Source: Gemmatimonadaceae bacterium (lineage in GTDB: Bacteria > Gemmatimonadota > Gemmatimonadetes > Gemmatimonadales > Gemmatimonadaceae). From it: a stretch of 64,000 nt of DNA. The position numbers and the translations under genes are program-made. This document shows positions 1-64,000 of the stretch, piece by piece. Location: NCBI GenBank assembly GCA_020846935.1, contig JADLCY010000007.1, positions 62,001 to 126,000 of the forward strand. Direction: 5' to 3'. Position 1 is the stretch's first letter, and every line of letters begins with the position of its first letter. Under the pieces are notes generated by a model that worked only from the letters and a program-made list of their open reading frames with translations, had not been told where the DNA came from and searched no databases.

Positions 1-75
1 CCCGCCGAACCGCGTGGAACCCCCGCCGGCCATGATCACGCCGATGCATCGGTCCACATCGTGGCGGTGGCCCAT
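1..75 (-). CDS. Nucleotidyltransferase-family protein, N-terminal fragment (cut by window edge)
   Basis: Only the first 25 codons are in the window. The frame opens at an ATG whose first base is 75 and contains the stretch VIMAGGGSTRFGG. This matches the glycine-rich nucleotide-binding start of GT-A-type NTP transferases (MobA, IspD, sugar-1-phosphate nucleotidylyltransferases). Which member it is cannot be told from this much. It lies downstream of the outer-membrane protein and gpmI on the same strand, so it may be the third gene of that operon. The start is uncertain because no strong ribosome binding site is visible. Confidence 0.5.
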   Translation of the reverse strand, partial: MGHRHDVDRCIGVIMAGGGSTRFGG

Positions 76-112
76 GGTCACGCGCCCCCGGTGACTCGTG
101 TGTGGCGGTCGC

Positions 113-799
113 CTAACGACCGAAGCTGCGCGTGACCCCGATCGTGATCGCGAGGTTGCGCTTCCAGTAGTTGCGAGCGGACCCCGGCGGCAACACCGGA
201 TCGTCGGCGCCGGTCTTCACGAAATACGTCTCGGGATAGCGCACGCGGTAGAAGTAGTTCGTTGCGTCGAGTCGTCCCTGCCAGCGCCCGCGCGCCGCGA
301 ACTTGAGGCCGGGCCGGACGGTCACGACGAACGGGTAACCAAAACGGTACCCGCCCGCGTCGAGGCTCTCGAAGCTCGTGGCGATGCCCCCGCCACCACC
401 CAGGACCGGGATCAGGCCGTGCCAGCTCTTGAAGCCGGTCAGGTTGAGCGAGAAGCCCAGGTCCGTGAGCAGGAACGGCACCGACTTCTCGCCAAGATTG
501 CGGTTCACCAGCTCGAGCTTGGGGTCGATCACGGTGCGATTCGCGAAGACGCCAACCATCCGCGCAGTGAGGTACGCCGGGCCACCCACGCGGAACTCGT
601 AGTGCGCGCCGACCATCGGTCCCCCGGTCGGTGCCACGCGCGCCGGGTCGATCGCGGCATCGAAGCTGCCACCGAGGAAGGTCAGCTCCTGGCGATACTC
701 GAGGTCGCGGTACGGTGACCGTGCCGGGACGTGTCCCACCTGCGCGATCGCGGCCGCGGGAGCCAGGAGCGAGAAGGCGAGGAGCAATCGATTCTGCAT
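113..799 (-). CDS. Predicted outer-membrane beta-barrel protein
   Basis: A 228-residue protein with a classical signal peptide (MQNRLLLAFSLLAPAAAIAQ, predicted cleavage after AQ), followed by alternating hydrophobic and polar stretches typical of transmembrane beta-strands. It ends in the aromatic-rich style of barrel proteins (ITIGVTRSFGR). No enzymatic motif is visible and I do not recognise a named family. The start at 799 is preferred over upstream in-frame starts because it places the signal peptide at the N-terminus. It begins 8 bp after the gpmI stop, so the two are probably co-transcribed. The stop codon TAG lies inside a CGTTAGGC octamer. Confidence 0.65.
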   Translation of the reverse strand: MQNRLLLAFSLLAPAAAIAQVGHVPARSPYRDLEYRQELTFLGGSFDAAIDPARVAPTGGPMVGAHYEFRVGGPAYLTARMVGVFANRTVIDPKLELVNRNLGEKSVPFLLTDLGFSLNLTGFKSWHGLIPVLGGGGGIATSFESLDAGGYRFGYPFVVTVRPGLKFAARGRWQGRLDATNYFYRVRYPETYFVKTGADDPVLPPGSARNYWKRNLAITIGVTRSFGR

Positions 800-807
800 G
801 TGGTGAC

Positions 808-2349
808 TCACGCCGGGCCGGACCGGAGGTCGCGTCCCGTCATCTCGGAAGGTTGGTCGATGCCGAGCATCGAAAGAATCGTGGGGCCCACGTCGCAGAG
901 CGCGCCCCCGGATCGCAGGGCACGCTCCCCCGCGGGGTCGACGACGACGAACGGCACCGGATTGGTCGTGTGCGCCGTGTGCGGTCCACCCGTCGCCGGG
1001 TCGATCATCACTTCGCAGTTGCCATGATCGGCCGTGACCAGCAGCCGCGCTCCGGCCTGCTCGGCGGCCTTCACCACTCGCGTGAGGCACGCGTCGACGC
1101 ATTCGAGCGCCGCGATCACCGCCGGGATCGAGCCGGTGTGCCCGACCATGTCCGCATTCGCGTAGTTGCAGAGGGTGAAATCGTACGTGCCCCGCGCGAT
1201 CGCATGGCACAACACGTCGGTCACACCTGGCGCCGACATCTCCGGCTGCAGGTCGTAGGTTGCCACCTTCGGGCTCGCGACCAGATTGCGCTCCTCGCCG
1301 GCGAACGGAGTCTCGATGCCGCCATTGTAGAAGTACGTCACGTGCGGGTACTTCTCGGTTTCCGCCGTACGAAACATCGTCATCCCGCGCTCCGAGATCA
1401 CCTCCGCCATGATCCGCGCCATCGAGAAGGGCGGGAACGCGACCGGAAACGAGTACGACTCGTCGTACGATGTCATCGTCGCGAGCGAGAGCTGCGGTCG
1501 ATCGCGCACGTCAAACCCCGTGAAGCCGGGATCCATCATGGCACGCGTGATCTGCCGCATGCGGTCGGACCGATAGTTGAACGCGATCACGGCATCTCCA
1601 TCGCGCATCGGCGCGACGGGCTGGCCGTCCCGGGTCACCACGAGCGGCTCGATGAACTCGTCCGTCACGCCGGCATCGTAGGACGCCTGGATCGCCGCCA
1701 CCGGATCCTCGGTCGTGGTCCCGCGGCCTCGCACGGCGACGTCGTACCATCTCACCACGCGCTCCCAGCGCTTGTCGCGGTCCATGCCGAAATAGCGCCC
1801 GCCGAGCGATCCGACGACGACCCGGCCGGCCGCATGGGCCAGTGTGGCGCGCAGGTAGCCGAGCCCACTCGTCGGGAGGGTGTCGCGGCCGTCGATCAAC
1901 GCGTGCAGCGCGATGCGGGGAACGCCCTGCGCGTGAACCAGGTCGATGAGCGCAAACAGGTGGCGGTCCATCGCGTGCACGCCACCATCCCCGAGCAGCC
2001 CCATGAGGTGCAGGGTGCCGCCATTGCCCTTCACCCGGGCGCACGCGTCGAGGAACGCGGGCTTCGTCTGGAAGCTCCGATCCTCGATGGACTCGTCGAT
2101 GCGCACGAGATCCTGCTTCACCACGCGTCCGGCGCCCAGATTGAGGTGACCCACCTCACTGTTTCCCATCTGCCCGACGGGGAGCCCCACCGCCCGCCCG
2201 GATGCCTCGAGAAGGGTCCGCGGCGCTCTCGACCACAGGGCCTTCCAGGTGGGCATTCGCGCCATGGCAATGGCATTCCCGTCCGGTGCCTCGCGGAACC
2301 CGAAGCCGTCGAGGACGACGAGCACTACTGGTCGAGTCGTACCAGGCAT
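808..2349 (-). CDS. gpmI: 2,3-bisphosphoglycerate-independent phosphoglycerate mutase
   Basis: Interconverts 3- and 2-phosphoglycerate in glycolysis and gluconeogenesis using two Mn ions and a phosphoserine intermediate. The 513-residue product is the usual iPGM length. Visible alkaline-phosphatase-superfamily motifs are VVLVVLDGFGFRE at the N-terminus (metal-binding Asp), MGNSEVGHLNLGAGR with the catalytic Ser in NSEVGH, DGRDT, the substrate-binding GRYFGMDRDKRWER, NYRSDRMRQ, CNYANADMVGHTG and ADHGNCE near the C-terminus. The ATG at 2349 gives the standard MPGTTRPVVLVVLDG start; the frame stays open upstream but that translation is arginine/proline-rich noise. It is the first gene of a minus-strand run with the barrel protein and the nucleotidyltransferase. 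Confidence 0.96.
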   Translation of the reverse strand: MPGTTRPVVLVVLDGFGFREAPDGNAIAMARMPTWKALWSRAPRTLLEASGRAVGLPVGQMGNSEVGHLNLGAGRVVKQDLVRIDESIEDRSFQTKPAFLDACARVKGNGGTLHLMGLLGDGGVHAMDRHLFALIDLVHAQGVPRIALHALIDGRDTLPTSGLGYLRATLAHAAGRVVVGSLGGRYFGMDRDKRWERVVRWYDVAVRGRGTTTEDPVAAIQASYDAGVTDEFIEPLVVTRDGQPVAPMRDGDAVIAFNYRSDRMRQITRAMMDPGFTGFDVRDRPQLSLATMTSYDESYSFPVAFPPFSMARIMAEVISERGMTMFRTAETEKYPHVTYFYNGGIETPFAGEERNLVASPKVATYDLQPEMSAPGVTDVLCHAIARGTYDFTLCNYANADMVGHTGSIPAVIAALECVDACLTRVVKAAEQAGARLLVTADHGNCEVMIDPATGGPHTAHTTNPVPFVVVDPAGERALRSGGALCDVGPTILSMLGIDQPSEMTGRDLRSGPA

Positions 2350-2934
2350 GGGTCGAAGGGCGGTCGCCAGCGGGGGGAAAGGGAACGGGGAATGTAGCGG
2401 AGTGGGGCTGGGCGCGTGGCGGGTCGACACCTCGGATCAACGGGTTCCCGCGACTGGATCGCGCGTCGCGCGCCTGGCGCGAGACGACGCGCACCGCGTT
2501 GCCAGACGCGCGCGGATGTGGCCGGCCGCGTCCGCCGCAAGCGCCCGGACTCAGCGCGGCGCCGGCGTCGCTGCCGATCGACGTCCAGGGAACGCGAAGC
2601 GCTCGCCTGCGACGGCTCGCCGAGCCTGCGCGAACTCGGCCGCAGCGGTGATGGCATGGTTCAGCAACCAGGCGTGCCTGCCAGGCGGTGCTGGCTCGGC
2701 AACCCTCGAGCTGTCCGCGTGGTCAAACGCGGCGGAATCCTGACGCGTACAACGGTGGCACAATCATGTGTGCGAGGTAGCTTTCCCACTCCTTCGCAAG
2801 GCACGGATCACCGCGCGCTCTGGTGGTTCGTCACCTGCCGAAGCTCCCCAGTGACGTGGCGGGCGCCCGGGGCGTCGTCGAAACGTGGTCGCTGGTCTCG
2901 TGTTGCTCTCGTTCGACCCGTTTCGTTCCCCCGC
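2350..2934. other. Intergenic region between divergent gpmI and the M15-like gene
   Basis: No convincing gene is seen in these 585 bases. Several frames are open on both strands, but their translations are arginine-, proline- and alanine-rich, as expected of non-coding GC-rich DNA. The region must hold the promoters for gpmI (leftwards) and the M15-type pair (rightwards); no clear consensus promoter was found. A small minus-strand frame (2551-2763) contains a less noise-like stretch but has no recognisable homology. Confidence 0.5.
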
Positions 2935-3828
2935 ATGGCCCGTCTCGCACATCAGGCCCTCCTGATCTCCGCCACGCTCGCGCTGTCGACGCCACACCTG
3001 CATGCGCAGGCGTCGGGCGAGAGCGCCGTGACGGTCCGTGCCGACTCGCTATCGGTCGTGGATTCGCTGACGGGCAGGAGCGGCAAGCTCCTGGCTCGGC
3101 TCGTGTCCGCGGCCCGCGGTGGCCCCATCCGCGTGTTGCAGCAGCTCTTTGGCGACAGCGCGGCGAGTCGGCCAGGGGTCTACACGGCGTCTGCCGCGAG
3201 CGGCCCGTTCTCGATGATCACGATGCTTCCCTTCCGCTCCAAGCAGGGGACGCGGCTCGGCGCGTACCACATGGGCCGCTGGCCCGCCGAACGCACCGGG
3301 CGCGGCACGGTACCCGAAGGCTTCATCGAGATCACCCCGGCCAACCAGCACACGCGCGTCTCGCAGCACTTCATGCTGCGCGACTTTCTCACGCACGATC
3401 AGCAGGCCGTGTGGCCCAAGTACCTCGTGCTGAGCGAAGCGCTCGTCGACAAGCTCGAGCTCATCATCAGCGACCTGCAGGCGCGAGGTGTCACCGTGGA
3501 TCGTGTGCGGGTGATGTCCGGCTTCCGCACGCCGCAGTACAACGCGAAAGGCGTCCGACGCGGTGGGCGAGCCAGCGACAGCCGCCACCAGTACGGCGAC
3601 GCGGCCGACATCTTCATCGACAACGACGGCAACGAGCGCATGGACGACCTCGACGGCAATGGTCGGGTCGACCTGCGTGACACCCGCGTGATCCTCGACG
3701 CCGTCGAGCGCGTCGAGCGGGCGCATCCCGAACTCGCCGGGGGCGCCGGACTCTACAAGAGCACGCGCAGCCACGGACCGTTCGTGCACGTGGACGTTCG
3801 CGGGACGCGCGCCCGCTGGGGGGTCTAG
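2935..3828 (+). CDS. Secreted M15-type zinc peptidase-like protein with EF-hand-like loop (paralog 1)
   Basis: A 297-residue exported protein (signal peptide ending LHAQA). The C-terminal half has the M15 D-Ala-D-Ala carboxypeptidase signature: SGFRTPQYN, then SRHQYGDAAD with zinc ligands His218 and Asp225, and FVHVD with a third candidate ligand, His285. Such enzymes cut peptidoglycan peptide cross-links in the periplasm. Between the ligands sits an insertion containing DLDGNGRVDLRD (residues 238-249). It has acidic or Asn residues at EF-hand positions 1, 3, 5, 9 and 12, so calcium binding is inferred. The neighbour 6 bp downstream is a paralog with the same layout. The ATG at 2935 is chosen for the signal peptide. 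Substrate specificity is not known. Confidence 0.75.
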   Translation: MARLAHQALLISATLALSTPHLHAQASGESAVTVRADSLSVVDSLTGRSGKLLARLVSAARGGPIRVLQQLFGDSAASRPGVYTASAASGPFSMITMLPFRSKQGTRLGAYHMGRWPAERTGRGTVPEGFIEITPANQHTRVSQHFMLRDFLTHDQQAVWPKYLVLSEALVDKLELIISDLQARGVTVDRVRVMSGFRTPQYNAKGVRRGGRASDSRHQYGDAADIFIDNDGNERMDDLDGNGRVDLRDTRVILDAVERVERAHPELAGGAGLYKSTRSHGPFVHVDVRGTRARWGV

Positions 3829-3834
3829 CGGAGC

Positions 3835-4818
3835 GTGGCGCCGCGTCGCTCTCGCCTTGGTCCCGCGCTCTTCTTCGGCGCGCTCGCGGTCGCCTCGCTC
3901 GGCATTCTTTCGCGCGCCGATGCCGCGTTTGGCCCGGCACGCGTGCACACCCCTCGCGCTCCGCGGCTGTCGCTGGCGCGGCCCAGCACGAGCGCACATG
4001 GCCGCAGCCGTGCGGTTCGCATGGTGACGGCGCTCCCCTCGACGCCGGTCTCCATTCCGCTCGAACTCAGCACGTCACCCGAAGGACTGCGGTACGAGTG
4101 GGTGCCCGTGGGATCGCTGGCCGGGGTGGCCGTACCGCGCCCCCTGGCCGGCCCGATCTTCGCACCGGCTGCGCCGGGATTCTACCACCTCGCGATCCTG
4201 GATGGTGATGAGCGGCGCGTCGTGGACAGCCTCACCGTCGGCGTCCTCACGCCGATGAGCGCCAAGCGCGGCATCTCCATCAACGGCTATCGCATCGGCT
4301 TCTATGCCGGCGAGCGACGCGGTGACCTCGATGCGGCCCCGCCAGGGTTCCTCGAAGTGCGCGCCGTGGACGTGACGCTGCCGGTTTCCGAACATCTCAC
4401 GATCGAGGACTTCATCACGCACGATGAGCAGACCACCTGGCCCCGCTACGTGGCCATGGACCCGCGCCTGCTCGACAAGCTCGAACTCGTGTTCGAGGAG
4501 ATCGCGCGGTTCCGCGGGGAGCGTGGCGCGGAGGTCGACGTGGACGTGCATTCCGGCTTCCGCACGCCGCTCCACAACCGCCGAGTGCCACGCGCCGCCG
4601 GCGACAGCCGCCATCAGTACGGCGACGCCGCGGATGTGGCCGTGGACGCCAATGGTGATGGCCGCGTGACGTGGGTGGACATCTCGCTCATCGAACGCGC
4701 CGTGGAGCGCGTGGAGCGTGAGCACCCGGACCTCGTGGGCGGGCTTGGCGTCTACCGCGGTGGCTCCCCCTACGCGCATATCGACGTGCGTGGACGTCGC
4801 GCCCGCTGGCGCGCCTGA
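3835..4818 (+). CDS. Secreted M15-type zinc peptidase-like protein with EF-hand-like loop (paralog 2)
   Basis: A 327-residue paralog of the preceding gene, starting 6 bp after its stop with a GTG codon. The first 30 residues form a basic N-terminus and hydrophobic segment (GALAVASLGIL), an export signal or membrane anchor. The catalytic signature is HSGFRTPLHN, SRHQYGDAAD (His260, Asp267) and YAHID (His315). The insert contains DANGDGRVTWVD (residues 271-282), another EF-hand-like loop. The two proteins share the same order of motifs, and both have a LTIEDFITHDEQ/MLRDFLTHDQQ-type segment ahead of the domain, so a tandem duplication is likely. Peptidoglycan peptidase activity is inferred from family membership. 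An alternative ATG at 4021 would remove the export segment. Confidence 0.72.
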   Translation: MAPRRSRLGPALFFGALAVASLGILSRADAAFGPARVHTPRAPRLSLARPSTSAHGRSRAVRMVTALPSTPVSIPLELSTSPEGLRYEWVPVGSLAGVAVPRPLAGPIFAPAAPGFYHLAILDGDERRVVDSLTVGVLTPMSAKRGISINGYRIGFYAGERRGDLDAAPPGFLEVRAVDVTLPVSEHLTIEDFITHDEQTTWPRYVAMDPRLLDKLELVFEEIARFRGERGAEVDVDVHSGFRTPLHNRRVPRAAGDSRHQYGDAADVAVDANGDGRVTWVDISLIERAVERVEREHPDLVGGLGVYRGGSPYAHIDVRGRRARWRA

Positions 4819-4890
4819 AACCCGACGGGGCGTCCGCAGGGTAGGTTGAGGGTCGGGACGTCGTCCCACTCCACCGAATCCCACGCGGCC

Positions 4891-5322
4891 ATGGCTCCCT
4901 CTGCGCACCTTCGCGAACGCCTCATCCGGCAGCTCGACACACTGAACGACGAACGCGCCTATCAGGTGCTCGACTACCTGGAGTTCCTCTCGTCCAGGTA
5001 CGGCGCGCGCGAACCCGTGTCGGCGTCGAACCTGTTCACACGCTTCACCGAAGGCGTCGAAGACACGCTCCGCGCGGGCAAGGTGTCGGCGACGGCCATC
5101 TCGGAGACGATGGGGCTCCTCAACCGCGCTGCCGGTGTGTTGAGCGGCGTGGCCGCGGCGGGAAAATCCGTGGCCAGCGACATCGTGACGGCCGCGAGCT
5201 CGACGGTGAAGGGGGCCACCGGAGAGTCGCAGGCCCCCTCGTCATCGCCGACCTCGCCACCTCCGACGACCACGCCGCCTCCGCCTGCGGATCCCGGGGC
5301 TCCGACGACGCAGGGGCCGTAA
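4891..5322 (+). CDS. Small DUF2281-like protein with proline-rich tail
   Basis: A 143-residue protein. Residues 5-35 (LIRQLDTLNDERAYQVLDYL) resemble the short DUF2281-type helix found in small antitoxin-like or adaptor proteins. The middle is alanine-rich and amphipathic, and the C-terminus is a Ser/Pro/Thr tail (SPPPTTTPPPP). No signal peptide or enzyme motif is seen. The ATG at 4891 is chosen because upstream in-frame sequence looks non-coding. No toxin partner lies beside it, so a toxin-antitoxin role is not supported. Function unknown. Confidence 0.55.
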   Translation: MAPSAHLRERLIRQLDTLNDERAYQVLDYLEFLSSRYGAREPVSASNLFTRFTEGVEDTLRAGKVSATAISETMGLLNRAAGVLSGVAAAGKSVASDIVTAASSTVKGATGESQAPSSSPTSPPPTTTPPPPADPGAPTTQGP

Positions 5323-5523
5323 CTCGACGGGTCCTGGGCCGGTCGCACTGGCCCACGACCAGGGCAACGACGAGGCTGGAGCATCGCCTCGACGTCGTCG
5401 TGCGGGCGGTCGGCTCTGTGGCGCGACTGAGCTGAACGTGGTGCGGGTGCGTGTATCCCGGATGGTGATGGCGAAGGGTGGTGGTGCCCGTGGTGATGGC
5501 GTTGGATCCTCAAAGGCGCTTGA

Positions 5524-7113
<1,590 letters not shown>

Positions 7114-7263
7114 GCGGCGCCTGATTGCCTCGGCCCGATGCCCGGAGGAATGGGGTCGGGCTCGTGTGCCGTGTCCCACCTCGTCTCCGGGCGCCACCAT
7201 ACCGCTGGCGGTGGTCTACAGGGTGCGCCATGCCCATACCCGGGCCTCGCTCGCTCTGGCCCG

Positions 7264-7286
7264 TTGACAACACCTCGCCACGAGGT
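7264..7286 (+). promoter_or_regulatory. Candidate -35 element and palindromic operator ahead of the permease
   Basis: A TTGACA hexamer (7264-7269) is followed at once by the inverted repeat ACCTCG-CCA-CGAGGT (7272-7286). No good -10 is seen at 16-18 nt, so the promoter assignment is weak. The perfect 6-bp arms suggest a regulator site about 85 bp upstream of the amino-acid permease start. Confidence 0.3.
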
Positions 7287-7370
7287 CCACTTTCGCCGTC
7301 CCCTGTACCACCCTTCCGGGCGATCCCTCGCGATCGCCCATCTCACGCCTGACCACCGGAGACTCCCGAT

Positions 7371-8837
7371 ATGGGACTTTGGTCGAAGAAAAGCCTTGAC
7401 CAGTTGATGCGAGAGGCGGAGGGCACCGGCGAAACGGTGACCCTCAAGCGCACCCTCGGTGCGATGAACCTCACGCTGCTGGGCATCGGCGCGATCATCG
7501 GCGCGGGCATCTTCGTGCTCACCGGAACCGCCGCCGCCCAGTACGCTGGTCCGGCCATCGTCCTCTCGTTCGTGCTCGCAGGCCTCGGCTGCCTCTTCGC
7601 CGGCCTCTGCTACGCCGAGTTTGCGTCGATGATCCCCATCGCCGGCTCGGCCTATACCTACGGCTACGCCACACTCGGTGAGCTCGTCGCCTGGATCATC
7701 GGCTGGGATCTCATTCTCGAGTACCTCTTTGCCGCCTCCACGGTCGCCGTGGGATGGTCGGGGTACTTCACGTCGTTCATGCGCGACTACGTCGGCGTGA
7801 ACATGCCCGCCGCACTCACCAATGCGCCCTTTGCGGTACAGGGGACGCACACGCTGGTCCCAACCGGGAACCTGATCAACCTCCCGGCGATGCTGCTCAT
7901 CGGGCTGCTCACCACGCTGCTCGTGATCGGCATCCAGGAGTCGGCGCGGCTCAACAACATCATCGTGTTCGTGAAGGTCGCGATCGTGTTCCTGGTCATC
8001 GGCTTTGGCTTCATGTACGTCACGCCGAGCAACTGGCAGCCGTTCATCCCCGAGAACACCGGCCAGTTCGGACACTTCGGACTCTCGGGCGTCGTGCGCG
8101 GGGCCGCGGTGATCTTCTTCGCGTACATCGGGTTCGACGCGGTGTCCACCGCCGCGCAGGAAGCCAAGAACCCCCAGCGCGACCTGCCGATCGGCATCCT
8201 GGGTTCGCTGGCCATCTGCACGGTGCTCTACATCCTCATGGCTCTCGTGATGACGGGGCTCGCCAGCTACACCGAGCTCAACGTCCCCGATCCGGTGTAC
8301 GTGGCGATCGCGAAGGCCGGTCCGGCCCTGTCGTGGCTGCGCATGCTCGTCGCTCTCGGAGCCATCGCCGGCCTCGCGTCCGTGGTGCTGGTCATGTTGC
8401 TCGGACAGCCCCGCATCTTCTACGCAATGTCGAAGGACGGACTTCTCCCGCCGCTGTTCTCCAAGATCCATCCCCGCTACCAGACGCCCTACGTCTCCAC
8501 GATCATCACGGGGTGCGTCGCGGCCCTGGTTGCGGGCATGTTCCCGATCGGGCTCCTCGGTGAGCTCGTGTCGATTGGCACGCTGCTCGCCTTCGTCATC
8601 GTCAGCGCCGGGGTTCTTGTGCTTCGCTACCGGTCACCCAATCTGCACCGACCGTTCCGGACACCTATGGTACCCGTGGTGCCTGTTCTTGCCATCCTGA
8701 TCTGCGGGTACATGATGTCGGGCCTTCCGCTCGACACCTGGCTCCGACTCCTTATCTGGCTCGCCATCGGCCTGCTGATCTACTTTGGCTACGGGAAGCA
8801 CAACTCGCGGGTCTCCAGAGCCGAAGCCGGGCGGTAG
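7371..8837 (+). CDS. APC-superfamily amino acid permease
   Basis: A 488-residue integral membrane transporter with about 12 hydrophobic segments. It resembles the cationic amino acid transporter / YfnA branch of the amino acid-polyamine-organocation family. The family glycine motif is visible in helix 1 (GIGAIIGAGIFVLTG), as is the AGLCYAEFASMIPIAGSAY segment and FFAYIGFDAVSTAAQEAKNP. It would import an amino acid by proton symport or exchange; the substrate cannot be assigned. The start ATG follows a 257-bp gap after guaB that contains a palindrome. A hairpin with a T-rich tail follows the gene (8863-8896), so it is probably monocistronic. Confidence 0.9.
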   Translation: MGLWSKKSLDQLMREAEGTGETVTLKRTLGAMNLTLLGIGAIIGAGIFVLTGTAAAQYAGPAIVLSFVLAGLGCLFAGLCYAEFASMIPIAGSAYTYGYATLGELVAWIIGWDLILEYLFAASTVAVGWSGYFTSFMRDYVGVNMPAALTNAPFAVQGTHTLVPTGNLINLPAMLLIGLLTTLLVIGIQESARLNNIIVFVKVAIVFLVIGFGFMYVTPSNWQPFIPENTGQFGHFGLSGVVRGAAVIFFAYIGFDAVSTAAQEAKNPQRDLPIGILGSLAICTVLYILMALVMTGLASYTELNVPDPVYVAIAKAGPALSWLRMLVALGAIAGLASVVLVMLLGQPRIFYAMSKDGLLPPLFSKIHPRYQTPYVSTIITGCVAALVAGMFPIGLLGELVSIGTLLAFVIVSAGVLVLRYRSPNLHRPFRTPMVPVVPVLAILICGYMMSGLPLDTWLRLLIWLAIGLLIYFGYGKHNSRVSRAEAGR

Positions 8838-8862
8838 CACCCAGGAACCGTGTATCTTTGAG

Positions 8863-8896
8863 GCGGCGCTCCAACCCGGGGCGCCGCTTCGTCTTT
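8863..8896 (+). terminator. Probable intrinsic terminator after the permease
   Basis: Stem GCGGCGC (8863-8869) pairs with GCGCCGC (8881-8887) around an 11-nt loop and is followed by TTCGTCTTT. It lies between the permease stop (8837) and the next start (8908). Confidence 0.5.
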
Positions 8897-8907
8897 GCAG
8901 ACCCCAC

Positions 8908-9948
8908 GTGCCACTTTCCGATCTTCTGGACGTCGCCCCGGCCCGTCGCGTCGCCGCGCAACGCATCGCCGAGACTCTGCGTGGCGCCAAACGCGTCGGG
9001 ATCACCACGCACATCAACGCGGACGGGGATGCCTGTGGGTCGGTGGCCGCGATGGCGCGGCTCCTGCCCGAACTGGGCGTCGCCGCGCGCGTCATCAACC
9101 CCACGCCCTGGCCGTCGATCTTTGCCTTCCTCCTCGATGACTCCATCGAGGAGAGCACGCGCGACGGTGTCCGGGCCCTCAATGGCCTGGACGCGCTCAT
9201 CGTCCTTGACGTGAGCGACATGCGCCGGCTCGGGCAACTCGCTGACAGCGTGCGGCGCCTCACCGTTCCACGCATCGTCATCGACCACCACGTGCCGAGT
9301 GACGAACCCGCTGGCGAACTGCTGATGGACGATCCCTCGGCGTGCGCCACCGGTGAGCTGGTGTTCGATTTTGCCACCGCGCTCGGCCTGCCGATCACCA
9401 CGCCGATCGCCGAGTCGCTCTATACCGCGATCCTCACCGATACCGGTGGCTTCAGGTACGCGAACACCTCGCCGCGCTGTCACGCCATTGCCGCCTCGCT
9501 CCTCCGGACCGGTGTCGACCCGGAGACGATGTATCGACGCATCTACGCGTCGGTCTCGACGGGGCGGATCTTTCTGCTCCGCGACGCGCTCCACTCTATT
9601 GGCCACGATGCGGAACATGGCATCTCGTGGATCTCGGTGACCGCGGACGCGCTCGAGCGCTACGACGTGAGTCCCGAAGACCTCGACGGAATCGTCGAAC
9701 ACCCGCGCTCTATCCTGGGGACGCGCCTCGCGTTGTTCTTCCGCGACCTCGGCTACGGGAAGGTGAAAGTCTCGTTCCGTTCGACCGGGCAGGTCGACGT
9801 GAACCGTTTTGCGCGAGAGTTTGGCGGAGGAGGCCACGCCAAGGCGTCCGGGGCGCTCATTCCCGGCACCCTTGACCAGGTTCGTGAACGCGTGGTGAGC
9901 GCCGCCCGCGACTATGTGGGCGTGCTGCAACCCGCCGACGCTGTCTGA
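8908..9948 (+). CDS. nrnA: DHH/DHHA1 phosphoesterase (NrnA-like oligoribonuclease / pAp phosphatase)
   Basis: A 346-residue DHH-family hydrolase. Motifs are THINADGDACGS (metal binding), LDVSDMRRLG, the DHH signature DHHVPSD, TDTGGFRYANTSP, and the DHHA1 RNA-binding signature GGGGHAKASGA near the C-terminus. NrnA-type enzymes degrade nanoRNAs and dephosphorylate 3'-phosphoadenosine 5'-phosphate using Mn ions in the cytoplasm. The GTG at 8908 is chosen because it gives the standard length and upstream frame is non-coding. Mrp begins 13 bp after the stop, so the three genes nrnA-mrp-SAM hydrolase are probably an operon. A cyclic-dinucleotide phosphodiesterase role is the main alternative. Confidence 0.85.
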   Translation: MPLSDLLDVAPARRVAAQRIAETLRGAKRVGITTHINADGDACGSVAAMARLLPELGVAARVINPTPWPSIFAFLLDDSIEESTRDGVRALNGLDALIVLDVSDMRRLGQLADSVRRLTVPRIVIDHHVPSDEPAGELLMDDPSACATGELVFDFATALGLPITTPIAESLYTAILTDTGGFRYANTSPRCHAIAASLLRTGVDPETMYRRIYASVSTGRIFLLRDALHSIGHDAEHGISWISVTADALERYDVSPEDLDGIVEHPRSILGTRLALFFRDLGYGKVKVSFRSTGQVDVNRFAREFGGGGHAKASGALIPGTLDQVRERVVSAARDYVGVLQPADAV

Positions 9949-9961
9949 CTTCGAATACATC

Positions 9962-11065
9962 GTGACCACCCTTCAGCAACGCATCGAAACTGCCCTCGCC
10001 GGCGTGCGCAGCCCCCGCTCCACGGGCAGCGTGCTCGCCGACGACATGATTCGTGACATCGGGACGACCACCGACGGCAAGGTCCGCCTGACCGTCGTAC
10101 TCGCGTCGAGCGACGATCCAACCGTCGTGCGTGATGTGCGGCACGCCGTGGAAGGCGTCGACGGCGTCACCGGCGTGAGGGTCGAGGTGAAGGACCCTGC
10201 CGAGGTGCCGGGCCCGGCGGCACGCAGCCGCGGACCGCTCCCGGTGATGGACAACCGGCCGCCTGCCGCCACACCCTCGGCGCCCACGCCGGTCCTGTAC
10301 CCGAACCTGGGGCACGTGATCGCCGTATCGTCAGGCAAGGGTGGCGTGGGCAAGTCGACCGTGGCTGTGAACCTCGCGGTGGCGCTGGCCAGGCGCGGCT
10401 TTCGTGTCGGGCTCATGGACGCCGACGTCTATGGCCCGAACATCCCGCGCATGATGGGCGTGGACGGGGCGCCGCCGGTGCATAACGAGAAGATCGTGCC
10501 GCGCGAGGCCCACGGCGTGAAGCTCATCTCGCTGGGTTTTCTGATCGACCGCGATCAACCGGCCATCTGGCGCGGCCCGATCGTCATGAAGATCACCACG
10601 CAATTCCTGCGTGACGTGGCGTGGGGCGAGCTGGACTACTTCCTCGTCGACATGCCGCCGGGGACCGGCGATGCCCAGCTCTCGCTGGTGCAGGCCACCC
10701 ATGTGTCCGGCGCGATCATCGTCACGACGCCGCAGCAGGTCGCGACGGGTGATGCACTGCGCGGCGCAAAGATGTTCGAGCGCGTAAACGTCCCCGTGCT
10801 CGGTATCGTCGAGAACATGAGCTGGTTCGAGTGCCCGCACTGTGGCAAGCCCACCGCGCTCTTTGGCTCGGGCGGAGGCAAAGCCCTCGCTGACGAACTC
10901 CATCTCGACCTGCTGGGCCAGGTGCCCATCGCGCCGCGCGTGATGGAGGGCGGTGACACCGGCCGACCGATCGTCGCCGCCGATCCCGCATCGCCGGCGG
11001 CCAGGGCGCTCGACGCCATCGCCGGACGGCTCCACGAGGTCCTCGGCGTCCCCCAGCGACGATAG
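9962..11065 (+). CDS. mrp: Mrp/NBP35-family iron-sulfur cluster carrier ATPase
   Basis: A 367-residue protein with an N-terminal MIP18/DUF59 domain (about residues 1-85), a linker rich in Pro/Ala, and a ParA-like P-loop ATPase. The deviant Walker A is SSGKGGVGKSTVAVN, followed by MDADVYGPNIPRMMG and the Walker B-like VDMPPGTGDAQLSL. The C-terminal CPHCGK (CxxC) is the cluster-binding pair. These proteins carry and deliver Fe-S clusters to apoproteins in the cytosol. The GTG at 9962 is the first reasonable start, with the upstream frame reading into the nrnA tail. The next gene starts 3 bp after the stop. Confidence 0.93.
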   Translation: MTTLQQRIETALAGVRSPRSTGSVLADDMIRDIGTTTDGKVRLTVVLASSDDPTVVRDVRHAVEGVDGVTGVRVEVKDPAEVPGPAARSRGPLPVMDNRPPAATPSAPTPVLYPNLGHVIAVSSGKGGVGKSTVAVNLAVALARRGFRVGLMDADVYGPNIPRMMGVDGAPPVHNEKIVPREAHGVKLISLGFLIDRDQPAIWRGPIVMKITTQFLRDVAWGELDYFLVDMPPGTGDAQLSLVQATHVSGAIIVTTPQQVATGDALRGAKMFERVNVPVLGIVENMSWFECPHCGKPTALFGSGGGKALADELHLDLLGQVPIAPRVMEGGDTGRPIVAADPASPAARALDAIAGRLHEVLGVPQRR

Positions 11066-11068
11066 CCC

Positions 11069-11815
11069 ATGCGGCCCCTCATTACGCTGCTCACCGATTT
11101 CGGCACGGCCGACGGGTACGTGGCGGAGATGAAGGGGGTGCTGCTGTCTCTCTGCCCGGAGGGCAACCTCGTCGACCTCTCCCACGAGATCCCGCCCCAC
11201 GACGTCGAGCTGGCACGGCTGGGCGTAGCTCGCTACTGGCGCCGCTTTCCGGCCGGCACGGTGCACGTGGTCGTGGTGGATCCCGGCGTCGGCACCGCGC
11301 GCGCCGCCCTCGCCGTGGCGTCGGAGGGTCGCTACCTCGTGGGCCCTGACAACGGGGTGCTTTCCCCTGCGCTGCTCGTCGGCGACCAGCAGGTGGTAGC
11401 GCTTCCGGTTGGCCCGTCCGCATCGCGCACCTTCCACGGTCGCGATGTCTTTGCCCCGGCGGCGGCTGCCCTCGCCACGGGCGCCAGCCTGACCTCGTTA
11501 GGCGCGCCGCATGCGTCGCCGGTCGTGCGCCGCACGCCAGAATCCGTGCGTCGTGACGATGGCGCGATCATCGGCGAGGTCATCGCAATCGACCGCTTTG
11601 GCAACGCGATCACCAACCTCGTCGGTGTGCGCCACGGAGTCGTCGCGGCCGCCGGACGCCCGGTGCCCGTTCGCGCGACCTATGGAGACGTTGCGCCGGG
11701 ACCACCGGTGGCGCTCATGGGGTCGAGCGGGCTCCTCGAAGTCGCGCTCCGCGACGGGAACGCCGCCAGCATGCTCGGCCTCGCGCGGGGCGCGACGGTC
11801 GTGTGGTACCGCTAG
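11069..11815 (+). CDS. S-adenosyl-L-methionine hydrolase (adenosine-forming), DUF62 family
   Basis: A 248-residue member of the SAM hydroxide adenosyltransferase (DUF62) family, which splits SAM to adenosine and methionine. Family hallmarks visible are the start ITLLTDFGTADGYVAEMKG, the catalytic-site region LVDLSHEIPPHDVELA, VVVDPGVGTARAALAV, VGPDNGVLSPAL and IDRFGNAITNL. It begins 3 bp after mrp, so co-expression is likely. The Leu-Gly pair at residue 145 is encoded by TTA-GGC inside a CGTTAGGC octamer (11496). The family is common, but its physiological role is poorly settled. Confidence 0.88.
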   Translation: MRPLITLLTDFGTADGYVAEMKGVLLSLCPEGNLVDLSHEIPPHDVELARLGVARYWRRFPAGTVHVVVVDPGVGTARAALAVASEGRYLVGPDNGVLSPALLVGDQQVVALPVGPSASRTFHGRDVFAPAAAALATGASLTSLGAPHASPVVRRTPESVRRDDGAIIGEVIAIDRFGNAITNLVGVRHGVVAAAGRPVPVRATYGDVAPGPPVALMGSSGLLEVALRDGNAASMLGLARGATVVWYR

Positions 11816-11998
11816 CGGTCCGCCTTCAAGCCACGGACACCGCACGCGGTCGGGCGAAGCCCTTGTGATCCGCCCCTTGCCATACGGATCCGTGCCACCT
11901 CGCGAGACTGCCGTGGTCCACGCGCCGCAGGGCTCATCGCGGCGAGCTTTGCCGAAGCACCCGATGGAGGTGTTCGGGGATCTCGCCTGGCAGTCGGC

Positions 11999-13063
11999 CT
12001 AACTGCCGACCTTGGCCCTGGAGCGCCGCGCAGCCGCTACGCCCGCAACTGGTGTTGGTGTCTGCCACCCAGCGTCGCTCGCCGGAGCCGGCGCAACGGT
12101 GACCGCCGCGTCTCTGCGGGTTCCCCCGCGTGACAGCAAGGCGGCGCCAAAGCCAGCGGTCGCGGCCACGAACGTCACCACGAGCGCCAGGAGCCGCAAA
12201 ACGGTTCCGGCAACCGGAATCTGGTTCAGTGCCGCGGCGAGCAGCCAGAGACCCATGTAGAGAGCCAGCCCGACCACGACGCCCCGCAGCGAGCTGCCGC
12301 GCGCGCTCAGTCGGTCGCTGGTGCGCCCACCGATGCCGTCGCCCGTGAGGCGGGCCACGGCCACAAAACCGAGCGTTGCAAGTCCGGCGACTGCCAGTAC
12401 CAGCGCCACGACCGCGAACGGAATGAGCAGAGCCCCGATCACTGTGATCGCCAGCCCGACGCAAATCAGCAGGATCACCGGCAGCACGCCCAGCTCACCC
12501 ACGACACCGGTCAGGAACGAGCGCCAGAACGACTGACCGAGCACGTCGACGACGCCATCGAGGTACGGGCTGGCAAACACCAGCACGCCCAGTCCGATGA
12601 GCATCATCACCGTGAACCAGCCGACCGCGAGGTTCAGCGGTGAGCGGTTCGGGTGAGGCTCGGCGTCATTGCCGCGCATGAGGGTTCGCAGCGACGCGCC
12701 AAACGTGCCGGTGAGGGGCTTCACCTTCCCGTCCACCGTGCCCTCGTTGAGGACGTCGCCAAAGGCCGCAATGGCGTCGCCCGTCACGCGGCCCCCCGCC
12801 TTCACCAGGACGTCCCCTGCGATTGCCAGGGCCGTTCCGCGCACAGTGCCACGCACCTCGAGGTTGCCGCCAGCCACCACCACCGGACCATCGACGGTCG
12901 CCCCGACAGGAATGATGCGCCCGCCAATGATCAGGCTGTCATTCCCGGCCAACCTGGCGAGGCTTTCGGGTTGCTGCGAGGTAGTGGGTTGGGCAGCGCC
13001 CGCGATGGGAAATGCCCACAGCGCAGCCGCGGTAGCGGCCGCCAGAAACGCCCGCGTCTTCAT
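11999..13063 (-). CDS. Exported bactofilin-like beta-helix protein with C-terminal membrane segments
   Basis: A 354-residue protein with a signal peptide (cleavage near AGAAQ). Residues 45-110 form a polymer-forming (bactofilin-like) repeat with regularly spaced V/G/A turns such as VDGPVVVAGGNLEVRG, VRGTALAIAGDV and VTGDAIAAFGDVLNEG. Six or so hydrophobic helices follow from about residue 145 (VGWFTVMMLIGLGVLVF, GVLPVILLICVGLAITVIGA and others). Bactofilin-like repeats assemble into filaments; here the domain is predicted to face the periplasm. It is the last gene of an ECF sigma / anti-sigma operon, with 1 bp between it and the anti-sigma stop. A target or sensor role in an envelope stress circuit is inferred. 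A CGTTAGGC-like heptamer overlaps its TAG stop. Confidence 0.7.
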   Translation of the reverse strand: MKTRAFLAAATAAALWAFPIAGAAQPTTSQQPESLARLAGNDSLIIGGRIIPVGATVDGPVVVAGGNLEVRGTVRGTALAIAGDVLVKAGGRVTGDAIAAFGDVLNEGTVDGKVKPLTGTFGASLRTLMRGNDAEPHPNRSPLNLAVGWFTVMMLIGLGVLVFASPYLDGVVDVLGQSFWRSFLTGVVGELGVLPVILLICVGLAITVIGALLIPFAVVALVLAVAGLATLGFVAVARLTGDGIGGRTSDRLSARGSSLRGVVVGLALYMGLWLLAAALNQIPVAGTVLRLLALVVTFVAATAGFGAALLSRGGTRRDAAVTVAPAPASDAGWQTPTPVAGVAAARRSRAKVGS

Positions 13064-13064
13064 G

Positions 13065-13652
13065 CTAGGCCCTCCGGCGGCGTCCAGCGGTGGCCAGCGC
13101 CTTCACGCCGAGCGCTACCGCACCTACCGAAACCACAAGAACCCCCGCTGCACCTGCCAGCGCGGCCATCCCCCCCTGCTGCAGCGCGGTGGCCGTGGGC
13201 GCCCCAAAGAGGGCCAGGGTTGCCTCGACCGCGAGGGAAGCCACCCCTTCCCGCGTCCGCTCCGCAGCCAGGTTGGCGAGAAACAACACGGCGTCGGCGC
13301 GCTGTCCAATCCACACCGCCAGCAGCGTCATGGTGACAGCCATCACGCCCCCGAGGGCGCCGACCACGACCCGCCCACTGGACGACGTGGGGATCAGCCG
13401 GCGCACGGAGTCGCCCAGCGCGACGTGCCACGGCTCGAACACCTCGACGCGCGTCATCACGCGGTCGGCAAACCGGGGAGCTGGCGTCAGCAGGGGAAGT
13501 GCTTCGAGGCGCGTCACGACGACGGCGAGGCCGTCGTACCGGGCCTGACACTCCTGGCACTGATCCAGGTGCGCGCGGAGTGGGGCAACGCCGAAGCCCT
13601 CCTCGTCATCGAGGAGGAGGTCGATCTCTTCGGGAAGCAGGTGTCGGTGCAT
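13065..13652 (-). CDS. Anti-sigma factor with zinc-binding (HC2-type) N-terminus
   Basis: A 195-residue protein. The N-terminus (MHRHLLPEEIDLLLDDEEG) leads into a zinc-binding anti-sigma motif, HLDQCQECQ (His, Cys-x2-Cys), which in this family clamps an ECF sigma factor. Two hydrophobic segments follow (VVVGALGGVMAVTMTLLAVWIG and LAGAAGVLVVSVGAVALGV), so it is membrane bound. The start ATG at 13652 has an AGAGG sequence 6-10 bases upstream; a GTG one codon earlier is possible. It lies between the sigma gene (45 bp upstream) and the bactofilin-like gene. Signal-dependent release of the sigma factor is the expected role. Confidence 0.78.
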   Translation of the reverse strand: MHRHLLPEEIDLLLDDEEGFGVAPLRAHLDQCQECQARYDGLAVVVTRLEALPLLTPAPRFADRVMTRVEVFEPWHVALGDSVRRLIPTSSSGRVVVGALGGVMAVTMTLLAVWIGQRADAVLFLANLAAERTREGVASLAVEATLALFGAPTATALQQGGMAALAGAAGVLVVSVGAVALGVKALATAGRRRRA

Positions 13653-13697
13653 CACATGGCCTCTTTCGGGGTGTACGACCCAGCGGGCGACTTGGTT

Positions 13698-14300
13698 TCA
13701 CTCACGAGTACTGTCCAGGGCCTCGCGCAGCTGGTGCCGCGCGCGGTGGATGTAGGTCTTGACGGTTCCCAGCGGGAGGTCGAGGGTCGCGGCGATTTCC
13801 TCGTACGAGCGCCCCTCGACGTGCCTCAGCATGATGCAGGCGCGGTACTCCGGCCGGAGGGACTCGATTGCGCGCTCGATGGCCGAGCCGATCTCCTTGG
13901 CCTCCAGCTCCTCGAGTGCGGTTTCCTGTTGCGCGGCGATTTCCAGCTGGGTGGCCTCGATCTCGGCGGCAGTCGCCGCGTGAGGCGAGCCATCCATCGA
14001 GATGGTGTCGATCTGCCGTTTGCGCAGGTGATCGATGGCGACGTTGTTCGCGATCTTGAACAGCCAGCTCGAGAGCTTGAATTCCGGGCGGTAGCGATCG
14101 ATGTGGTTGAGGACCTTGATGAATGTGTCCTGTGCGAGGTCCTCGGAGATCTCGCGGTCGCGCACCATGCGGAAGATCAGCGAGAAGACGGGCCGCTCGT
14201 ATCGACGGATCAGCTCCCGGTACGCCGTCTCGCGCCCCTCCTGCGCGAGCGAGACGAGGTCCGCATCCGGGAGGTTTTTCAGGTCGAGGATCGGGGCCAT
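13698..14300 (-). CDS. ECF RNA polymerase sigma factor (RpoE-like)
   Basis: A 200-residue sigma-70-family factor with only regions 2 and 4. Region 2 includes YRELIRRYERPVFSLIFRMV, the core-binding EDLAQDTFIKVL and the -10-reading segment SSWLFKIANNVAIDHLRKR. Region 4 includes LRPEYRACIMLRHVEG and the helix-turn-helix YEEIAATLDLPLGTVKTYIHRAR. An acidic Ala/Glu-rich linker joins them. The ATG at 14300 gives the compact ECF length; the frame remains open to 14522 but that part is low-complexity and overlaps menG. It is followed by its anti-sigma factor and a bactofilin-like gene, a standard ECF operon layout. Autoregulation is likely but no matching promoter was identified. Confidence 0.92.
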   Translation of the reverse strand: MAPILDLKNLPDADLVSLAQEGRETAYRELIRRYERPVFSLIFRMVRDREISEDLAQDTFIKVLNHIDRYRPEFKLSSWLFKIANNVAIDHLRKRQIDTISMDGSPHAATAAEIEATQLEIAAQQETALEELEAKEIGSAIERAIESLRPEYRACIMLRHVEGRSYEEIAATLDLPLGTVKTYIHRARHQLREALDSTRE

Positions 14301-14424
14301 GCCGCTCGGTGGCGCCGGAGGGGTTACCGTCCCCACCTGCGAGGTTTGGGGAAGGTAAGGACCACCGGGAGACGGGTCTAGCGTCACGCTTGATCGCGCT
14401 GTCACCCCCAGCGACCTTTCGACG

Positions 14425-15228
14425 ATGACCCTCACCGATACGCCGCGACCGCCGGTGATCGCGGATCGCGCTGCCGACGATGCGGTGGTGGTGCACGACG
14501 CCGCGAGCGGTGGCGCAGCCAAGCGTGCCTACGTGCAGCGCATTTTCTCGGAGATCGCGCCACGGTACGACCTGCTCAATCACCTGCTGAGCTTCAACAT
14601 CGACCGGCGCTGGCGCGCGCGCGCGCTGGATGCGCTGGGATGGCGTCGGGTTCCCGATGGGCGATACCTCGATCTCTGCGCCGGAACACTGGACGTCTCC
14701 GCGCAGCTCGCGCGGCTGCCCGGCTTCAGGGGATCGGTGATCGGCGCCGACTTTGCCGAGCCCATGTTGCGCGCCGGGACGGCCAAGGCGTCCTCCGCCG
14801 TCGTGCGGCCCGTGGTCGCGGACGCGCTGGAGCTGCCGCTGGCCGACGCCTCGATCGATGGTGCGATCGTCGCGTTCGGAATCCGAAACGTCGCTGACCT
14901 CGACGCGTGCCTTCGTGAAGTGCATCGCGTCCTGCGACCCGGTGCGCGATTCGTCATCCTCGAGTTCTCCACGCCGCGTTCTCCGCTGGTGCGCGCGGGC
15001 TACCACGCCTATTTCCACCACATCCTGCCGACGATCGGCGGCCTCGTTTCCGGCCACCGCTCGGCATACAAGTACCTCCCCGAATCGGTGAAGCACTTCC
15101 CGGTACAGGAGGCGCTGGCCGAGCGCATGGCCCGCGCCGGATTCTCGCGTGTGACCTGGCACAACCTGACCCTCGGCGTGGCCGCCGTGCATGGCGGGGA
15201 GAAGGGAGGGTCGGCGCATGGGGCGTAG
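14425..15228 (+). CDS. menG: Demethylmenaquinone methyltransferase (UbiE/MenG family)
   Basis: Methylates demethylmenaquinone, the last step of menaquinone synthesis, with SAM. The 267-residue product has the UbiE start FSEIAPRYDLLNHLLSFNIDR, the SAM-binding motif YLDLCAGTLDVSAQLAR, AFGIRNVADLDACLREVHRV, LRPGARFVILEFSTPRSP, and the late SAYKYLPESVKHFP. The first 25 residues are a low-conservation extension. The ORF overlaps the next gene (UbiD type) by 11 bp, and the following genes encode UbiA- and UbiX-type enzymes, which supports a quinone role. Menaquinone rather than ubiquinone is inferred from the taxon and the gene set. Confidence 0.92.
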   Translation: MTLTDTPRPPVIADRAADDAVVVHDAASGGAAKRAYVQRIFSEIAPRYDLLNHLLSFNIDRRWRARALDALGWRRVPDGRYLDLCAGTLDVSAQLARLPGFRGSVIGADFAEPMLRAGTAKASSAVVRPVVADALELPLADASIDGAIVAFGIRNVADLDACLREVHRVLRPGARFVILEFSTPRSPLVRAGYHAYFHHILPTIGGLVSGHRSAYKYLPESVKHFPVQEALAERMARAGFSRVTWHNLTLGVAAVHGGEKGGSAHGA

Positions 15229-16729
15229 CACGCCGGGTTCCGGTCCGTCGCCCTTCGACGATCTGCAGTCATTCATTGCGGCGCTCGATGCGGCCGGTGA
15301 GCTGGTCCGCGTCCGCGAACCCGTACGCGCAAGGCTCGAGCTGTGCGAGATCGCCGACCGGGTGAGCAAGGCGCCAGGCGGTGGCGAAGCGCTGCTGTTC
15401 GAACACGTGCTGCTCGATGACGGCACGCGCTCGCCGTACCCGGTGGCCATCAACCTGTTCGGGTCCATGCGCCGCATGGCGATGTCGTTAGGCGTCGACG
15501 ACCTCGACGCCGTCGGCGCGCGCATCACGCAGCTGCTGGACCTCAAGGTGCCCGATGGTATCGTGGCCAAGCTCGGCCTGCTGCCGCGGTTGCTCGAGGT
15601 GGCGAAGTTCCCGCCCCGTCGCCGCGGCGGGTCGCCTCCGTGCCAGGAGGTCGTGTGGACCGGCCGCCAGATCGACCTCCGCAAGCTGCCGGTGCTCACG
15701 TGCTGGCCGGACGACGGCGGCCCGTACATCACGCTCCCCATGGTGGTCTCGCGCGACCCGGTGCGCGGCATCCGCAACGTCGGCATGTACCGCGTGCAGG
15801 TGCTCGGTCCGGACTCCGTCGCGATGCACTGGCAGCGCCACAAGGTGGGCGCGGCGCACTGGCGTGCGATGGCCGAGCGCGGCGAGAAGATGCCGGTCTG
15901 CATCGTCGTCGGCGCCGACCCCGCCTCGATCTACTCGGCGTCGGCGCCGCTTCCGCCTAACGTGGACGAGTACATCTTCGCCGGCTTCCTGCGCAAGTCG
16001 CCGGTCGCGCTCACCCGGGCGCTCACCTCGGATCTCGACGTCCCCTTCGATGCGGAGTTCGTGATCGAGGGCGAGATCGATCCCGCCGAGGCGCTCGTCA
16101 CCGAAGGGCCGTTCGGCGACCACACCGGCTTCTACTCGGAGGCCGATCTGTATCCCCGCGTGCAGGTCACCGCGGTGACCATGCGCTCGAATCCCGTCTA
16201 CGCCACCACGATCGTCGGTCGGCCTCCGATGGAGGACTTCTACCTCGGGCACGCCACCGAGCGCATCTTCCTGCCGCTGCTCCGCCTGACGACGCCGGAA
16301 GTGGTCGACTACCACATGCCCGCCGAGGGGATCTTTCACAACCTCGTGTTCGTGTCGATCGACAAGCACTACCCGGGTCAGGCCTACAAGGTGATGAACG
16401 CGCTCTGGGGAGCCGGGCTCATGTCCCTCGCCAAGGTGCTCGTGATCGTCGACAAGGACGTGAACGTGCGCAATCCGCAGGAAGCCTGGTGGGTGGCACT
16501 CAACAACATGGATCCCGAACGCGACGTGCGCTTCACGATGGGGCCCGTGGACGTGCTCGACCACGGGAGCCGCGCGTTCACCTACGGATCGAAGATGGGC
16601 ATCGATGCCACGCGGAAGTGGCCGGAAGAAGGGTTCACGCGCAACTGGCCAAAGGTGATCGAGATGGATGCGGCCACGAAGGCGCAGGTCGACGCGATGT
16701 GGCCGCGCCTCGGGATCCCGGCGCGATGA
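15218..16729 (+). CDS. UbiD-family prenylated-FMN decarboxylase (menaquinone, MqnL-like)
   Basis: A 503-residue prFMN-dependent decarboxylase. Family features include DDLQSFIAALDAAGELVRV at the start, NLFGSMRRMAMSLG, the metal/prFMN region NVGMYRVQVLGPDSVAMHW, EGEIDPAEALVTEGPFGDHTGFYS with catalytic Glu/Arg-type residues, and ATERIFLPLLRLTTPEVVDY. It removes a carboxyl from a prenylated aromatic ring. Placed with menG and UbiA/UbiX-type genes, it most likely acts in the late futalosine branch (MqnL). The ATG at 15218 is preceded by a strong GGGAGAAGGGAGG sequence and overlaps menG by 11 bp. Two CGTTAGGC octamers lie in it. Confidence 0.9.
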   Translation: MGRSTPGSGPSPFDDLQSFIAALDAAGELVRVREPVRARLELCEIADRVSKAPGGGEALLFEHVLLDDGTRSPYPVAINLFGSMRRMAMSLGVDDLDAVGARITQLLDLKVPDGIVAKLGLLPRLLEVAKFPPRRRGGSPPCQEVVWTGRQIDLRKLPVLTCWPDDGGPYITLPMVVSRDPVRGIRNVGMYRVQVLGPDSVAMHWQRHKVGAAHWRAMAERGEKMPVCIVVGADPASIYSASAPLPPNVDEYIFAGFLRKSPVALTRALTSDLDVPFDAEFVIEGEIDPAEALVTEGPFGDHTGFYSEADLYPRVQVTAVTMRSNPVYATTIVGRPPMEDFYLGHATERIFLPLLRLTTPEVVDYHMPAEGIFHNLVFVSIDKHYPGQAYKVMNALWGAGLMSLAKVLVIVDKDVNVRNPQEAWWVALNNMDPERDVRFTMGPVDVLDHGSRAFTYGSKMGIDATRKWPEEGFTRNWPKVIEMDAATKAQVDAMWPRLGIPAR

Positions 16730-17661
16730 CCCTCCCTCCGTCGGCGCATCCGCCGGCCCGCGCGCCCGAAGGTCAGACCTTTGGCGGCACCTCGCGCCTG
16801 GTGCGTTACGCCAACTTCGTGAAGCTGCCACACACGGTCTTCGCCTTGCCGTTTGCCTTCGTGGGCGCGACGCTGGCCAGCTACGAAGCCCCCGTGACAC
16901 TCGCGATGGTCGGGTGGATCGCCCTCGCATTCACCACGGCACGCTTCACCGCGATGGGATTCAACCGCATCGTCGATCGCGACGTCGACGCGCGGAATCC
17001 GCGAACGCAGATGCGCGAAATCCCGAGCGGCGCGCTCGGCGTGCGCGAGGCCATGGCGGCGGTGTTCGCATCGGGCGTGCTGTTCGTGTACAGCGCGTGG
17101 CGACTCAACCCCCTGTGCGCGCGACTCTCGCCGATCGCGCTCGCCTGGATCTGCTTCTACAGCTATACCAAGCGCTTCACGCGATGGTCGCACCTCGTGC
17201 TCGGCGCCGGCCTCTCGATCGCGCCGGTCGGTGGCTACCTCGCCGTCACGGGGCAGTGGCCCGAGCCGTGGTGGATGCCGGTCGTGCTCGCGATTGCGGT
17301 GACCACGTGGGTCGGTGGGTTCGACGTGCTGTACGCCCTGCAGGACGCCGAGTTCGACCGCCAGAACGGGCTGCACTCGCTCCCCGCCAGACTCGGTGAA
17401 GCGCGTGCCATCGCCCTGACGCGCGGGCTGCACGCGTTGACCATCGTGGCTCTGGCGGTCGTGGGCTGGGTGACGGGGAGCGGCGTGCTGTACTTCGTTG
17501 GGGTGCTCATCGCTGCCTCGCTCCTCGTCTACGAACATCGCCTCGTGCGGCCCGGGGATCTGAGTCGGCTGGATGCTGCGTTCTTCACCATGAACGGCGT
17601 CATCAGCCTCGTGTTCTTTGCCTGCGTGCTCGCCGAGCGCCTCGTACGCGGGTTGGCCTGA
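16726..17661 (+). CDS. UbiA-family prenyltransferase (menaquinone, MqnP-like)
   Basis: A 311-residue membrane prenyltransferase with about eight hydrophobic helices. The two Mg-diphosphate-binding aspartate motifs are visible: NRIVDRDVDARNPRT and DVLYALQDAEFDRQNG. It attaches a polyprenyl chain to an aromatic acid at the membrane. The start ATG overlaps the previous stop (ATGA), and UbiX follows within 2 bp, so it is translated as part of the same operon. The closest functional group is MqnP/4-hydroxybenzoate polyprenyltransferase type; the dihydroxynaphthoate substrate is inferred from context. Confidence 0.9.
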   Translation: MTLPPSAHPPARAPEGQTFGGTSRLVRYANFVKLPHTVFALPFAFVGATLASYEAPVTLAMVGWIALAFTTARFTAMGFNRIVDRDVDARNPRTQMREIPSGALGVREAMAAVFASGVLFVYSAWRLNPLCARLSPIALAWICFYSYTKRFTRWSHLVLGAGLSIAPVGGYLAVTGQWPEPWWMPVVLAIAVTTWVGGFDVLYALQDAEFDRQNGLHSLPARLGEARAIALTRGLHALTIVALAVVGWVTGSGVLYFVGVLIAASLLVYEHRLVRPGDLSRLDAAFFTMNGVISLVFFACVLAERLVRGLA

Positions 17662-17662
17662 C

Positions 17663-18280
17663 ATGACGGCTTCGCCCCCGATCGTTCTGGCAATCACGGG
17701 CGCCTCGGGGGCCCCGTACGCGGTTCGCGTCCTCGAGCAGCTTGTGCGGGCCGGGCGAGCGACCTGGCTCATCGTCAGCGGCCATGGCCTTCGCCTCCTG
17801 CAGACGGAGATGGACATCGCTTCGGTGGACGCCTTGCGCGCACACGTCGGGAGCGCGGCGTGGGATCGATGCGTCACGGTGTACGAAGACGGCGATCGCG
17901 GCGCCGCTCCCGCGTCGGGCTCCACACGCTGCGCGGGGATGGTCATCTGTCCGTGCTCCATGGGCACGATCTCCGCACTCGCCCACGGCAGCTCACGATC
18001 GCTTGTTGAGCGGGCCGGCGATGTGGTGCTCAAGGAGCGGCGGCGGCTCATCGTCGTGCCGCGCGAAACGCCCCTGAGCGAGATCCACCTGGAGAACATG
18101 CTGCGGCTCACCCGCGCGGGGGCGGTCGTCCTTCCGGCCGCCCCCGCGTTCTATCATCGCCCGGCGACCATCGATGACCTCGTGAACTTCGTCGCCGCAC
18201 GCGTGCTCGATCACCTCGACGTCGAGCACTCACTCGTCAGGCGCTGGGGCGGAGAGCCGGACGCACTCAACGCGGGATGA
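17663..18280 (+). CDS. ubiX: UbiX-family flavin prenyltransferase (prFMN synthase)
   Basis: A 205-residue flavoprotein that prenylates FMN to make the prFMN cofactor needed by the UbiD-type decarboxylase two genes upstream. Rossmann-like start IVLAITGASGAPYAVRVLEQL (GASGAxYA motif), MVICPCSMGTISALAHGSS, LIVVPRETPLSEIHLENML and a C-terminal FYHRPATIDDLVNFVAARVLD are all characteristic. The ATG at 17663 begins 1 bp after the UbiA-type stop. The next gene overlaps its stop by 4 bp. Confidence 0.94.
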   Translation: MTASPPIVLAITGASGAPYAVRVLEQLVRAGRATWLIVSGHGLRLLQTEMDIASVDALRAHVGSAAWDRCVTVYEDGDRGAAPASGSTRCAGMVICPCSMGTISALAHGSSRSLVERAGDVVLKERRRLIVVPRETPLSEIHLENMLRLTRAGAVVLPAAPAFYHRPATIDDLVNFVAARVLDHLDVEHSLVRRWGGEPDALNAG

Positions 18281-18765
18281 CCTCGCTGGTCGTCGGCGTC
18301 ATCTCCGACACCCATGGCCTCGTGCGCGCCGCCGTGCACGAAGCGCTCGCCGGCTCCTACCTCATCCTGCATGCCGGCGACGTGTGCGGCGACGACGTGC
18401 TGACCGAGTTGTCGACCATCGCCCCGGTGGCCGCCGTGATGGGCAACTGCGATCCGCCGGGGCACCCACGGCTTCCCACACGCATCGATCGAGAGATCGG
18501 AGGCCACACGTTCCACGTGAGCCACGGACACGAACTCGGCGTTCCGAGGCCGGCCGGCCTTCTGGCCGCCTACGATGCCTCGGTGATCGTCTTCGGGCAC
18601 ACGCACCGGCCGTTGGTGCATCGCAGCGGGGGGCGACTCGTGCTCAATCCGGGCGCGGCCGGGCCGCGCCGGTTCGACATCCTGCCCAGCGTCGCGCGCC
18701 TCACGATAACGTCCGAGGGAATCGACGTCGCCATCGTGGAGCTACCGATCGACAGCGAGCCCTGA
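18277..18765 (+). CDS. YfcE/MJ0936-family metallophosphoesterase
   Basis: A 162-residue calcineurin-like phosphoesterase. The metal-binding motifs run in order: GVISDTHG, LHAGDVCGDD, VMGNCD, VSHGHELG and VFGHTHRP, then LNPGAAGPRR. The family hydrolyses phosphodiesters; the natural substrate is unknown here. It overlaps ubiX by 4 bp (ATGA), so it is the last member of the menaquinone operon, though a direct link to quinones is not established. Its 3' end resembles imperfect repeats in the following gap. Confidence 0.88.
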   Translation: MTSLVVGVISDTHGLVRAAVHEALAGSYLILHAGDVCGDDVLTELSTIAPVAAVMGNCDPPGHPRLPTRIDREIGGHTFHVSHGHELGVPRPAGLLAAYDASVIVFGHTHRPLVHRSGGRLVLNPGAAGPRRFDILPSVARLTITSEGIDVAIVELPIDSEP

Positions 18766-19003
18766 TTCCCAGGACGGCGCTCGCAACGATGACGCCGATG
18801 GAAACCGACGTCCCTCTCCCTGGATCGGCTCGGCCTGTGATACCTGGTCCTGGCGGGGCGGTGCGAACGGCGTGTGGCACCTCACGGCGAGTGAAGCCCT
18901 CGACGTCCGGAAGCCCAGGTGACGCTGCCGTTGGATGGCGGACCCCTTGAGTCCCCCGGGACGGGCCATTGCAACGCTGACCCCCGATGGAATCGACGTC
19001 CCT
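18764..19003 (+). repeat. Imperfect direct repeats in the gap after the metallophosphoesterase
   Basis: Two degenerate copies of a roughly 52-bp unit, at 18764-18815 and 18949-19003, share segments such as GCAACG, TGAC, CGATGGAA and CGACGTCCCT. Both also resemble the last codons of the upstream gene (18703-18765). The 332-bp gap (18766-19097) holds no other recognisable element and no convincing gene. Confidence 0.4.
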
Positions 19004-19097
19004 TCGTGAAGCGCCCGGTCGGCCGTGAGTCCCAATTCCCGGGGCCGCCCATCGCACGGATGGCCGCCGGTGACCGGCGGCGAGCCTGCGCCACCGG

Positions 19098-20210
19098 TCA
19101 GTCGGCGCGCTCGAGCAGTGTTGCCGGTGGAATCGTGGCGTCGAGTTCCTCGGGCTTCGTCGCGAACCAGCTCGTCACCAGCAGCAGTTCATCGACGTCG
19201 TGCGAGGGCACGGCGCCAGGGACGTCGTGGGTTGCCGCAAAGACCTGTCGCACCCGGGCGCGTGCGGCCTCCCACTCGTCAGGCGACTGCGGGGCCGCGA
19301 AGTCGTCGCGGATGACCCCGCGACGAACGAGGTAGAACCGATCTTCGCCCGCGTGTCCGGGCACGAGGTACACGAACGACAGCGACTCGACGGCGAACCG
19401 GAGGCGCGAGAATCGCTCGCGCAGCGACTCGACCAGTTGCCACCGGTTGCGCAGGATGCCGGCGCGCTCGTACTCCAGGCGGTCGCTCGCGGCGCGCATG
19501 GCCGACTCCAGCTGGACCAGCGGCACATCGGACGTGCCGTCGAGGAAGGCCCGGGCTACGTGCACCTGTGCGCCGTAGGCGCTCGCCGTCGGCGCCCCGA
19601 CGCAGGGACCGAGGCACGTACCGATCTCGAAGCGCAGGCATCCGGGCGTGCGGGGCGGTGCGGGCAGCAACTCCATCTGATCGGAGAAGCGCATCTTGCC
19701 GTCGAGGGTGCAGTCGCGAAGGCCCAGGGCCGCGGAGAGTTCGCGCAACGCGTCCTGCAGGTTCGCCGTGCCCACGAACGGACCGTAATACGTCCCCCCA
19801 CGATCCGCGGCGCCGCTGCCGCGCGTTACCGTCAGCCGCGGAGCGCGACCGCTCGTGAGGCGCACGAAGCCGTAGTTCCGGTCGTCCCGCTTCTGCGCGA
19901 CGTTGAGTCTCGGACGGAGCATCTTGATGAGCCGAAGCTCTTCGAGCAGCGACGCAAACTCCGATGGCACGTAGGTCCACTCGATGCGGTGCGCTTCCCG
20001 GACGATGCGCGCGGACTTGTCCCGCGGGAATTCGCCCCTGAAGTAGGACAGCAGCCGCGTGCGAAGCTTGCGGCTCTTGCCCACATAGGCCACCTCACCG
20101 GTCTCGGTGATCATGCGGTACACGCCGGGGCGCTCCTCCGCGCCGGCCCGCACGTGCGCCCTGAGCGCCGCGAGTCGCTCGGCGTCCGGGTCGGCCTTCA
20201 GCGCTGGCAT
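19098..20210 (-). CDS. UvrC-like GIY-YIG nuclease lacking the C-terminal nuclease half
   Basis: A 370-residue protein that matches the N-terminal half of excinuclease subunit UvrC. The GIY-YIG domain starts near residue 20 (RPGVYRMITETGEVAYVGKS, then KLRTRLLSYF). A segment like the UvrC Cys region follows (CLRFEIGTCLGPC), then a helical region resembling the UvrB-binding UVR motif (LESAMRAASDRLEYERAGILR). The RNase H-like endonuclease half and the helix-hairpin-helix tandem of UvrC are absent, as in Cho-type proteins. It could make the 3' incision in nucleotide excision repair. The ATG at 20210 overlaps the end of mutM by 13 bp, so repair genes are coupled. Confidence 0.8.
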   Translation of the reverse strand: MPALKADPDAERLAALRAHVRAGAEERPGVYRMITETGEVAYVGKSRKLRTRLLSYFRGEFPRDKSARIVREAHRIEWTYVPSEFASLLEELRLIKMLRPRLNVAQKRDDRNYGFVRLTSGRAPRLTVTRGSGAADRGGTYYGPFVGTANLQDALRELSAALGLRDCTLDGKMRFSDQMELLPAPPRTPGCLRFEIGTCLGPCVGAPTASAYGAQVHVARAFLDGTSDVPLVQLESAMRAASDRLEYERAGILRNRWQLVESLRERFSRLRFAVESLSFVYLVPGHAGEDRFYLVRRGVIRDDFAAPQSPDEWEAARARVRQVFAATHDVPGAVPSHDVDELLLVTSWFATKPEELDATIPPATLLERAD

Positions 20211-21010
20211 CGGTGACAGAACACCGTCGATCGCCCGTCGATGGCGTGCGTTTCCGTAAGGCGCGCGCCGCACTGGATGCAGGGGAGTCCGCCGCGCCCA
20301 TACGCCTGGAGGCTCGCCGCGAACGATCCTCGCTGGTTGCGCGCGTCCCGGTAGTCGCGAAACGTGGTGCCCCGCGCTGCGATCCCGGCTTCGAGCACCG
20401 CGCGCAGCTCGAAGTGCAAACGCTCGGCATCGGGTGCGCGGATCGCGGCTCCGATGCGTGATGGGTCGATGCCGGCCCGGTGCAGGGCCTCGTTCGCGTA
20501 GATGTTGCCCACACCGGCGATCCGTCGCTGGTCCATCAACACCTTCTTCACTGCGCTTCGGGATGCCCGAAGAATCCCCGATAGGGCCGCGACTGTAAAG
20601 GAGGGCGACAGGGGCTCCACACCCAGGGCCTGATCAAACGCTGCAAGTCCATCGGCATCGACCAGGGCGACCGTGCCGAGTCGGCGGACGTCGCGGTAGA
20701 TGAGGGTGGCGCCGTCCGCAAAGCGCCACGAGATGGTGACGTACGCGTCCGGCGGCGACTCGAACTGCAGCGAACCCGTGAACCGAGGCGTCACGAGCAC
20801 GTGGGCCGGCCCGCTAAGACTAAGGACCACCGTCTTGGATCGGCGCCAGACTCGCAGCACCTGGGCGCCACTCTGGCGCCTCTCAAAACAGGTAGGCGTT
20901 GCACCGCGAAGCACGTCTGGCCGGAGGACCGCAACCTTCTGGACGGTACGCCCGACGAGGAGATCGGCGAGGTCGCGCGCGATCGTTTCGGTCTCAGGTA
21001 GCTCGGGCAC
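20198..21010 (-). CDS. mutM: Formamidopyrimidine-DNA glycosylase
   Basis: Removes 8-oxoguanine and other oxidised purines, then cuts the strand by beta/delta-elimination. The 270-residue product starts with (V)PELPETETIARDL; the Pro after the initiator is the catalytic nucleophile, which fixes the GTG at 21010 as start. Other visible elements are the helix-two-turn-helix region RRIAGVGNIYANEALHRAG, which contacts DNA, and the C-terminal zinc finger CIQCG...VFCHRCQR (four Cys). The gene overlaps purD by 17 bp and the UvrC-like gene by 13 bp. The grouping with a second repair gene is notable. Confidence 0.95.
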   Translation of the reverse strand: MPELPETETIARDLADLLVGRTVQKVAVLRPDVLRGATPTCFERRQSGAQVLRVWRRSKTVVLSLSGPAHVLVTPRFTGSLQFESPPDAYVTISWRFADGATLIYRDVRRLGTVALVDADGLAAFDQALGVEPLSPSFTVAALSGILRASRSAVKKVLMDQRRIAGVGNIYANEALHRAGIDPSRIGAAIRAPDAERLHFELRAVLEAGIAARGTTFRDYRDARNQRGSFAASLQAYGRGGLPCIQCGARLTETHAIDGRSTVFCHRCQR

Positions 21011-22277
21011 GGCGTGCCTGCTCCCGCCAACCGATGTCACGCCTGAACTGGCCCCCAGCGATTCGAACGGCCGCGGCGGCGTTGCGGCTCGCGGCGGCCG
21101 CCTGAGAAAATGACTCCGCGATGGCAGTGGCGGCCAACACGCGCCCGCCTGATGCGACGAGGCGACCGTCTTCACCTCGAGCAGTCCCGGCGTGGAAGTA
21201 CAGCACACCGTCGGGAGCATGAGGGAGCACGACCTCGCCACCAGTCAGAGCGGCCTCCGGGTATCCCGGCGCCGCAACGACGGTACAAACCGCAGCCCGC
21301 CGCGAGACTGAGGCATCGCGCGATGCCCCGAGGTGACCGCTGGCGGCACCAGACAACAACGGGAGCAGTTCCTCGTCCATGACCGGGAGCACAACCTGCG
21401 TCTCTGGGTCGCCGAATCGACAATTGTACTCCACGACCTTGGGGCCGTCAGCCGTAAGCATCATCCCACAGTAGAGCAGCCCACGAAATGGTGCTCCCCG
21501 CGCCGCCATCGCCTTCAGAGTGGGCCCAATAACCTCCTCCGAGATCCGGCCCAGGGTCGATGCTGTCGCGACAGAGACCGGGGAGTATGCTCCCATGCCG
21601 CCAGTGTTCGGTCCGAGATCACCGTCGAGGAGGCGTTTGTGATCCTGCGCTGCCGGGAGGAGCACGAACTGGGCTCCGTCGGACACCGCAAACACCGAAA
21701 TCTCCTCGCCCTCCATGAACTCCTCGACCAGGACCTCCGCACCCGCTGGCCCATAGATGCTTCGGAGCATGATGTCGTCGATAGCCTGGTCGGCCGCCTC
21801 GACAGTTTCACAGACAACGACCCCCTTTCCCGCCGCGAGCCCCGAGGCCTTGATCACCACTGGTGCTCCCGTAAGTCTAACAGCCAGCTTCGCTTGAGAC
21901 GCATCAGAGTGCCACGATGCTCCGGCAGTTGGGATACCGTGCTCCAACATGAGCTGCTTCGAGTACCGCTTGGATGACTCGAGCTGAGCTGCAGCCCTCG
22001 TCGGCCCGAACACCGCGAATCCGGCGGCACTCAGGGCGTCGGAGACTCCCGCTGCGAGCGGCGCTTCAGGCCCAACGAACACGAGGTCCGGCTGGACCTC
22101 ACGAGCCAGAGACACGACGGCCACCGGCTCGGATGGGTTGATCCGAACGCAGCGGCCGAGGGCTTCGATCCCTGGATTCCCCGGTGCGGCGGTGATTCGA
22201 ACTGAGGGGTCGTCTGTCGTGAGCTTCCAGGCCACCGCGTGTTCGCGACCACCGCCACCGAGGATCAGTACGTTCAC
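20994..22277 (-). CDS. purD: Phosphoribosylamine-glycine ligase (GAR synthetase)
   Basis: Joins glycine to 5-phosphoribosylamine with ATP, the second step of purine synthesis. The 427-residue product is standard length. Motifs visible are the N-domain MNVLILGGGGREHAVAWKL, the ATP-grasp region GAPVVIKASGLAAGKGVVVC, EVLVEEFMEGEEISVFAVSD, LLPAAQDHKRLLDGDLGPNTGGMG (positions about 205-228) and VVEYNCRFGDPETQVVLP. It starts inside the stop of the M48 gene (ATGA) and overlaps mutM at the 3' end. Base composition is slightly less GC-rich than its neighbours. Confidence 0.96.
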   Translation of the reverse strand: MNVLILGGGGREHAVAWKLTTDDPSVRITAAPGNPGIEALGRCVRINPSEPVAVVSLAREVQPDLVFVGPEAPLAAGVSDALSAAGFAVFGPTRAAAQLESSKRYSKQLMLEHGIPTAGASWHSDASQAKLAVRLTGAPVVIKASGLAAGKGVVVCETVEAADQAIDDIMLRSIYGPAGAEVLVEEFMEGEEISVFAVSDGAQFVLLPAAQDHKRLLDGDLGPNTGGMGAYSPVSVATASTLGRISEEVIGPTLKAMAARGAPFRGLLYCGMMLTADGPKVVEYNCRFGDPETQVVLPVMDEELLPLLSGAASGHLGASRDASVSRRAAVCTVVAAPGYPEAALTGGEVVLPHAPDGVLYFHAGTARGEDGRLVASGGRVLAATAIAESFSQAAAASRNAAAAVRIAGGQFRRDIGWREQARRARAT

Positions 22278-23257
22278 GTCCCTGAGGGTCCCTTGAAGGC
22301 GCTGTTGAAGGCGTCGCGCGCTCGATCGAAGACGTCGGTCAGCGAATCCATGGCATCGCGCGCCTGTTGGCCGTAGTACCCAACGGCATCAACGTAATCC
22401 TCCGAAAGCGGCGGTGTCGATGCGTCAGAGCGGCGACGATAGTCACCCTGTACCACGATGCGGTCGTAGTCGCCCGACCGGACCCACCGCTGCAACTCCG
22501 CGGCGCGGACGGTTCCGAACGGGTGCGTACGGAACGCCGTGTTGATCACCTGCCAGACCTTGTCGGCGAAGTCCCCGCCGGTCTCGTAGGCCTCCGCTTG
22601 TTCGAGGAAGGCATCGATCGAGATCTCGTCGTCACCGGCTCCGCCGCCGGCCATTTTGAGGAACGTGCTTGCCGAGACCCTGGGATCCTGCGTGACCAGC
22701 AGCCCGGCGCGATCCGCGGAGAGCTCGGCCTTGCGGTACCACTCCATGAGCGCGAGCTGGAAGGGCAGCAGCGCCATGCCGGCGAGGAAGGGCAGGTTCT
22801 GGATGCCCACCGTCAGGATGATGATCGCGATCGTGGTATAGGTCGTGTGGCCACTCATGATGTGGCCAAGCTCGTGTCCCAGGATGTCGCGGCGCTCGTC
22901 TTCGTTCAGCAGGGCGATGGTGCCGGAGTTGAGAACGATGAACGGTTTGTCGAAGCCGACCGCGGCAGCGTTGACGAGCGGCGTCTGCGAGACATAGAGC
23001 TCCGGAACCTCGCGCCAGTCGAGGGTGGCGAGCACCTCCTGGTACTGCGCCCAGAGCTTTGGCCTCTGCGTGGGTCCGACGCGGACGGCGTTGGCGAGGA
23101 ACATCTGCCGGACGCCACGTTCACCAAAGAAGCCCGCGACCTTTCGCACGACCTGATCGAAGCCGGGAATCGATCTCAGCGTATTGAGCGCCGCGCGATC
23201 GGCGGGGTGCTCCCACGCGGTCGAGGAGATGTCGGTGAGGATGACGCGGTCGGCCAT
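22274..23257 (-). CDS. M48-family zinc metallopeptidase
   Basis: A 327-residue protein with the gluzincin motif HELGH (in ERRDILGHELGHIMSGHTTY) and a downstream third-ligand region YRKAELSADRAGLLV (Glu followed by Asp/Ala). Hydrophobic stretches (TIAIIILTVGIQNLPFLAGMALLPF) indicate membrane association. M48 members include HtpX- and BepA-like quality-control proteases; this one resembles the soluble/peripheral YcaL-type more than classical HtpX. The C-terminus (after residue 280) is charged. It is transcribed ahead of purD with a 4-bp overlap. Substrates are unknown. Confidence 0.85.
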   Translation of the reverse strand: MADRVILTDISSTAWEHPADRAALNTLRSIPGFDQVVRKVAGFFGERGVRQMFLANAVRVGPTQRPKLWAQYQEVLATLDWREVPELYVSQTPLVNAAAVGFDKPFIVLNSGTIALLNEDERRDILGHELGHIMSGHTTYTTIAIIILTVGIQNLPFLAGMALLPFQLALMEWYRKAELSADRAGLLVTQDPRVSASTFLKMAGGGAGDDEISIDAFLEQAEAYETGGDFADKVWQVINTAFRTHPFGTVRAAELQRWVRSGDYDRIVVQGDYRRRSDASTPPLSEDYVDAVGYYGQQARDAMDSLTDVFDRARDAFNSAFKGPSGT

Positions 23258-23325
23258 GAGAGGTTGGGAGGCGGTTGGAACGTCCTACGTCACGCTCCCC
23301 GGTGAGGTGTCACCGGTGGAGGCGT

Positions 23326-24489
23326 TCATGCCAATGCGTGTTCAACGTCAGCCAGCAAGTCACCCACGTCCTCCACGCCAACCGAGAACCGGACCAGGCC
23401 ATCGGTGATCCCGAGTTTCGCCCGGCGGTCCGCGGGCACCGAAGCATGGGTCATGGAGGCGGGGTGGTTCACCAGGCTTTCCACCCCGCCAAGGGACTCG
23501 GCGATCGCGAACACCTTGAATCGTTCCATGACACGCTCGGCCGCCTCGCGGGAGCCCAGCTCGAAGGAGAGCATGCCACCGAATCCGGACATCTGTGAGC
23601 AGGCGAGGGCGAACTGCGGATGGGACGCCAGGCCGGGGTAGAACACCCGCTCGTGCCCGAGTCGGGCCGCGAGGACCTCGGCGATGAGGCGCCCGTTGGC
23701 GTCATGGGCGGCCATGCGGAGGTGCAGCGTCTTGGTGCCGCGCAGCACCAGCCAGGCGTCGAACGGGCCGGGCACGGCGCCCGCGGCGTTGAGGATGAAC
23801 TGCAGCCGCGTGGCGAGGTCGTCGTCGCGGACGATGGCGGCGCCGCCGACCATGTCGCTGTGGCCGTTCAGGTACTTCGTCGTGGAGTGGTACACGATGT
23901 GCGCGCCAAGTTCGAGCGGGCGCTGGTAGACCGGCGTGGCGAACGTATTGTCGACGATGAGGAGGGCATCGTGGCGGCGCGCGATCCCGGCGGCGGCCGA
24001 GAGGTCCGTCAGATGCATCAGCGGGTTAGTCGGCGTCTCGAGAATGATGCCCCTGACGTCGGGGCCCATCGCGTCCTCGAGTCGCTGCGGGTCGCGGGTG
24101 TCGACATAGGTGAACCGCAGCCCGTAGTTCACGAGGATCCGATCGAACAGGCGCGGCGTGCCGCCGTAGAGGTTGTCACCGCAGACGATGCGGTCACCCG
24201 ACCTGAACAGCTTCATGATCGCGTCGAGGCAGCCCATGCCGCTGCCGAACGCGAATCCGTGGACGCCGCCTTCGAGGGCGGCGAGGTTCCGTTCCAGCGC
24301 CTCACGTGTGGGGTTCTTGCCGCGGGCATACTCGTAGCCCTTGTTTCGCCCGAGTCCGTCCTGTGCGTATGTTGACGTCTGGTAGATCGGCACCATGATC
24401 GCACCGGACGTCGGGTCGGGCCGCTGGCCCGCGTGGATCGCTCGCGTTCCGAGCGCGTACTGGAGATCCGAGTCAAAGATTCGCGACAT
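23326..24489 (-). CDS. Cys/Met metabolism PLP-dependent enzyme (cystathionine gamma-synthase/lyase type)
   Basis: A 387-residue fold-type I PLP enzyme. The start is YALGTRAIHAGQRPDP, then PIYQTSTYAQDG and YEYARGKNPTREALERNLAALEGG. PLP-binding residues are seen in LIVDNTFATPVYQRPLELGA and the Schiff-base Lys in HSTTKYLNGHSDMVGGA. The C-terminus has ESLGGVESLVNHPASMTH and VRFSVGVEDVGDLLADV. Cystathionine gamma-synthase (MetB), gamma-lyase and beta-lyase are too alike to separate here; the SLGGVESL segment is shared by synthase and gamma-lyase. The ATG at 24489 is favoured because upstream translation is noise. Confidence 0.9.
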   Translation of the reverse strand: MSRIFDSDLQYALGTRAIHAGQRPDPTSGAIMVPIYQTSTYAQDGLGRNKGYEYARGKNPTREALERNLAALEGGVHGFAFGSGMGCLDAIMKLFRSGDRIVCGDNLYGGTPRLFDRILVNYGLRFTYVDTRDPQRLEDAMGPDVRGIILETPTNPLMHLTDLSAAAGIARRHDALLIVDNTFATPVYQRPLELGAHIVYHSTTKYLNGHSDMVGGAAIVRDDDLATRLQFILNAAGAVPGPFDAWLVLRGTKTLHLRMAAHDANGRLIAEVLAARLGHERVFYPGLASHPQFALACSQMSGFGGMLSFELGSREAAERVMERFKVFAIAESLGGVESLVNHPASMTHASVPADRRAKLGITDGLVRFSVGVEDVGDLLADVEHALA

Positions 24490-24570
24490 GCGCCGTGAGT
24501 GGGATGTGGCCGTGAAGATAACTCCGGCCGCGTCCGGGAAGTCGGCGCACGGGAGGCACGCAGAGCACCA

Positions 24571-25680
24571 ATGACGGGGCTGTCCGCTGGGGAACCCTTC
24601 GCGGCAGGAGAGCGCGGAGGGACTCGCTGTTTGGTCGTCGACGACGAGCCCCACCTGCGTCGCGTGCTCATGCGCGTGATGCAGGCTGACGGGTTTGCGT
24701 GCGAGGAAGCCGGGTCGGGGATGCAGGCGCTCGCCGCCCTCGAACGTGAGCCAGCCACGCTCGTGCTCACCGATCTCGACATGCCGGAACTCGACGGCAT
24801 CGGGCTGCTGAGGGCCGTGCGCGCCCGACACCCCGACACCGCGGTCATGATGATCACCGCCGTCGCCGATGTCGGGACCGCGGTGAGCTGCCTGAGCGCG
24901 GGCGCGATGGACTACCTCACCAAGCCCTTCCACATCGAGGAAGTGCGCGCGCGTGTGCGCCAGGCGCTGGAGAAGCGTCGACTCATCCTCGAGAACCGTG
25001 GCTATCAGGAACGGCTGGAGGAACGCGTCGCCGCACAGGCGCGCCGGCTCGAAGAACTCTTCCTGGCGAGCATCCAGAGCCTGGCCGATGCGCTTGAAGT
25101 GAAGGATCCGTACACCCACGGGCACTCGGTGCGCGTGTCGCGGTACTCGGCGGTCATTGCGCGTGCGCTGGACATGGACGCCGAAGTGGTCCGCCAGATC
25201 GAACTCGGTGGCCGGGTCCACGACCTCGGCAAGATCGGCGTGCGCGAGTCGGTGCTCAACAAGGCCGGGCCCCTCACCGACGAGGAGTACGAGCACATCA
25301 TGACGCACCCGACGGTCGGCTGGCGTCTGCTCTCGCCACTCCTCGGCGACACGCCACGCGCGCTCAACATCGTGCGATCGCACCACGAACGGTGGGACGG
25401 TCGCGGGATTCCCGACGGACTCGCGGGCGACGCCATTCCGATCGAGGCCCGCATCGCCGCGGTGGCCGACACGTTCGACGCAATGGCCAGCGCGCGCCCG
25501 TATCGTCCAGGGGTGGCGCTGGCGGCGACGATCGCCGAGTTGCAGCGCTGTGCCGGGGCGCAGTTCGATCCGCAGGTCGTGCAGGCCTTCCTTCGCGCGA
25601 TCGATGCCGGCGCGATCGACACGTCGGCGCTCGCCGAGGAGCGCGCCCCTTCGGGACTCACGCCCCGGGGCGTGCGTTAG
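24571..25680 (+). CDS. Response regulator with HD-GYP-type phosphodiesterase domain
   Basis: A 369-residue two-domain regulator. Residues 20-140 form a CheY-like receiver (CLVVDDEPHLRRVL; phospho-acceptor in VLTDLDMPELDGIG; MDYLTKPFH with the conserved Lys). A coiled-coil linker follows. The HD domain covers the C-terminal half: DPYTHGHSVRVSRYS, HDLGKIGVRESVLNK, HHERWDGRGIPDGLAG and ARIAAVADTFDAM. HD-GYP proteins hydrolyse cyclic-di-GMP; here the GYP triplet reads GIP, so activity is uncertain. No histidine kinase is adjacent. The ATG at 24571 is chosen. The stop overlaps the convergent neighbour by 3 bp and lies in a CGTTAGGC octamer. Confidence 0.88.
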   Translation: MTGLSAGEPFAAGERGGTRCLVVDDEPHLRRVLMRVMQADGFACEEAGSGMQALAALEREPATLVLTDLDMPELDGIGLLRAVRARHPDTAVMMITAVADVGTAVSCLSAGAMDYLTKPFHIEEVRARVRQALEKRRLILENRGYQERLEERVAAQARRLEELFLASIQSLADALEVKDPYTHGHSVRVSRYSAVIARALDMDAEVVRQIELGGRVHDLGKIGVRESVLNKAGPLTDEEYEHIMTHPTVGWRLLSPLLGDTPRALNIVRSHHERWDGRGIPDGLAGDAIPIEARIAAVADTFDAMASARPYRPGVALAATIAELQRCAGAQFDPQVVQAFLRAIDAGAIDTSALAEERAPSGLTPRGVR

Positions 25681-26585
25681 GCACCGGACGGCAGCGCGAC
25701 GATCGCCGCCGGTTCGAGCCCGGACCACGCCGCCCAGGCACGACGCGTCGCCTCGTTCGCGGGCGTCGACAGGATCGTCCGTCGCAGCGCGCCGGCCGCG
25801 TGTGCAGCTGAATGCTCGTGGTGAGCCGACATCGCGGCAAGCGAGGCGCCGGGCGCGACGAGCACGGTGACGTTGCCCCGTGAGATCTCATCTAGCGCGC
25901 GCCCGATGTCCGTTGACGCGAGCGAGGTCACCCGGCAGCCCGCGGCGAGTGCGCTGACTTCGCCATCGAGGAACGCATGAAGGTCACCCGAGGCGCGCAT
26001 GACCAGGACGCGGTCGATGGCGCGAAGGCCGTGCGTCTTCACGATAGCGCGCACGCGCCCGAAGGCGCGCCGGTGCGACCACGACACCGGATCCGCGGCC
26101 TCGTCAAAGGCCAACAACAGCTCTTCCGTGGATCCCTCGGCGTCAGGGTCGCCTTCGATGGAGATGCCCTCGTGCATCGAGAGGTCAAACTGTTCGCGCG
26201 ATGCCGCGGTGACGAACGTTGCAGACGCGGGAGCGTCATCGAGCAGCACGCGAGGCAGGTCGTCCGGGAGGAGGTTCGCAAACGACCGCGTGCTGAATAC
26301 TGCTCCGACGCGCGCCGTGTTCAGCTCGCGCGCGACCTGCGCCGGCCCCGTCGCAGGGTCCAGAAAGAGCGCGCCGCGCCCGTCCGAGGCCGCCAACGCC
26401 ACCAGCACGCTCGGTCCAACCGGCAGCAGCATCGCCGAGCGGCGCCTGGCGAGCGCGCGCGCGACGGGCGCGTGCGCGCGGAGGACCCCGACGCCGGCAG
26501 CCACGAGTTGGCGCGCCGGCCAGCCGTCAAGCACGCCGTCGCGCGCTGCGAGGCCGAACGGGAGGAGGGAGAGGGGGTCAAGCAT
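25677..26585 (-). CDS. Degenerate ANL-superfamily (acyl-CoA synthetase-like) protein without the ATP-binding P-loop
   Basis: A 302-residue protein whose order of segments follows the N-terminal domain of acyl-CoA synthetases: RRSAMLLPVGPSVLVALAAS, ALFLDPATGPAQVARELN, VGAVFSTRSFANLLPDDLP, then SWSHRRAFGRVRAIVKTHGL, DRVLVMRASGDLHAFLDGEV and RGNVTVLVAPGASLAAM. The A3 loop TSGTTGxPKG expected just before SWSHRR is absent. The chain stops before the A5 GYGxTE motif and lacks the C-terminal lid. Catalysis by the usual route is therefore unlikely. It converges on the HD-GYP regulator with a stop overlap. A pseudoenzyme or a decaying gene are both possible; the frame is intact. Confidence 0.55.
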   Translation of the reverse strand: MLDPLSLLPFGLAARDGVLDGWPARQLVAAGVGVLRAHAPVARALARRRSAMLLPVGPSVLVALAASDGRGALFLDPATGPAQVARELNTARVGAVFSTRSFANLLPDDLPRVLLDDAPASATFVTAASREQFDLSMHEGISIEGDPDAEGSTEELLLAFDEAADPVSWSHRRAFGRVRAIVKTHGLRAIDRVLVMRASGDLHAFLDGEVSALAAGCRVTSLASTDIGRALDEISRGNVTVLVAPGASLAAMSAHHEHSAAHAAGALRRTILSTPANEATRRAWAAWSGLEPAAIVALPSGA

Positions 26586-26762
26586 CGGATGTCGATTGGA
26601 AAACCAAGCGGCGGCTCGTGCGTCCTTTGCTCAAGTCACGCGCGATGCCGGATCCGCGATGTGCCCAAGGTAGCGACGCGGGGCGTCAGACCCGACACCC
26701 GTTGGTGCTCGCGGTGAAGGTCGGACGGGTAGTTGTGACCAGCATCACCATCGCTAAGTCGC

Positions 26763-26790
26763 TTGTTGGCAACGAGTTCCTGCTTACATT
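26763..26790 (+). promoter_or_regulatory. Candidate promoter for glmM
   Basis: TTGTTG (26763-26768), 16-nt spacer and TACATT (26785-26790) lie in a locally AT-richer stretch 32-59 bases before the glmM start. The match to the sigma-70 consensus is moderate. Confidence 0.35.
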
Positions 26791-26821
26791 GCACGACTCA
26801 CACACTTGGTCGGAGACGTTG

Positions 26822-28192
26822 ATGGCGTTCGAAGGACTGATGGTCAGCGTATCCGGCGTCCGAGGTCGGGTGGGGGAGGCCCTCACGCCGGAAGTCGCCT
26901 GTCAGTTCGCGGCCGCCTTCGGGGCATTTTCCCTGGCCCGATCGGGCTCCAGGTCCATCGTGGTTGGGCGGGACAGCCGCGTCTCCGGCCCGATGTTCCA
27001 CCGGGCGGTGGTGGCGGCCCTGCAGTCGGTCGGGGCGCAGATCATCGACATCGGCATGGCGCCGACGCCCACGGTGCAGCTCGAGGTCGAGCACCACCAT
27101 GCGGCGGGAGGGCTGGCCATCACGGCGAGCCACAACCCGGTCGAGTGGAACGCGCTCAAGTTCATCGGGCCCGCGGGACTGTTTCTCGATGGATCCGAAG
27201 GCGCCGAGATGCGCGGCCTGCTGGAGAGCGGCGTGCCCCGCGCGCAGTGGCAGGCGCTGGGTGAGGTGACGTCCGAGGATGGCGCCATCGATCGCCACAT
27301 CGCGAAGGTGCTGGCGCTCCCTTTCATCGACGTCGCGAAGATTCGCGCGCGACGGTTCGTGGTGGCGCTGGACACCTGCCACGGTGCGGGAATCGTGATC
27401 ATGCCGCGCCTGCTCGAGGCACTGGGTTGCGACGTTCGGTCGATCAACCTCGAGCCCCACGGACGCTTTCATCGCCCGCCGGAACCGGTGGCCGAGAATC
27501 TGGGGGAACTCGAGAGTCTCGTTCGGTCCACGGGCGCTGCGTTGGGCTTCGCCACCGATCCGGACGTGGACCGGCTCGCCGTCGTGTCCGACCGAGCGTC
27601 GGCGATCGGTGAAGACTGGACGCTGGCGCTGGCTGCCGAGCTGGTGCTGTCGAAGCGGCGAGGGACGGTGGTCACTAACCTGTCCACGTCCCGGATCCTG
27701 GACGATGTCGCGGCGCGGTACGGCAGTCATGTGGTTCGCGCGCCCGTCGGAGAAGTGAACGTCGCGACGCGGATGCGTGCCGAGGGCGCGGTGGTGGGCG
27801 GCGAGGGGAACGGTGGGGTGATCCTGCCCGACCTGCACCTGGGGAGGGATGCGCCGCTCGCCGCGGCCCTCATCCTTGGGCTGCTCGCAGAAACAGGCGG
27901 CACGTTGTCTGCAGTGGTGTCATCGTACCCCCGCTATGAGATCGTGAAGGACAAGCTGGACCGGCCGAAGGCGAGCCTGGACAGCGTCTATCAGGCCCTC
28001 AGGGGGGAGTTCGGGGACGCCGAGGTGGACACGCAGGATGGGTTGCGGCTCTCGTGGCCCGATCGTTGGGTGCATGTACGCCCGTCGGGAACGGAGCCGA
28101 TTGTACGGGTGATCGCCGAAGGACCAACAGAAACGGATGCGAGGGATCTGGTGCGCCGCTGTCGGCAGCCGCTGGATGCCCTCGCGCGGTAA
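26822..28192 (+). CDS. glmM: Phosphoglucosamine mutase (phosphohexomutase family)
   Basis: Converts glucosamine-6-phosphate to glucosamine-1-phosphate for UDP-GlcNAc. The 456-residue alpha-D-phosphohexomutase has all four signature sites: SGVRGRVGEALTPE at the start, the phosphoserine loop AITASHNPVEWNALKF, the Mg-binding FATDPDVDRLAV, the sugar-binding GGEGNGGVILPD and the phosphate-binding HVRPSGTEPIVRV. The GEGNGG form of the sugar loop differs from the classical GEQSGH of GlmM, so phosphomannomutase activity is an alternative. GlmS 19 bp downstream supports GlmM. The ATG at 26822 is chosen as upstream frame is non-coding. Confidence 0.88.
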   Translation: MAFEGLMVSVSGVRGRVGEALTPEVACQFAAAFGAFSLARSGSRSIVVGRDSRVSGPMFHRAVVAALQSVGAQIIDIGMAPTPTVQLEVEHHHAAGGLAITASHNPVEWNALKFIGPAGLFLDGSEGAEMRGLLESGVPRAQWQALGEVTSEDGAIDRHIAKVLALPFIDVAKIRARRFVVALDTCHGAGIVIMPRLLEALGCDVRSINLEPHGRFHRPPEPVAENLGELESLVRSTGAALGFATDPDVDRLAVVSDRASAIGEDWTLALAAELVLSKRRGTVVTNLSTSRILDDVAARYGSHVVRAPVGEVNVATRMRAEGAVVGGEGNGGVILPDLHLGRDAPLAAALILGLLAETGGTLSAVVSSYPRYEIVKDKLDRPKASLDSVYQALRGEFGDAEVDTQDGLRLSWPDRWVHVRPSGTEPIVRVIAEGPTETDARDLVRRCRQPLDALAR

Positions 28193-28211
28193 TTCCAGAA
28201 CACCAACGCAT

Positions 28212-30038
28212 ATGTGCGGAATCGTCGGATACGTCGGCCCCCGGGTGGCAACCCCACTCCTGATCGAGGGCCTCAAGCGGCTGGAGTACCGCGGCTACGA
28301 CTCGGCTGGCGTCGCCGTGATGAACGGCGCTGGCGTGGAAACCGTGAAGGAAGCCGGCAAGATCGCCAAGCTCGAGCAGCTCCTCGCAGGCACACCGGTG
28401 CACGGGACGACCGGGATCGCGCACACGCGCTGGGCCACGCACGGGCCGCCGAACCAGGTCAACGCGCACCCGCACGTGAGTCAGGACGGCAACTTTGCGG
28501 TCGTACATAACGGCATCATCGAGAACGCCACGCTGCTCAAGCGCATGCTCGAGTCGCGCGGCTATCGGTTCACGTCGGACACGGACACCGAGGTGCTCGC
28601 ACACCTCATTCAGGAGGCCTTCACCGGCAATCTCGAGGATGCGGTCGTCGAGGCGTTGAACCAGGTCGAGGGCACCTACGGCATCGCGGTGATTTCCTCG
28701 ATCGACACGCACAAGATCGTGGCGGCCCGGAAGGGGAGCCCGTTGCTCGTGGGCCTCGGCGAAAACGAGTTCTTCGTGGCGAGTGACGTGTCGGCGATTC
28801 TGGCGCACACGCGCCAGGTGGTCTACCTCGACGATGGCGAGATGGCGGTGGTCGACCGGAACGGCTACCGGATCGTCGACCTCAAGGCCGGCGAGGTGCA
28901 GAAGAACGTTGCCCGCATCGACTGGGATCTCGCGCAGATCGAGCGCGGCGGCTTTGCGCACTTCATGCTCAAGGAGATCTTCGAGCAGCCCCAAACGGTG
29001 GAAAACACCATGCGCGGCCGCCTGCTCGTCGAGGAAGGCACGGCGAAGCTCGGCGGGCTGAACATGACCGACGAGGAACTGCTGTCGTTCGACAACATCG
29101 TCATCACGGCCTGCGGCACCAGTTGGCACTCGGCCCTGATCGGCGAGAGCCTGATCGAGGAGCTGGCCCGGGTGCCGGTGGAGGTGGAATACGCCTCGGA
29201 GTTCCGCTATCGCAATCCGATCGTCGACGAGAAGACGCTGTGCATCGTGATCTCGCAGTCGGGCGAGACGGCGGATACGCTGGCCGCCATGCGCGAGGCC
29301 AAGCGGCGTGGCGCTCGCACGATGGGCATCGTGAACGTGGTGGGGTCGACCATCGCGCGCGAGTCCGACGGTGGCATCTACATCCACGCCGGTCCGGAAA
29401 TCGGTGTGGCGTCGACCAAGGCCTTCACGAGCCAGGTCGTTGCGCTGCTGCTGTTCACGCTCAAGCTCGCACGGCTGCGCGACCTGTCCCTGCTGCGCGG
29501 TCGCGAGATCATCGCCGGCATGCAGGCGCTGCCATCACAGATCAAGCAGATCCTCGACCGCGCCGAAGAGATCGAGGCGCTCGCCGAGGAGTTCAAGCGG
29601 GCGAGCAATTTCCTGTACCTCGGGCGGGGCTACAACTTCCCGGCGGCCCTCGAAGGCGCGCTCAAGCTCAAGGAGATCTCCTACATCCACGCCGAGGGCT
29701 ATCCCGCGGCGGAGATGAAGCACGGGCCGATCGCGCTGATCGACGAGATGATGCCGGTGGTGTTCATCGCACCGCACGACTCGGTGTTCGACAAGATCAC
29801 GAGCAACGTGCACGAAGTGAAAGCGCGAAAGGGCAAGGTCATCGCCATCACCAGTCGCGATGAGCCAGCGCTCGCCGGCAAGGTGGACTATGAGTTCCGC
29901 ATTCCGGAGACGACGGAGCTTCTGATGCCCGTCCTGGCGTCGGTGCCGTTGCAGCTTCTGGCGTACTACATCGCCGTCAAGCGTGGCTCGAACGTGGACC
30001 AGCCGCGCAACCTGGCGAAGTCGGTGACCGTGGAGTAG
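28212..30038 (+). CDS. glmS: Glutamine-fructose-6-phosphate aminotransferase (isomerising)
   Basis: Makes glucosamine-6-phosphate from fructose-6-phosphate and glutamine, the entry to amino-sugar and peptidoglycan synthesis. The 608-residue length is typical. The N-terminal glutaminase domain begins MCGIVGYVG, so Cys2 is the catalytic nucleophile and fixes the start. It continues RLEYRGYDSAGVAV and HTRWATHGPPNQVNAHPH. The two SIS isomerase domains carry TACGTSWHSALIGESLIEEL, VISQSGETADTLAAMREAK and GRGYNFPAALEGALKLKEIS, and the end is PRNLAKSVTVE. It follows glmM by 19 bp and is closed by a clear terminator. No glmS ribozyme is evident. Confidence 0.97.
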   Translation: MCGIVGYVGPRVATPLLIEGLKRLEYRGYDSAGVAVMNGAGVETVKEAGKIAKLEQLLAGTPVHGTTGIAHTRWATHGPPNQVNAHPHVSQDGNFAVVHNGIIENATLLKRMLESRGYRFTSDTDTEVLAHLIQEAFTGNLEDAVVEALNQVEGTYGIAVISSIDTHKIVAARKGSPLLVGLGENEFFVASDVSAILAHTRQVVYLDDGEMAVVDRNGYRIVDLKAGEVQKNVARIDWDLAQIERGGFAHFMLKEIFEQPQTVENTMRGRLLVEEGTAKLGGLNMTDEELLSFDNIVITACGTSWHSALIGESLIEELARVPVEVEYASEFRYRNPIVDEKTLCIVISQSGETADTLAAMREAKRRGARTMGIVNVVGSTIARESDGGIYIHAGPEIGVASTKAFTSQVVALLLFTLKLARLRDLSLLRGREIIAGMQALPSQIKQILDRAEEIEALAEEFKRASNFLYLGRGYNFPAALEGALKLKEISYIHAEGYPAAEMKHGPIALIDEMMPVVFIAPHDSVFDKITSNVHEVKARKGKVIAITSRDEPALAGKVDYEFRIPETTELLMPVLASVPLQLLAYYIAVKRGSNVDQPRNLAKSVTVE

Positions 30039-30089
30039 CGAGGGCAGGGTGAACGCGAGGGAGTGCGTTCACGGAGGTCACGGGGACAG

Positions 30090-30114
30090 GGGCGCCGATG
30101 CCGGGCGCCCTTTT
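30090..30114 (+). terminator. Rho-independent terminator of glmM-glmS
   Basis: Perfect 7-bp stem GGGCGCC (30090-30096) / GGCGCCC (30104-30110) with a 7-nt loop, followed directly by TTTT. It lies 52 bp after the glmS stop. Confidence 0.75.
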
Positions 30115-30295
30115 CATTGCGCCCTTCGAGGCGTGCGTTGGCCACGAGCACTCATCACATGGGCCGGCGTTCCGTGCGGTTGGCAGAACTGGGACTCCTT
30201 CGCGTGGAGACGCCGATACCTGGAGCCCGCGCGGCCACGACCGCAGCGGCTGAGGGTCGGCGGCTCTCCCGGCTGGTGGGGACCAAGGAGACGTA

Positions 30296-30341
30296 TTGAC
30301 AGTCTTCGATGACTATGTTACACTCATCGAGGAACTTCGAT
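30296..30341 (+). promoter_or_regulatory. arsR promoter with overlapping operator palindromes
   Basis: TTGACA (30296-30301), a 17-nt spacer and TACACT (30319-30324) form a near-consensus sigma-70 promoter. The inverted repeat TCGATGA (30306-30312) / TCATCGA (30324-30330) spans the -10, and a second one, ATCGA (30326-30330) / TCGAT (30337-30341), covers the likely start site. This is where an ArsR-type repressor would be expected to bind. Confidence 0.7.
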
Positions 30342-30349
30342 ACGAGTCC

Positions 30350-30715
30350 ATGACCAGAACCCTGGACCTGCTGGAACGAAAGCCCGGTGTCCGCTGCTGC
30401 GATGCCAGCGCGCGACCCACGTTGACGTTCGATGAGGCTACGTCGATCGCGGCCGACTTCGACATGCTCGCGCATCCCGTGCGGTTGCAGCTGCTGGATG
30501 TGCTCGCCCGAAACGAAGGGCGGGTCTGCGTGTGCGACCTGGAGTCCGCCGTCCCGGTGAAGCAACCGACGGTCTCCCATCACCTCCGGCTGCTTCGTGA
30601 GGCTGGGCTCGTGGAATCGGAGCGCATCGGTGTGTGGGCCCACTACCGCGTGAATCGCGAGCGCCTCGCTGGCATGCGCCAGCGACTGGTGGATCGCCTG
30701 AAGGACCTGACCTGA
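30350..30715 (+). CDS. arsR: ArsR/SmtB-family metalloregulatory repressor
   Basis: A 121-residue winged-helix repressor. The arsenic-sensing style motif VCVCDLESA (two Cys around the DNA-binding helix, as in ELCVCDL of ArsR) is followed by the recognition helix VKQPTVSHHLRLLREAGLV and the wing RIGVWAHYRVN. An extra Cys pair near the N-terminus (VRCCDAS) may add a ligand. It would bind the palindromes over its own promoter and release them on As(III) binding. The ATG at 30350 is the first in-frame ATG; a TTG further upstream lies in the -35 element and is rejected. It heads the arsenic operon. Confidence 0.9.
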   Translation: MTRTLDLLERKPGVRCCDASARPTLTFDEATSIAADFDMLAHPVRLQLLDVLARNEGRVCVCDLESAVPVKQPTVSHHLRLLREAGLVESERIGVWAHYRVNRERLAGMRQRLVDRLKDLT

Positions 30716-30732
30716 AGCGAGTGCACCGACGA

Positions 30733-30894
30733 ATGAAGCCACCCATGCATCTCCAGTCCTCCGACGCTGCCCCGTTTCGTCGGGATGTGCCCCGCCCGGC
30801 ACTCCGACCAACGGTCTATTGCCCGCACGCCCACGCACCGGAGGACTGCGCGGCGCACGCGGCCTGCCCGATGGGGCGGGAGGCGCACGCGTGA
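30733..30894 (+). CDS. Small Cys/His-rich peptide in the arsenic operon
   Basis: A 53-residue frame between arsR and arsN2, opening with ATG 17 bp after arsR and overlapping the arsN2 GTG by 4 bp (GTGA). The C-terminal half has three Cys and four His (YCPHAHAPEDCAAHAACPMG), a density that suggests metal or metalloid binding. The N-terminal half is Pro/Arg-rich. I do not recognise a family. Support is positional (operon spacing and coupling) and compositional; it may be spurious. Confidence 0.4.
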   Translation: MKPPMHLQSSDAAPFRRDVPRPALRPTVYCPHAHAPEDCAAHAACPMGREAHA

Positions 30895-31349
30895 GCGACG
30901 ACGCGATCGGACCCGTGCGGCTGCGCGCCGCCGGCTCCGATGACCTGGGAGCGGTGCGCGAGCTGCTGAACGCGTCGCACCTGATCACTGACGGCCTGGA
31001 GGATCAGTTCGGTCCGGCGTACGTCGTCGCCGACTGCGCGGGTCGCGTCGTCGGGGCCGAAGGCATCGAGCGCTACGAGCGCGCAGGTCTGCTCCGCTCC
31101 GCGGTCGTGGACGAGCGCTTCCGTGGCCGGGGCCTGGGTGATGAACTCACGCGCGATCGACTCGCGTGGGCCAGGACCGAGGGGCTGGAAGAAGTCTGGC
31201 TTCTGACGACGACGGCGTCGGAATTCTTTCCGCGTTTCGGGTTCGCGGCGGCGGATCGAGCCGCGGCACCGAGCGCGTTGCAGCAGTCCGTCGAGTTCCG
31301 CGAGGCATGCCCGGCGAGCGCCGTTGCCATGCGCCTGCGGTTGACATGA
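30891..31349 (+). CDS. arsN2: ArsN2-like GNAT acetyltransferase
   Basis: A 152-residue GNAT-fold protein close to the arsenic resistance N-acetyltransferase ArsN2 pattern: VRLRAAGSDDLGAVRELLNA, then TDGLEDQFGPAYVVAD, LLRSAVVDERFRGRGLGDEL (acetyl-CoA-binding RGRGLG), VWLLTTTASEFFPRFGF and CPASAVAMRLR near the end. ArsN-type enzymes acetylate the amino group of toxic amino-acid analogues such as arsinothricin; ArsN2 itself is less studied. The GTG at 30891 has GGGAGG 7 bases upstream and overlaps the small peptide gene. It is co-directional with arsM. Confidence 0.82.
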   Translation: MSDDAIGPVRLRAAGSDDLGAVRELLNASHLITDGLEDQFGPAYVVADCAGRVVGAEGIERYERAGLLRSAVVDERFRGRGLGDELTRDRLAWARTEGLEEVWLLTTTASEFFPRFGFAAADRAAAPSALQQSVEFREACPASAVAMRLRLT

Positions 31350-31372
31350 CGAGACTCCGGGAGAAACACACC

Positions 31373-32308
31373 ATGACGAAGGAACGAAGCTGTTGTGGTC
31401 CGACGTGCTGCGGCGACGATGCGCCGAGCGCGATCACCGTGGCAACGCCGGCGCTTGCGGCAACGCCGCCTGACAAGGGCGAGACCGTGCGCGCCATCGT
31501 TCGGGAGCGCTACACATCGGCAGCGGAGCGCGCCGCCGAGGGTCATCAGGCGAGCTGCGGCTGCGGCACGACGTGCGCCGCGCCGGACGCGCAGGTGTGG
31601 GATCCCATCACGGTGGACCTGTACGAGCAGGGGCAGTTGGAGGGCATCCCCGCCGAGGCGCTGCTCGCGTCGCTTGGCTGCGGGAATCCCACGGCACTGG
31701 CCGAACTCCAGACCGGTGAACGCGTGCTCGACCTCGGCTCTGGTGGCGGCATCGACGTCCTGCTCTCGGCGCGTCGCGTGGGTCCGTCGGGCAAGGCGTA
31801 CGGACTCGACATGACCGATGCGATGCTGGCGCTGGCCCGCCAGAACCAGCAACGCAGCGGCCTGACCAACGTCGAATTCCTGCGAGGAGAGATCGAGAAC
31901 ATTCCGCTGCCGTCGAAGAGCATCGACGTGGTCATCAGCAATTGCGTGGTGAACCTGTCGGCGGACAAGCCTCGCGTGCTGCGGGAGGCGTTCCGTGTGC
32001 TCGCGCCCGGCGGTCGCTTTGCGATCTCCGATATCGTGCTGACCGGAGACCTTCCGCCGCAGGTACGTGAGAGCGTCGCGCTGTTCACCGGGTGCGTGAG
32101 CGGTGCGCTGACCGAAGACGAGTACGTGGCGCACCTTGGCGCGGCCGGGTTCGGAGAGATTTCCATCGAACCGACGCGCGTGTACGAGCGTGGCGACGCG
32201 CAGGCATTGCTGGAGGCGGCGGGGTTGCCGCTGGATCCGCTGCTCGATCAGGTGACGGGCCGGGTGATGAGCGCCTTCGTGCGCGCAAAGCGGCCGATCG
32301 GGTCGTAG
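31373..32308 (+). CDS. arsM: Arsenite methyltransferase
   Basis: Methylates As(III) with SAM to mono-, di- and trimethyl forms. The 311-residue product has the SAM motif VLDLGSGGGIDVLLSARRVG, LDMTDAMLALARQN, and the arsenic-binding cysteines SNCVVNLSADK (Cys191) and FTGCVSGAL (Cys241). The N-terminus is Cys-rich (SCCGPTCCGDD and SCGCGTTCA), which may provide the further thiols that hold As(III). The ATG at 31373 has GGGAG nine bases upstream; another ATG at 31346 overlaps the arsN2 stop. It ends the arsenic operon; no arsenite pump or arsenate reductase is nearby. Confidence 0.92.
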   Translation: MTKERSCCGPTCCGDDAPSAITVATPALAATPPDKGETVRAIVRERYTSAAERAAEGHQASCGCGTTCAAPDAQVWDPITVDLYEQGQLEGIPAEALLASLGCGNPTALAELQTGERVLDLGSGGGIDVLLSARRVGPSGKAYGLDMTDAMLALARQNQQRSGLTNVEFLRGEIENIPLPSKSIDVVISNCVVNLSADKPRVLREAFRVLAPGGRFAISDIVLTGDLPPQVRESVALFTGCVSGALTEDEYVAHLGAAGFGEISIEPTRVYERGDAQALLEAAGLPLDPLLDQVTGRVMSAFVRAKRPIGS

Positions 32309-32353
32309 CGGACAGGGCGGGCATGCGCGGGATGCGCCGCTAGATTCCCGCGC

Positions 32354-32803
32354 ATGCGAGCCCTGATTCAACGTGTGTCGCGCGGGAGCGTGGACGTGCG
32401 GGATGGCGACTCCACGCGGCGTACCGGCGAAATCACGCGCGGGTTCGTGGTCCTGGTGGGCTTCACGCATGGCGACACCGACGCACACGTGCAGTGGATG
32501 GCCGACAAGATCGTCGGGCTGCGCGTCTTCGAGGATGGCGATGGCAAAATGAACCTTGCCCTCGCCGACGTGGGCGGTTCGGTCCTCGTCGTCTCGCAGT
32601 TCACCTTGTATGGAGACGTGCAGAAGGGGCGCCGACCCTCGTTCATCGACGCGGCGCGCCCCGAGGTGGCGATCCCCCTCTACGAGCGGTTCCTCGCGAT
32701 GCTCCGTGCGCGCGGCATGACCGTCGCGGCCGGGGAGTTCGGGGCATCGATGGCGGTCGAACTCGCAAACGACGGACCCGTCACGCTGTGGCTCGAGCGA
32801 TGA
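32354..32803 (+). CDS. dtd: D-aminoacyl-tRNA deacylase
   Basis: Hydrolyses D-aminoacyl-tRNAs (and Gly-tRNA-Ala mischarging) to keep translation homochiral. The 149-residue length is standard. It starts MRALIQRVSRGSVDV, carries the catalytic VSQFTLYGDVQKGRRPSF segment (SQxT motif) and ends with the cross-subunit Gly-cisPro motif region ELANDGPVTLWLE. The next gene, maf, overlaps its stop by 4 bp, a common pairing of house-cleaning genes. Confidence 0.95.
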   Translation: MRALIQRVSRGSVDVRDGDSTRRTGEITRGFVVLVGFTHGDTDAHVQWMADKIVGLRVFEDGDGKMNLALADVGGSVLVVSQFTLYGDVQKGRRPSFIDAARPEVAIPLYERFLAMLRARGMTVAAGEFGASMAVELANDGPVTLWLER

Positions 32804-33399
32804 GCGGCGTGCGCGTGATCCTCGCCTCGCAGTCGCCGCGCCGACGCGAGCTGCTTGGGCTCATCGGGATCGAGCATGAAGTGCGCCCGGCCGACATCGA
32901 CGAGTCGCACTGGCCGGACGAGCCACCGGTGCCGCACGCGGAGCGGCTTGCCCGTGGCAAGGCGGCGAAGATCGCGGTGCTCGAGCCGGACGCGCTCGTC
33001 ATCGCGGCAGACACGATCGTCGTGCTCGACGGCGACCTGCTCGGCAAACCGGCCGACCGCGCGGACGCGATGGCGACGTTAGGCAGGCTGTCGGGCCGGA
33101 CGCACACGGTGCACACCGCGGTCGCCGTGGCGTGGCGAGGCGAGGTGCGTTCCGGCGTGGAATCGGTGGAGGTGACCTTCCGCCGCATCAACGACGCGAC
33201 GATCGCGCGCTACGTCGACACCGGCGAACCGATGGACAAGGCCGGCGCGTACGGCATCCAGGGGTACGGCGCGACGATCGTGGAACGCGTCCACGGCGAC
33301 TACTTCGCGGTCATGGGTCTCCCGGTGGGCCGGATGATCGCCCTGCTGCGGGAGCTGGGCCTCGCGTACGACTTCGGCCCGGTTTCCGAGGGCCGATAG
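32800..33399 (+). CDS. maf: Maf-family nucleotide pyrophosphatase
   Basis: A 199-residue dNTP/NTP pyrophosphatase that removes non-canonical nucleotides and can affect septation. Characteristic segments are ILASQSPRRRELLGLIG at the start, the metal-binding VIAADTIVVLDGDLLGKP, GRTHTVHTAVAV and the C-terminal DKAGAYGIQGYGATIVERVHGDYFAVMGLP. The ATG at 32800 overlaps the dtd stop (ATGA). A strong hairpin covers the stop codon and separates it from the convergent Spy-like gene. Confidence 0.94.
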   Translation: MSGVRVILASQSPRRRELLGLIGIEHEVRPADIDESHWPDEPPVPHAERLARGKAAKIAVLEPDALVIAADTIVVLDGDLLGKPADRADAMATLGRLSGRTHTVHTAVAVAWRGEVRSGVESVEVTFRRINDATIARYVDTGEPMDKAGAYGIQGYGATIVERVHGDYFAVMGLPVGRMIALLRELGLAYDFGPVSEGR

Positions 33400-33424
33400 G
33401 CGGGCGCCGCGGCCCGCCTGTCGG
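33393..33424. terminator. Bidirectional hairpin between maf and the Spy-like gene
   Basis: A 13-bp stem with one G-U pair, CCGATAGGCGGGC (33393-33405) / GCCCGCCTGTCGG (33412-33424), with a 6-nt loop. It lies between two convergent genes. There is no U tract, so termination strength is uncertain. Confidence 0.5.
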
Positions 33425-33435
33425 TCCCTGGACGC

Positions 33436-33798
33436 TCAGGAGCCCGGGCGGCGCATGTTGCGCATGGTCTCGACGTTCTTGTCGAAGACCGCCTTCTGTT
33501 CGTCGGTGAGGACGGCACGGATCTCGGCGTTCTGCTTCTGCCGGAGGTCCATCATCTTCTGACGGTCCGCATCGGACGGCGGCGTGCCAGGCGTGAACGC
33601 GGGCATCTCCTTCTGGAACTTCGCGACGATCGAGTCCACTTGCACCTTCTGCGCGTCGGTCAGGGTGATTCCCTGCATGAGCATCTCCATCATGCGGGCA
33701 CCGCCGCGACCACCACCGCCGCCCTGCGCCATGGCGGCGGGAGCCGAGATCGCGCTGGCCAGCACGGCGAGCGCGACGGCAAGAATCCATTTTTTCAC
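33436..33798 (-). CDS. Small periplasmic Spy/CpxP-like protein
   Basis: A 120-residue exported protein: signal peptide MKKWILAVALAVLASAISA ending at AMAQ, a glycine-rich stretch, then a helical region with LTDAQKVQVDSIVAKFQKEM and LTDEQKAVFDKNVETMRNM. The paired L-T-x-x-Q motifs are typical of LTXXQ/Spy-type periplasmic chaperones. It has a good GGAGG ribosome binding site before the ATG at 33798. Chaperone or metal-stress roles are inferred from the family only. Confidence 0.72.
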   Translation of the reverse strand: MKKWILAVALAVLASAISAPAAMAQGGGGGRGGARMMEMLMQGITLTDAQKVQVDSIVAKFQKEMPAFTPGTPPSDADRQKMMDLRQKQNAEIRAVLTDEQKAVFDKNVETMRNMRRPGS

Positions 33799-34024
33799 GT
33801 TGCCTCCGGAGTTGGGGTAGAACGGCAGTCAGACCGATCCGTCCCGCGGATGTTAAGGCCGGGTCGCGTGAGCCGCGGTGATGCACGCTTCGTCCAGTCT
33901 GCCGCCGACGCGGACTCAGCCGCGCTCGAGCCTCGCTGCCTTCTCCCGCCCTCGCGATTCGGCATATCGGCCACTAACACCAGCATAGTGCCGAGCAGCG
34001 GCCATCCACCGTCAAGCGCAAGGT

Positions 34025-34046
34025 TCATGGTGGAAAGTCACCATGA
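34025..34046 (-). terminator. Hairpin after the GT9 gene
   Basis: Perfect 8-bp arms TCATGGTG (34025-34032) / CACCATGA (34039-34046) with a 6-nt loop lie 12 bp after the stop of the minus-strand glycosyltransferase. There is no clear U tract. The rest of the 260-bp gap (33799-34058) shows nothing recognisable. Confidence 0.35.
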
Positions 34047-34058
34047 CCCGCCGTCGAG

Positions 34059-35096
34059 CTACCCGAGCGACCTCGAATATGTCGCCTTCCAGACGTCGAC
34101 CTTCTCGAGGACATCGCGCACGGCGATGCGCGGCATTCGGTCGAGACGGTTCTCCATGCTGATCGGGTAGTCCTCCCCGGGCTCTCCGTAGGCGTCGACG
34201 ATGAGGTCGTGGAACTTGCGCCAGGGGCCGGTGCGCTTGGGGTTGGTGTAGCCGATCAGCGAGATCACCGGGCGGTCCAGCGCCACCGAGATATGCAACG
34301 GCCCGGTGTCCGGCGCGACGACGAGCGCCGAAGCATCGAGAATGCCCACCAGCCGGCGCAGGCCACTCCCCAGCATGCTCGTCGGTTTGTGCCTGGCTCT
34401 CTCCATGATCACGCGCTCGGCAGCGAGCTCCCTGGGCGATCTCCCTCCGACGAGCACCGGTTGCAGTCCGTAGTCGTGCCACAACACATCAGCGAGTTCG
34501 GCCCAGCGCTCCGGCATCCAGTCCTTCTGCGGCTTGCTGGTCGCGATCACCATCGCCACGGCGGGGCGCGAGAGCGAGGCGGTGAACTCCTGCTGCCACG
34601 CGCGTTCGTTGTCCCAGGGCCCGAGGTGCCAGGCGACCGGCTCGCTGGCGATGCCTAACGCGCTCACGAACTCGAGGTACTGGTCCTGTACGTGCTGCCC
34701 CACCGGATGCGCCGGAATGCGATCGGTGGTGAAGAGCCAGTTGGCGTCGCGGGCCCGCGCGCGATCAAAGCCGAGCTTCACGGGTGCGCGCGTGAACGAG
34801 GTCACGAGACCGGCCTTGAAGTAGACCTGCAACGCGATCACGAGATCGAACGGCCGCTGGCGGAGTTCGCGACGAACGTCGAGAAACGCGCGCCAGCCCT
34901 TCGAGCGGTCAAACTCCACGATGTCGTCGACGTGCCGATGCCCGCGCACGAGCGTCGCAGGCCCGGGTTGCAACACCCAGGTGACGTGCGTGGACGGCGA
35001 GTGTCGCTTGAGTGCGTCGAGCACGGGGAGCACGTGCACGGCGTCGCCCACGGCGCTCATCATCACGATGCCGACCCGGTCGAGCGCCGCGGTCAC
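34059..35096 (-). CDS. Glycosyltransferase family 9 (LPS heptosyltransferase-like)
   Basis: A 345-residue GT-B enzyme. The start is GIVMMSAVGDAVHVLPVLDAL, the usual GT9 N-terminus with a GD acceptor-site motif. Middle and C-terminal markers are VIATSKPQKDWMPERWAELA, PVLVGG, and the donor-site SALVVAPDTGPLHISVALDRPVISLIG (APDTGPLH). Such enzymes add ADP-heptose to the LPS inner core on the cytoplasmic face. The GTG at 35096 overlaps the kinase stop (GTGA), so it is the third gene of the cyclase-kinase-transferase unit. A CGTTAGGC octamer encodes an Ala-Leu-Gly. Confidence 0.85.
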   Translation of the reverse strand: MTAALDRVGIVMMSAVGDAVHVLPVLDALKRHSPSTHVTWVLQPGPATLVRGHRHVDDIVEFDRSKGWRAFLDVRRELRQRPFDLVIALQVYFKAGLVTSFTRAPVKLGFDRARARDANWLFTTDRIPAHPVGQHVQDQYLEFVSALGIASEPVAWHLGPWDNERAWQQEFTASLSRPAVAMVIATSKPQKDWMPERWAELADVLWHDYGLQPVLVGGRSPRELAAERVIMERARHKPTSMLGSGLRRLVGILDASALVVAPDTGPLHISVALDRPVISLIGYTNPKRTGPWRKFHDLIVDAYGEPGEDYPISMENRLDRMPRIAVRDVLEKVDVWKATYSRSLG

Positions 35097-35902
35097 TCCC
35101 ACGGCATGTACTCCTCCAGCGCCGTGGCGCGGTCGTTCGCGCGCCGCGCCTCCTCGTGGCCAAGGAGACGTTCGATCTCCGCGAAGTCCTCGTCGGTCAG
35201 CGCCGGTTCGCCGCGGGCGTGGAACTTCTGCATGGAGCGCCGGAGCCGCTCGGTGTTGGCGGCTGCCATGTGGGGATCCCCGGCCGGCACGAAGCGCACG
35301 CGATCGACATCGAGCAGCACTGCCTGCAGCTCGCCACCGGCCGACGGGGAGAGCAACACGTTTTTCGCGTTGAGGTCCTGGTGCCACGCGCCAGCGTCGA
35401 GCATCGCGGCGAGAAGTCGCGCGAGCGCGCGGTGCACGGGGGCACGATCGGCACCAGCCGCCGTGCCGATCGTCGTCGCGAGATCGAGTCCCTCGATTTC
35501 GAGGGTCACGACGTCGACGCGGCGCAGCAGCACGGCAGCCGGATAGGTCGCAAAGCCGACGATGGGTGGTGTGGGAACGCCAGCGCGCGCCAGCACCGCC
35601 GAGATGAGCAGCTCCGACGCCGCTGGCGTCGGCGGCAGCCACACGTCGCGAAGAATCGGCGCGAGCAGTCCACCATGCCACGCGTGCCGCACCACCACAC
35701 GTGGGCCATCACCGAGAATCGGCGCGGAGTAGACCCTGCCGCGGCCCTGATACTCGCGGCGATCCGGATGACGGGACGCCCACTGATGGAGGGTGTGGCC
35801 GCGAAGGATATCGGCGATCGCCCCGGTGTACCGCTCGTGTGCGACCGCGAGCGGGGAGATGCCTTCGATGCGTTTGTAGCCTTTCGGCAGCCGCAGGATC
35901 AT
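35093..35902 (-). CDS. Kdo/heptose kinase-like LPS kinase (KdkA/WaaP type)
   Basis: A 269-residue protein-kinase-like enzyme. The catalytic loop is WHQDLNAKNVLL (HxDxxxxN) and the metal-binding segment is VLLDVDRVRF (D at the DFG position). The glycine-rich start is reduced (RGRVYSAPI), as in LPS kinases that phosphorylate Kdo or heptose. N-terminal MILRLPKGYKR fits the family. It overlaps both neighbours by 4 bp, downstream of a nucleotide cyclase and upstream of a heptosyltransferase, so all three are made together. The sugar acceptor is unknown. Confidence 0.75.
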   Translation of the reverse strand: MILRLPKGYKRIEGISPLAVAHERYTGAIADILRGHTLHQWASRHPDRREYQGRGRVYSAPILGDGPRVVVRHAWHGGLLAPILRDVWLPPTPAASELLISAVLARAGVPTPPIVGFATYPAAVLLRRVDVVTLEIEGLDLATTIGTAAGADRAPVHRALARLLAAMLDAGAWHQDLNAKNVLLSPSAGGELQAVLLDVDRVRFVPAGDPHMAAANTERLRRSMQKFHARGEPALTDEDFAEIERLLGHEEARRANDRATALEEYMPWE

Positions 35903-37488
35903 CGCAGAGCGCGGAAGACGACGACGGGCTTCGGCTTGCCCCGCAGCGTGAGCGGATCCCGCGACTGGATCGCGTGTTCGCGCGTGAGTGCGGCGCGCAG
36001 CGGTTCCGACATCAGGATCTCTCCGCCGTCTGCCCAGTCGCAGACACGGCGCGCGGTGTTGACGGTGTCGCCGATCACCGTGTACTCGAGTCGGCGTTCG
36101 GAGCCGGTGTACCCGGCAAACGCTTCGCCGTAGTTGAGTCCGATGCCGACGGAGATCTCCGGTCGGTCGTTGGCCCGCCAGCCGCGATTCAGCTCGTCGA
36201 CGGCGTCGAGCATGTCGCGCGCTGCGGCGAGGGCCAGGTCGGGGTCGTCGGGGCTGCTGATCGGTGCTCCCCACTGCGCCATCACGGCATCGCCGATGAA
36301 CTTGTCGAGCGTGCCGCCGTGCCTGAACACACAGTCCACCATCTCGGTGAAGAACTCCGTCAGCAGGGCCGCCGTTTCGTCGGGTTCCATGCGTGCGGCA
36401 AGCGGTGTAAACCCGCGAATGTCGGCGAACAGCACGGCCACGTGACGCCGCTCTCCGCCGAGTCGAAGCGATTCCGGCATCGCCGCGATGCGCTCGGCCA
36501 TGTGCGGCGTGAAGAACCGCTCGAAGTTCTCGCGGATGCGGGCCTCGAGCCGTATGCGCTCGCCGAAGCGGATGTTGTCGAGTGCGACCGCGCCGATGCC
36601 GGCGAAGGCGACGAGGAAGTCGAGGTCTTCGTCGGACACGCGCACGCTGGGGCGCGGTCCGTCGACGTAGAGCACGCCGAGCACGCGGCCTTCGGATGCG
36701 ATGAGCGGGGCGCACCAGATGCTTCGCACCGTCTCCGTACCGCCCGCCGCGCCGGCATCGGCGTCGGAGACGATCGCCACCTTCTGCTCGACCACGGTCT
36801 TCACGAGCGCCAGGCTGACATCGCGCTCGGCGGGGGCGCCGGTCCGCGTGCGCGACGTTCGCGGGGAGAGCGTGCCGCCGCCGTCGTAGAGCCAGATCGC
36901 CACGTAATCGACGTCGAGCAGCCGAAACGTGAACTGGAGCATGCGGTCGAGGAGCCCCTCGACGGTGGTGGATCGCGTGAGCGCCTTCGAGACCTCCACG
37001 AGGAGCATGAGCTTCTGCCGGTCGCGCTGGACCTGCGTGACAGCGGGATCCGACCCCTCGATGGCGGCCTGCGAGCCGGTGGCCAGGAGCGCCTGTTCCA
37101 GCGCCTGGTCGGCGTCGGGTACGGGCACCTGCCGGATGATCGTCGTCCCGGCGCGGGCGGCGCGGCGGCGCACCTCGGCAGAGCTGTCGTCGATCAGCAG
37201 TTCGGTATGCTGCCTCACGTCGAACGACACCTTGCCGAACACGACGCGTTCGCCCGGCGTTAGGCGCGCCTCGGTCGTGCGCACGCCCTGGTAGAACGTT
37301 CCGTTGCTCGATCCGAGATCGCGGACCGTCACCGACGCGGCCTCGACCACGAGTTCGGCATGCCGACGCGAAACCGTGGGGTCGAGGACGGGTAAGTCAC
37401 AGCTCAGGGCGCGGCCCAGCACGAGCGAGAGCCCCGGACGGAGCTCGAACGTGAGGTTGCCGTCGGCACTGACCAGGCGAAGCGTCAT
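35899..37488 (-). CDS. FHA-GAF class III adenylate/guanylate cyclase
   Basis: A 529-residue multidomain signalling protein. An FHA phosphothreonine-binding domain lies at about residues 5-95 (LVLGRALSCDLPV, SRRHAELV, DLGSSNGTFYQG). A GAF domain is at about 150-330 (VDYVAIWLYD, RSIWCAPLI, VLGVLYVDG). The cyclase homology domain is at about 345-529 with VLFADIRGFTPL (metal Asp), DKFIGDAVMAQWGAP (Lys and second metal Asp) and IGDTVNTARRV. Lys in DKF suggests ATP as substrate, so cAMP. It is translationally coupled to an LPS kinase-like gene. The start at 37488 lies 11 bp from the divergent gene's start. Confidence 0.88.
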   Translation of the reverse strand: MTLRLVSADGNLTFELRPGLSLVLGRALSCDLPVLDPTVSRRHAELVVEAASVTVRDLGSSNGTFYQGVRTTEARLTPGERVVFGKVSFDVRQHTELLIDDSSAEVRRRAARAGTTIIRQVPVPDADQALEQALLATGSQAAIEGSDPAVTQVQRDRQKLMLLVEVSKALTRSTTVEGLLDRMLQFTFRLLDVDYVAIWLYDGGGTLSPRTSRTRTGAPAERDVSLALVKTVVEQKVAIVSDADAGAAGGTETVRSIWCAPLIASEGRVLGVLYVDGPRPSVRVSDEDLDFLVAFAGIGAVALDNIRFGERIRLEARIRENFERFFTPHMAERIAAMPESLRLGGERRHVAVLFADIRGFTPLAARMEPDETAALLTEFFTEMVDCVFRHGGTLDKFIGDAVMAQWGAPISSPDDPDLALAAARDMLDAVDELNRGWRANDRPEISVGIGLNYGEAFAGYTGSERRLEYTVIGDTVNTARRVCDWADGGEILMSEPLRAALTREHAIQSRDPLTLRGKPKPVVVFRALR

Positions 37489-37499
37489 GAACCCGGAAT

Positions 37500-39587
37500 A
37501 TGTTACGTTTGACCGCCATGTGGCACCGCGCCCTGCCGTTCCTCGTCGCCGCGCTCCTCGCCGCCGCGCCGGCTGCGGCGCAGGAGTGGAACGACGCGCG
37601 CACGCGCGACCTCGTGACGCGAGCCACCTTGCGCCGAGCGCGCCAGCTCGCGGACACCGCGCTCGCCGATTACACGGCATCGGCGCGCGGATACGTCACC
37701 TTCCTCGCGCAGCTCGGTGAGGGCTTCGTCCTGCCGCCCAGGGTGGTGAAGGCCGATCAGCTCGATCTCGAGATCCACTGGAAGGCGCCGAACCACAGCC
37801 GGCAGTGGATCGTCGGGCGTCGCGACACGCTGCTGCTGCCCACCGACATCAGCTATCATCGCGATCACCTCGGCATCGTTCAGAACAACTTCCCCGACAT
37901 CATTCGCCTCGGCGACGGTGACGAGGTGCAGGACGTGCCGCACCCGCTTTCGGCGCCCGGCCTCGCCACGTACGACTTTGCGATCGGCGACTCGTTGCGC
38001 ATCGAAATCCCGGGGCGGACGATCGACGTGTACGAGGTGAAGGTGCGGCCGCGCAACGATCGCGTACCCGCGGCCGTTGGCGCGCTCTACCTCGCGAAGG
38101 ACGACGCCCAGGTGGTGCGCATGGCCTTCTCCTTCACGCGCGTCGCGCTGAAGGATCCGCAGCTCGAGGACGTCTCCATCATCCTCGAAAACTCGCTCAT
38201 CGCCGAGCGCTTCTGGCTTCCCCGGCGCCAGGAGATCGAGATTCGGCGCAGCGGCAGCTGGATGGACTTTCCGGTGAAAGGCATCATCCGCGGTCGATGG
38301 GACATTCGGGACTACACGGTAAATGCTGGCGGCACCGTGGCCCTGTCGCCCGGGCCGGAGATCCAGTGGGCGCCGCCGGAACGTCGCGCGCGGCATCGCT
38401 TCCCGCCCACGCCGATTCTCGACTCGCTGCCCGACGGCGTTACCATTGCCACCGACGACGAGGTGCGGCAGGTCCAGGAGGAGGCACGCCGACTGGTGCG
38501 GGCGCAGGCGCTTGCTCGCGCCCGAACGACGCGACCCGCCGCCCGCTCGCTCAGCGACCTGGCCCAGGTGAACCGGGTCGAAGGCCTCGCCATCGGCGCG
38601 GGCGTGCGGCGCCGCCTGGGCGCCGGGTTCGACCTGGCGCTGCTCGGCCGGTTCGGCGTCGCCGACGAACGGGGGAAGGGCACGGTCTCGTTAGGCCGCG
38701 AACGGGCCGACGGCCTGGCGTTGCGACTCGCGGCGTATCGCGATTTCCGTGAGGCCGGCGACGTCGCCGAGACCTCGCGTGCACGAAACTCGATCGCGGC
38801 CCAGGAGTTCGGCGCGGACTACTCGCAGCCCTACGGCGTGCGCGGGGCATCCCTGTCGATCTCCGGCCACGCCTCGGAACTCTGGCACTGGTCCCTCGAA
38901 GGGGCCGCGGAGGCGCAGCGCGCCCTCGAGGTACATGCCGTCCCATTCCAGGGGCGGTACCAGCCCACGCTCCTCGTCGACTCCGCCCAGGCCCTCCGCG
39001 TCGCCTTTCGACTCGAACGCCCCAGCGCGCCCTGGTACCGCGGGTCGTTGCTGAGCGTCCGCGCCGAAGGCCGGTTCGGTCATTTCGTCCCCGAGCCACG
39101 AGAAGGGGAGGTGGTCGCGACGAACACCTGGCGCGCGTTTGTCGGCGCAGAATTGCTCGCGCCCACGGGTCGCGGTGCCATGGTCGTGCGCGCGGCCGTT
39201 GGCGGTGTCCGGGGTGACCACGGCGTACCCCCGCAGGAGCTGCTATTGGCCGGTGGCCCCATCTCGGCGCCTGGGTACGGCTTTCACGAGTTTCGCGCCA
39301 CGGGCCTGGTGACCGCGCGGCTCGAATTGCGCCGCCCGGTGCCCTTCGTGCGCATTCCGCTGGGACGCTGGGGCCAGATTCCGCCAACCCTCACCTTGGC
39401 TCCATACGCCGGCACCGTCGGCGTGGGAGGCCGCCGAGGTGCTGCGGAGCAGGGGATGTTCCCCTACGTTGGCCTGGGCGCGATCGGCGTGTTCGACCTA
39501 CTCCGGTTCGATGTCGCTCGCGGGCTGCGCGACGGACGCTGGCGTTTTGCCGTCGACGTCACGCGCGATTTCTGGTCCATTCTGTAA
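37500..39587 (+). CDS. Large outer-membrane beta-barrel protein with periplasmic N-terminal domain
   Basis: A 695-residue exported protein (signal peptide ending AAPAAAQ). Residues 60-290 form a soluble beta-rich region (for example RTIDVYEVKVRPRNDRVP, VGALYLAKDDAQVVRMAFSF). From about residue 360 to the end the sequence alternates as in a 12- to 16-strand barrel and ends RWRFAVDVTRDFWSIL, with a terminal hydrophobic/aromatic residue pattern. The layout resembles DUF5686-type proteins of Bacteroidota; that is an inference. The ATG at 37500 or 37518 may start it; both leave a signal peptide. It is divergent from the cyclase gene, with almost no intergenic DNA. Confidence 0.7.
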   Translation: MLRLTAMWHRALPFLVAALLAAAPAAAQEWNDARTRDLVTRATLRRARQLADTALADYTASARGYVTFLAQLGEGFVLPPRVVKADQLDLEIHWKAPNHSRQWIVGRRDTLLLPTDISYHRDHLGIVQNNFPDIIRLGDGDEVQDVPHPLSAPGLATYDFAIGDSLRIEIPGRTIDVYEVKVRPRNDRVPAAVGALYLAKDDAQVVRMAFSFTRVALKDPQLEDVSIILENSLIAERFWLPRRQEIEIRRSGSWMDFPVKGIIRGRWDIRDYTVNAGGTVALSPGPEIQWAPPERRARHRFPPTPILDSLPDGVTIATDDEVRQVQEEARRLVRAQALARARTTRPAARSLSDLAQVNRVEGLAIGAGVRRRLGAGFDLALLGRFGVADERGKGTVSLGRERADGLALRLAAYRDFREAGDVAETSRARNSIAAQEFGADYSQPYGVRGASLSISGHASELWHWSLEGAAEAQRALEVHAVPFQGRYQPTLLVDSAQALRVAFRLERPSAPWYRGSLLSVRAEGRFGHFVPEPREGEVVATNTWRAFVGAELLAPTGRGAMVVRAAVGGVRGDHGVPPQELLLAGGPISAPGYGFHEFRATGLVTARLELRRPVPFVRIPLGRWGQIPPTLTLAPYAGTVGVGGRRGAAEQGMFPYVGLGAIGVFDLLRFDVARGLRDGRWRFAVDVTRDFWSIL

Positions 39588-39706
39588 AGATCCGGTACAG
39601 GGCCACTGCGACAATGTGACGATACTCCGGGTCAATCACTCCATTGGGAGTGCGCCCTGTCTGGACGCAGACAGGTTCCGCCTGACCCGGCCCGCTGCTG
39701 CCCGCA

Positions 39707-41950
39707 ATGCACCCAGTCACTCATCGGGACGAATGGCTTGTCCCGACCTTGAGCAAGCTCATCGACGCCCTCGCTCTCGAGGACATCCGCGCCAACGCGG
39801 AGAGTCTCTGGAGCGAAGTCGTGCGACGCGGACTGGTCACGGACGACCGAATTCTCGCAGCGCTCGCGACGCGGTTCCGGATGCCTGTCGCCGAGCTCGC
39901 GACGGTGACCAGCGATGCGCGGGATGCCGTCACCGAAACGTTGGCGCGGAAGTACCAGATCGTGCCGCTGACCGTGGCGGACCACACGCTCGACATCGCG
40001 ACGGCAAATCCCAACGACCTGGATTGCGAGCGCGCGCTCGGCTTTGCGACGGGCAAGTCGATCCGTATGCGCCTGGCGTCGCCCTCCGCGATCGCCGCGC
40101 GTATCGATGAGCTCTATCAGCCAGAGACCGTCTTCAACCGACTGATCGACGCCGTCGGAGACACGGACCTCGAGACCATCGCCGAGGGCGAGGAACTGGC
40201 CGATCTCGACGTCGGGTCAGAGACGTCGTCGGCGCGGCCAATCATCCGGCTGGTGGATCACATCATCGCCGAGGGGATCTCGCAGCGGGCGAGCGATATC
40301 CACCTGGAGATGCAGGAAAAGGGCGTGCAGGTGACGCTGCGCGTCGACGGCGTGCTGCGGCCGACGATGTTGTTGCCGCGCGCGGTGGGCATCCCGCTCG
40401 TGTCTCGCATCAAGATCATGTCCGGGCTCGACATCGCCGATCGGCTCCGGCCGCAGGACGGGCGGGCACGGGTCTCGGTGAGTGGTCGGCGCGTTGACCT
40501 CCGGGTGTCGACGCTGCCCGCGTCGACGGGAGAAAAGGTCGTCGTCCGCATCCTCGATGCCGGGTCCACCGTGCTCGAACTGGGTGCGCTTGGTATCAGT
40601 CAGGCCGATCTCGCCCAGATCCAGCACCTGATCAACCTGCGCGAGGGCATCATCCTCGTCACCGGCCCGACGGGGTCCGGCAAGACGACCACGCTGTACG
40701 CCGCGCTGCGCACCATCCAGCAGCGCGGCGTGAACATCGTGACGGTCGAGGATCCCGTCGAATACAAGCTCAACGGCATCGTGCAGGTGCAGGTCAACGA
40801 GAAGGCGGGGCTGACCTTTGCGGCCGCGCTGCGCTCGATCCTGCGACAGGATCCCGACGTGGTGCTCGTGGGCGAGATTCGCGACCGGGAGACGGCGGGC
40901 ATCGCCATCCAGGCGTCGCTGACCGGTCACCTGGTGCTGTCGACCCTGCACACGATCGACGCGGCGACGACGGTCTCACGCCTGCTCGACATCGGCATCG
41001 AGTCCTACAAGCTCGGCGCCGCGATCAAGGGCATCGTGGCGCAACGCCTGCTGCGCCGACTGTGCCCGAACTGCCGCAAACCGCACACCGAGCCGCTGTC
41101 GGCACGCCTGCGCCGCCACGTGCCGGACGGCGCGACGTTGTTCAAGGCGGCCGGCTGTCACGAGTGCAACAACACGGGCTATCGCGGACGCCTTGCGCTC
41201 ATGGAAGTCCTCGTTGCGGACGCCGAGGTCGAGCGCCGTATCTCGGCGGGTGAGAGCGCCGAACGCATCGCCGCCGCGGCCCGGGAAGGCATGGCGATGC
41301 GTTCGCTCTGGCAGTCCGGCATCGACCACGTCGTCGAAGGCAACACCGACCTGGACGAATTGCTGCGCGTCGTCGAGGTGCCGATCGAATCCGGACCACC
41401 CCGCCCGACGCCGCACTCCGTCCTGTCGGTGCCGACTCCCACGCCGACGGGCAAGGCACCGCTGGGCTCGGCACGAAACGGGCGGCCCACGCCGGCTCCG
41501 GGAACGCTAACGGCCCCGGTCGAAGCGGCCTTCGAGCTCATCGACGACATTCCAGCCGCGCCGCGCCGAAGTGGACAGCCCACCGTGCTCCTCGTCGAGG
41601 ACGAACAGCACCTGCGGCACGTACTCAAGGAAATGCTCGAACGGGACGGATTCACGGTTATCGAGGCGGCCGACGGAATCCAGGCGCTCGAGGAGGTCGA
41701 TCATGCCTCGCCAGACGCGGTAGTGCTGGACCTCAACCTGCCCCGTCTCGACGGGTTCGGCGTGCTGGCCCGCCTGCGCTCCCGACGCCCCACCGCAGGC
41801 CTTCCGGTCATTGTGCTCACGGCTGCGACCGATGAGGACAACGAGGTCCGGGTCTTTGATGGCGGCGCCACCGACTTCCTGTCCAAGCCGTTCCGCCCAC
41901 GCGCACTGTCCGCCCGCCTGCGAGCGCACATCAAAGCGCGTCGATCGTAA
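39707..41950 (+). CDS. Type IV pilus/type II secretion assembly ATPase (PilB/GspE) fused to a C-terminal receiver domain
   Basis: A 747-residue protein. The N-terminal MshEN-like region (about 15-140) is followed by the secretion ATPase: Walker A GPTGSGKT (320-327), the Asp box VEDPVEYKLNGIVQVQVN, Walker B VLVGEIRDRETA (about 385) and the His box TLHTIDAATTVSRL. The zinc site is CPNC at 453-456 with CHECNNTGYRG further on. A Pro-rich linker leads to a CheY-like receiver from about 625 (TVLLVEDEQHLRHVL), with phospho-acceptor Asp675 in VVLDLNLPRLDG and Lys in FLSKPF. It powers pilus or pseudopilus extension. No other pilus gene is adjacent. A terminator follows. Confidence 0.9.
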   Translation: MHPVTHRDEWLVPTLSKLIDALALEDIRANAESLWSEVVRRGLVTDDRILAALATRFRMPVAELATVTSDARDAVTETLARKYQIVPLTVADHTLDIATANPNDLDCERALGFATGKSIRMRLASPSAIAARIDELYQPETVFNRLIDAVGDTDLETIAEGEELADLDVGSETSSARPIIRLVDHIIAEGISQRASDIHLEMQEKGVQVTLRVDGVLRPTMLLPRAVGIPLVSRIKIMSGLDIADRLRPQDGRARVSVSGRRVDLRVSTLPASTGEKVVVRILDAGSTVLELGALGISQADLAQIQHLINLREGIILVTGPTGSGKTTTLYAALRTIQQRGVNIVTVEDPVEYKLNGIVQVQVNEKAGLTFAAALRSILRQDPDVVLVGEIRDRETAGIAIQASLTGHLVLSTLHTIDAATTVSRLLDIGIESYKLGAAIKGIVAQRLLRRLCPNCRKPHTEPLSARLRRHVPDGATLFKAAGCHECNNTGYRGRLALMEVLVADAEVERRISAGESAERIAAAAREGMAMRSLWQSGIDHVVEGNTDLDELLRVVEVPIESGPPRPTPHSVLSVPTPTPTGKAPLGSARNGRPTPAPGTLTAPVEAAFELIDDIPAAPRRSGQPTVLLVEDEQHLRHVLKEMLERDGFTVIEAADGIQALEEVDHASPDAVVLDLNLPRLDGFGVLARLRSRRPTAGLPVIVLTAATDEDNEVRVFDGGATDFLSKPFRPRALSARLRAHIKARRS

Positions 41951-42255
41951 CGCTCTGCCCTGCAACTGCTTAGGGTTTCGGAGCACGGGAGCATCTGATG
42001 ATGCTCCCGTCGCCTTTCGAGGATCATTGCACGCTCTTCAGCCCGGAGTCGGGCGTGCCGACCACTGGCTTGCGGAACTCCGCGCCCAACGCGCCACGGA
42101 CGACCACGGAGCGCACCGCGGGGCTCGGGCAGGAGGAAGAAGAGGACTTGGCGGTCGATGGCACGCGCCACCGCTGCGCGCGGGTGAGCGCGGCATCCCC
42201 CGCGCACGCCACTTGTACACTGGCGTGCGATTGTGCGCCCGTGCACTATCGAGTC
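41951..42255. other. Intergenic region after the pilB-like gene
   Basis: Apart from the terminator at 41986-42009, no gene is seen. The frame of the next gene stays open upstream (from 41998), but that translation has no protein-like features and precedes the signal peptide. Confidence 0.5.
41986..42009 (+). terminator. Terminator hairpin of the pilB-like gene
   Basis: Perfect 10-bp stem CGGGAGCATC / GATGCTCCCG with a TGAT loop, 35 bp after the stop, followed by TCGCCTTTC. Confidence 0.6.
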
Positions 42256-42735
42256 ATGCAGCGTTTTCCGGTCAGGTTTTTTGTACTCGCGTTCCTCCCA
42301 GCCCTCGCGTGGCACCGGGCCTCGGCCCAGGATTCCACGTACAGACGGGGGCGCGCGGTCGGTGACTCCGTGGCCTCGACCACGCTTCAGATGGGGTGGT
42401 TCGCCGGGGGGCTCGTGGCGGGAGCCGTTGCCGGACCGTTCGGCGGCTGGTGGGCAGTCAGCCGCGCCGGACGTCCCGTTTCGGGTGACGTCCCCCTTGG
42501 CACGGCAGAACGCGACCCCGAGTTCACCAAAGGCTTTACCGACGGTTACCGCCGCGGCGAGCGCTCCCGGCGGCGTGAGTATGCCTTCGCAGGGAGCATG
42601 GTCGGGACCGCGGCTCTTGCGGTGATCATCGTGCAGATGGCGCATGCGCGTGACAAAGTCGGCGGTAACGGCCCACCGGGCGATGGTGGCCCGAATCTGG
42701 TGCGAATCCCGTTGTTGCGATTGGTTATCCCGTAA
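42256..42735 (+). CDS. Hypothetical exported membrane protein
   Basis: A 159-residue protein with a signal peptide (MQRFPVRFFVLAFLPALAWH, cleavage near SAQ). Two hydrophobic stretches follow, MGWFAGGLVAGAVAGPFGGWWAV and the glycine/alanine-rich FAGSMVGTAALAVIIVQMA, separated by a basic segment YRRGERSRRREY. The C-terminus is Gly/Pro-rich. No family is recognised. The ATG at 42256 is chosen because it puts the signal peptide at the N-terminus. It is flanked by terminator-like hairpins on both sides and so is probably monocistronic. Confidence 0.6.
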   Translation: MQRFPVRFFVLAFLPALAWHRASAQDSTYRRGRAVGDSVASTTLQMGWFAGGLVAGAVAGPFGGWWAVSRAGRPVSGDVPLGTAERDPEFTKGFTDGYRRGERSRRREYAFAGSMVGTAALAVIIVQMAHARDKVGGNGPPGDGGPNLVRIPLLRLVIP

Positions 42736-42737
42736 GG

Positions 42738-42769
42738 GCCGTCACGCGCACGGACCGCAGCGTGACGGC
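42738..42769 (+). terminator. Hairpin directly after the hypothetical exported protein
   Basis: Perfect 10-bp arms GCCGTCACGC (42738-42747) / GCGTGACGGC (42760-42769) with a 12-nt loop begin 2 bp after the stop codon. There is no U tract. Confidence 0.45.
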
Positions 42770-42779
42770 ATCCGACTCC

Positions 42780-42917
42780 GGATCGCAGCCGCCGGCGCAC
42801 GCCGGCGAGATGTCAAGGAAAGATGCGAAGCGGGGCCCGGCATTGCCGGGCCCCGTCGCGTGTGTGCTGTGCCGATCGCGGTTCAGCACGATCCATTGAG
42901 ATAGCAGTTCGCGAGCC
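42780..42917. repeat. 138-bp direct repeat, copy 1 (orphan susD tail plus hairpin)
   Basis: This block matches 44132-44269 at about 93% by hand count (10 differences in 138). It contains the last 11 codons of a SusD-like gene on the minus strand ([10 protein letters not shown] and stop at 42883-42885) and the perfect hairpin CGGGGCCCGGCA-T-TGCCGGGCCCCG (42831-42855). No susD body precedes it, so it is a detached gene tail. The rest of this gap, 42918-43292, shows no gene or other element I can support. Confidence 0.85.
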
Positions 42918-43292
42918 CCTGGCGGGCGCGTTCATCGCACGCGCGAGCCCGGTCGCGAACTCCTACCGCATGCTCGTGACGCTGCGGTATTCGGTCTGAC
43001 ATCGAGCACAGGTCAACCAAGGGGCAGCAAGTATCTCTCATACGGATACGGCGCAATCACCGCCTGATTGATCCACCATGAGCACGCGAACGACCGGAGC
43101 CAACAGCGAGACGCGGTGGCTCCCCTGACTGGTAGGTCTCACTCGCTGGGCTCTCACGGTATGGCGGGCTCGTTCGCGTTCGGAGAAGAGCTCACGTCGC
43201 CGTCAACCAGCTGAACCTCGGATTCGCGGCCACCAGGCACGCGAATGGCCCGACCGCGAGGCACATCGTCGCGTTGGAGACTATGATTCAGC

Positions 43293-43697
43293 ATGCCGCA
43301 GAAACGAATTCCACTCGTCGAGCACGTGCCGAAGACCCTCAAACGCGGGAATCGCACAGCCGCGCCGGGGATTCCGGCAAACATCAGGGTTGATGGCCTC
43401 ACCCTCGATGAGAGCGACCGCGACTACATCCGGAGAAGGCTTGGTGAGAAGCTCGGACGATATGCGGGGTCCGTCGAGCGCATCTCGGTCCGATTGCGCG
43501 ACATCAACGGTCCTCGTGGTGGCGTTGATGTACGCTGCCGCATCAAGGTCGTTCTGAGCGGCCTGCCGAGCATCGTCGTCGAGCAACAGAACACTGCCTT
43601 TCGACCCGCGCTCACGGAAGCGCTGGCCAGTGTCGAGCGAGCGGTGCGACGCACGCTGCAGCGTAAGCGCACGCGACCCCTGCGCGCCAAGCAATAG
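43293..43697 (+). CDS. hpf: HPF/RaiA-type ribosome hibernation factor
   Basis: A 134-residue protein similar to short ribosome-hibernation promoting factors. After a basic N-terminal extension (about 25 residues), the core reads DESDRDYIRRRLGEKLGRY, then SVERISVRLRDINGPRGGVD, VRCRIKVVLSGLPSIVVEQQ and a final helix ASVERAVRRTLQRKR. Such proteins bind the 30S decoding region and stabilise idle ribosomes. It is clearly shorter than long HPF (no C-terminal dimerisation domain). It sits alone between the two copies of a 138-bp repeat. Confidence 0.75.
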   Translation: MPQKRIPLVEHVPKTLKRGNRTAAPGIPANIRVDGLTLDESDRDYIRRRLGEKLGRYAGSVERISVRLRDINGPRGGVDVRCRIKVVLSGLPSIVVEQQNTAFRPALTEALASVERAVRRTLQRKRTRPLRAKQ

Positions 43698-45587
<1,890 letters not shown>

Positions 45588-45600
45588 TGGGTCGTCTCCG

Positions 45601-48600
45601 TCAGAAGCCCACACGGGCGGAGAGACTGAAGCGTCGCGGCATCGGAAGTCCCCACGCGTTGATTCCTTCCTGGAAGTTGTTTACGAGTTCGCTAGTCGAC
45701 GCGCCACGTCCGAGCGCGTTCATTTCCGGATCGGCCCCCGGATAGCGCGTCATGATGCCAAGGTTACGGCCCGCGAAGGTGATGGCGAGCGTCCGACCTC
45801 CAATGCTCCGAACCAGGTGACGCGGAGCGTCCCACGTGAGGCTCAGCTCGCGCCATCGGATGAAGTCGGCCTCGTGGATCTCGTTCAACCCGTCGAGTGG
45901 CGTGAGTCCTTTCATCTGTGTCGCCCACACACGCGCTGCCTCGAGCCGCTGTTCGGCGGTGCTCGTTGGGTTGGTCAGCGTCGCCTCGATTTCGGCCGCC
46001 TGCAGCGAGTTGCGCCCGATGAGTCCATGGTTGCGGCGGAAGGCCCCCGTGAGGTCGTGTACCCAGTAGTTCCCCGTTCGGAACTCCAGCATCGTCTCCA
46101 GGCGGAGGTTGCGCAGGAAGGTGAAGCGCCCACCGAACGAGCCGGACCAATCGGGGAACGGCTTGCCGATGTAGCTCGTGTTATCGGTCTGGCCGCACTT
46201 GGCAGCCAGAACGTTGATCGCATCAGGACTGCGTGGCTGCGAGAAGTAGGTGAGGAGGGCATCGCGCGTGGAGGGCGTGCAGCCGGCGCCCACGCTGATC
46301 GGATACTCCACCGGCATACTGGTGGGGGCGAAGAACGCGCCAGGCGCGTATCCCTGTCGAATCCAGTTGACGTAGCGCGCGTACGATCCGCTGATCTTGA
46401 TGGCCGGCGCCCCGCCCAGGTCGGTGACCTCCTGATGCAGGTAGGCGGCATTCGCGAACAGGTCGAGTGACATGCGGCTCCGCTTCATGACGTCGGCCTT
46501 GATGCCGAGCTCGAGGCCGTGCGCCTTCATCTGGCCGATGTTGTCGAGCTGCGGATTGCTGAAGCCACCCGACGGCGGGAACTGGCGCGCGACCAGCGCA
46601 TCCTTGACCGCGCGATTCCAGTATGTCACCTCGAGGGCGAGGCGATCGCGCAACGTCCCCACCTCGAATCCGCCTTCCCACTCGGTCGAGGCTTCCGGCC
46701 TCAGATCCGGGTTACCGAGGTTGCCAGGCCGAAGTCCGGCGCCGGCTTCGGAGGCCTGGGGGACGAAGGTCGTGTACTTGTCGAAGGCGCCCGGCTGCAG
46801 CCCGGACTTTCCGATCGCCGCACGCAGTCGCAGAGTCGAGATGCCCGGCACAGACCATCCACCAATGTCAGTCGGAACCACCGAGAGGCTGACCTTGGGA
46901 TAGAACGCACCCCCCGCGCTCTCGCCGAAGGCACTGTGCTTGTCGTAGCGCGCGCCTACGGTGAGGAAAGCGAAGTCCTTCCATCCGAACTGCTCCTGCG
47001 CAAAGACGCCGGCGCTGACCTGCTGAAGGAACTGTTCCCACGTGGTCTGGATGGCACCGGCACCGGTGACCTCGATGCCGGGCCCGGGGAATTCGTTCCC
47101 CGTGCCATAGCTGGAATTGAGCTGCGAGGAGAAGAGCTGCGCCCCCACGACCATCGCCGAGGTGAGGTTCGATGAGAGCTTGGTGTCCCAGGTTCCCTTG
47201 CCTTCGAAGCTCAGGTCGCGGTTGTGGCGGTTGCTTGCCGTCCGCAGCCCCTTCACGTCGGCGTTGGCGTAACCATCGACGTTCCAGCCGAAGGGAAGCA
47301 TGCGCGTTCCCATCTGGTCGACGATGTCGACCCCGACGGTGGCATCGAGCGCGATCGAGGTGAGTGGCCGGTAGTTCGCATTGAACGAGCCGCCGAAGCG
47401 CCTCACGTCACCGTAGTTGCGGCGCTGCATCGCTTCGCGCACGGTGGTGAAGGCGCCGGCACCGGTCGGGTTCTTCGCGTTGGCGAGCTCCGGCTTGCTG
47501 AGGAGGAGCATCGCGAGCGTGCCGTAGATGTTGTTGTTGTTGTCGGGCGTTTCGGTGTGCGACTCGACGTAGCTCGAGTTGAGCCGCATGAGCATCTTCT
47601 CGGCCGGGAACATCGTCAGGGATCCGTTGGCCTGTTTGCGCTGCGCCACGTCCGACGCCGGTCCCCACTGACGGCCGCCGAAGGGGCCGTTCTCCGTCTC
47701 GTATCGTCCCCCCATGAAGTAGTTCACCTGCTGCGCGCCGCCGGCCACGGAGGCGGAGTAGGTCTGGAAGTTCCCCGTCTCGTACATCATCGATTCCAGG
47801 TCGACCGTGAACGGCTTGAACGGGGTGATCGGCTGCTTCCAGAAGGCGGTGAGCGCGTCGGCCTGCGTCTGCGTGCGGGCGAAGCCCGCGTGCGGCTCGT
47901 ACACGTGCGGGTAGCTTGAGGCGCCCCCCTCGATGTGCAGGTCGTAACGCGGCGCCCCCACGCTCCCGCGCTTGGTGAAGATCTGGATGACCCCGCTCGA
48001 CGCCTCGGTACCGTAGAGCGTCGCCGCAGCGGCCCCCTTCAGCACTTCGATGCGCTCGATCGACTCCGGGTTGATATCGTCGAGACGCGACGGACTTCCG
48101 CCGTTCTGGCCGACCCCAGGCCCCATCCCGCCCGAGTTGTCCATTCGAACGCCGTCGACATAGATGATCGGTTCGTTGGACTGCGAGAGGCTGGCACCGC
48201 CGCGAATGCGAATCTTGGCTCCTTCGCCCACCAGCCCGCCCCCCGGCATCGCGATCACGCCTGGCTCACGGCCCTGCAGCACCTCCGACACCGTCTTCAC
48301 CGGCGCCGATTCGAGCTGATTGGACCCGATGGTGGCGACCGTGTTGCCGAGCTTGCGCTTTTCGGTCTGCGCGCCGGCGCCGCTGACCACCACCACGTCC
48401 AGCTGCAGCGCCGTGGCCTCGAGCGCGACAGTGAGGCGGGCCGTGTCGCCGGCCTGTACGGTGATCTGCCGCGTCACCGAGCGATAGCCCAGCCCGCGTA
48501 TCTGCACCGAGGCTGGGCCCGCCGGAACACTGAGCAGACGAAACTGCCCCAACTCGTTCGTCTGCGTGCCGCGCCCCGTGCCTACGAGAACGACGGAGAT

Positions 48601-48744
48601 GGCATTGAGCGGGCGATCTGTACTTACCTCGGTGATCGTGCCGACCACCGTGCCCGTGGCCTGGGCCTGTGCGACCGACGCCGTCAGCGCCATGCACGCT
48701 GTCGCGCCGACGGACCGGAGCAAATTGGACAACCATCGCGTCAT
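45601..48744 (-). CDS. SusC/RagA-like TonB-dependent outer-membrane transporter
   Basis: A 1047-residue TonB-dependent barrel. After the signal peptide (ending VAQAQ) comes a carboxypeptidase-regulatory-like domain (GTVVGTITEVSTDRPLNAIS, LPVGY-type QIRGLGYRSVTRQITV). The TonB plug has VSEVLQGREPGVIAMPGG, IRIRGGASLSQSNEPIIYVDG and ERIEVLKGAAAATLYGTEAS, all SusC hallmarks. The rest is a 22-strand-type barrel ending LPMPRRFSLSARVGF. It imports an oligomer with the SusD partner and TonB/ExbBD energy. Start ATG at 48744. The upstream stretch holds a TTGACA. Confidence 0.93.
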   Translation of the reverse strand: MTRWLSNLLRSVGATACMALTASVAQAQATGTVVGTITEVSTDRPLNAISVVLVGTGRGTQTNELGQFRLLSVPAGPASVQIRGLGYRSVTRQITVQAGDTARLTVALEATALQLDVVVVSGAGAQTEKRKLGNTVATIGSNQLESAPVKTVSEVLQGREPGVIAMPGGGLVGEGAKIRIRGGASLSQSNEPIIYVDGVRMDNSGGMGPGVGQNGGSPSRLDDINPESIERIEVLKGAAAATLYGTEASSGVIQIFTKRGSVGAPRYDLHIEGGASSYPHVYEPHAGFARTQTQADALTAFWKQPITPFKPFTVDLESMMYETGNFQTYSASVAGGAQQVNYFMGGRYETENGPFGGRQWGPASDVAQRKQANGSLTMFPAEKMLMRLNSSYVESHTETPDNNNNIYGTLAMLLLSKPELANAKNPTGAGAFTTVREAMQRRNYGDVRRFGGSFNANYRPLTSIALDATVGVDIVDQMGTRMLPFGWNVDGYANADVKGLRTASNRHNRDLSFEGKGTWDTKLSSNLTSAMVVGAQLFSSQLNSSYGTGNEFPGPGIEVTGAGAIQTTWEQFLQQVSAGVFAQEQFGWKDFAFLTVGARYDKHSAFGESAGGAFYPKVSLSVVPTDIGGWSVPGISTLRLRAAIGKSGLQPGAFDKYTTFVPQASEAGAGLRPGNLGNPDLRPEASTEWEGGFEVGTLRDRLALEVTYWNRAVKDALVARQFPPSGGFSNPQLDNIGQMKAHGLELGIKADVMKRSRMSLDLFANAAYLHQEVTDLGGAPAIKISGSYARYVNWIRQGYAPGAFFAPTSMPVEYPISVGAGCTPSTRDALLTYFSQPRSPDAINVLAAKCGQTDNTSYIGKPFPDWSGSFGGRFTFLRNLRLETMLEFRTGNYWVHDLTGAFRRNHGLIGRNSLQAAEIEATLTNPTSTAEQRLEAARVWATQMKGLTPLDGLNEIHEADFIRWRELSLTWDAPRHLVRSIGGRTLAITFAGRNLGIMTRYPGADPEMNALGRGASTSELVNNFQEGINAWGLPMPRRFSLSARVGF

Positions 48745-49128
48745 TGCGGACTACTCCTCTCGACAAGAACGGATACACACGCAGCCAACAGCGGCTCGCG
48801 CCGCCACCTTTGCGATCGGTACATATTGTTGTCAATAACTTTTCTGCGATCGCGCTCACCAGCATTCAGATACAGGCGCATACCTGACAGAAATGACAGC
48901 GTATGCCTGACAAGCGTCGACCGGGTGAGCCCGACTCACATGGGAGGGATTGCGAGAGAGCGGCACGGCGTATCCCGTCAGCGACCGGAGCGCATCCCAC
49001 CGCGCGACACTTCATCAGGACCGAGGTTGGCCCCGCGGTGCGCGGCAAGCACTCACCTTCGCCCGCTCCTCGGCGCATTGTGCGCCACGCGTCGACGTCG
49101 GCGCGGTCATCACTCCCAATCAGATCTC
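48745..49128. other. Intergenic region between susC and the NUDIX gene
   Basis: The susC-proximal part (about 48770-48905) is clearly less GC-rich than the surroundings and holds a minus-strand TTGACA (48830-48835) and GCGATCGC-type palindromes. These are candidate promoter and regulatory sequences. No gene is supported in the rest. Confidence 0.5.
48830..48835 (-). promoter_or_regulatory. Candidate -35 element of the susC-susD operon
   Basis: TTATTGACA on the minus strand matches the sequence around the -35 of the second TonB-dependent receptor (63405-63413). No convincing -10 is seen at 16-18 nt, so the element is tentative. Confidence 0.3.
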
Positions 49129-49590
49129 GTGACGGAACTCAAGGTCGGCGTCGTGGACGTCTTTGTGGTGGATCCTCGACCACCCATGCGCCTGCTCCTC
49201 GTCCGAAGGGCAGAAGGAGCGCGGTGCCCCGGGGCGTGGGAGGTTGTTCACGGGCGCATCGAATCCGGAGAACGGCCCGAGCAGGCAGCGGTCCGAGAGG
49301 TGCTGGAGGAGGTCGGCCTTCCGGTGATGCGCCTGTACAACGTGCTCTGCCACCCGTTCTATCTTCATCGCCTGGCCACCGTGCAGGTTGCGGTCGCATT
49401 CGCCGCGTTCGTCGATGCGGAGATCCCCATTCGCCTGTCAGCCGAACACGACCGCTACGAATGGCTGACGGTGGAGCAGGCCGTGGCACGCGCGTCGTGG
49501 CCGCGAACTCGGCAGGGCATGGCTGAGGTGCAGGCGCTGCTCAGCGGAGGCGACGCCGGGCCGGTCGAGGACGTGCTGCGTGTCGTCTGA
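49129..49590 (+). CDS. NUDIX hydrolase
   Basis: A 153-residue NUDIX pyrophosphohydrolase. The Nudix box is complete: GRIESGERPEQAAVREVLEE followed by VG (G-x5-E-x7-REVLEEVG). The N-terminal beta-strand VDVFVVDPRPPMRLLLVRRA fits. The substrate is unknown; the sequence resembles dATP-type/NudB-like members in having CHPFYLHRLATVQVAVAFAAF after the box. The start is GTG at 49129, since upstream translation is noise. It converges with the lipoprotein gene. Confidence 0.87.
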   Translation: MTELKVGVVDVFVVDPRPPMRLLLVRRAEGARCPGAWEVVHGRIESGERPEQAAVREVLEEVGLPVMRLYNVLCHPFYLHRLATVQVAVAFAAFVDAEIPIRLSAEHDRYEWLTVEQAVARASWPRTRQGMAEVQALLSGGDAGPVEDVLRVV

Positions 49591-49620
49591 GCTGCGGTGT
49601 GCGCCGCGCCGCCAGCCGTG

Positions 49621-50262
49621 CTACGGCTGACGAACGCGCGAGCGCACCAGGACACGCTCACGTTCGATCCGCTCGAGCACGGTTGGCCAGGAACTGGAAC
49701 GCGCGGTTTCGTACGCCACGACGAGCGGCTGATTCACGTCGAGCTGCCCGTCGAACACGTAGAGCGCGTTCTGTACCTCGCGCTGTCGCACACGCTGCCG
49801 GCCAAAGCCTGGTGACAGGGCGACCACGTCGACCGGGCGAAAGTCGCGGCCCACGTTGGTCACGATGATCTCCATCGGACTGTAGCGCGCTTCGCCAAGC
49901 TCCACCCCAAAGAAGGACACGTACCACACACTGAGCTTTGCGTACGCCGTCCGCCGCCGGATTTCGTCCAGCCGCGTGGACTGGCTGCGGAGCAATTCAC
50001 TGAGCGCGCGATACGAATCCGGAGACAGCACCCGAATCACCGATTCGTCGAGCGGGATCGCGCGCACCTGCAGCCCGAACTGCTGCACGCGAATCGCGAT
50101 GTCGTCCTGCTTGAGTGTGCCATAGCCCGCGGGGATGAGTGCGAGGGTGTCTCGCCGAGCCGTGGACGAGCCGGAGGGCGCTGTGCCCTGCGACGGGGAT
50201 GAAGCCGGCGGCACGCAGGCAGCCGAACTGCACAGGGCGAGCACCAGCGCGAGGCCCTTCAT
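49621..50262 (-). CDS. Hypothetical lipoprotein at the end of the lon-engB operon
   Basis: A 213-residue predicted lipoprotein: [16 protein letters not shown] with the lipobox Cys at 16, then a Ser/Pro-rich stretch. The body (from about residue 50) has YGTLKQDDIAIRVQQFGLQV and SFFGVELGEARYSPMEIIVT, a beta-rich fold with no enzymatic motif. No family is recognised. The ATG at 50262 overlaps the engB stop by 4 bp, and a stop-spanning hairpin CAGCCGT/ACGGCTG (49613-49629) lies at its end. Envelope localisation is inferred from the lipobox. Confidence 0.7.
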   Translation of the reverse strand: MKGLALVLALCSSAACVPPASSPSQGTAPSGSSTARRDTLALIPAGYGTLKQDDIAIRVQQFGLQVRAIPLDESVIRVLSPDSYRALSELLRSQSTRLDEIRRRTAYAKLSVWYVSFFGVELGEARYSPMEIIVTNVGRDFRPVDVVALSPGFGRQRVRQREVQNALYVFDGQLDVNQPLVVAYETARSSSWPTVLERIERERVLVRSRVRQP

Positions 50263-50900
50263 CCGACGGTCCCGCGCCACGCTGGCGCGTCCAGGAGCGA
50301 CATCATCGCCTCGGCGATCTCCGTGCGGCCCTCGCCGGTGTGCGCGCTGCAGGGCACCATCTGGTCGGCGTCGAGGCCGGTGACGCGTTCGATCACCCGC
50401 AGGGCTTCGCGTCGAGACGCTGCGCCGAGTTTGTCGACCTTGGTGATGGCGACGAGGGTGGGCACTTCCAGGTCAGCGAGGTACTCGAGCAGGTCGAGGT
50501 CGTCGGCGGAGGGCTCGCGTCGCGCGTCGAGGAGTGCCACCACTCCGCGCAATTGCGTGGTGTGGCGGAGGTAGGCGTCCATCAGTCCCTGCCATGCGTG
50601 GCGCTTGTCCCGGGCCACGCGAGCATAGCCATACCCCGGCAGGTCGACGATCACGAAGCTCTTGTTCACTTCAAAGAAGTTCACCTCCTGCGTGCGGCCG
50701 GGCGTGCGACTCACGCGGGCAAACGCCTTGCGACGCACGATGGTGTTGAGCAACGAAGATTTGCCAACGTTGCTGCGTCCTGCGAACGCGATCTCGGGGA
50801 GCAGAGCGTCGGGTCGCCAGCCGCCGCTCACCGCCATGCCACCAAGAAAGGCGAGGTGTCGGATGACCAGGGGATCCGTCGTGGTACCGTCGCCGCTCAT
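50259..50900 (-). CDS. engB: Ribosome biogenesis GTPase EngB (YihA/YsxC)
   Basis: A 213-residue TRAFAC GTPase needed for large-subunit assembly and often linked to division. The G motifs are G1 [16 protein letters not shown]2 [14 protein letters not shown]3 [11 protein letters not shown]4 AITKVDKLG and G5 [10 protein letters not shown]. The sequence PGYGYARV is diagnostic for the family. Its start overlaps the lon stop (ATGA) and its stop overlaps the lipoprotein start, so lon-engB-lipoprotein is one operon. Confidence 0.96.
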
Positions 50901-53299
50901 GGCGCGGCACTCCGTGGAGCCGCCGTCGGTGCGGGCGCCTGCGCTGGCAAGGCGGTGAGAGCGAGGTCCAGCACCTCGTCCATCGATCGAACCGGCCGAA
51001 TCGTGAGTGATTGCCGAACCTCGATCGGAAGCTCCTCGATCTCACGCGCGTTGCCGTGCGGAATGATCACGAGCTGCTTCTCCGCACGCACGGCCGCGAC
51101 GCATTTCTCCTTGAGGCCACCAATCGGGAGGACGCGGCCGCGCAACGTGATTTCTCCGGTCATGGCCACCGAAGCGCGGATCGGGGTGCGGGTGAGTGCG
51201 CTGATGAGCGCGCTCGCGATCGCGATACCGGCTGACGGTCCGTCCTTGGGCGTGGCGCCCGCCGGGATGTGCACGTGCAGGTCGACGGTGCGCACGAATC
51301 CAGGGTCCAGGCCGAGCGCCGTCGCGCGCGAACGCGTGTAGCTCAACGCGGCGCCCGCCGACTCCTTCATCACATCGCCGAGCGCCCCGGTCAGGTGCAG
51401 CCGCCCTCGTCCCGGGAGCACCGCCACTTCAATGTCGAGCACCTCGCCGCCGGTGCCCGTCCACGCCAGCCCGGTCGCCACCCCCACGAGGTCGTCGTGA
51501 CGGAGGTCGTCCGGGTCGTAGGGTGGTACTCCGAGCAGCGTCTCGAGATCGCTCACGCGAACCCGATCGGAGGTCGCGTCGCCGCCGGCCACGGCGGTGG
51601 CCTCGACGCGTCGGCGGGCGACCTTGCGCGTCAGCCGCGCAATGCGGCGGTCGAGTTCGCGCACGCCGGCTTCACGGGTCCAGCCACGCACGATCGCCGG
51701 CACGACGTCGGCATCGAGCACGAGCGAGGATGCGTCGATGCCGTGTCGCGCGCATTGCCTGGGAAGGAGGAACTGTCGCGCGATCGCGTACTTCTCGGTG
51801 TCGAGGTAGCCAGGGAGCCGCACGATCTCCATACGGTCGCGCAGCGGCTCGGGAATCGTGGCGAGTGAATTCGCCGTGGTCAGGAAGAAGACCTGCGAGA
51901 GGTCGTAGTCGAGTTCGAGGTAGTGGTCGTTGAAGGCCTTGTTCTGCTCGGGGTCGAGGACTTCGAGCAGCGCCGCTGCCGGGTCGCCGCGGTAGTCCTG
52001 GCCGAGTTTGTCGACCTCGTCGAGCAGGATCAGCGGATTGACCACGCCGGCGCGGCGCATGGCCTGCAGGATGCGCCCGGGCAGCGCACCGATGTAGGTG
52101 CGTCGGTGCCCCCGAACCTCGGCTTCGTCACGAATGCCGCCGAGCGACATGCGTACAAAGGAACGCCCAAGGGCTCGCGCGATGGATCGACCGAGCGACG
52201 TCTTGCCCACGCCCGGGGGGCCGACGAGGCAGAGGATCGGGCCCTCCAGGCTGCCGACGCTGGCGAGCACGGCAACGTGATCGAGGATGCGGTCCTTCAC
52301 CTCTTCCAGTCCGAAGTGGTCTTCATCGAGCACGGTGCGCGCGCGTGCCACGTCCGCCACGTCGTCCGTGCGCGCGCTCCACGGCAGCGCGACGATCCAG
52401 TCGAGGTAGTTGCGCGACACCGTCGCCTCCGGCGAGATCGCCGGCATGCGCCTCAGCTTGCGCAGTTCGCGTTCGGCGCGCTTGCGCGCCGGTTCGGGGA
52501 GGGTGAGCGCGGCGAGTTGCGCCTGCAGCTCGTCCACGTCTTCGCCGTCGTCCTGCCCCAGTTCGCGATGGATCGCCCGGAGCTGTTCCTGGAGGTAGTA
52601 CTCGCGCTGGCTGCGATTGATCGTGCCGCGCACGTCGTCCTCGATCTTGCGCTCGAGCCCGAGCACGTCGATCTCGGCGTCGAGCAGCGACAGGAGCGAC
52701 TCCTGCAGCTCGCGCAGCGTGAGGCACTCGAGCAGGCGCTGGCGCTGTGGCGTGCGGAGCGACAGGTGCGCCGCGATCACGTACGCCGCCCGGACCTCGT
52801 CTTCGCTCGCGGCCGCGATCTGGACGACTTCGGGCGGAATGCGCCGCTGCAGGCCCGCGTACTCCTCGAACCGATCGACGAGCCGCCGCGCGCGCGCGGC
52901 GGCGCCGCCGTCGACATCGGTGATGTCGAGCGCGATCGGTCCGAGCACCGCGTGCAACATCCCGCGCACGGTGGTGATCCTGGAGAGCCGCACCGTCGCG
53001 ATGCCGTCAACCAGCAGGCGCACGGCGCCGTTTGGGAGCCGCACCGCATTCTGCACCTGCGCGATGACGCCGACGCGGTAGAGATCGGAGGGTCGCACCT
53101 GTTCGCCATCGCCGCTGCGTTGCGTGACGAGGACGAGCAGCCGATCCCCATCCCAGGCCTGCTGTACGGCGGCCAGCGAGCCCGATCGTCCCACGACGAG
53201 CGGCATGATGAGGTGCGGGAAGCCCACGACGTCCTGCAGCGGAAGGACGGGGAGCTTGCCGGGAACCTCGAATGAGTCAGGCGGGCGATGAACCAACAT
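50897..53299 (-). CDS. lon: ATP-dependent protease Lon
   Basis: An 800-residue AAA+ serine protease that degrades misfolded and regulatory proteins. The N-domain starts [22 protein letters not shown]. The coiled-coil middle has [20 protein letters not shown]. The ATPase has Walker [16 protein letters not shown], Walker [13 protein letters not shown] and [12 protein letters not shown]. The protease domain has the catalytic Ser in [16 protein letters not shown] and the catalytic Lys in [13 protein letters not shown]. Start is ATG at 53299 (a GTG lies one codon upstream). A terminator after clpX separates it from the tig-clpP-clpX unit, so it needs its own promoter, which was not found. Confidence 0.97.
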
Positions 53300-53393
53300 C
53301 ACGGAACAGCGGCTGGACGGTGGACGGGTGACTCCTTGACGGTGCGTTCCGGAGACGAAGGGCAGGGACCGCGCGCTTCGCAGGCACCACCGG

Positions 53394-53426
53394 AAAAACT
53401 AAGCGCCCACCCGTGGGGGTGAGCGC
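53394..53426 (-). terminator. Intrinsic terminator after clpX
   Basis: On the minus strand a 10-bp stem with one mismatch (arms 53403-53412 and 53417-53426) is followed by TTAGTTTTT (53402 down to 53394). This is a good rho-independent terminator between clpX and lon. Confidence 0.75.
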
Positions 53427-53587
53427 AGTCCTGGCTCCATTCGCATCCCGGTCCGTGCTTCGGTTCCCATTCGATATCCGCCCACCCGCCGTTTCGTCCC
53501 CGGTCAGGCGCACATCTGAAGTCCGCTCGCCCTCCCTCGGTGCCGTGTCAGGTGCCCAGATCCGACCACCGTGCCCTCGTTCGCCCT

Positions 53588-54838
53588 TTAGGCTTCCTTC
53601 TTTCTCGACTTCGGGGCGATCTCGAGCATGGGCGGGGCGCCGTTCGTGATGCAGGCTTCGGTCACCTTCACCTCGACCACGTCCTCGCGGCTCGGGAGGT
53701 CGAACATCACCTCGAGCAGCGTCTCCTCCATGATGGCGCGGAGCCCGCGGGCGCCGGTGCCCCGCTTGAGCGCCTTCTGTGCGATGGCGCGGAGGGCGGA
53801 CTCCTCGAACGTGATCTTCACGTCCTCGAGCTCGAAGAGTTTGTGGTACTGCTTGGTGAGGGCGTTCTTGGGCTCCTTGAGGATCCGCATCAGCGAGGGT
53901 TCATCGAGCGCCTCGAGCGGAACGACGACCGGCATGCGGCCGACGAGTTCCGGAATCAACCCATAGCGCAGCAGGTCATCCGGCTCGGTTTCCGCGAACG
54001 GATTCGACTTGAGGATCTCGGCGCGGCCGCTCTGGATGTCTTCCTTGGTGAAGCCGATCTGCCGGCGACCTGTGCGCGCCTCGATGACCTTTTCGAGTCC
54101 GTCGAACGCGCCGCCGCAGATGAACAGGATGTCCTTGGTATTGATCTGGATGTACTCCTGCTGCGGATGCTTGCGGCCGCCCTGCGGCGGTACCGACGCC
54201 ACCGTCCCCTCGAGGATCTTGAGCAGGGCCTGTTGCACGCCCTCGCCGGACACGTCTCGCGTGATGCTCGGGTTTTCGCTCTTGCGGGCGATCTTGTCGA
54301 TTTCGTCGATGTAGACGATGCCGCGCTCACATTCGGCGACGTTGAAGTCGCCGGCCTGCAGCAGCCGGACGAGGATGTTTTCCACGTCTTCACCGACGTA
54401 ACCCGCCTCGGTCAGCGTCGTGGCGTCGGCAATGGTGAAGGGAACGTCCAGGATGCGAGCGAGCGTCTGCGCGAGCAGCGTCTTGCCGACCCCGGTCGGG
54501 CCGATGAGCAGGATGTTGGACTTGTCCAGCTCGACGTCGTTGTCCCGGGGGCTCCCCGAGTTGATGCGCTTGTAGTGGTTGTAGACCGCGACCGCGAGGG
54601 CCTTCTTGGCCTGTTCCTGACCGATCACGTACTGGTCGAGGACGTCCTTGATCTCGTGCGGCGTGGGAACCTGCGTGATCGCTTCCGCGACCTCGCGCTC
54701 CTCGTCTTCGGCCAGGATCTCGTTGCAGAGCGCGATGCACTCATTGCAGATGTAGACCGACGGCCCGGAAATGAACTTCCGCACCGAGTCCTTGGACTTG
54801 CCGCAGAAGGAACAACGCAGGTGTTTGTCGTGGGACAT
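53588..54838 (-). CDS. clpX: ClpXP protease ATPase subunit ClpX
   Basis: A 416-residue AAA+ unfoldase that feeds substrates to ClpP. The N-terminal zinc-binding domain is [16 protein letters not shown] and [12 protein letters not shown] (four Cys). ATPase motifs are Walker [19 protein letters not shown], the sensor region [14 protein letters not shown], Walker [15 protein letters not shown] and the pore loop with the ClpP-contacting IGF tripeptide in [10 protein letters not shown]. Start ATG at 54838. It follows clpP with a hairpin in the 137-bp gap and ends in a terminator. Confidence 0.97.
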
Positions 54839-54921
54839 GACGCTCCCGCCAGGGCGGTTTCGGGACTTCTGGGCCGGCGACTGCGGCGATACGTAAGAGA
54901 CGGTCGCAGGGCTCGTCAAGC

Positions 54922-54971
54922 AAAGAACGCCGGGGTTCGAGTGTGAGAACGCTCACCCCCGAACCCCGGCG
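54922..54971 (-). terminator. Strong hairpin between clpP and clpX
   Basis: Perfect 12-bp arms CGCCGGGGTTCG (54928-54939) / CGAACCCCGGCG (54960-54971) enclose a smaller hairpin GTGAG/CTCAC. On the minus strand a TTCTTT sequence follows. It may terminate or attenuate clpP transcription, or stabilise its mRNA end. Confidence 0.65.
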
Positions 54972-54975
54972 CGGA

Positions 54976-55608
54976 TCACACGCCCGCCATCACCGGCTTT
55001 GCACCCTCCGGACTTTCGGTCCGGTTGGCGACGATGTTGTCGACCAAGCCGTAGGCCTTGGCGTCTTCGGCCGACATCCAGCGATCGCGGTCGGTGTCAC
55101 GGTCGATCTGCTCGACCGGCTGGCCGGTGTGCTTGGCCAGCAGGGTGTTCATCTTGCCCTTCAGGTACAGGATCTCCTTCGCCTGGATCTCGATATCGGA
55201 CGCCGTGCCCCCACCGCCGTTCTGTGAGGGCTGGTGGATCATGATTCGGGCGTGGGGCAGCACCATGCGCTTGCCCGCGCTCCCGGCGGCCAGGAGGAAC
55301 GCCCCCATCGAGGCGGCCATGCCCATGCACATCGTCGACACCGGTGACTTGAGGAACTGCATGGTGTCGTAGATGGCCAGACCGGCCGACACACTGCCTC
55401 CCGGGCAGTTGATGTACATGTTGATGTCCCGACCCGGGTTGTCGGCGTCGAGAAACAGGAGCTGCGCGATGATGATGTTCGCGACGTCGTCGTTGATTGG
55501 AGTCCCCAGGAAGATGATCCTATCCATGAGGAGGCGTGAAAAGACGTCGTAAGTCCTTTCGCCGCGCGGGGATCGCTCAATGACGTAGGGTGCGTAGATG
55601 CTCGGCAT
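54976..55608 (-). CDS. clpP: ATP-dependent Clp protease proteolytic subunit ClpP
   Basis: A 210-residue serine protease forming the ClpXP chamber. The family start is [20 protein letters not shown] and [20 protein letters not shown]. The catalytic triad is visible as Ser in [14 protein letters not shown], His in RIMIHQPSQ and Asp in [12 protein letters not shown]. It begins 6 bp after the trigger-factor stop, so tig-clpP-clpX runs in the conserved order. Confidence 0.97.
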
Positions 55609-55614
55609 GATGGG

Positions 55615-56853
55615 CTACTCGATGGTGTTTCGTTCAAACAACCACTTGAAGACCTTTTCCTCGGTGATGCCTCGCTCCAGCTCGGCAAGCCGTCCCGCCT
55701 TCTGCAGGGTCGCGTAGACCTGTCCTGGGTTCTGACCCCGTTTCTCTGCAAGCTCCGTGACCTTGTCGTCCAACTCACCCTCGGAGGCCTTCAGGTTCTC
55801 AGTTTCGGCCAGAGTCTCGACAATCAGATCGCGGCGAACCTGTCTTTCCGCGGTGGGACGAAACTGTCCGACGAACCGTTCCTTTTCACTGTCCGGAATC
55901 TGGTAGGCGTTGGCGTAGCCATCCACCGTCTGCTGCACCCAGCTCGGCGGCACGTCAAAGCTGTTGGCGCCGATGATCTCGTCGAGCAGTCGCGAGCGGA
56001 CCTCGGCATCGGTTTCTCGCCTGGCGGCTTCCAGCATGTCCGCACGGACGGCGGTCCGCAGCGCTTCGAGGGAATCGAAGTCGCCGACTTCGCGTGCCAG
56101 CGCGTCATCAAGGTTGGGCAACGACTTGCGCTTGACGTCGGCGAGGGCGACACAGACCATCTTGCTGTGCCCTCGCTGCGCTTCGTCGGGGAAATCATCG
56201 GGCCATTTCACCAGGCGCTCCGCTGAGGCACCCGGTTCCAACTCGGTGATGACCTCCTCGATGCCGGGGATCGCGTGGCCAGCGCCCAGCACGATCTTGT
56301 ACTCCTTGCCTTCGGGGATGGTCCCGTCATCGGCCGCGGTGGCCAGCGTGACGGTGACGAGGTCACCCTCCATGGGCTTGCCCTCGACCGGCGACCAATT
56401 GGCGCGCTGCTCGCGCAGCTGCTCCAGCTGCTCGCTCACCTGCTCGTCGGTGACGTGTCGCTCCGTGCGCTCCACCTTGAACCCGGACGTGCGCGAGAGT
56501 GTCAGCTCCGGCCGGATTTCGACGTGGAGTTCGAACGAGACGGGCTGGCCGTCCTCGAACTTGAGATCGTGGACGTGCGGCTGCGAGGCGACCTTGATCT
56601 TTTCGCGATCGATCACCTCGCGATACGCGGCCTGCACGAGGTGGTCCAGCGCTTCGGCCTTGATGGCGTCGCCGTAGCGCTTCATCACCATGGCGGCCGG
56701 CGCTTTGCCCGGGCGGAAGCCGGGGATACTTACCCGCGAGGCCAGTTTGCGCGCGGCATCCTGCCGGGCGGCATTGACGTCGTCAACGGGGATGGTGACC
56801 TGAATGAGGCGCTCGGCGCCGTCGCTTTTCCGGGATTCGAACGCGATGTTCAT
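55615..56853 (-). CDS. tig: Trigger factor
   Basis: A 412-residue ribosome-associated chaperone and peptidyl-prolyl isomerase. The ribosome-binding signature is VSIPGFRPGKAPAAMVMKRY (residues about 42-61). The FKBP-like PPIase domain is in the middle (EGDLVTVTLATAADDG, KEYKIVLGAGHAIPGIEEVI). The C-terminal helical arms end YATLQKAGRLAELERGITEE. It heads the operon with clpP 6 bp downstream. The 147-bp gap upstream separates it from the divergent outer-membrane gene. Confidence 0.95.
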   Translation of the reverse strand: MNIAFESRKSDGAERLIQVTIPVDDVNAARQDAARKLASRVSIPGFRPGKAPAAMVMKRYGDAIKAEALDHLVQAAYREVIDREKIKVASQPHVHDLKFEDGQPVSFELHVEIRPELTLSRTSGFKVERTERHVTDEQVSEQLEQLREQRANWSPVEGKPMEGDLVTVTLATAADDGTIPEGKEYKIVLGAGHAIPGIEEVITELEPGASAERLVKWPDDFPDEAQRGHSKMVCVALADVKRKSLPNLDDALAREVGDFDSLEALRTAVRADMLEAARRETDAEVRSRLLDEIIGANSFDVPPSWVQQTVDGYANAYQIPDSEKERFVGQFRPTAERQVRRDLIVETLAETENLKASEGELDDKVTELAEKRGQNPGQVYATLQKAGRLAELERGITEEKVFKWLFERNTIE

Positions 56854-57000
56854 GGAGTCTCAGCGGGCGTCCGCCGGGAGGGATCGTTGGGCGGATTGCA
56901 GTGGTACCAGTCGAACGCTGGAAGGTAATGGGCGCTGAAACCCGGTCCAAGCCGCACAGGCGGACAGGGCTGCGCCCGTCACAAATACTCCGGAGGAGTC

Positions 57001-57549
57001 ATGCACGTCCGTCGTTCCGTCCTGATCACCTGGTCCCTTGCTGCCGCCCTGGCCGGGGCTGCCGTTGTTGGCGTTCGGCCCGTGGCCGCGCAGGAGAGCA
57101 AGCCCACATTGGGCTATCGCAACCTGCTGACGATCGATCCGCTGGGCATCCCGTTCGAATACTTCTCCGTGGAGTACGAGCGCATGATGACCGGCCTTGT
57201 GTCGGTAGGGCTGATCGGCTCCTACCTCGGGTGGGGCGACGGATCGTTCACGACGCTGGAGTCCAAGCTGCGCTTCTACCTCAATGAGGAGGCGCCGGAT
57301 GGCTTTGCGGTCGGCCTTGCGGGCGGCATCACGCGCGTTCAGGAGGACGAGCCCAACCGGCCTGACCAGGCCGAGACGCGTCCGACGATTGGCGTGATAG
57401 TCGACTACAGCTGGATCCTCGGGAAAGCACAGCGTTTCGTCGTGAGCACGGGCGTGGGCGCCAAACGGGTGCTCGGTGTGAAGGCGGAGTACAACGACAT
57501 TCCCACGGCGTATCCCACGGCGCGCTTTCAGGTCGGCATCAGGTACTGA
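57001..57549 (+). CDS. Small outer-membrane beta-barrel protein
   Basis: A 182-residue exported protein with signal peptide (MHVRRSVLITWSLAAALAGA, ending VAAQE) and an eight-stranded-barrel-like body (GLVSVGLIGSYLGWGDGSF, FAVGLAGGITRVQED, FVVSTGVGAKRVLG), ending FQVGIRY with a C-terminal aromatic residue as in barrel proteins. It resembles DUF3575-type proteins in length and layout; that link is an inference. A strong GGAGGAG sits just before the ATG at 57001. Confidence 0.7.
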   Translation: MHVRRSVLITWSLAAALAGAAVVGVRPVAAQESKPTLGYRNLLTIDPLGIPFEYFSVEYERMMTGLVSVGLIGSYLGWGDGSFTTLESKLRFYLNEEAPDGFAVGLAGGITRVQEDEPNRPDQAETRPTIGVIVDYSWILGKAQRFVVSTGVGAKRVLGVKAEYNDIPTAYPTARFQVGIRY

Positions 57550-57557
57550 GCCCGGGC

Positions 57558-59027
57558 CTACGCATCGGCGCGGCCGATCAGGTCTGCCACGATCTTGCCG
57601 GACGAAAGTACGCCGGGAATGCCGGCGCCGGGATGAGTGCCCGCGCCGGCGAAGTAGAGGTTGGGGATGTCCTCGCTCCGGTTGTGCGGTCGGAACCACG
57701 CGGACTGCGTGAGAATGGGCTCGAGGGAGAACGCGCTGCCCAGGTGACTGTTGAGTGCGTCGCGAAAATACGTCGGCTCGATGCGCCGCTCGGTCACGAG
57801 GTGACGCGAGAGGTCGGGAAGCCAATGGGCCTCCAGGTGCTGCATGATGGCGTCCCGGTAGGCCGGGCCTGCGTTGGCCCAGTCGATATCGGCGCCGAGG
57901 TGTGGCACGGGTGACAACACGTACCATGCATCACACCCCGGTGGAGCCAGCGAGGGGTCGGTTGCCGTGGGGCGGTGCAGGTAGAGCGAGAAGTCCGGCG
58001 AAAGCCGCCGGTTGACGAAGACGTCGTCGAGCAGACCGCGATAGCGCGGACCCATCAGGATCTCGTGATGGGCGAGGTGGTCGTAGCGCCGGTTCGTGCC
58101 GAAGTAGATCACCACGAGCGACATCGAGTACCGACGGCGGCGCACGCGCGCGTCGGTGTGATGCGTGCGTGCATGCGCCGGGACCAGGTGCAGGTAGGTC
58201 GCGGCCACGTCGCCGTTGCTCACCACCGCGTCCGCTTGCACGATCTCCCCATCTGCGAGGCGCACGCCGGTGGCGCGCCGGGACTGCACCTCGATCTCGG
58301 CGACCTCGGTGTTCAGCCGCAGTTCGCCGCCGAGGTCCGCAAACCGACGGGCGAGTCCACGCACGAGCGCCCCCGTGCCACCCATCGCGAACCACACGCC
58401 CCACGTCTTCTCGAGGTGATGGATCAGCGCATAGATCGATGTGGTCTGGAACGGGTTTCCGCCGACCAGGAGCGGGTGAAACGAAAAGACCTGCCGCAAG
58501 CGTTCGTCGCGGATGAAGCGGTTCACGTATCCGGCCACCGACCGCCATGACTGGAGTCGCACCAGGTCGGGGGCGACACGCAGCATATCGCCCAGTCGCA
58601 GAAACGGCGCATCGATGAGCGCAAAGCCGGTGCGGAATATGGCCTCGGTGTGCCGGGCAAACGCTTCGTAGCCGCTCACGTCGCCCGGGCTGAAGGCGCG
58701 CACCTGTCGCAGGATCTCGTCGTGCGACCCGGAGTAGCGAAACACCGAGCCGTCGCCGAATCGCACATTGTAGAACGGGTCGAGCGGCACGAGCCGCACG
58801 TAGTCGTCGATCGCGCCCCCGCCGAGCCCAAAGAGCTCGTGCAGCAGCCACGGGGCGGTGATGATCGTGGGGCCGGCGTCAAAGGTGAAGCCGTCCTGGG
58901 TGAAGGTCGCGGCGCGTCCGCCGGGCTGGTCCAGCTTCTCGAGGATGGTGACCCGGTGGCCCTGGGCGAGGAGGCGGATGCCCGCGGCGAGGCCGCCGAA
59001 GCCGGAACCAATGATGGCGACCCGCAT
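57558..59027 (-). CDS. crtI: Phytoene desaturase (CrtI-type)
   Basis: A 489-residue FAD-dependent desaturase that converts phytoene to lycopene or a related product. FAD motif VAIIGSGFGGLAAGIRLLAQG at the N-terminus, LEKLDQPGGRAATFTQDGFT, FDAGPTIITAPWLLHELFG, and the C-terminal NLYFAGAGTHPGAGIPGVLS, which is diagnostic for CrtI/CrtN enzymes. It follows cruF by 18 bp. The exact number of desaturations cannot be read from sequence. Confidence 0.95.
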   Translation of the reverse strand: MRVAIIGSGFGGLAAGIRLLAQGHRVTILEKLDQPGGRAATFTQDGFTFDAGPTIITAPWLLHELFGLGGGAIDDYVRLVPLDPFYNVRFGDGSVFRYSGSHDEILRQVRAFSPGDVSGYEAFARHTEAIFRTGFALIDAPFLRLGDMLRVAPDLVRLQSWRSVAGYVNRFIRDERLRQVFSFHPLLVGGNPFQTTSIYALIHHLEKTWGVWFAMGGTGALVRGLARRFADLGGELRLNTEVAEIEVQSRRATGVRLADGEIVQADAVVSNGDVAATYLHLVPAHARTHHTDARVRRRRYSMSLVVIYFGTNRRYDHLAHHEILMGPRYRGLLDDVFVNRRLSPDFSLYLHRPTATDPSLAPPGCDAWYVLSPVPHLGADIDWANAGPAYRDAIMQHLEAHWLPDLSRHLVTERRIEPTYFRDALNSHLGSAFSLEPILTQSAWFRPHNRSEDIPNLYFAGAGTHPGAGIPGVLSSGKIVADLIGRADA

Positions 59028-59045
59028 GACGGCGCAGGGCCGGCG

Positions 59046-59975
59046 TTAGGCGGTGGATGTGACCATCGCCGCGGCACCCTCGTGGCGCGCGACGCGTCGC
59101 CAGGTCAGCGCCAGCGGGAGCGTCATGGCCAGGGTGCCGAGGATCGCCGCCCCCCAGAGATCATCCCGCACGCAGAGCACCACCGGCATGACGCCGTTGG
59201 CGGCGTACAACACCAACGGGAGGCGGCTCGGGCTGATCGCACCGGTGAACGCGGTTGGCGGCGCGATGGCCAGCATCGCGCGCGCGACGAGCGTCCCGGT
59301 GACGTACCAGCCGAACCAGTTCGACAGCGGCATACCATAGAACGCATCGCGCGTGAAGAAGGCGACGACCCACGCGGGCAGTCCGGTGCCGGTGAACATC
59401 TCGCCGCTGCCCCAGAGCCAGTGCGACGTGCGCACCATGGCTGGATCCATCGATACGTCCCACGCCACGAGCACGAGGCCCGCCACGGCCGCCCACCGCC
59501 AGCGCGAGCGGGCATCGTCGGCCGGCGCCAGTCGTCGTCCGCAGATCGCCAGCGAGGCGTAGAGCATGTAGAACCACGAGATGGGAATCGGAAACGGCAC
59601 CAGACCGGCGATGCGGTAGCCCAGCAGAGGCGTGTACCGGTAGTCCCCGAACGGCAGCCCCGTGGCGGTGCCGGCGAGTTCGGCGCCTAACGAGATCACG
59701 GAGCCGACGACCAGCAGCGCCGTGGCGCGCCACCACCCCAGCCGCCCGCCCGCGTGCACCAGCGCCGCGAGCGCGCCCAGCACCACGTAGGTCGGCCCCG
59801 AGAACTTCCAGCCGAGCCGCATGATCGTCGCGTTCGGCTCCTGCTGGAGCATTGGCCCCGGCGGGCCGTTCAGCACCGTGACCATCGCCAGCGATGAGAA
59901 CGCGATGAGCGCCAGGTGCGCGATCAGCAGTCCCCGGGCGAGTCGCTCGGTCGTTCGGACCTCGGGCGCAATCAC
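59046..59975 (-). CDS. cruF: CruF-type carotenoid hydratase
   Basis: A 309-residue membrane protein of the DUF422/CruF family (carotenoid 1',2'-hydratase). Seven or so hydrophobic segments are visible. Family segments include GPTYVVLGALAALVHAGG, FGDYRYTPLLGYRIAGLVPF, PIPISWFYMLYASLAI, LVLVAWDVSMDPAMV and GMPLSNWFGWYVTG. CruF adds water to the end of acyclic or monocyclic carotenoids. The GTG at 59975 overlaps the crtB stop (GTGA), so crtB-cruF-crtI is translationally coupled. Two CGTTAGGC octamers lie in the gene, one at its stop. Confidence 0.85.
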   Translation of the reverse strand: MIAPEVRTTERLARGLLIAHLALIAFSSLAMVTVLNGPPGPMLQQEPNATIMRLGWKFSGPTYVVLGALAALVHAGGRLGWWRATALLVVGSVISLGAELAGTATGLPFGDYRYTPLLGYRIAGLVPFPIPISWFYMLYASLAICGRRLAPADDARSRWRWAAVAGLVLVAWDVSMDPAMVRTSHWLWGSGEMFTGTGLPAWVVAFFTRDAFYGMPLSNWFGWYVTGTLVARAMLAIAPPTAFTGAISPSRLPLVLYAANGVMPVVLCVRDDLWGAAILGTLAMTLPLALTWRRVARHEGAAAMVTSTA

Positions 59976-60886
59976 GCCGTGGCCACGTCGTCCAGCGACC
60001 CGCGCGCCGCGCCGGCCGGATCGAGCAGCGCACGGCCGAGCACCACGGCGCGTTCGCGCCAACCAAGTCGCGCCCGTTGCGTGAAGGTGTCGTAGCCGTT
60101 CCGCTCGATCGCGTCGAGAATTCGCGCATACCCTGAGGCACACGCGCTCGCGCACCGCCGTGAATCCGCATCGAGCATCGGGATGCCCGGGGCGGCGAGG
60201 TGGTAGTAGTGGCGCGCGCGGGTCACCTGACGGCGCATCAGCCCTTCCCATGCGTCACGACGACGCGCGGCGCGACCTGTGATCACATCGTCCGGCGCGA
60301 AGCCAAACTCGAGTAACTCGTCGGTGGGCACGTAACACCGCCCTCGGCGTGCGTCTTCACCGATGTCCCGCAGCACGTTCGTCAGCTGCATCGCCACACC
60401 CAGGGCGCGCGCGTGCGTCACCGCGAGTGGCCTGGCCCCCGGCGTGCCGCCAACGCTCATGACCGCGAGGCACATTTCGCCGACGCTCCCGGCCACGCCC
60501 TCGCAGTAGGCAAGCAGGTTGGACCAGGTATCGAGCGGACGCGCGGTGATGTCGACCGCGACGCCGTCGAGCAGTTCCACGAGGGGGGCGGCGGGGATCG
60601 CAAAACGGTCGGTGGCCCACGCCAGCTCCCGAAATACCGCGTCCGTTCCCGCGCCGCAGAGCGCGCGGTCGAGGGCGCGACGATGCTGGTCCAGCCGCTG
60701 GGTGACGCTCCCGGCTTCCAGGCCGTCGTTGGCGAGGTCGACCAGGTCATCGGCGACGCGGCAGAAGGCGTAGAGCGCGTACGTCGCGCGCCGCTTCTCT
60801 GCCGGTAGCAGCAGGCTGGCCACGGAAAAGGTGCGGGCGTGCCGCCGGGTGACCTGCTCGCAGAACTGTGCGTCGGGGTGCGTCAT
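59972..60886 (-). CDS. crtB: Phytoene synthase (CrtB)
   Basis: A 304-residue head-to-head prenyl synthase that makes phytoene from two GGPP. The two Asp-rich Mg-binding motifs are AFCRVADDLVDLAND and QLTNVLRDIGEDARRGRCYV, and HARTFSVASLLLPAEKR near the N-terminus is conserved. The ATG at 60886 is chosen for normal length; the frame is open further upstream but not protein-like. It heads the crtB-cruF-crtI operon. A TTGACA on this strand (60931-60936) lies about 45 bp upstream. Confidence 0.93.
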   Translation of the reverse strand: MTHPDAQFCEQVTRRHARTFSVASLLLPAEKRRATYALYAFCRVADDLVDLANDGLEAGSVTQRLDQHRRALDRALCGAGTDAVFRELAWATDRFAIPAAPLVELLDGVAVDITARPLDTWSNLLAYCEGVAGSVGEMCLAVMSVGGTPGARPLAVTHARALGVAMQLTNVLRDIGEDARRGRCYVPTDELLEFGFAPDDVITGRAARRRDAWEGLMRRQVTRARHYYHLAAPGIPMLDADSRRCASACASGYARILDAIERNGYDTFTQRARLGWRERAVVLGRALLDPAGAARGSLDDVATA

Positions 60887-61199
60887 CAGCTCGAAACGTG
60901 AATCGAAAGGGACATCGGGTGATGAGTCATTGTCAACCGCTGTTCCTACGCGGGGGGCCGTTGCCCGGATCCTTGGCATGACGCCTGCCACTCGCGGATC
61001 GGTTCAGCGACCCGGTCCTCGCGTGCCTCGACGATCGCACGGTGCAGACCAGGTGGCTCCGCACGCAGTGCCGGCACGAAGGCGGCGGGCAGACTGGGTT
61101 CCTCGTCGCGCCTGCGCTACGCGAGTCCGCCTCTCCCGAGGAGGTGCGCAGATCCGGTTCACGGTCGTATCGTGCGGACGACTCACTCCGGAGGCCTCG
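60887..61199. other. Divergent intergenic region between crtB and the amidohydrolase
   Basis: 313 bp with no supported gene. It contains a minus-strand TTGACA (60931-60936) directly beside an ATGACTCAT palindrome and an inverted repeat TGGCA-N7-TGCCA (60974-60990). These are candidate regulatory sites for the carotenoid operon or the amidohydrolase; no clear -10 elements were found. Confidence 0.4.
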
Positions 61200-62636
61200 A
61201 TGTTCCATCGTTGCTGCGCCCTGCTTCTCGTGACCGGCGCGCTGTCTGCCCGCGCGCAGACGTCCGAGGTGCTGATCACCGGCGCGTCCGTGATCGACGT
61301 GCGCTCGGGCGTGGCGCGCTCTGGTCTGACCCTCCGCGTGGCCGGTGGGGTGATCGCGTCCGTGGGCCCTGATCGCGGGGTGAGCCCCGCGCCTGGCGCA
61401 CGGGTGATCGATGCGCGAGGGAAGTTCGTGATCCCCGGGCTGTGGGACATGCACATGCACTTTGGCGGTGGTGATTCGCTGATTGCCGAGAACCGCAATC
61501 TGCTGGGGCTGTACCTGGCGAACGGGATCACGACGATTCGGGACGCCGCGGGCGACCTTGCGACCACCGTGGTGGCCTGGCGCGACTCGATCGCGAGCGG
61601 CGCCATGGACGGGCCAACGATTTTCACCTCGGGGCCCAAGCTCGAGGGCATCCAGTCCATCTGGCCCGGCGACCTCGAGGTGGGGACGCGCGCGGAGGTC
61701 GACGCGGCGCTGGACCGGATCGTCGCGCTGCGTGCGGACTTCGTGAAGATCACCGACAACACGCTGGATCCCGAGCTGTTTCTCTACGCGTTAGGCGCGG
61801 TGCGCCGTCGCGGGCTCCGGAGCTCGGCGCACATTCCCCAGCCGATCGCGGTGCGTGATGCGGTCGAGGCGGGCCTCGGTTCGATCGAGCACCTCTCGTA
61901 CGCCATCAAGGCCGGGTCACCGCGCGAGGCAGAGTTGGCGCGTCAGCGCGCGGAAGGGCGGATCCCGAGGCGCGTGCCGCCGGAGAATGCGGCGCAGGTA
62001 TTCGACGAGGACATCGCGATGTCGACCTATCGGCTGATGGCGGAGAGGGGCGTCGCCATCACGCCGACGCTGAGCATCAGTCGCACACTGGCGTATCTCG
62101 ATTCCGACGACCACACGCGGGATCCGGGACTCGCCTTCATCGGGCCCGGGTTGCGCGCGACGTACCGGGGTCGCGTGGAGGCGGCGGCGCGAGCGGATGC
62201 GGCGGGCATCGAGCGTCGGCATCGGAGCTACGAGTTTGCGAAGGCCAGGATTCCGCTGCTTCAGCGGGCGGGGGTGACGATCTTCGCGGGGACTGACGCC
62301 GGGTTCCTCAACTCCTTCGTCTATCCCGGCTTTGCCCTGCACCAGGAGATGGCGTTGCTGCAGGAAGCCGGGCTGACGCCGCTCGAGACGCTGCAGGCCG
62401 CGACGATCAACGGCGCGCGTTGGCTTGGCCAGGACCGTCGCTCTGCGGGGCTGGAGCCGGGGATGGTGGCGGACCTGGTGGTGTTGGACGCGAATCCACT
62501 GATTGACGTGCGCGCGACGCGATCGATCCGGGGGGTGATGGTGCGTGGGAGGTACTTTGATCGGGCGGCGCTGGATGCCATGCTCGACGAGGTGCGGCGT
62601 CGGGCCAGCGCGCCGAGTGGGGCGCGCCCGGACTGA
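61200..62636 (+). CDS. Secreted metal-dependent amidohydrolase
   Basis: A 478-residue exported protein (MFHRCCALLLVTGALSARAQ signal). It belongs to the amidohydrolase / imidazolonepropionase-like superfamily: TGASVIDVRSGVARSG, the metal site GKFVIPGLWDMHMHFGGG (HxH), LRSSAHIPQPIAV, SIEHLSY, the late metal Asp in TIFAGTDAGFLNSFVYPG, then EMALLQEAGLTPLETLQAAT and GSIEPGMVADLVV-type LEPGMVADLVVLDANPL. It may hydrolyse a cyclic amide or dipeptide in the periplasm; the substrate is unknown. A CCGGAGG sits before the ATG at 61200. Confidence 0.87.
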   Translation: MFHRCCALLLVTGALSARAQTSEVLITGASVIDVRSGVARSGLTLRVAGGVIASVGPDRGVSPAPGARVIDARGKFVIPGLWDMHMHFGGGDSLIAENRNLLGLYLANGITTIRDAAGDLATTVVAWRDSIASGAMDGPTIFTSGPKLEGIQSIWPGDLEVGTRAEVDAALDRIVALRADFVKITDNTLDPELFLYALGAVRRRGLRSSAHIPQPIAVRDAVEAGLGSIEHLSYAIKAGSPREAELARQRAEGRIPRRVPPENAAQVFDEDIAMSTYRLMAERGVAITPTLSISRTLAYLDSDDHTRDPGLAFIGPGLRATYRGRVEAAARADAAGIERRHRSYEFAKARIPLLQRAGVTIFAGTDAGFLNSFVYPGFALHQEMALLQEAGLTPLETLQAATINGARWLGQDRRSAGLEPGMVADLVVLDANPLIDVRATRSIRGVMVRGRYFDRAALDAMLDEVRRRASAPSGARPD

Positions 62637-62712
62637 GCCGGTTGGGCTGGCCACGGTGTTGCGCTTGACGGGGTGGTGCGCCACGATCCCCGCCCTTGCC
62701 CACGGAGTGCGT

Positions 62713-63306
62713 GTGTTCCCGACCGAGAAGGACGTCCGGTTCGATCGTCGACTCGCCGTGGTGCGGCGGGTGTCCTGGTTCGTGGCCGCGCCGCTGCTGA
62801 TCTTTGGTGCCGTGCGCGTGACCGCCACCGGCACCGGCATTGCGCATTCGTCCGTGCGCGCGGCGATGATCTATGGATTCGTGCTGCTGGTGCTGCGGCT
62901 GGCCGGCAAGCGGACGATGGCGCAGATCACGACCTTTGATCTGGTGATCCTGCTGATCCTGAGCGAGGCGATTCAGCCGGCGATGGTGGGGGACGGGAGT
63001 TCGATGCTCAACGCCTTCGTGATCGTCGGGACGCTGGTGGCGATCGACGTGGCGTTAGGCGTGGGCAAGGATCGGAGCCCGACGCTGGCCCGCTGGCTGG
63101 ACGACGTGCCGACGGTCCTGATCCGGGAGGGGGTGGCCGATGAGGCCGCGATGCGCCGTGTCCGGGTCGACCTGGGTGACGTGATGGAGTCCGCGCGGCT
63201 GCACCAGGGCATCATGGACCGCGCGCAGGTGCGTTATGCGATCCTCGAGCGGACCGGCGGGATTTCGATCATTCCGTGGGGCGGGGGCGCCGACGAGCGG
63301 CGCTGA
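62713..63306 (+). CDS. DUF421 (YetF/YcaP-type) membrane protein
   Basis: A 197-residue membrane protein with three N-terminal hydrophobic segments (RRVSWFVAAPLLIFGAVRV, SVRAAMIYGFVLLVLRLAG, AFVIVGTLVAIDVALG) and a soluble C-terminal domain. The family signature RLAGKRTMAQITTFDLVILL is present, then VPTVLIREGV, RVDLGDVMESARLHQGI and YAILERTGGISIIP. Function of DUF421 proteins is unknown; spore-coat and stress links exist elsewhere. GTG at 62713 is favoured by a GGAG five bases upstream. Confidence 0.75.
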   Translation: MFPTEKDVRFDRRLAVVRRVSWFVAAPLLIFGAVRVTATGTGIAHSSVRAAMIYGFVLLVLRLAGKRTMAQITTFDLVILLILSEAIQPAMVGDGSSMLNAFVIVGTLVAIDVALGVGKDRSPTLARWLDDVPTVLIREGVADEAAMRRVRVDLGDVMESARLHQGIMDRAQVRYAILERTGGISIIPWGGGADERR

Positions 63307-63407
63307 AGCGCGCGGTGGCTGGCCTGTCTTCGGATGGCGCGGTGTTCACAGCGGCAAGGCGCTCCGAGGGGTTCCGCACAATTTTCGAACATTCGTCCCA
63401 CGATTTA
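63307..63407. other. Intergenic region before the last promoter
   Basis: No gene is seen between the DUF421 stop and the promoter of the TonB-dependent receptor gene. Confidence 0.5.
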
Positions 63408-63436
63408 TTGACACGCCTTCCGGGTGGGGGCATAAT
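63408..63436 (+). promoter_or_regulatory. Sigma-70-type promoter of the TonB-dependent receptor gene
   Basis: TTGACA (63408-63413), 17-nt spacer and CATAAT (63431-63436) form a near-perfect promoter. The following AT-poor leader of about 200 nt leads to the gene at 63646. Confidence 0.75.
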
Positions 63437-63645
63437 GGCGCGTTCCACGACAGCTGTCTCCGGAATCGGCTGACATACGTCAGCTGATCCCGGGTTCCCC
63501 TTTGCGTCCGAATTGCGCCTGCTCAGCCCTGCTGCCTCGCGGGTGTTTGCCCGCTGCAAGGAATGCCACACCCGGGCTGGACATCCCGGGAGCGCCGACC
63601 CCACGGCCTGTGGTTCGTAGTCACCCCGTTCACATGGAGGAACGC
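63437..63645 (+). promoter_or_regulatory. Long structured 5' leader of the TonB-dependent receptor gene
   Basis: About 200 nt between the promoter and the start codon. It can form the hairpins GCTGAC-ATAC-GTCAGC (63469-63484) and GCGGG-TGTTTG-CCCGC further on, and a CCCGGG repeat pair near 63570-63595. A strong GGAGG (63636-63640) precedes the start codon. Confidence 0.45.
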
Positions 63646-64000
63646 ATGGTGAGACATGTCCGTAGCACAATGTCCCTGTTGGCTGTCCTTACGGCCATCG
63701 CCCCCGGAACGTTGGCCGCGCAGGGCGCCACTGGGACGGTCGAAGGGTCGGTACTGGAGCAAGGCTCCGGTCGGCCCCTCGGCAACGCGCAGGTGTTCAT
63801 CGCCGGAACGACGCTGGGAGCGCTGACCAACGGGCAGGGCTTCTATCGTATCACCGGCGCCCCGGCTCGGCAGGTCGATGTCCGCGTCCGACTCATCGGA
63901 TTCGGACCGGCCAGCAAGTCGGCCCTGGTTACGGCGGGGCAGACGTCGACGGTGGACTTCACGCTCTCCGTCTCGGCGCTTCAGCTGGAGCAGGTGGTCG
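63646..64000 (+). CDS. TonB-dependent receptor/SusC-like protein, N-terminal part (cut by window edge)
   Basis: The first 118 codons are present. A signal peptide (ending GTLAAQ) is followed by a carboxypeptidase-regulatory-like domain: GTVEGSVLEQGSGRPLGNAQ, VFIAGTTLGALTNGQGFYRI, VDVRVRLIGFGPASK, then the start of the plug region SALQLEQVV. This is the same layout as the SusC-like protein at 45601-48744, but the sequence is clearly a different paralog. The ATG at 63646 has GGAGG five bases upstream. Confidence 0.8.
   Translation, partial: MVRHVRSTMSLLAVLTAIAPGTLAAQGATGTVEGSVLEQGSGRPLGNAQVFIAGTTLGALTNGQGFYRITGAPARQVDVRVRLIGFGPASKSALVTAGQTSTVDFTLSVSALQLEQVV

Follow-up and report, generated by a model that had tools for sequence, protein, structure and literature searches.

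A PilB/GspE-class ATPase fused to a CheY-like receiver domain in the Gemmatimonadales

An intact gene in the stretch of 64,000 nucleotides analysed here (hereafter, the window), which comes from a Gemmatimonadaceae genome, encodes in one polypeptide a PilB/GspE-class motor with its full motif set and a canonical CheY-like receiver. We see about an even chance that this protein is an orphan PilB-derived motor without c-di-GMP input, which would be controlled by the phosphorylation of its own receiver and would act most likely on a shared platform of the PilC type. Pilus and secretion motors are controlled by c-di-GMP, adaptor proteins or separate response regulators, and the rings formed by PilB and GspE are hexamers.

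The features of the fused gene and of its surroundings are listed in Table 1. The protein belongs to the T2SSE/PilT-like secretion ATPase superfamily (PF00437), and its Walker A residues G320-K326, E390, H415 and Cys453/456/484/487 were invariant in a 28-sequence alignment; we take these to be the Walker A motif, the catalytic Glu, the His box and the four Cys of the PilB/GspE type, respectively. The C-terminal part qualifies as a response regulator by its PF00072 score, by its acidic pair (Glu631/Asp632), Asp675, Thr705 and Lys727, and by its modelled fold. The AlphaFold2 model, for which an alignment of the window protein and 27 relatives was the input, had a mean pLDDT of 85.1 and a pTM of 0.56. 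In this model, the receiver adopted the canonical five-strand/five-helix fold with block means of at least 88, and Asp675 ended strand 3. The pLDDT of the linker residues 569-616 was below 50, and the model does not define the placement of the receiver on the motor; this segment is probably disordered, as far as the model can tell. The earlier note had proposed a receiver domain behind a PilB/GspE-class motor, a Pro-rich linker between them, an acceptor at Asp675 and the conserved Lys (Lys727), and all of these elements were recovered, with the Response_reg match and the AlphaFold2 model agreeing on a true receiver fold. When the surroundings of the fused gene were scanned for promoters and terminators, nothing exceeded shuffled sequence.

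Table 1. Features of the fused gene and of its surroundings (positions in the window)
Feature	Position	Strand	Remarks
Receiver-HD-GYP-like response regulator	24562-25677	+	Response_reg 98 bits, HD_5 117 bits; 14 kb from the ATPase
FHA-GAF-adenylate/guanylate cyclase	35899..37680	-	neighbour conserved in divergent orientation; true start probably within the ORF
Outer-membrane-barrel-like protein	37500..39587	+	weak DUF5686; 119 bp upstream of the ATPase
ATPase-receiver fusion gene	39707..41950	+	747 aa, ATG start, no internal stops, single intact ORF
MshEN domain (Pfam PF05157)	39875..40126 (residues 57-140)	+	59 bits vs cut-off 23.1
T2SSE ATPase (PF00437)	40226..41368 (residues 174-554)	+	428.9 bits vs cut-off 24.9
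Pro/Ala-rich variable linker	41375..41578 (residues 557-624)	+	alignment of 40 orthologues; AlphaFold2 low confidence at 569-616
Short conserved motif F/L-E/D-L-x-D/E	41531..41545 (residues 609-613)	+	just N-terminal of the receiver
CheY-like receiver (Response_reg, PF00072)	41585..41920 (residues 627-738)	+	103.9 bits vs cut-off 30.2, E 7e-30
Codon of the phospho-acceptor Asp675	41729..41731	+	sequence position
Ribosome-hibernation-factor-like gene	43293-43697		S30AE (Pfam)
SusD/SusC-like pair (presumed identity)	44235-48744	-	
Stand-alone Nudix hydrolase gene, 154 aa	49126..49590	+	about 7.2 kb from the ATPase in the window; directly behind the ATPase in many genomes

The distribution of the receiver-tailed form was followed in 395 genomes of the phylum, among which f1 denotes the family of the window (140 genomes) and f2 and f3 denote two other families of the same order (88 genomes). 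Alignments reaching residue 729 or beyond were obtained in at least 108 of the 395 genomes, including at least 75 of the 88 f2/f3 genomes and at least 33 of the 140 f1 genomes, a degenerate-receiver genome (G001) being counted among the latter. Since so many relatives align into the receiver, a join of two genes by sequencing error is ruled out. Profile-model tails read from the DNA added nine f1 receivers (G250, G270, G147, G305, G029, G261, G070, G189 and G078) and two f2/f3 receivers (G161 and G104), all set off by long linkers or contig ends, and the totals thereby rose to at least 42/140 and at least 77/88, respectively. The best matches of the remaining f1 genomes were of paralogue grade or fragments and were left out of the tail classes.

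No alignment of comparable grade was among those listed for the 167 genomes from other orders. Four genomes followed up from the best-scoring ones of these orders (G185, G347, G336 and G318) each carry a receiver-tailed ATPase that belongs to a separate, though related, group (L181, L188, L193 and L195; approximately 40-43% identity). A second ATPase-receiver family (L060-L063 and L065) was approximately 40-49% identical, and its members adjoin genes resembling aroA, cmk and rpsA. At least four of the five loci of this paralogous group have a stand-alone CheY-like gene directly downstream. Outside Gemmatimonadota, the MshEN-T2SSE-REC architecture was found once, in Desulfoluna spongiiphila (L075), among 74 loci taken from the best 80 matches listed, a sample that favours likeness to the window protein. 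The Desulfoluna protein shares the domain order of the window protein, with a receiver of 97.2 bits; however, the tree places it among the PilB-type ATPases, outside the Gemmatimonadota family (support inside that group is weak). The Desulfoluna fusion is therefore likely to be independent of the Gemmatimonadota one, as far as sequences can tell. The domain pairing is widespread in the Gemmatimonadales.

To describe the constraint on the receiver, the window protein and 39 hand-picked receiver-bearing orthologues, degenerate and paralogous ones excluded, were compared. The mean pairwise identity was 0.72 for the receiver, 0.69 for the ATPase core, 0.74 for the N2 part and 0.55 for MshEN, and it was 0.39 for the first 56 residues and 0.18 for the linker, the length of which ranged from 52 to 123 residues. 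L611 of the motif ahead of the receiver was invariant (40/40). The full set of acidic residue, Asp, Asp, Thr/Ser and Lys was kept in 71 of the 75 distinct receiver tails, paralogues included. The exceptions were L013 (G001, of the window's genus), which has lost the acidic pair and changed Lys to Arg, L192, L194 (Lys to Glu) and L208, the frame of which is broken. By our own reading, L211 (f2) contains a receiver-like sequence out of frame. By these identities, the receiver is as conserved as the motor and under constraint, and the conservation of the phospho-chemistry in 71/75 distinct tails supports phosphorylation as the input.

In the available text of PMC5013675, the MshEN c-di-GMP receptor consists of two 24-residue RLGxx... 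motifs. The window protein shares the N-terminal MshEN domain with the MshE-type ATPases described there; however, the tandem c-di-GMP motif is absent from it. With a slightly relaxed pattern, no motif was found in any of the 108 distinct receiver- or Nudix-tailed proteins, and the same pattern detected two motifs in L103 and one in L075, the Desulfoluna protein, in which the window protein differs from it. On this motif test, we rejected an input of c-di-GMP through MshEN. The pattern is also missing from the three other, receiver-less PilB/GspE-class ATPases encoded in the window genome, and therefore the loss of the motif is not tied to the fusion. The same 2016 text, in its available part, notes that MshEN also occurs with a two-component receiver (REC). 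The MshEN-REC pairing was thus already in print, and the present fusion family is a variant of it.

Among solved structures, Geobacter PilB (5tsg/5zfr) was the best relative by sequence (residues 19-556), sharing the N1-type, N2 and ATPase parts, and GspE and PilB were among the best structural matches by fold; the match to Geobacter PilB ends before the receiver. Superfamily and fold are also common to Vibrio GspE (4pht/1p9r). Nevertheless, the window protein scored below the family cut-offs of both, with 518.8 vs 675.65 bits for PilB (TIGR02538) and 529.3 vs 630.25 bits for GspE (TIGR02533); the fused gene is not part of a pil locus, and no gsp genes were seen beside it. Control of a PilB motor by a response regulator is also represented by the PATAN-CheY-like PixE of Synechocystis, which is hypothesised to bind the motor PilB1 according to the part available of a review (PMC7690835). 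However, PixE is a separate protein, and no PATAN domain was detected by Pfam in the window protein. The accessible portion of a 2024 review of PilB control (PMC11656802) makes no mention of 'receiver' or 'fused', and no paper with a PilB/GspE-receiver fusion as its subject was found in the literature accessible to the search, where subscription journals are thinly covered.

The window genome (4.5 Mb in 15 contigs, estimated to be 100% complete) gave eight PF00437 matches and six PF00482 domains in three proteins. These three PilC/GspF platform proteins are located on contigs C15, C1 and C3, each beside another, receiver-less ATPase. The fused gene is on contig C7 and the PilB-PilT-PilC-like cluster of the genome on C15; no pilC/gspF, pilT or gsp gene was seen adjoining the fused gene. 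We therefore rejected the idea that this protein powers a complete secretion system encoded alongside it, since no platform gene is nearby and the three platforms of the genome are all accounted for. The earlier note had suggested that phosphorylation could directly gate pilus extension. The phosphorylation input is backed by the receiver tails with the full residue set, but the pilus-extension part finds no such backing in the genes adjoining the fused gene or in the PilB and GspE scores.

A shared platform is nonetheless available, since at least one PilC/GspF (T2SSF) match was found in all 80 genomes tested, each of which has an orthologue ending in a receiver or a Nudix domain. In 31 of these 80 genomes the number of T2SSF domain matches was exactly two, which is what a single PilC should yield; if the orphan drives a pilus-like machine, there is one candidate platform in each of them. 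A single match was obtained in G148 and G306 (in G306 only at 1e-5). The co-occurrence with PilC proves nothing alone, because every tested genome has it and the comparison holds no negative set.

The gene order was compared across 33 orthologous loci, comprising 16 f2/f3 loci, nine receiver-bearing f1 loci (window included) and eight Nudix-tailed or tailless f1 loci, and all counts are lower bounds. A broadly kept order was observed: FHA-GAF-cyclase, TrpE-like, barrel-like, ATPase, Nudix, EngB-, Lon-, ClpX-, ClpP- and trigger-factor-like genes. The cyclase, Nudix and Lon were assigned by Pfam; the identities of the TrpE-like, EngB-like, ClpX-, ClpP- and trigger-factor-like genes are presumed. 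In at least 26 of the 33 loci, a large protein similar in size to the barrel is encoded directly upstream on the same strand. Since its relatives keep this position upstream of the ATPase, the barrel-like protein offers a clue to the system served by the orphan motor, and the cyclase is a possible second-messenger link. Within the window, the response regulator at 24562-25677 has an output of the c-di-GMP-phosphodiesterase type.

A hybrid histidine kinase (GAF-PAS-HisKA-HATPase-receiver) adjoins the gene in at least 8 of the 16 f2/f3 loci, and none was found next to it in the nine receiver-bearing f1 loci (window included) or in the eight Nudix-tailed or tailless f1 loci. This kinase is a fair candidate partner in f2/f3 only. 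At the locus in the window organism, a neighbouring kinase was looked for and not found. The window genome gave 34 matches to the hybrid-kinase query, some to the GAF or receiver part only, and no close copy was among them, the best being 39% identical over the kinase core.

In 31 of the 140 f1 genomes, and in G014, a Nudix hydrolase domain replaces the receiver in frame at the same locus. The Pfam NUDIX score of the fused tail was 62-67 bits in three examples, and 31 of 32 distinct Nudix-fused sequences passed a strict Nudix-box pattern; L056, L057, L058, L059, L064 and L066, among others, are Nudix-fused ATPases with an intact box. The Nudix-tailed form was absent from all f2/f3 genes read. 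The fused domain matches the neighbouring stand-alone Nudix gene, which is present in 15 of 24 receiver-tailed orthologous loci with long flanks, often directly downstream, and no second such gene was nearby in any of six Nudix-tailed loci with long flanks. The Nudix form likely arose when the receiver was lost and the ATPase gene fused in frame to the one that follows it. In the window, a small membrane-protein-like ORF, the S30AE gene and the SusD/SusC-like pair lie at 42000-48800, between the ATPase and the Nudix gene. Since the two are only 67 bp apart in the same-genus locus L032, this segment looks like an insertion or rearrangement. The tail was lost or unrecognisable in at least 11 further f1 genes (L067, L068, L182, L185, L186, L190, L191, L196, L198, L199 and L219). 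One of them, L068 (G018), contains several partial ATPase copies in tandem, one with a Nudix end, as if the fusion were the product of repeated duplication, or else of a faulty assembly.

In FastTree trees, the Nudix-tailed proteins fell into two groups, and f2/f3 were nested inside f1, against the given taxonomy; the support of the deep branches was mixed (0.25 to 0.99), and this placement may come from long branches or rooting. A receiver is also carried by the paralogous outgroup, which would favour an ancestral receiver and a later Nudix domain. The replacement, degeneration or loss of the receiver in relatives means that it is not essential to the role of the ATPase. Being replaceable, the receiver is suggested to tune the motor and to be unneeded for its basic act. 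The claim that no separate response regulator would be needed holds for the gene itself, but the receiver is dispensable at the same locus in relatives.

According to the reading that we put forward, a histidine kinase would phosphorylate Asp675 of the receiver, which a long flexible tether keeps behind the motor, and the phosphorylated receiver would alter the activity, docking or localisation of the motor. Phosphorylation would in this way take the place of the absent MshE-type c-di-GMP input. The motor, as a hexameric ring, would most likely work on the shared type IV pilus/secretion platform (PilC type) of the cell, either as an alternative extension motor or as a competitor of the resident PilB, and some lineages would have lost the receiver control. 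It is possible, but in our judgement doubtful, that the receiver serves mostly for docking or localisation, or as a phosphate sink, with phosphorylation setting the place of the motor and not its speed. The variable length of the tether makes tight allosteric coupling less likely, and the degenerate receiver kept in the same-genus relative and the short conserved motif ahead of the receiver would also fit such a role. However, the phospho-chemistry is retained in nearly all distinct tails, and the tether is compatible with phosphorylation-dependent docking back onto the ring.

The lack of a platform, PilT or Gsp gene nearby could also mean that the ATPase has ceased to act as a secretion motor. 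It would then be a soluble signalling ATPase, a PilB relic with its ring turned into a scaffold or a reporter of the nucleotide state, and a house-keeping response would have the C-terminal module (receiver, Nudix or none) as its exchangeable input or output. A conserved neighbourhood with cyclase, TrpE-like, EngB-like and Lon genes and nothing pilus-related, together with the intact catalytic box of nearly all Nudix tails, is in line with this, but the protein has lost none of the features that mark an active secretion ATPase (the four Cys and the N1-type domain are both present), and PilC is kept in every genome tested. We consider this reading unlikely. That the receiver is a functionless passive tail, derived from neutral read-through of neighbouring genes, is very improbable: the tail is indeed lost, degenerate or replaced in several f1 genera, but at least 77 of the 88 f2/f3 genomes carry the receiver, it is conserved like the motor, and its catalytic residues are kept.

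On a broader and more tentative view, the Gemmatimonadales may have a separate class of platform-less PilB-derived motors whose N-terminus does not sense c-di-GMP and whose C-terminus has a plug-in site, at which a receiver was gained and, in some lineages, exchanged for the neighbouring Nudix domain. Such a protein may be a competing motor that takes over the resident pilus platform in response to phosphorylation, or else a non-secretion signalling ring. Because it is an orphan, one must ask whether it serves a platform at all and, if so, which. Asp675 offers a single-residue test, and the exchange of receiver and Nudix domain at one locus is a natural experiment on the role of the tail. If the view is true, one and the same motor is coupled to a phosphorelay in some lineages and to an enzyme that hydrolyses nucleotides in others. 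With the receiver built into the motor, an arrangement conserved across an order, no shorter route from sensor kinase to motor would be possible.
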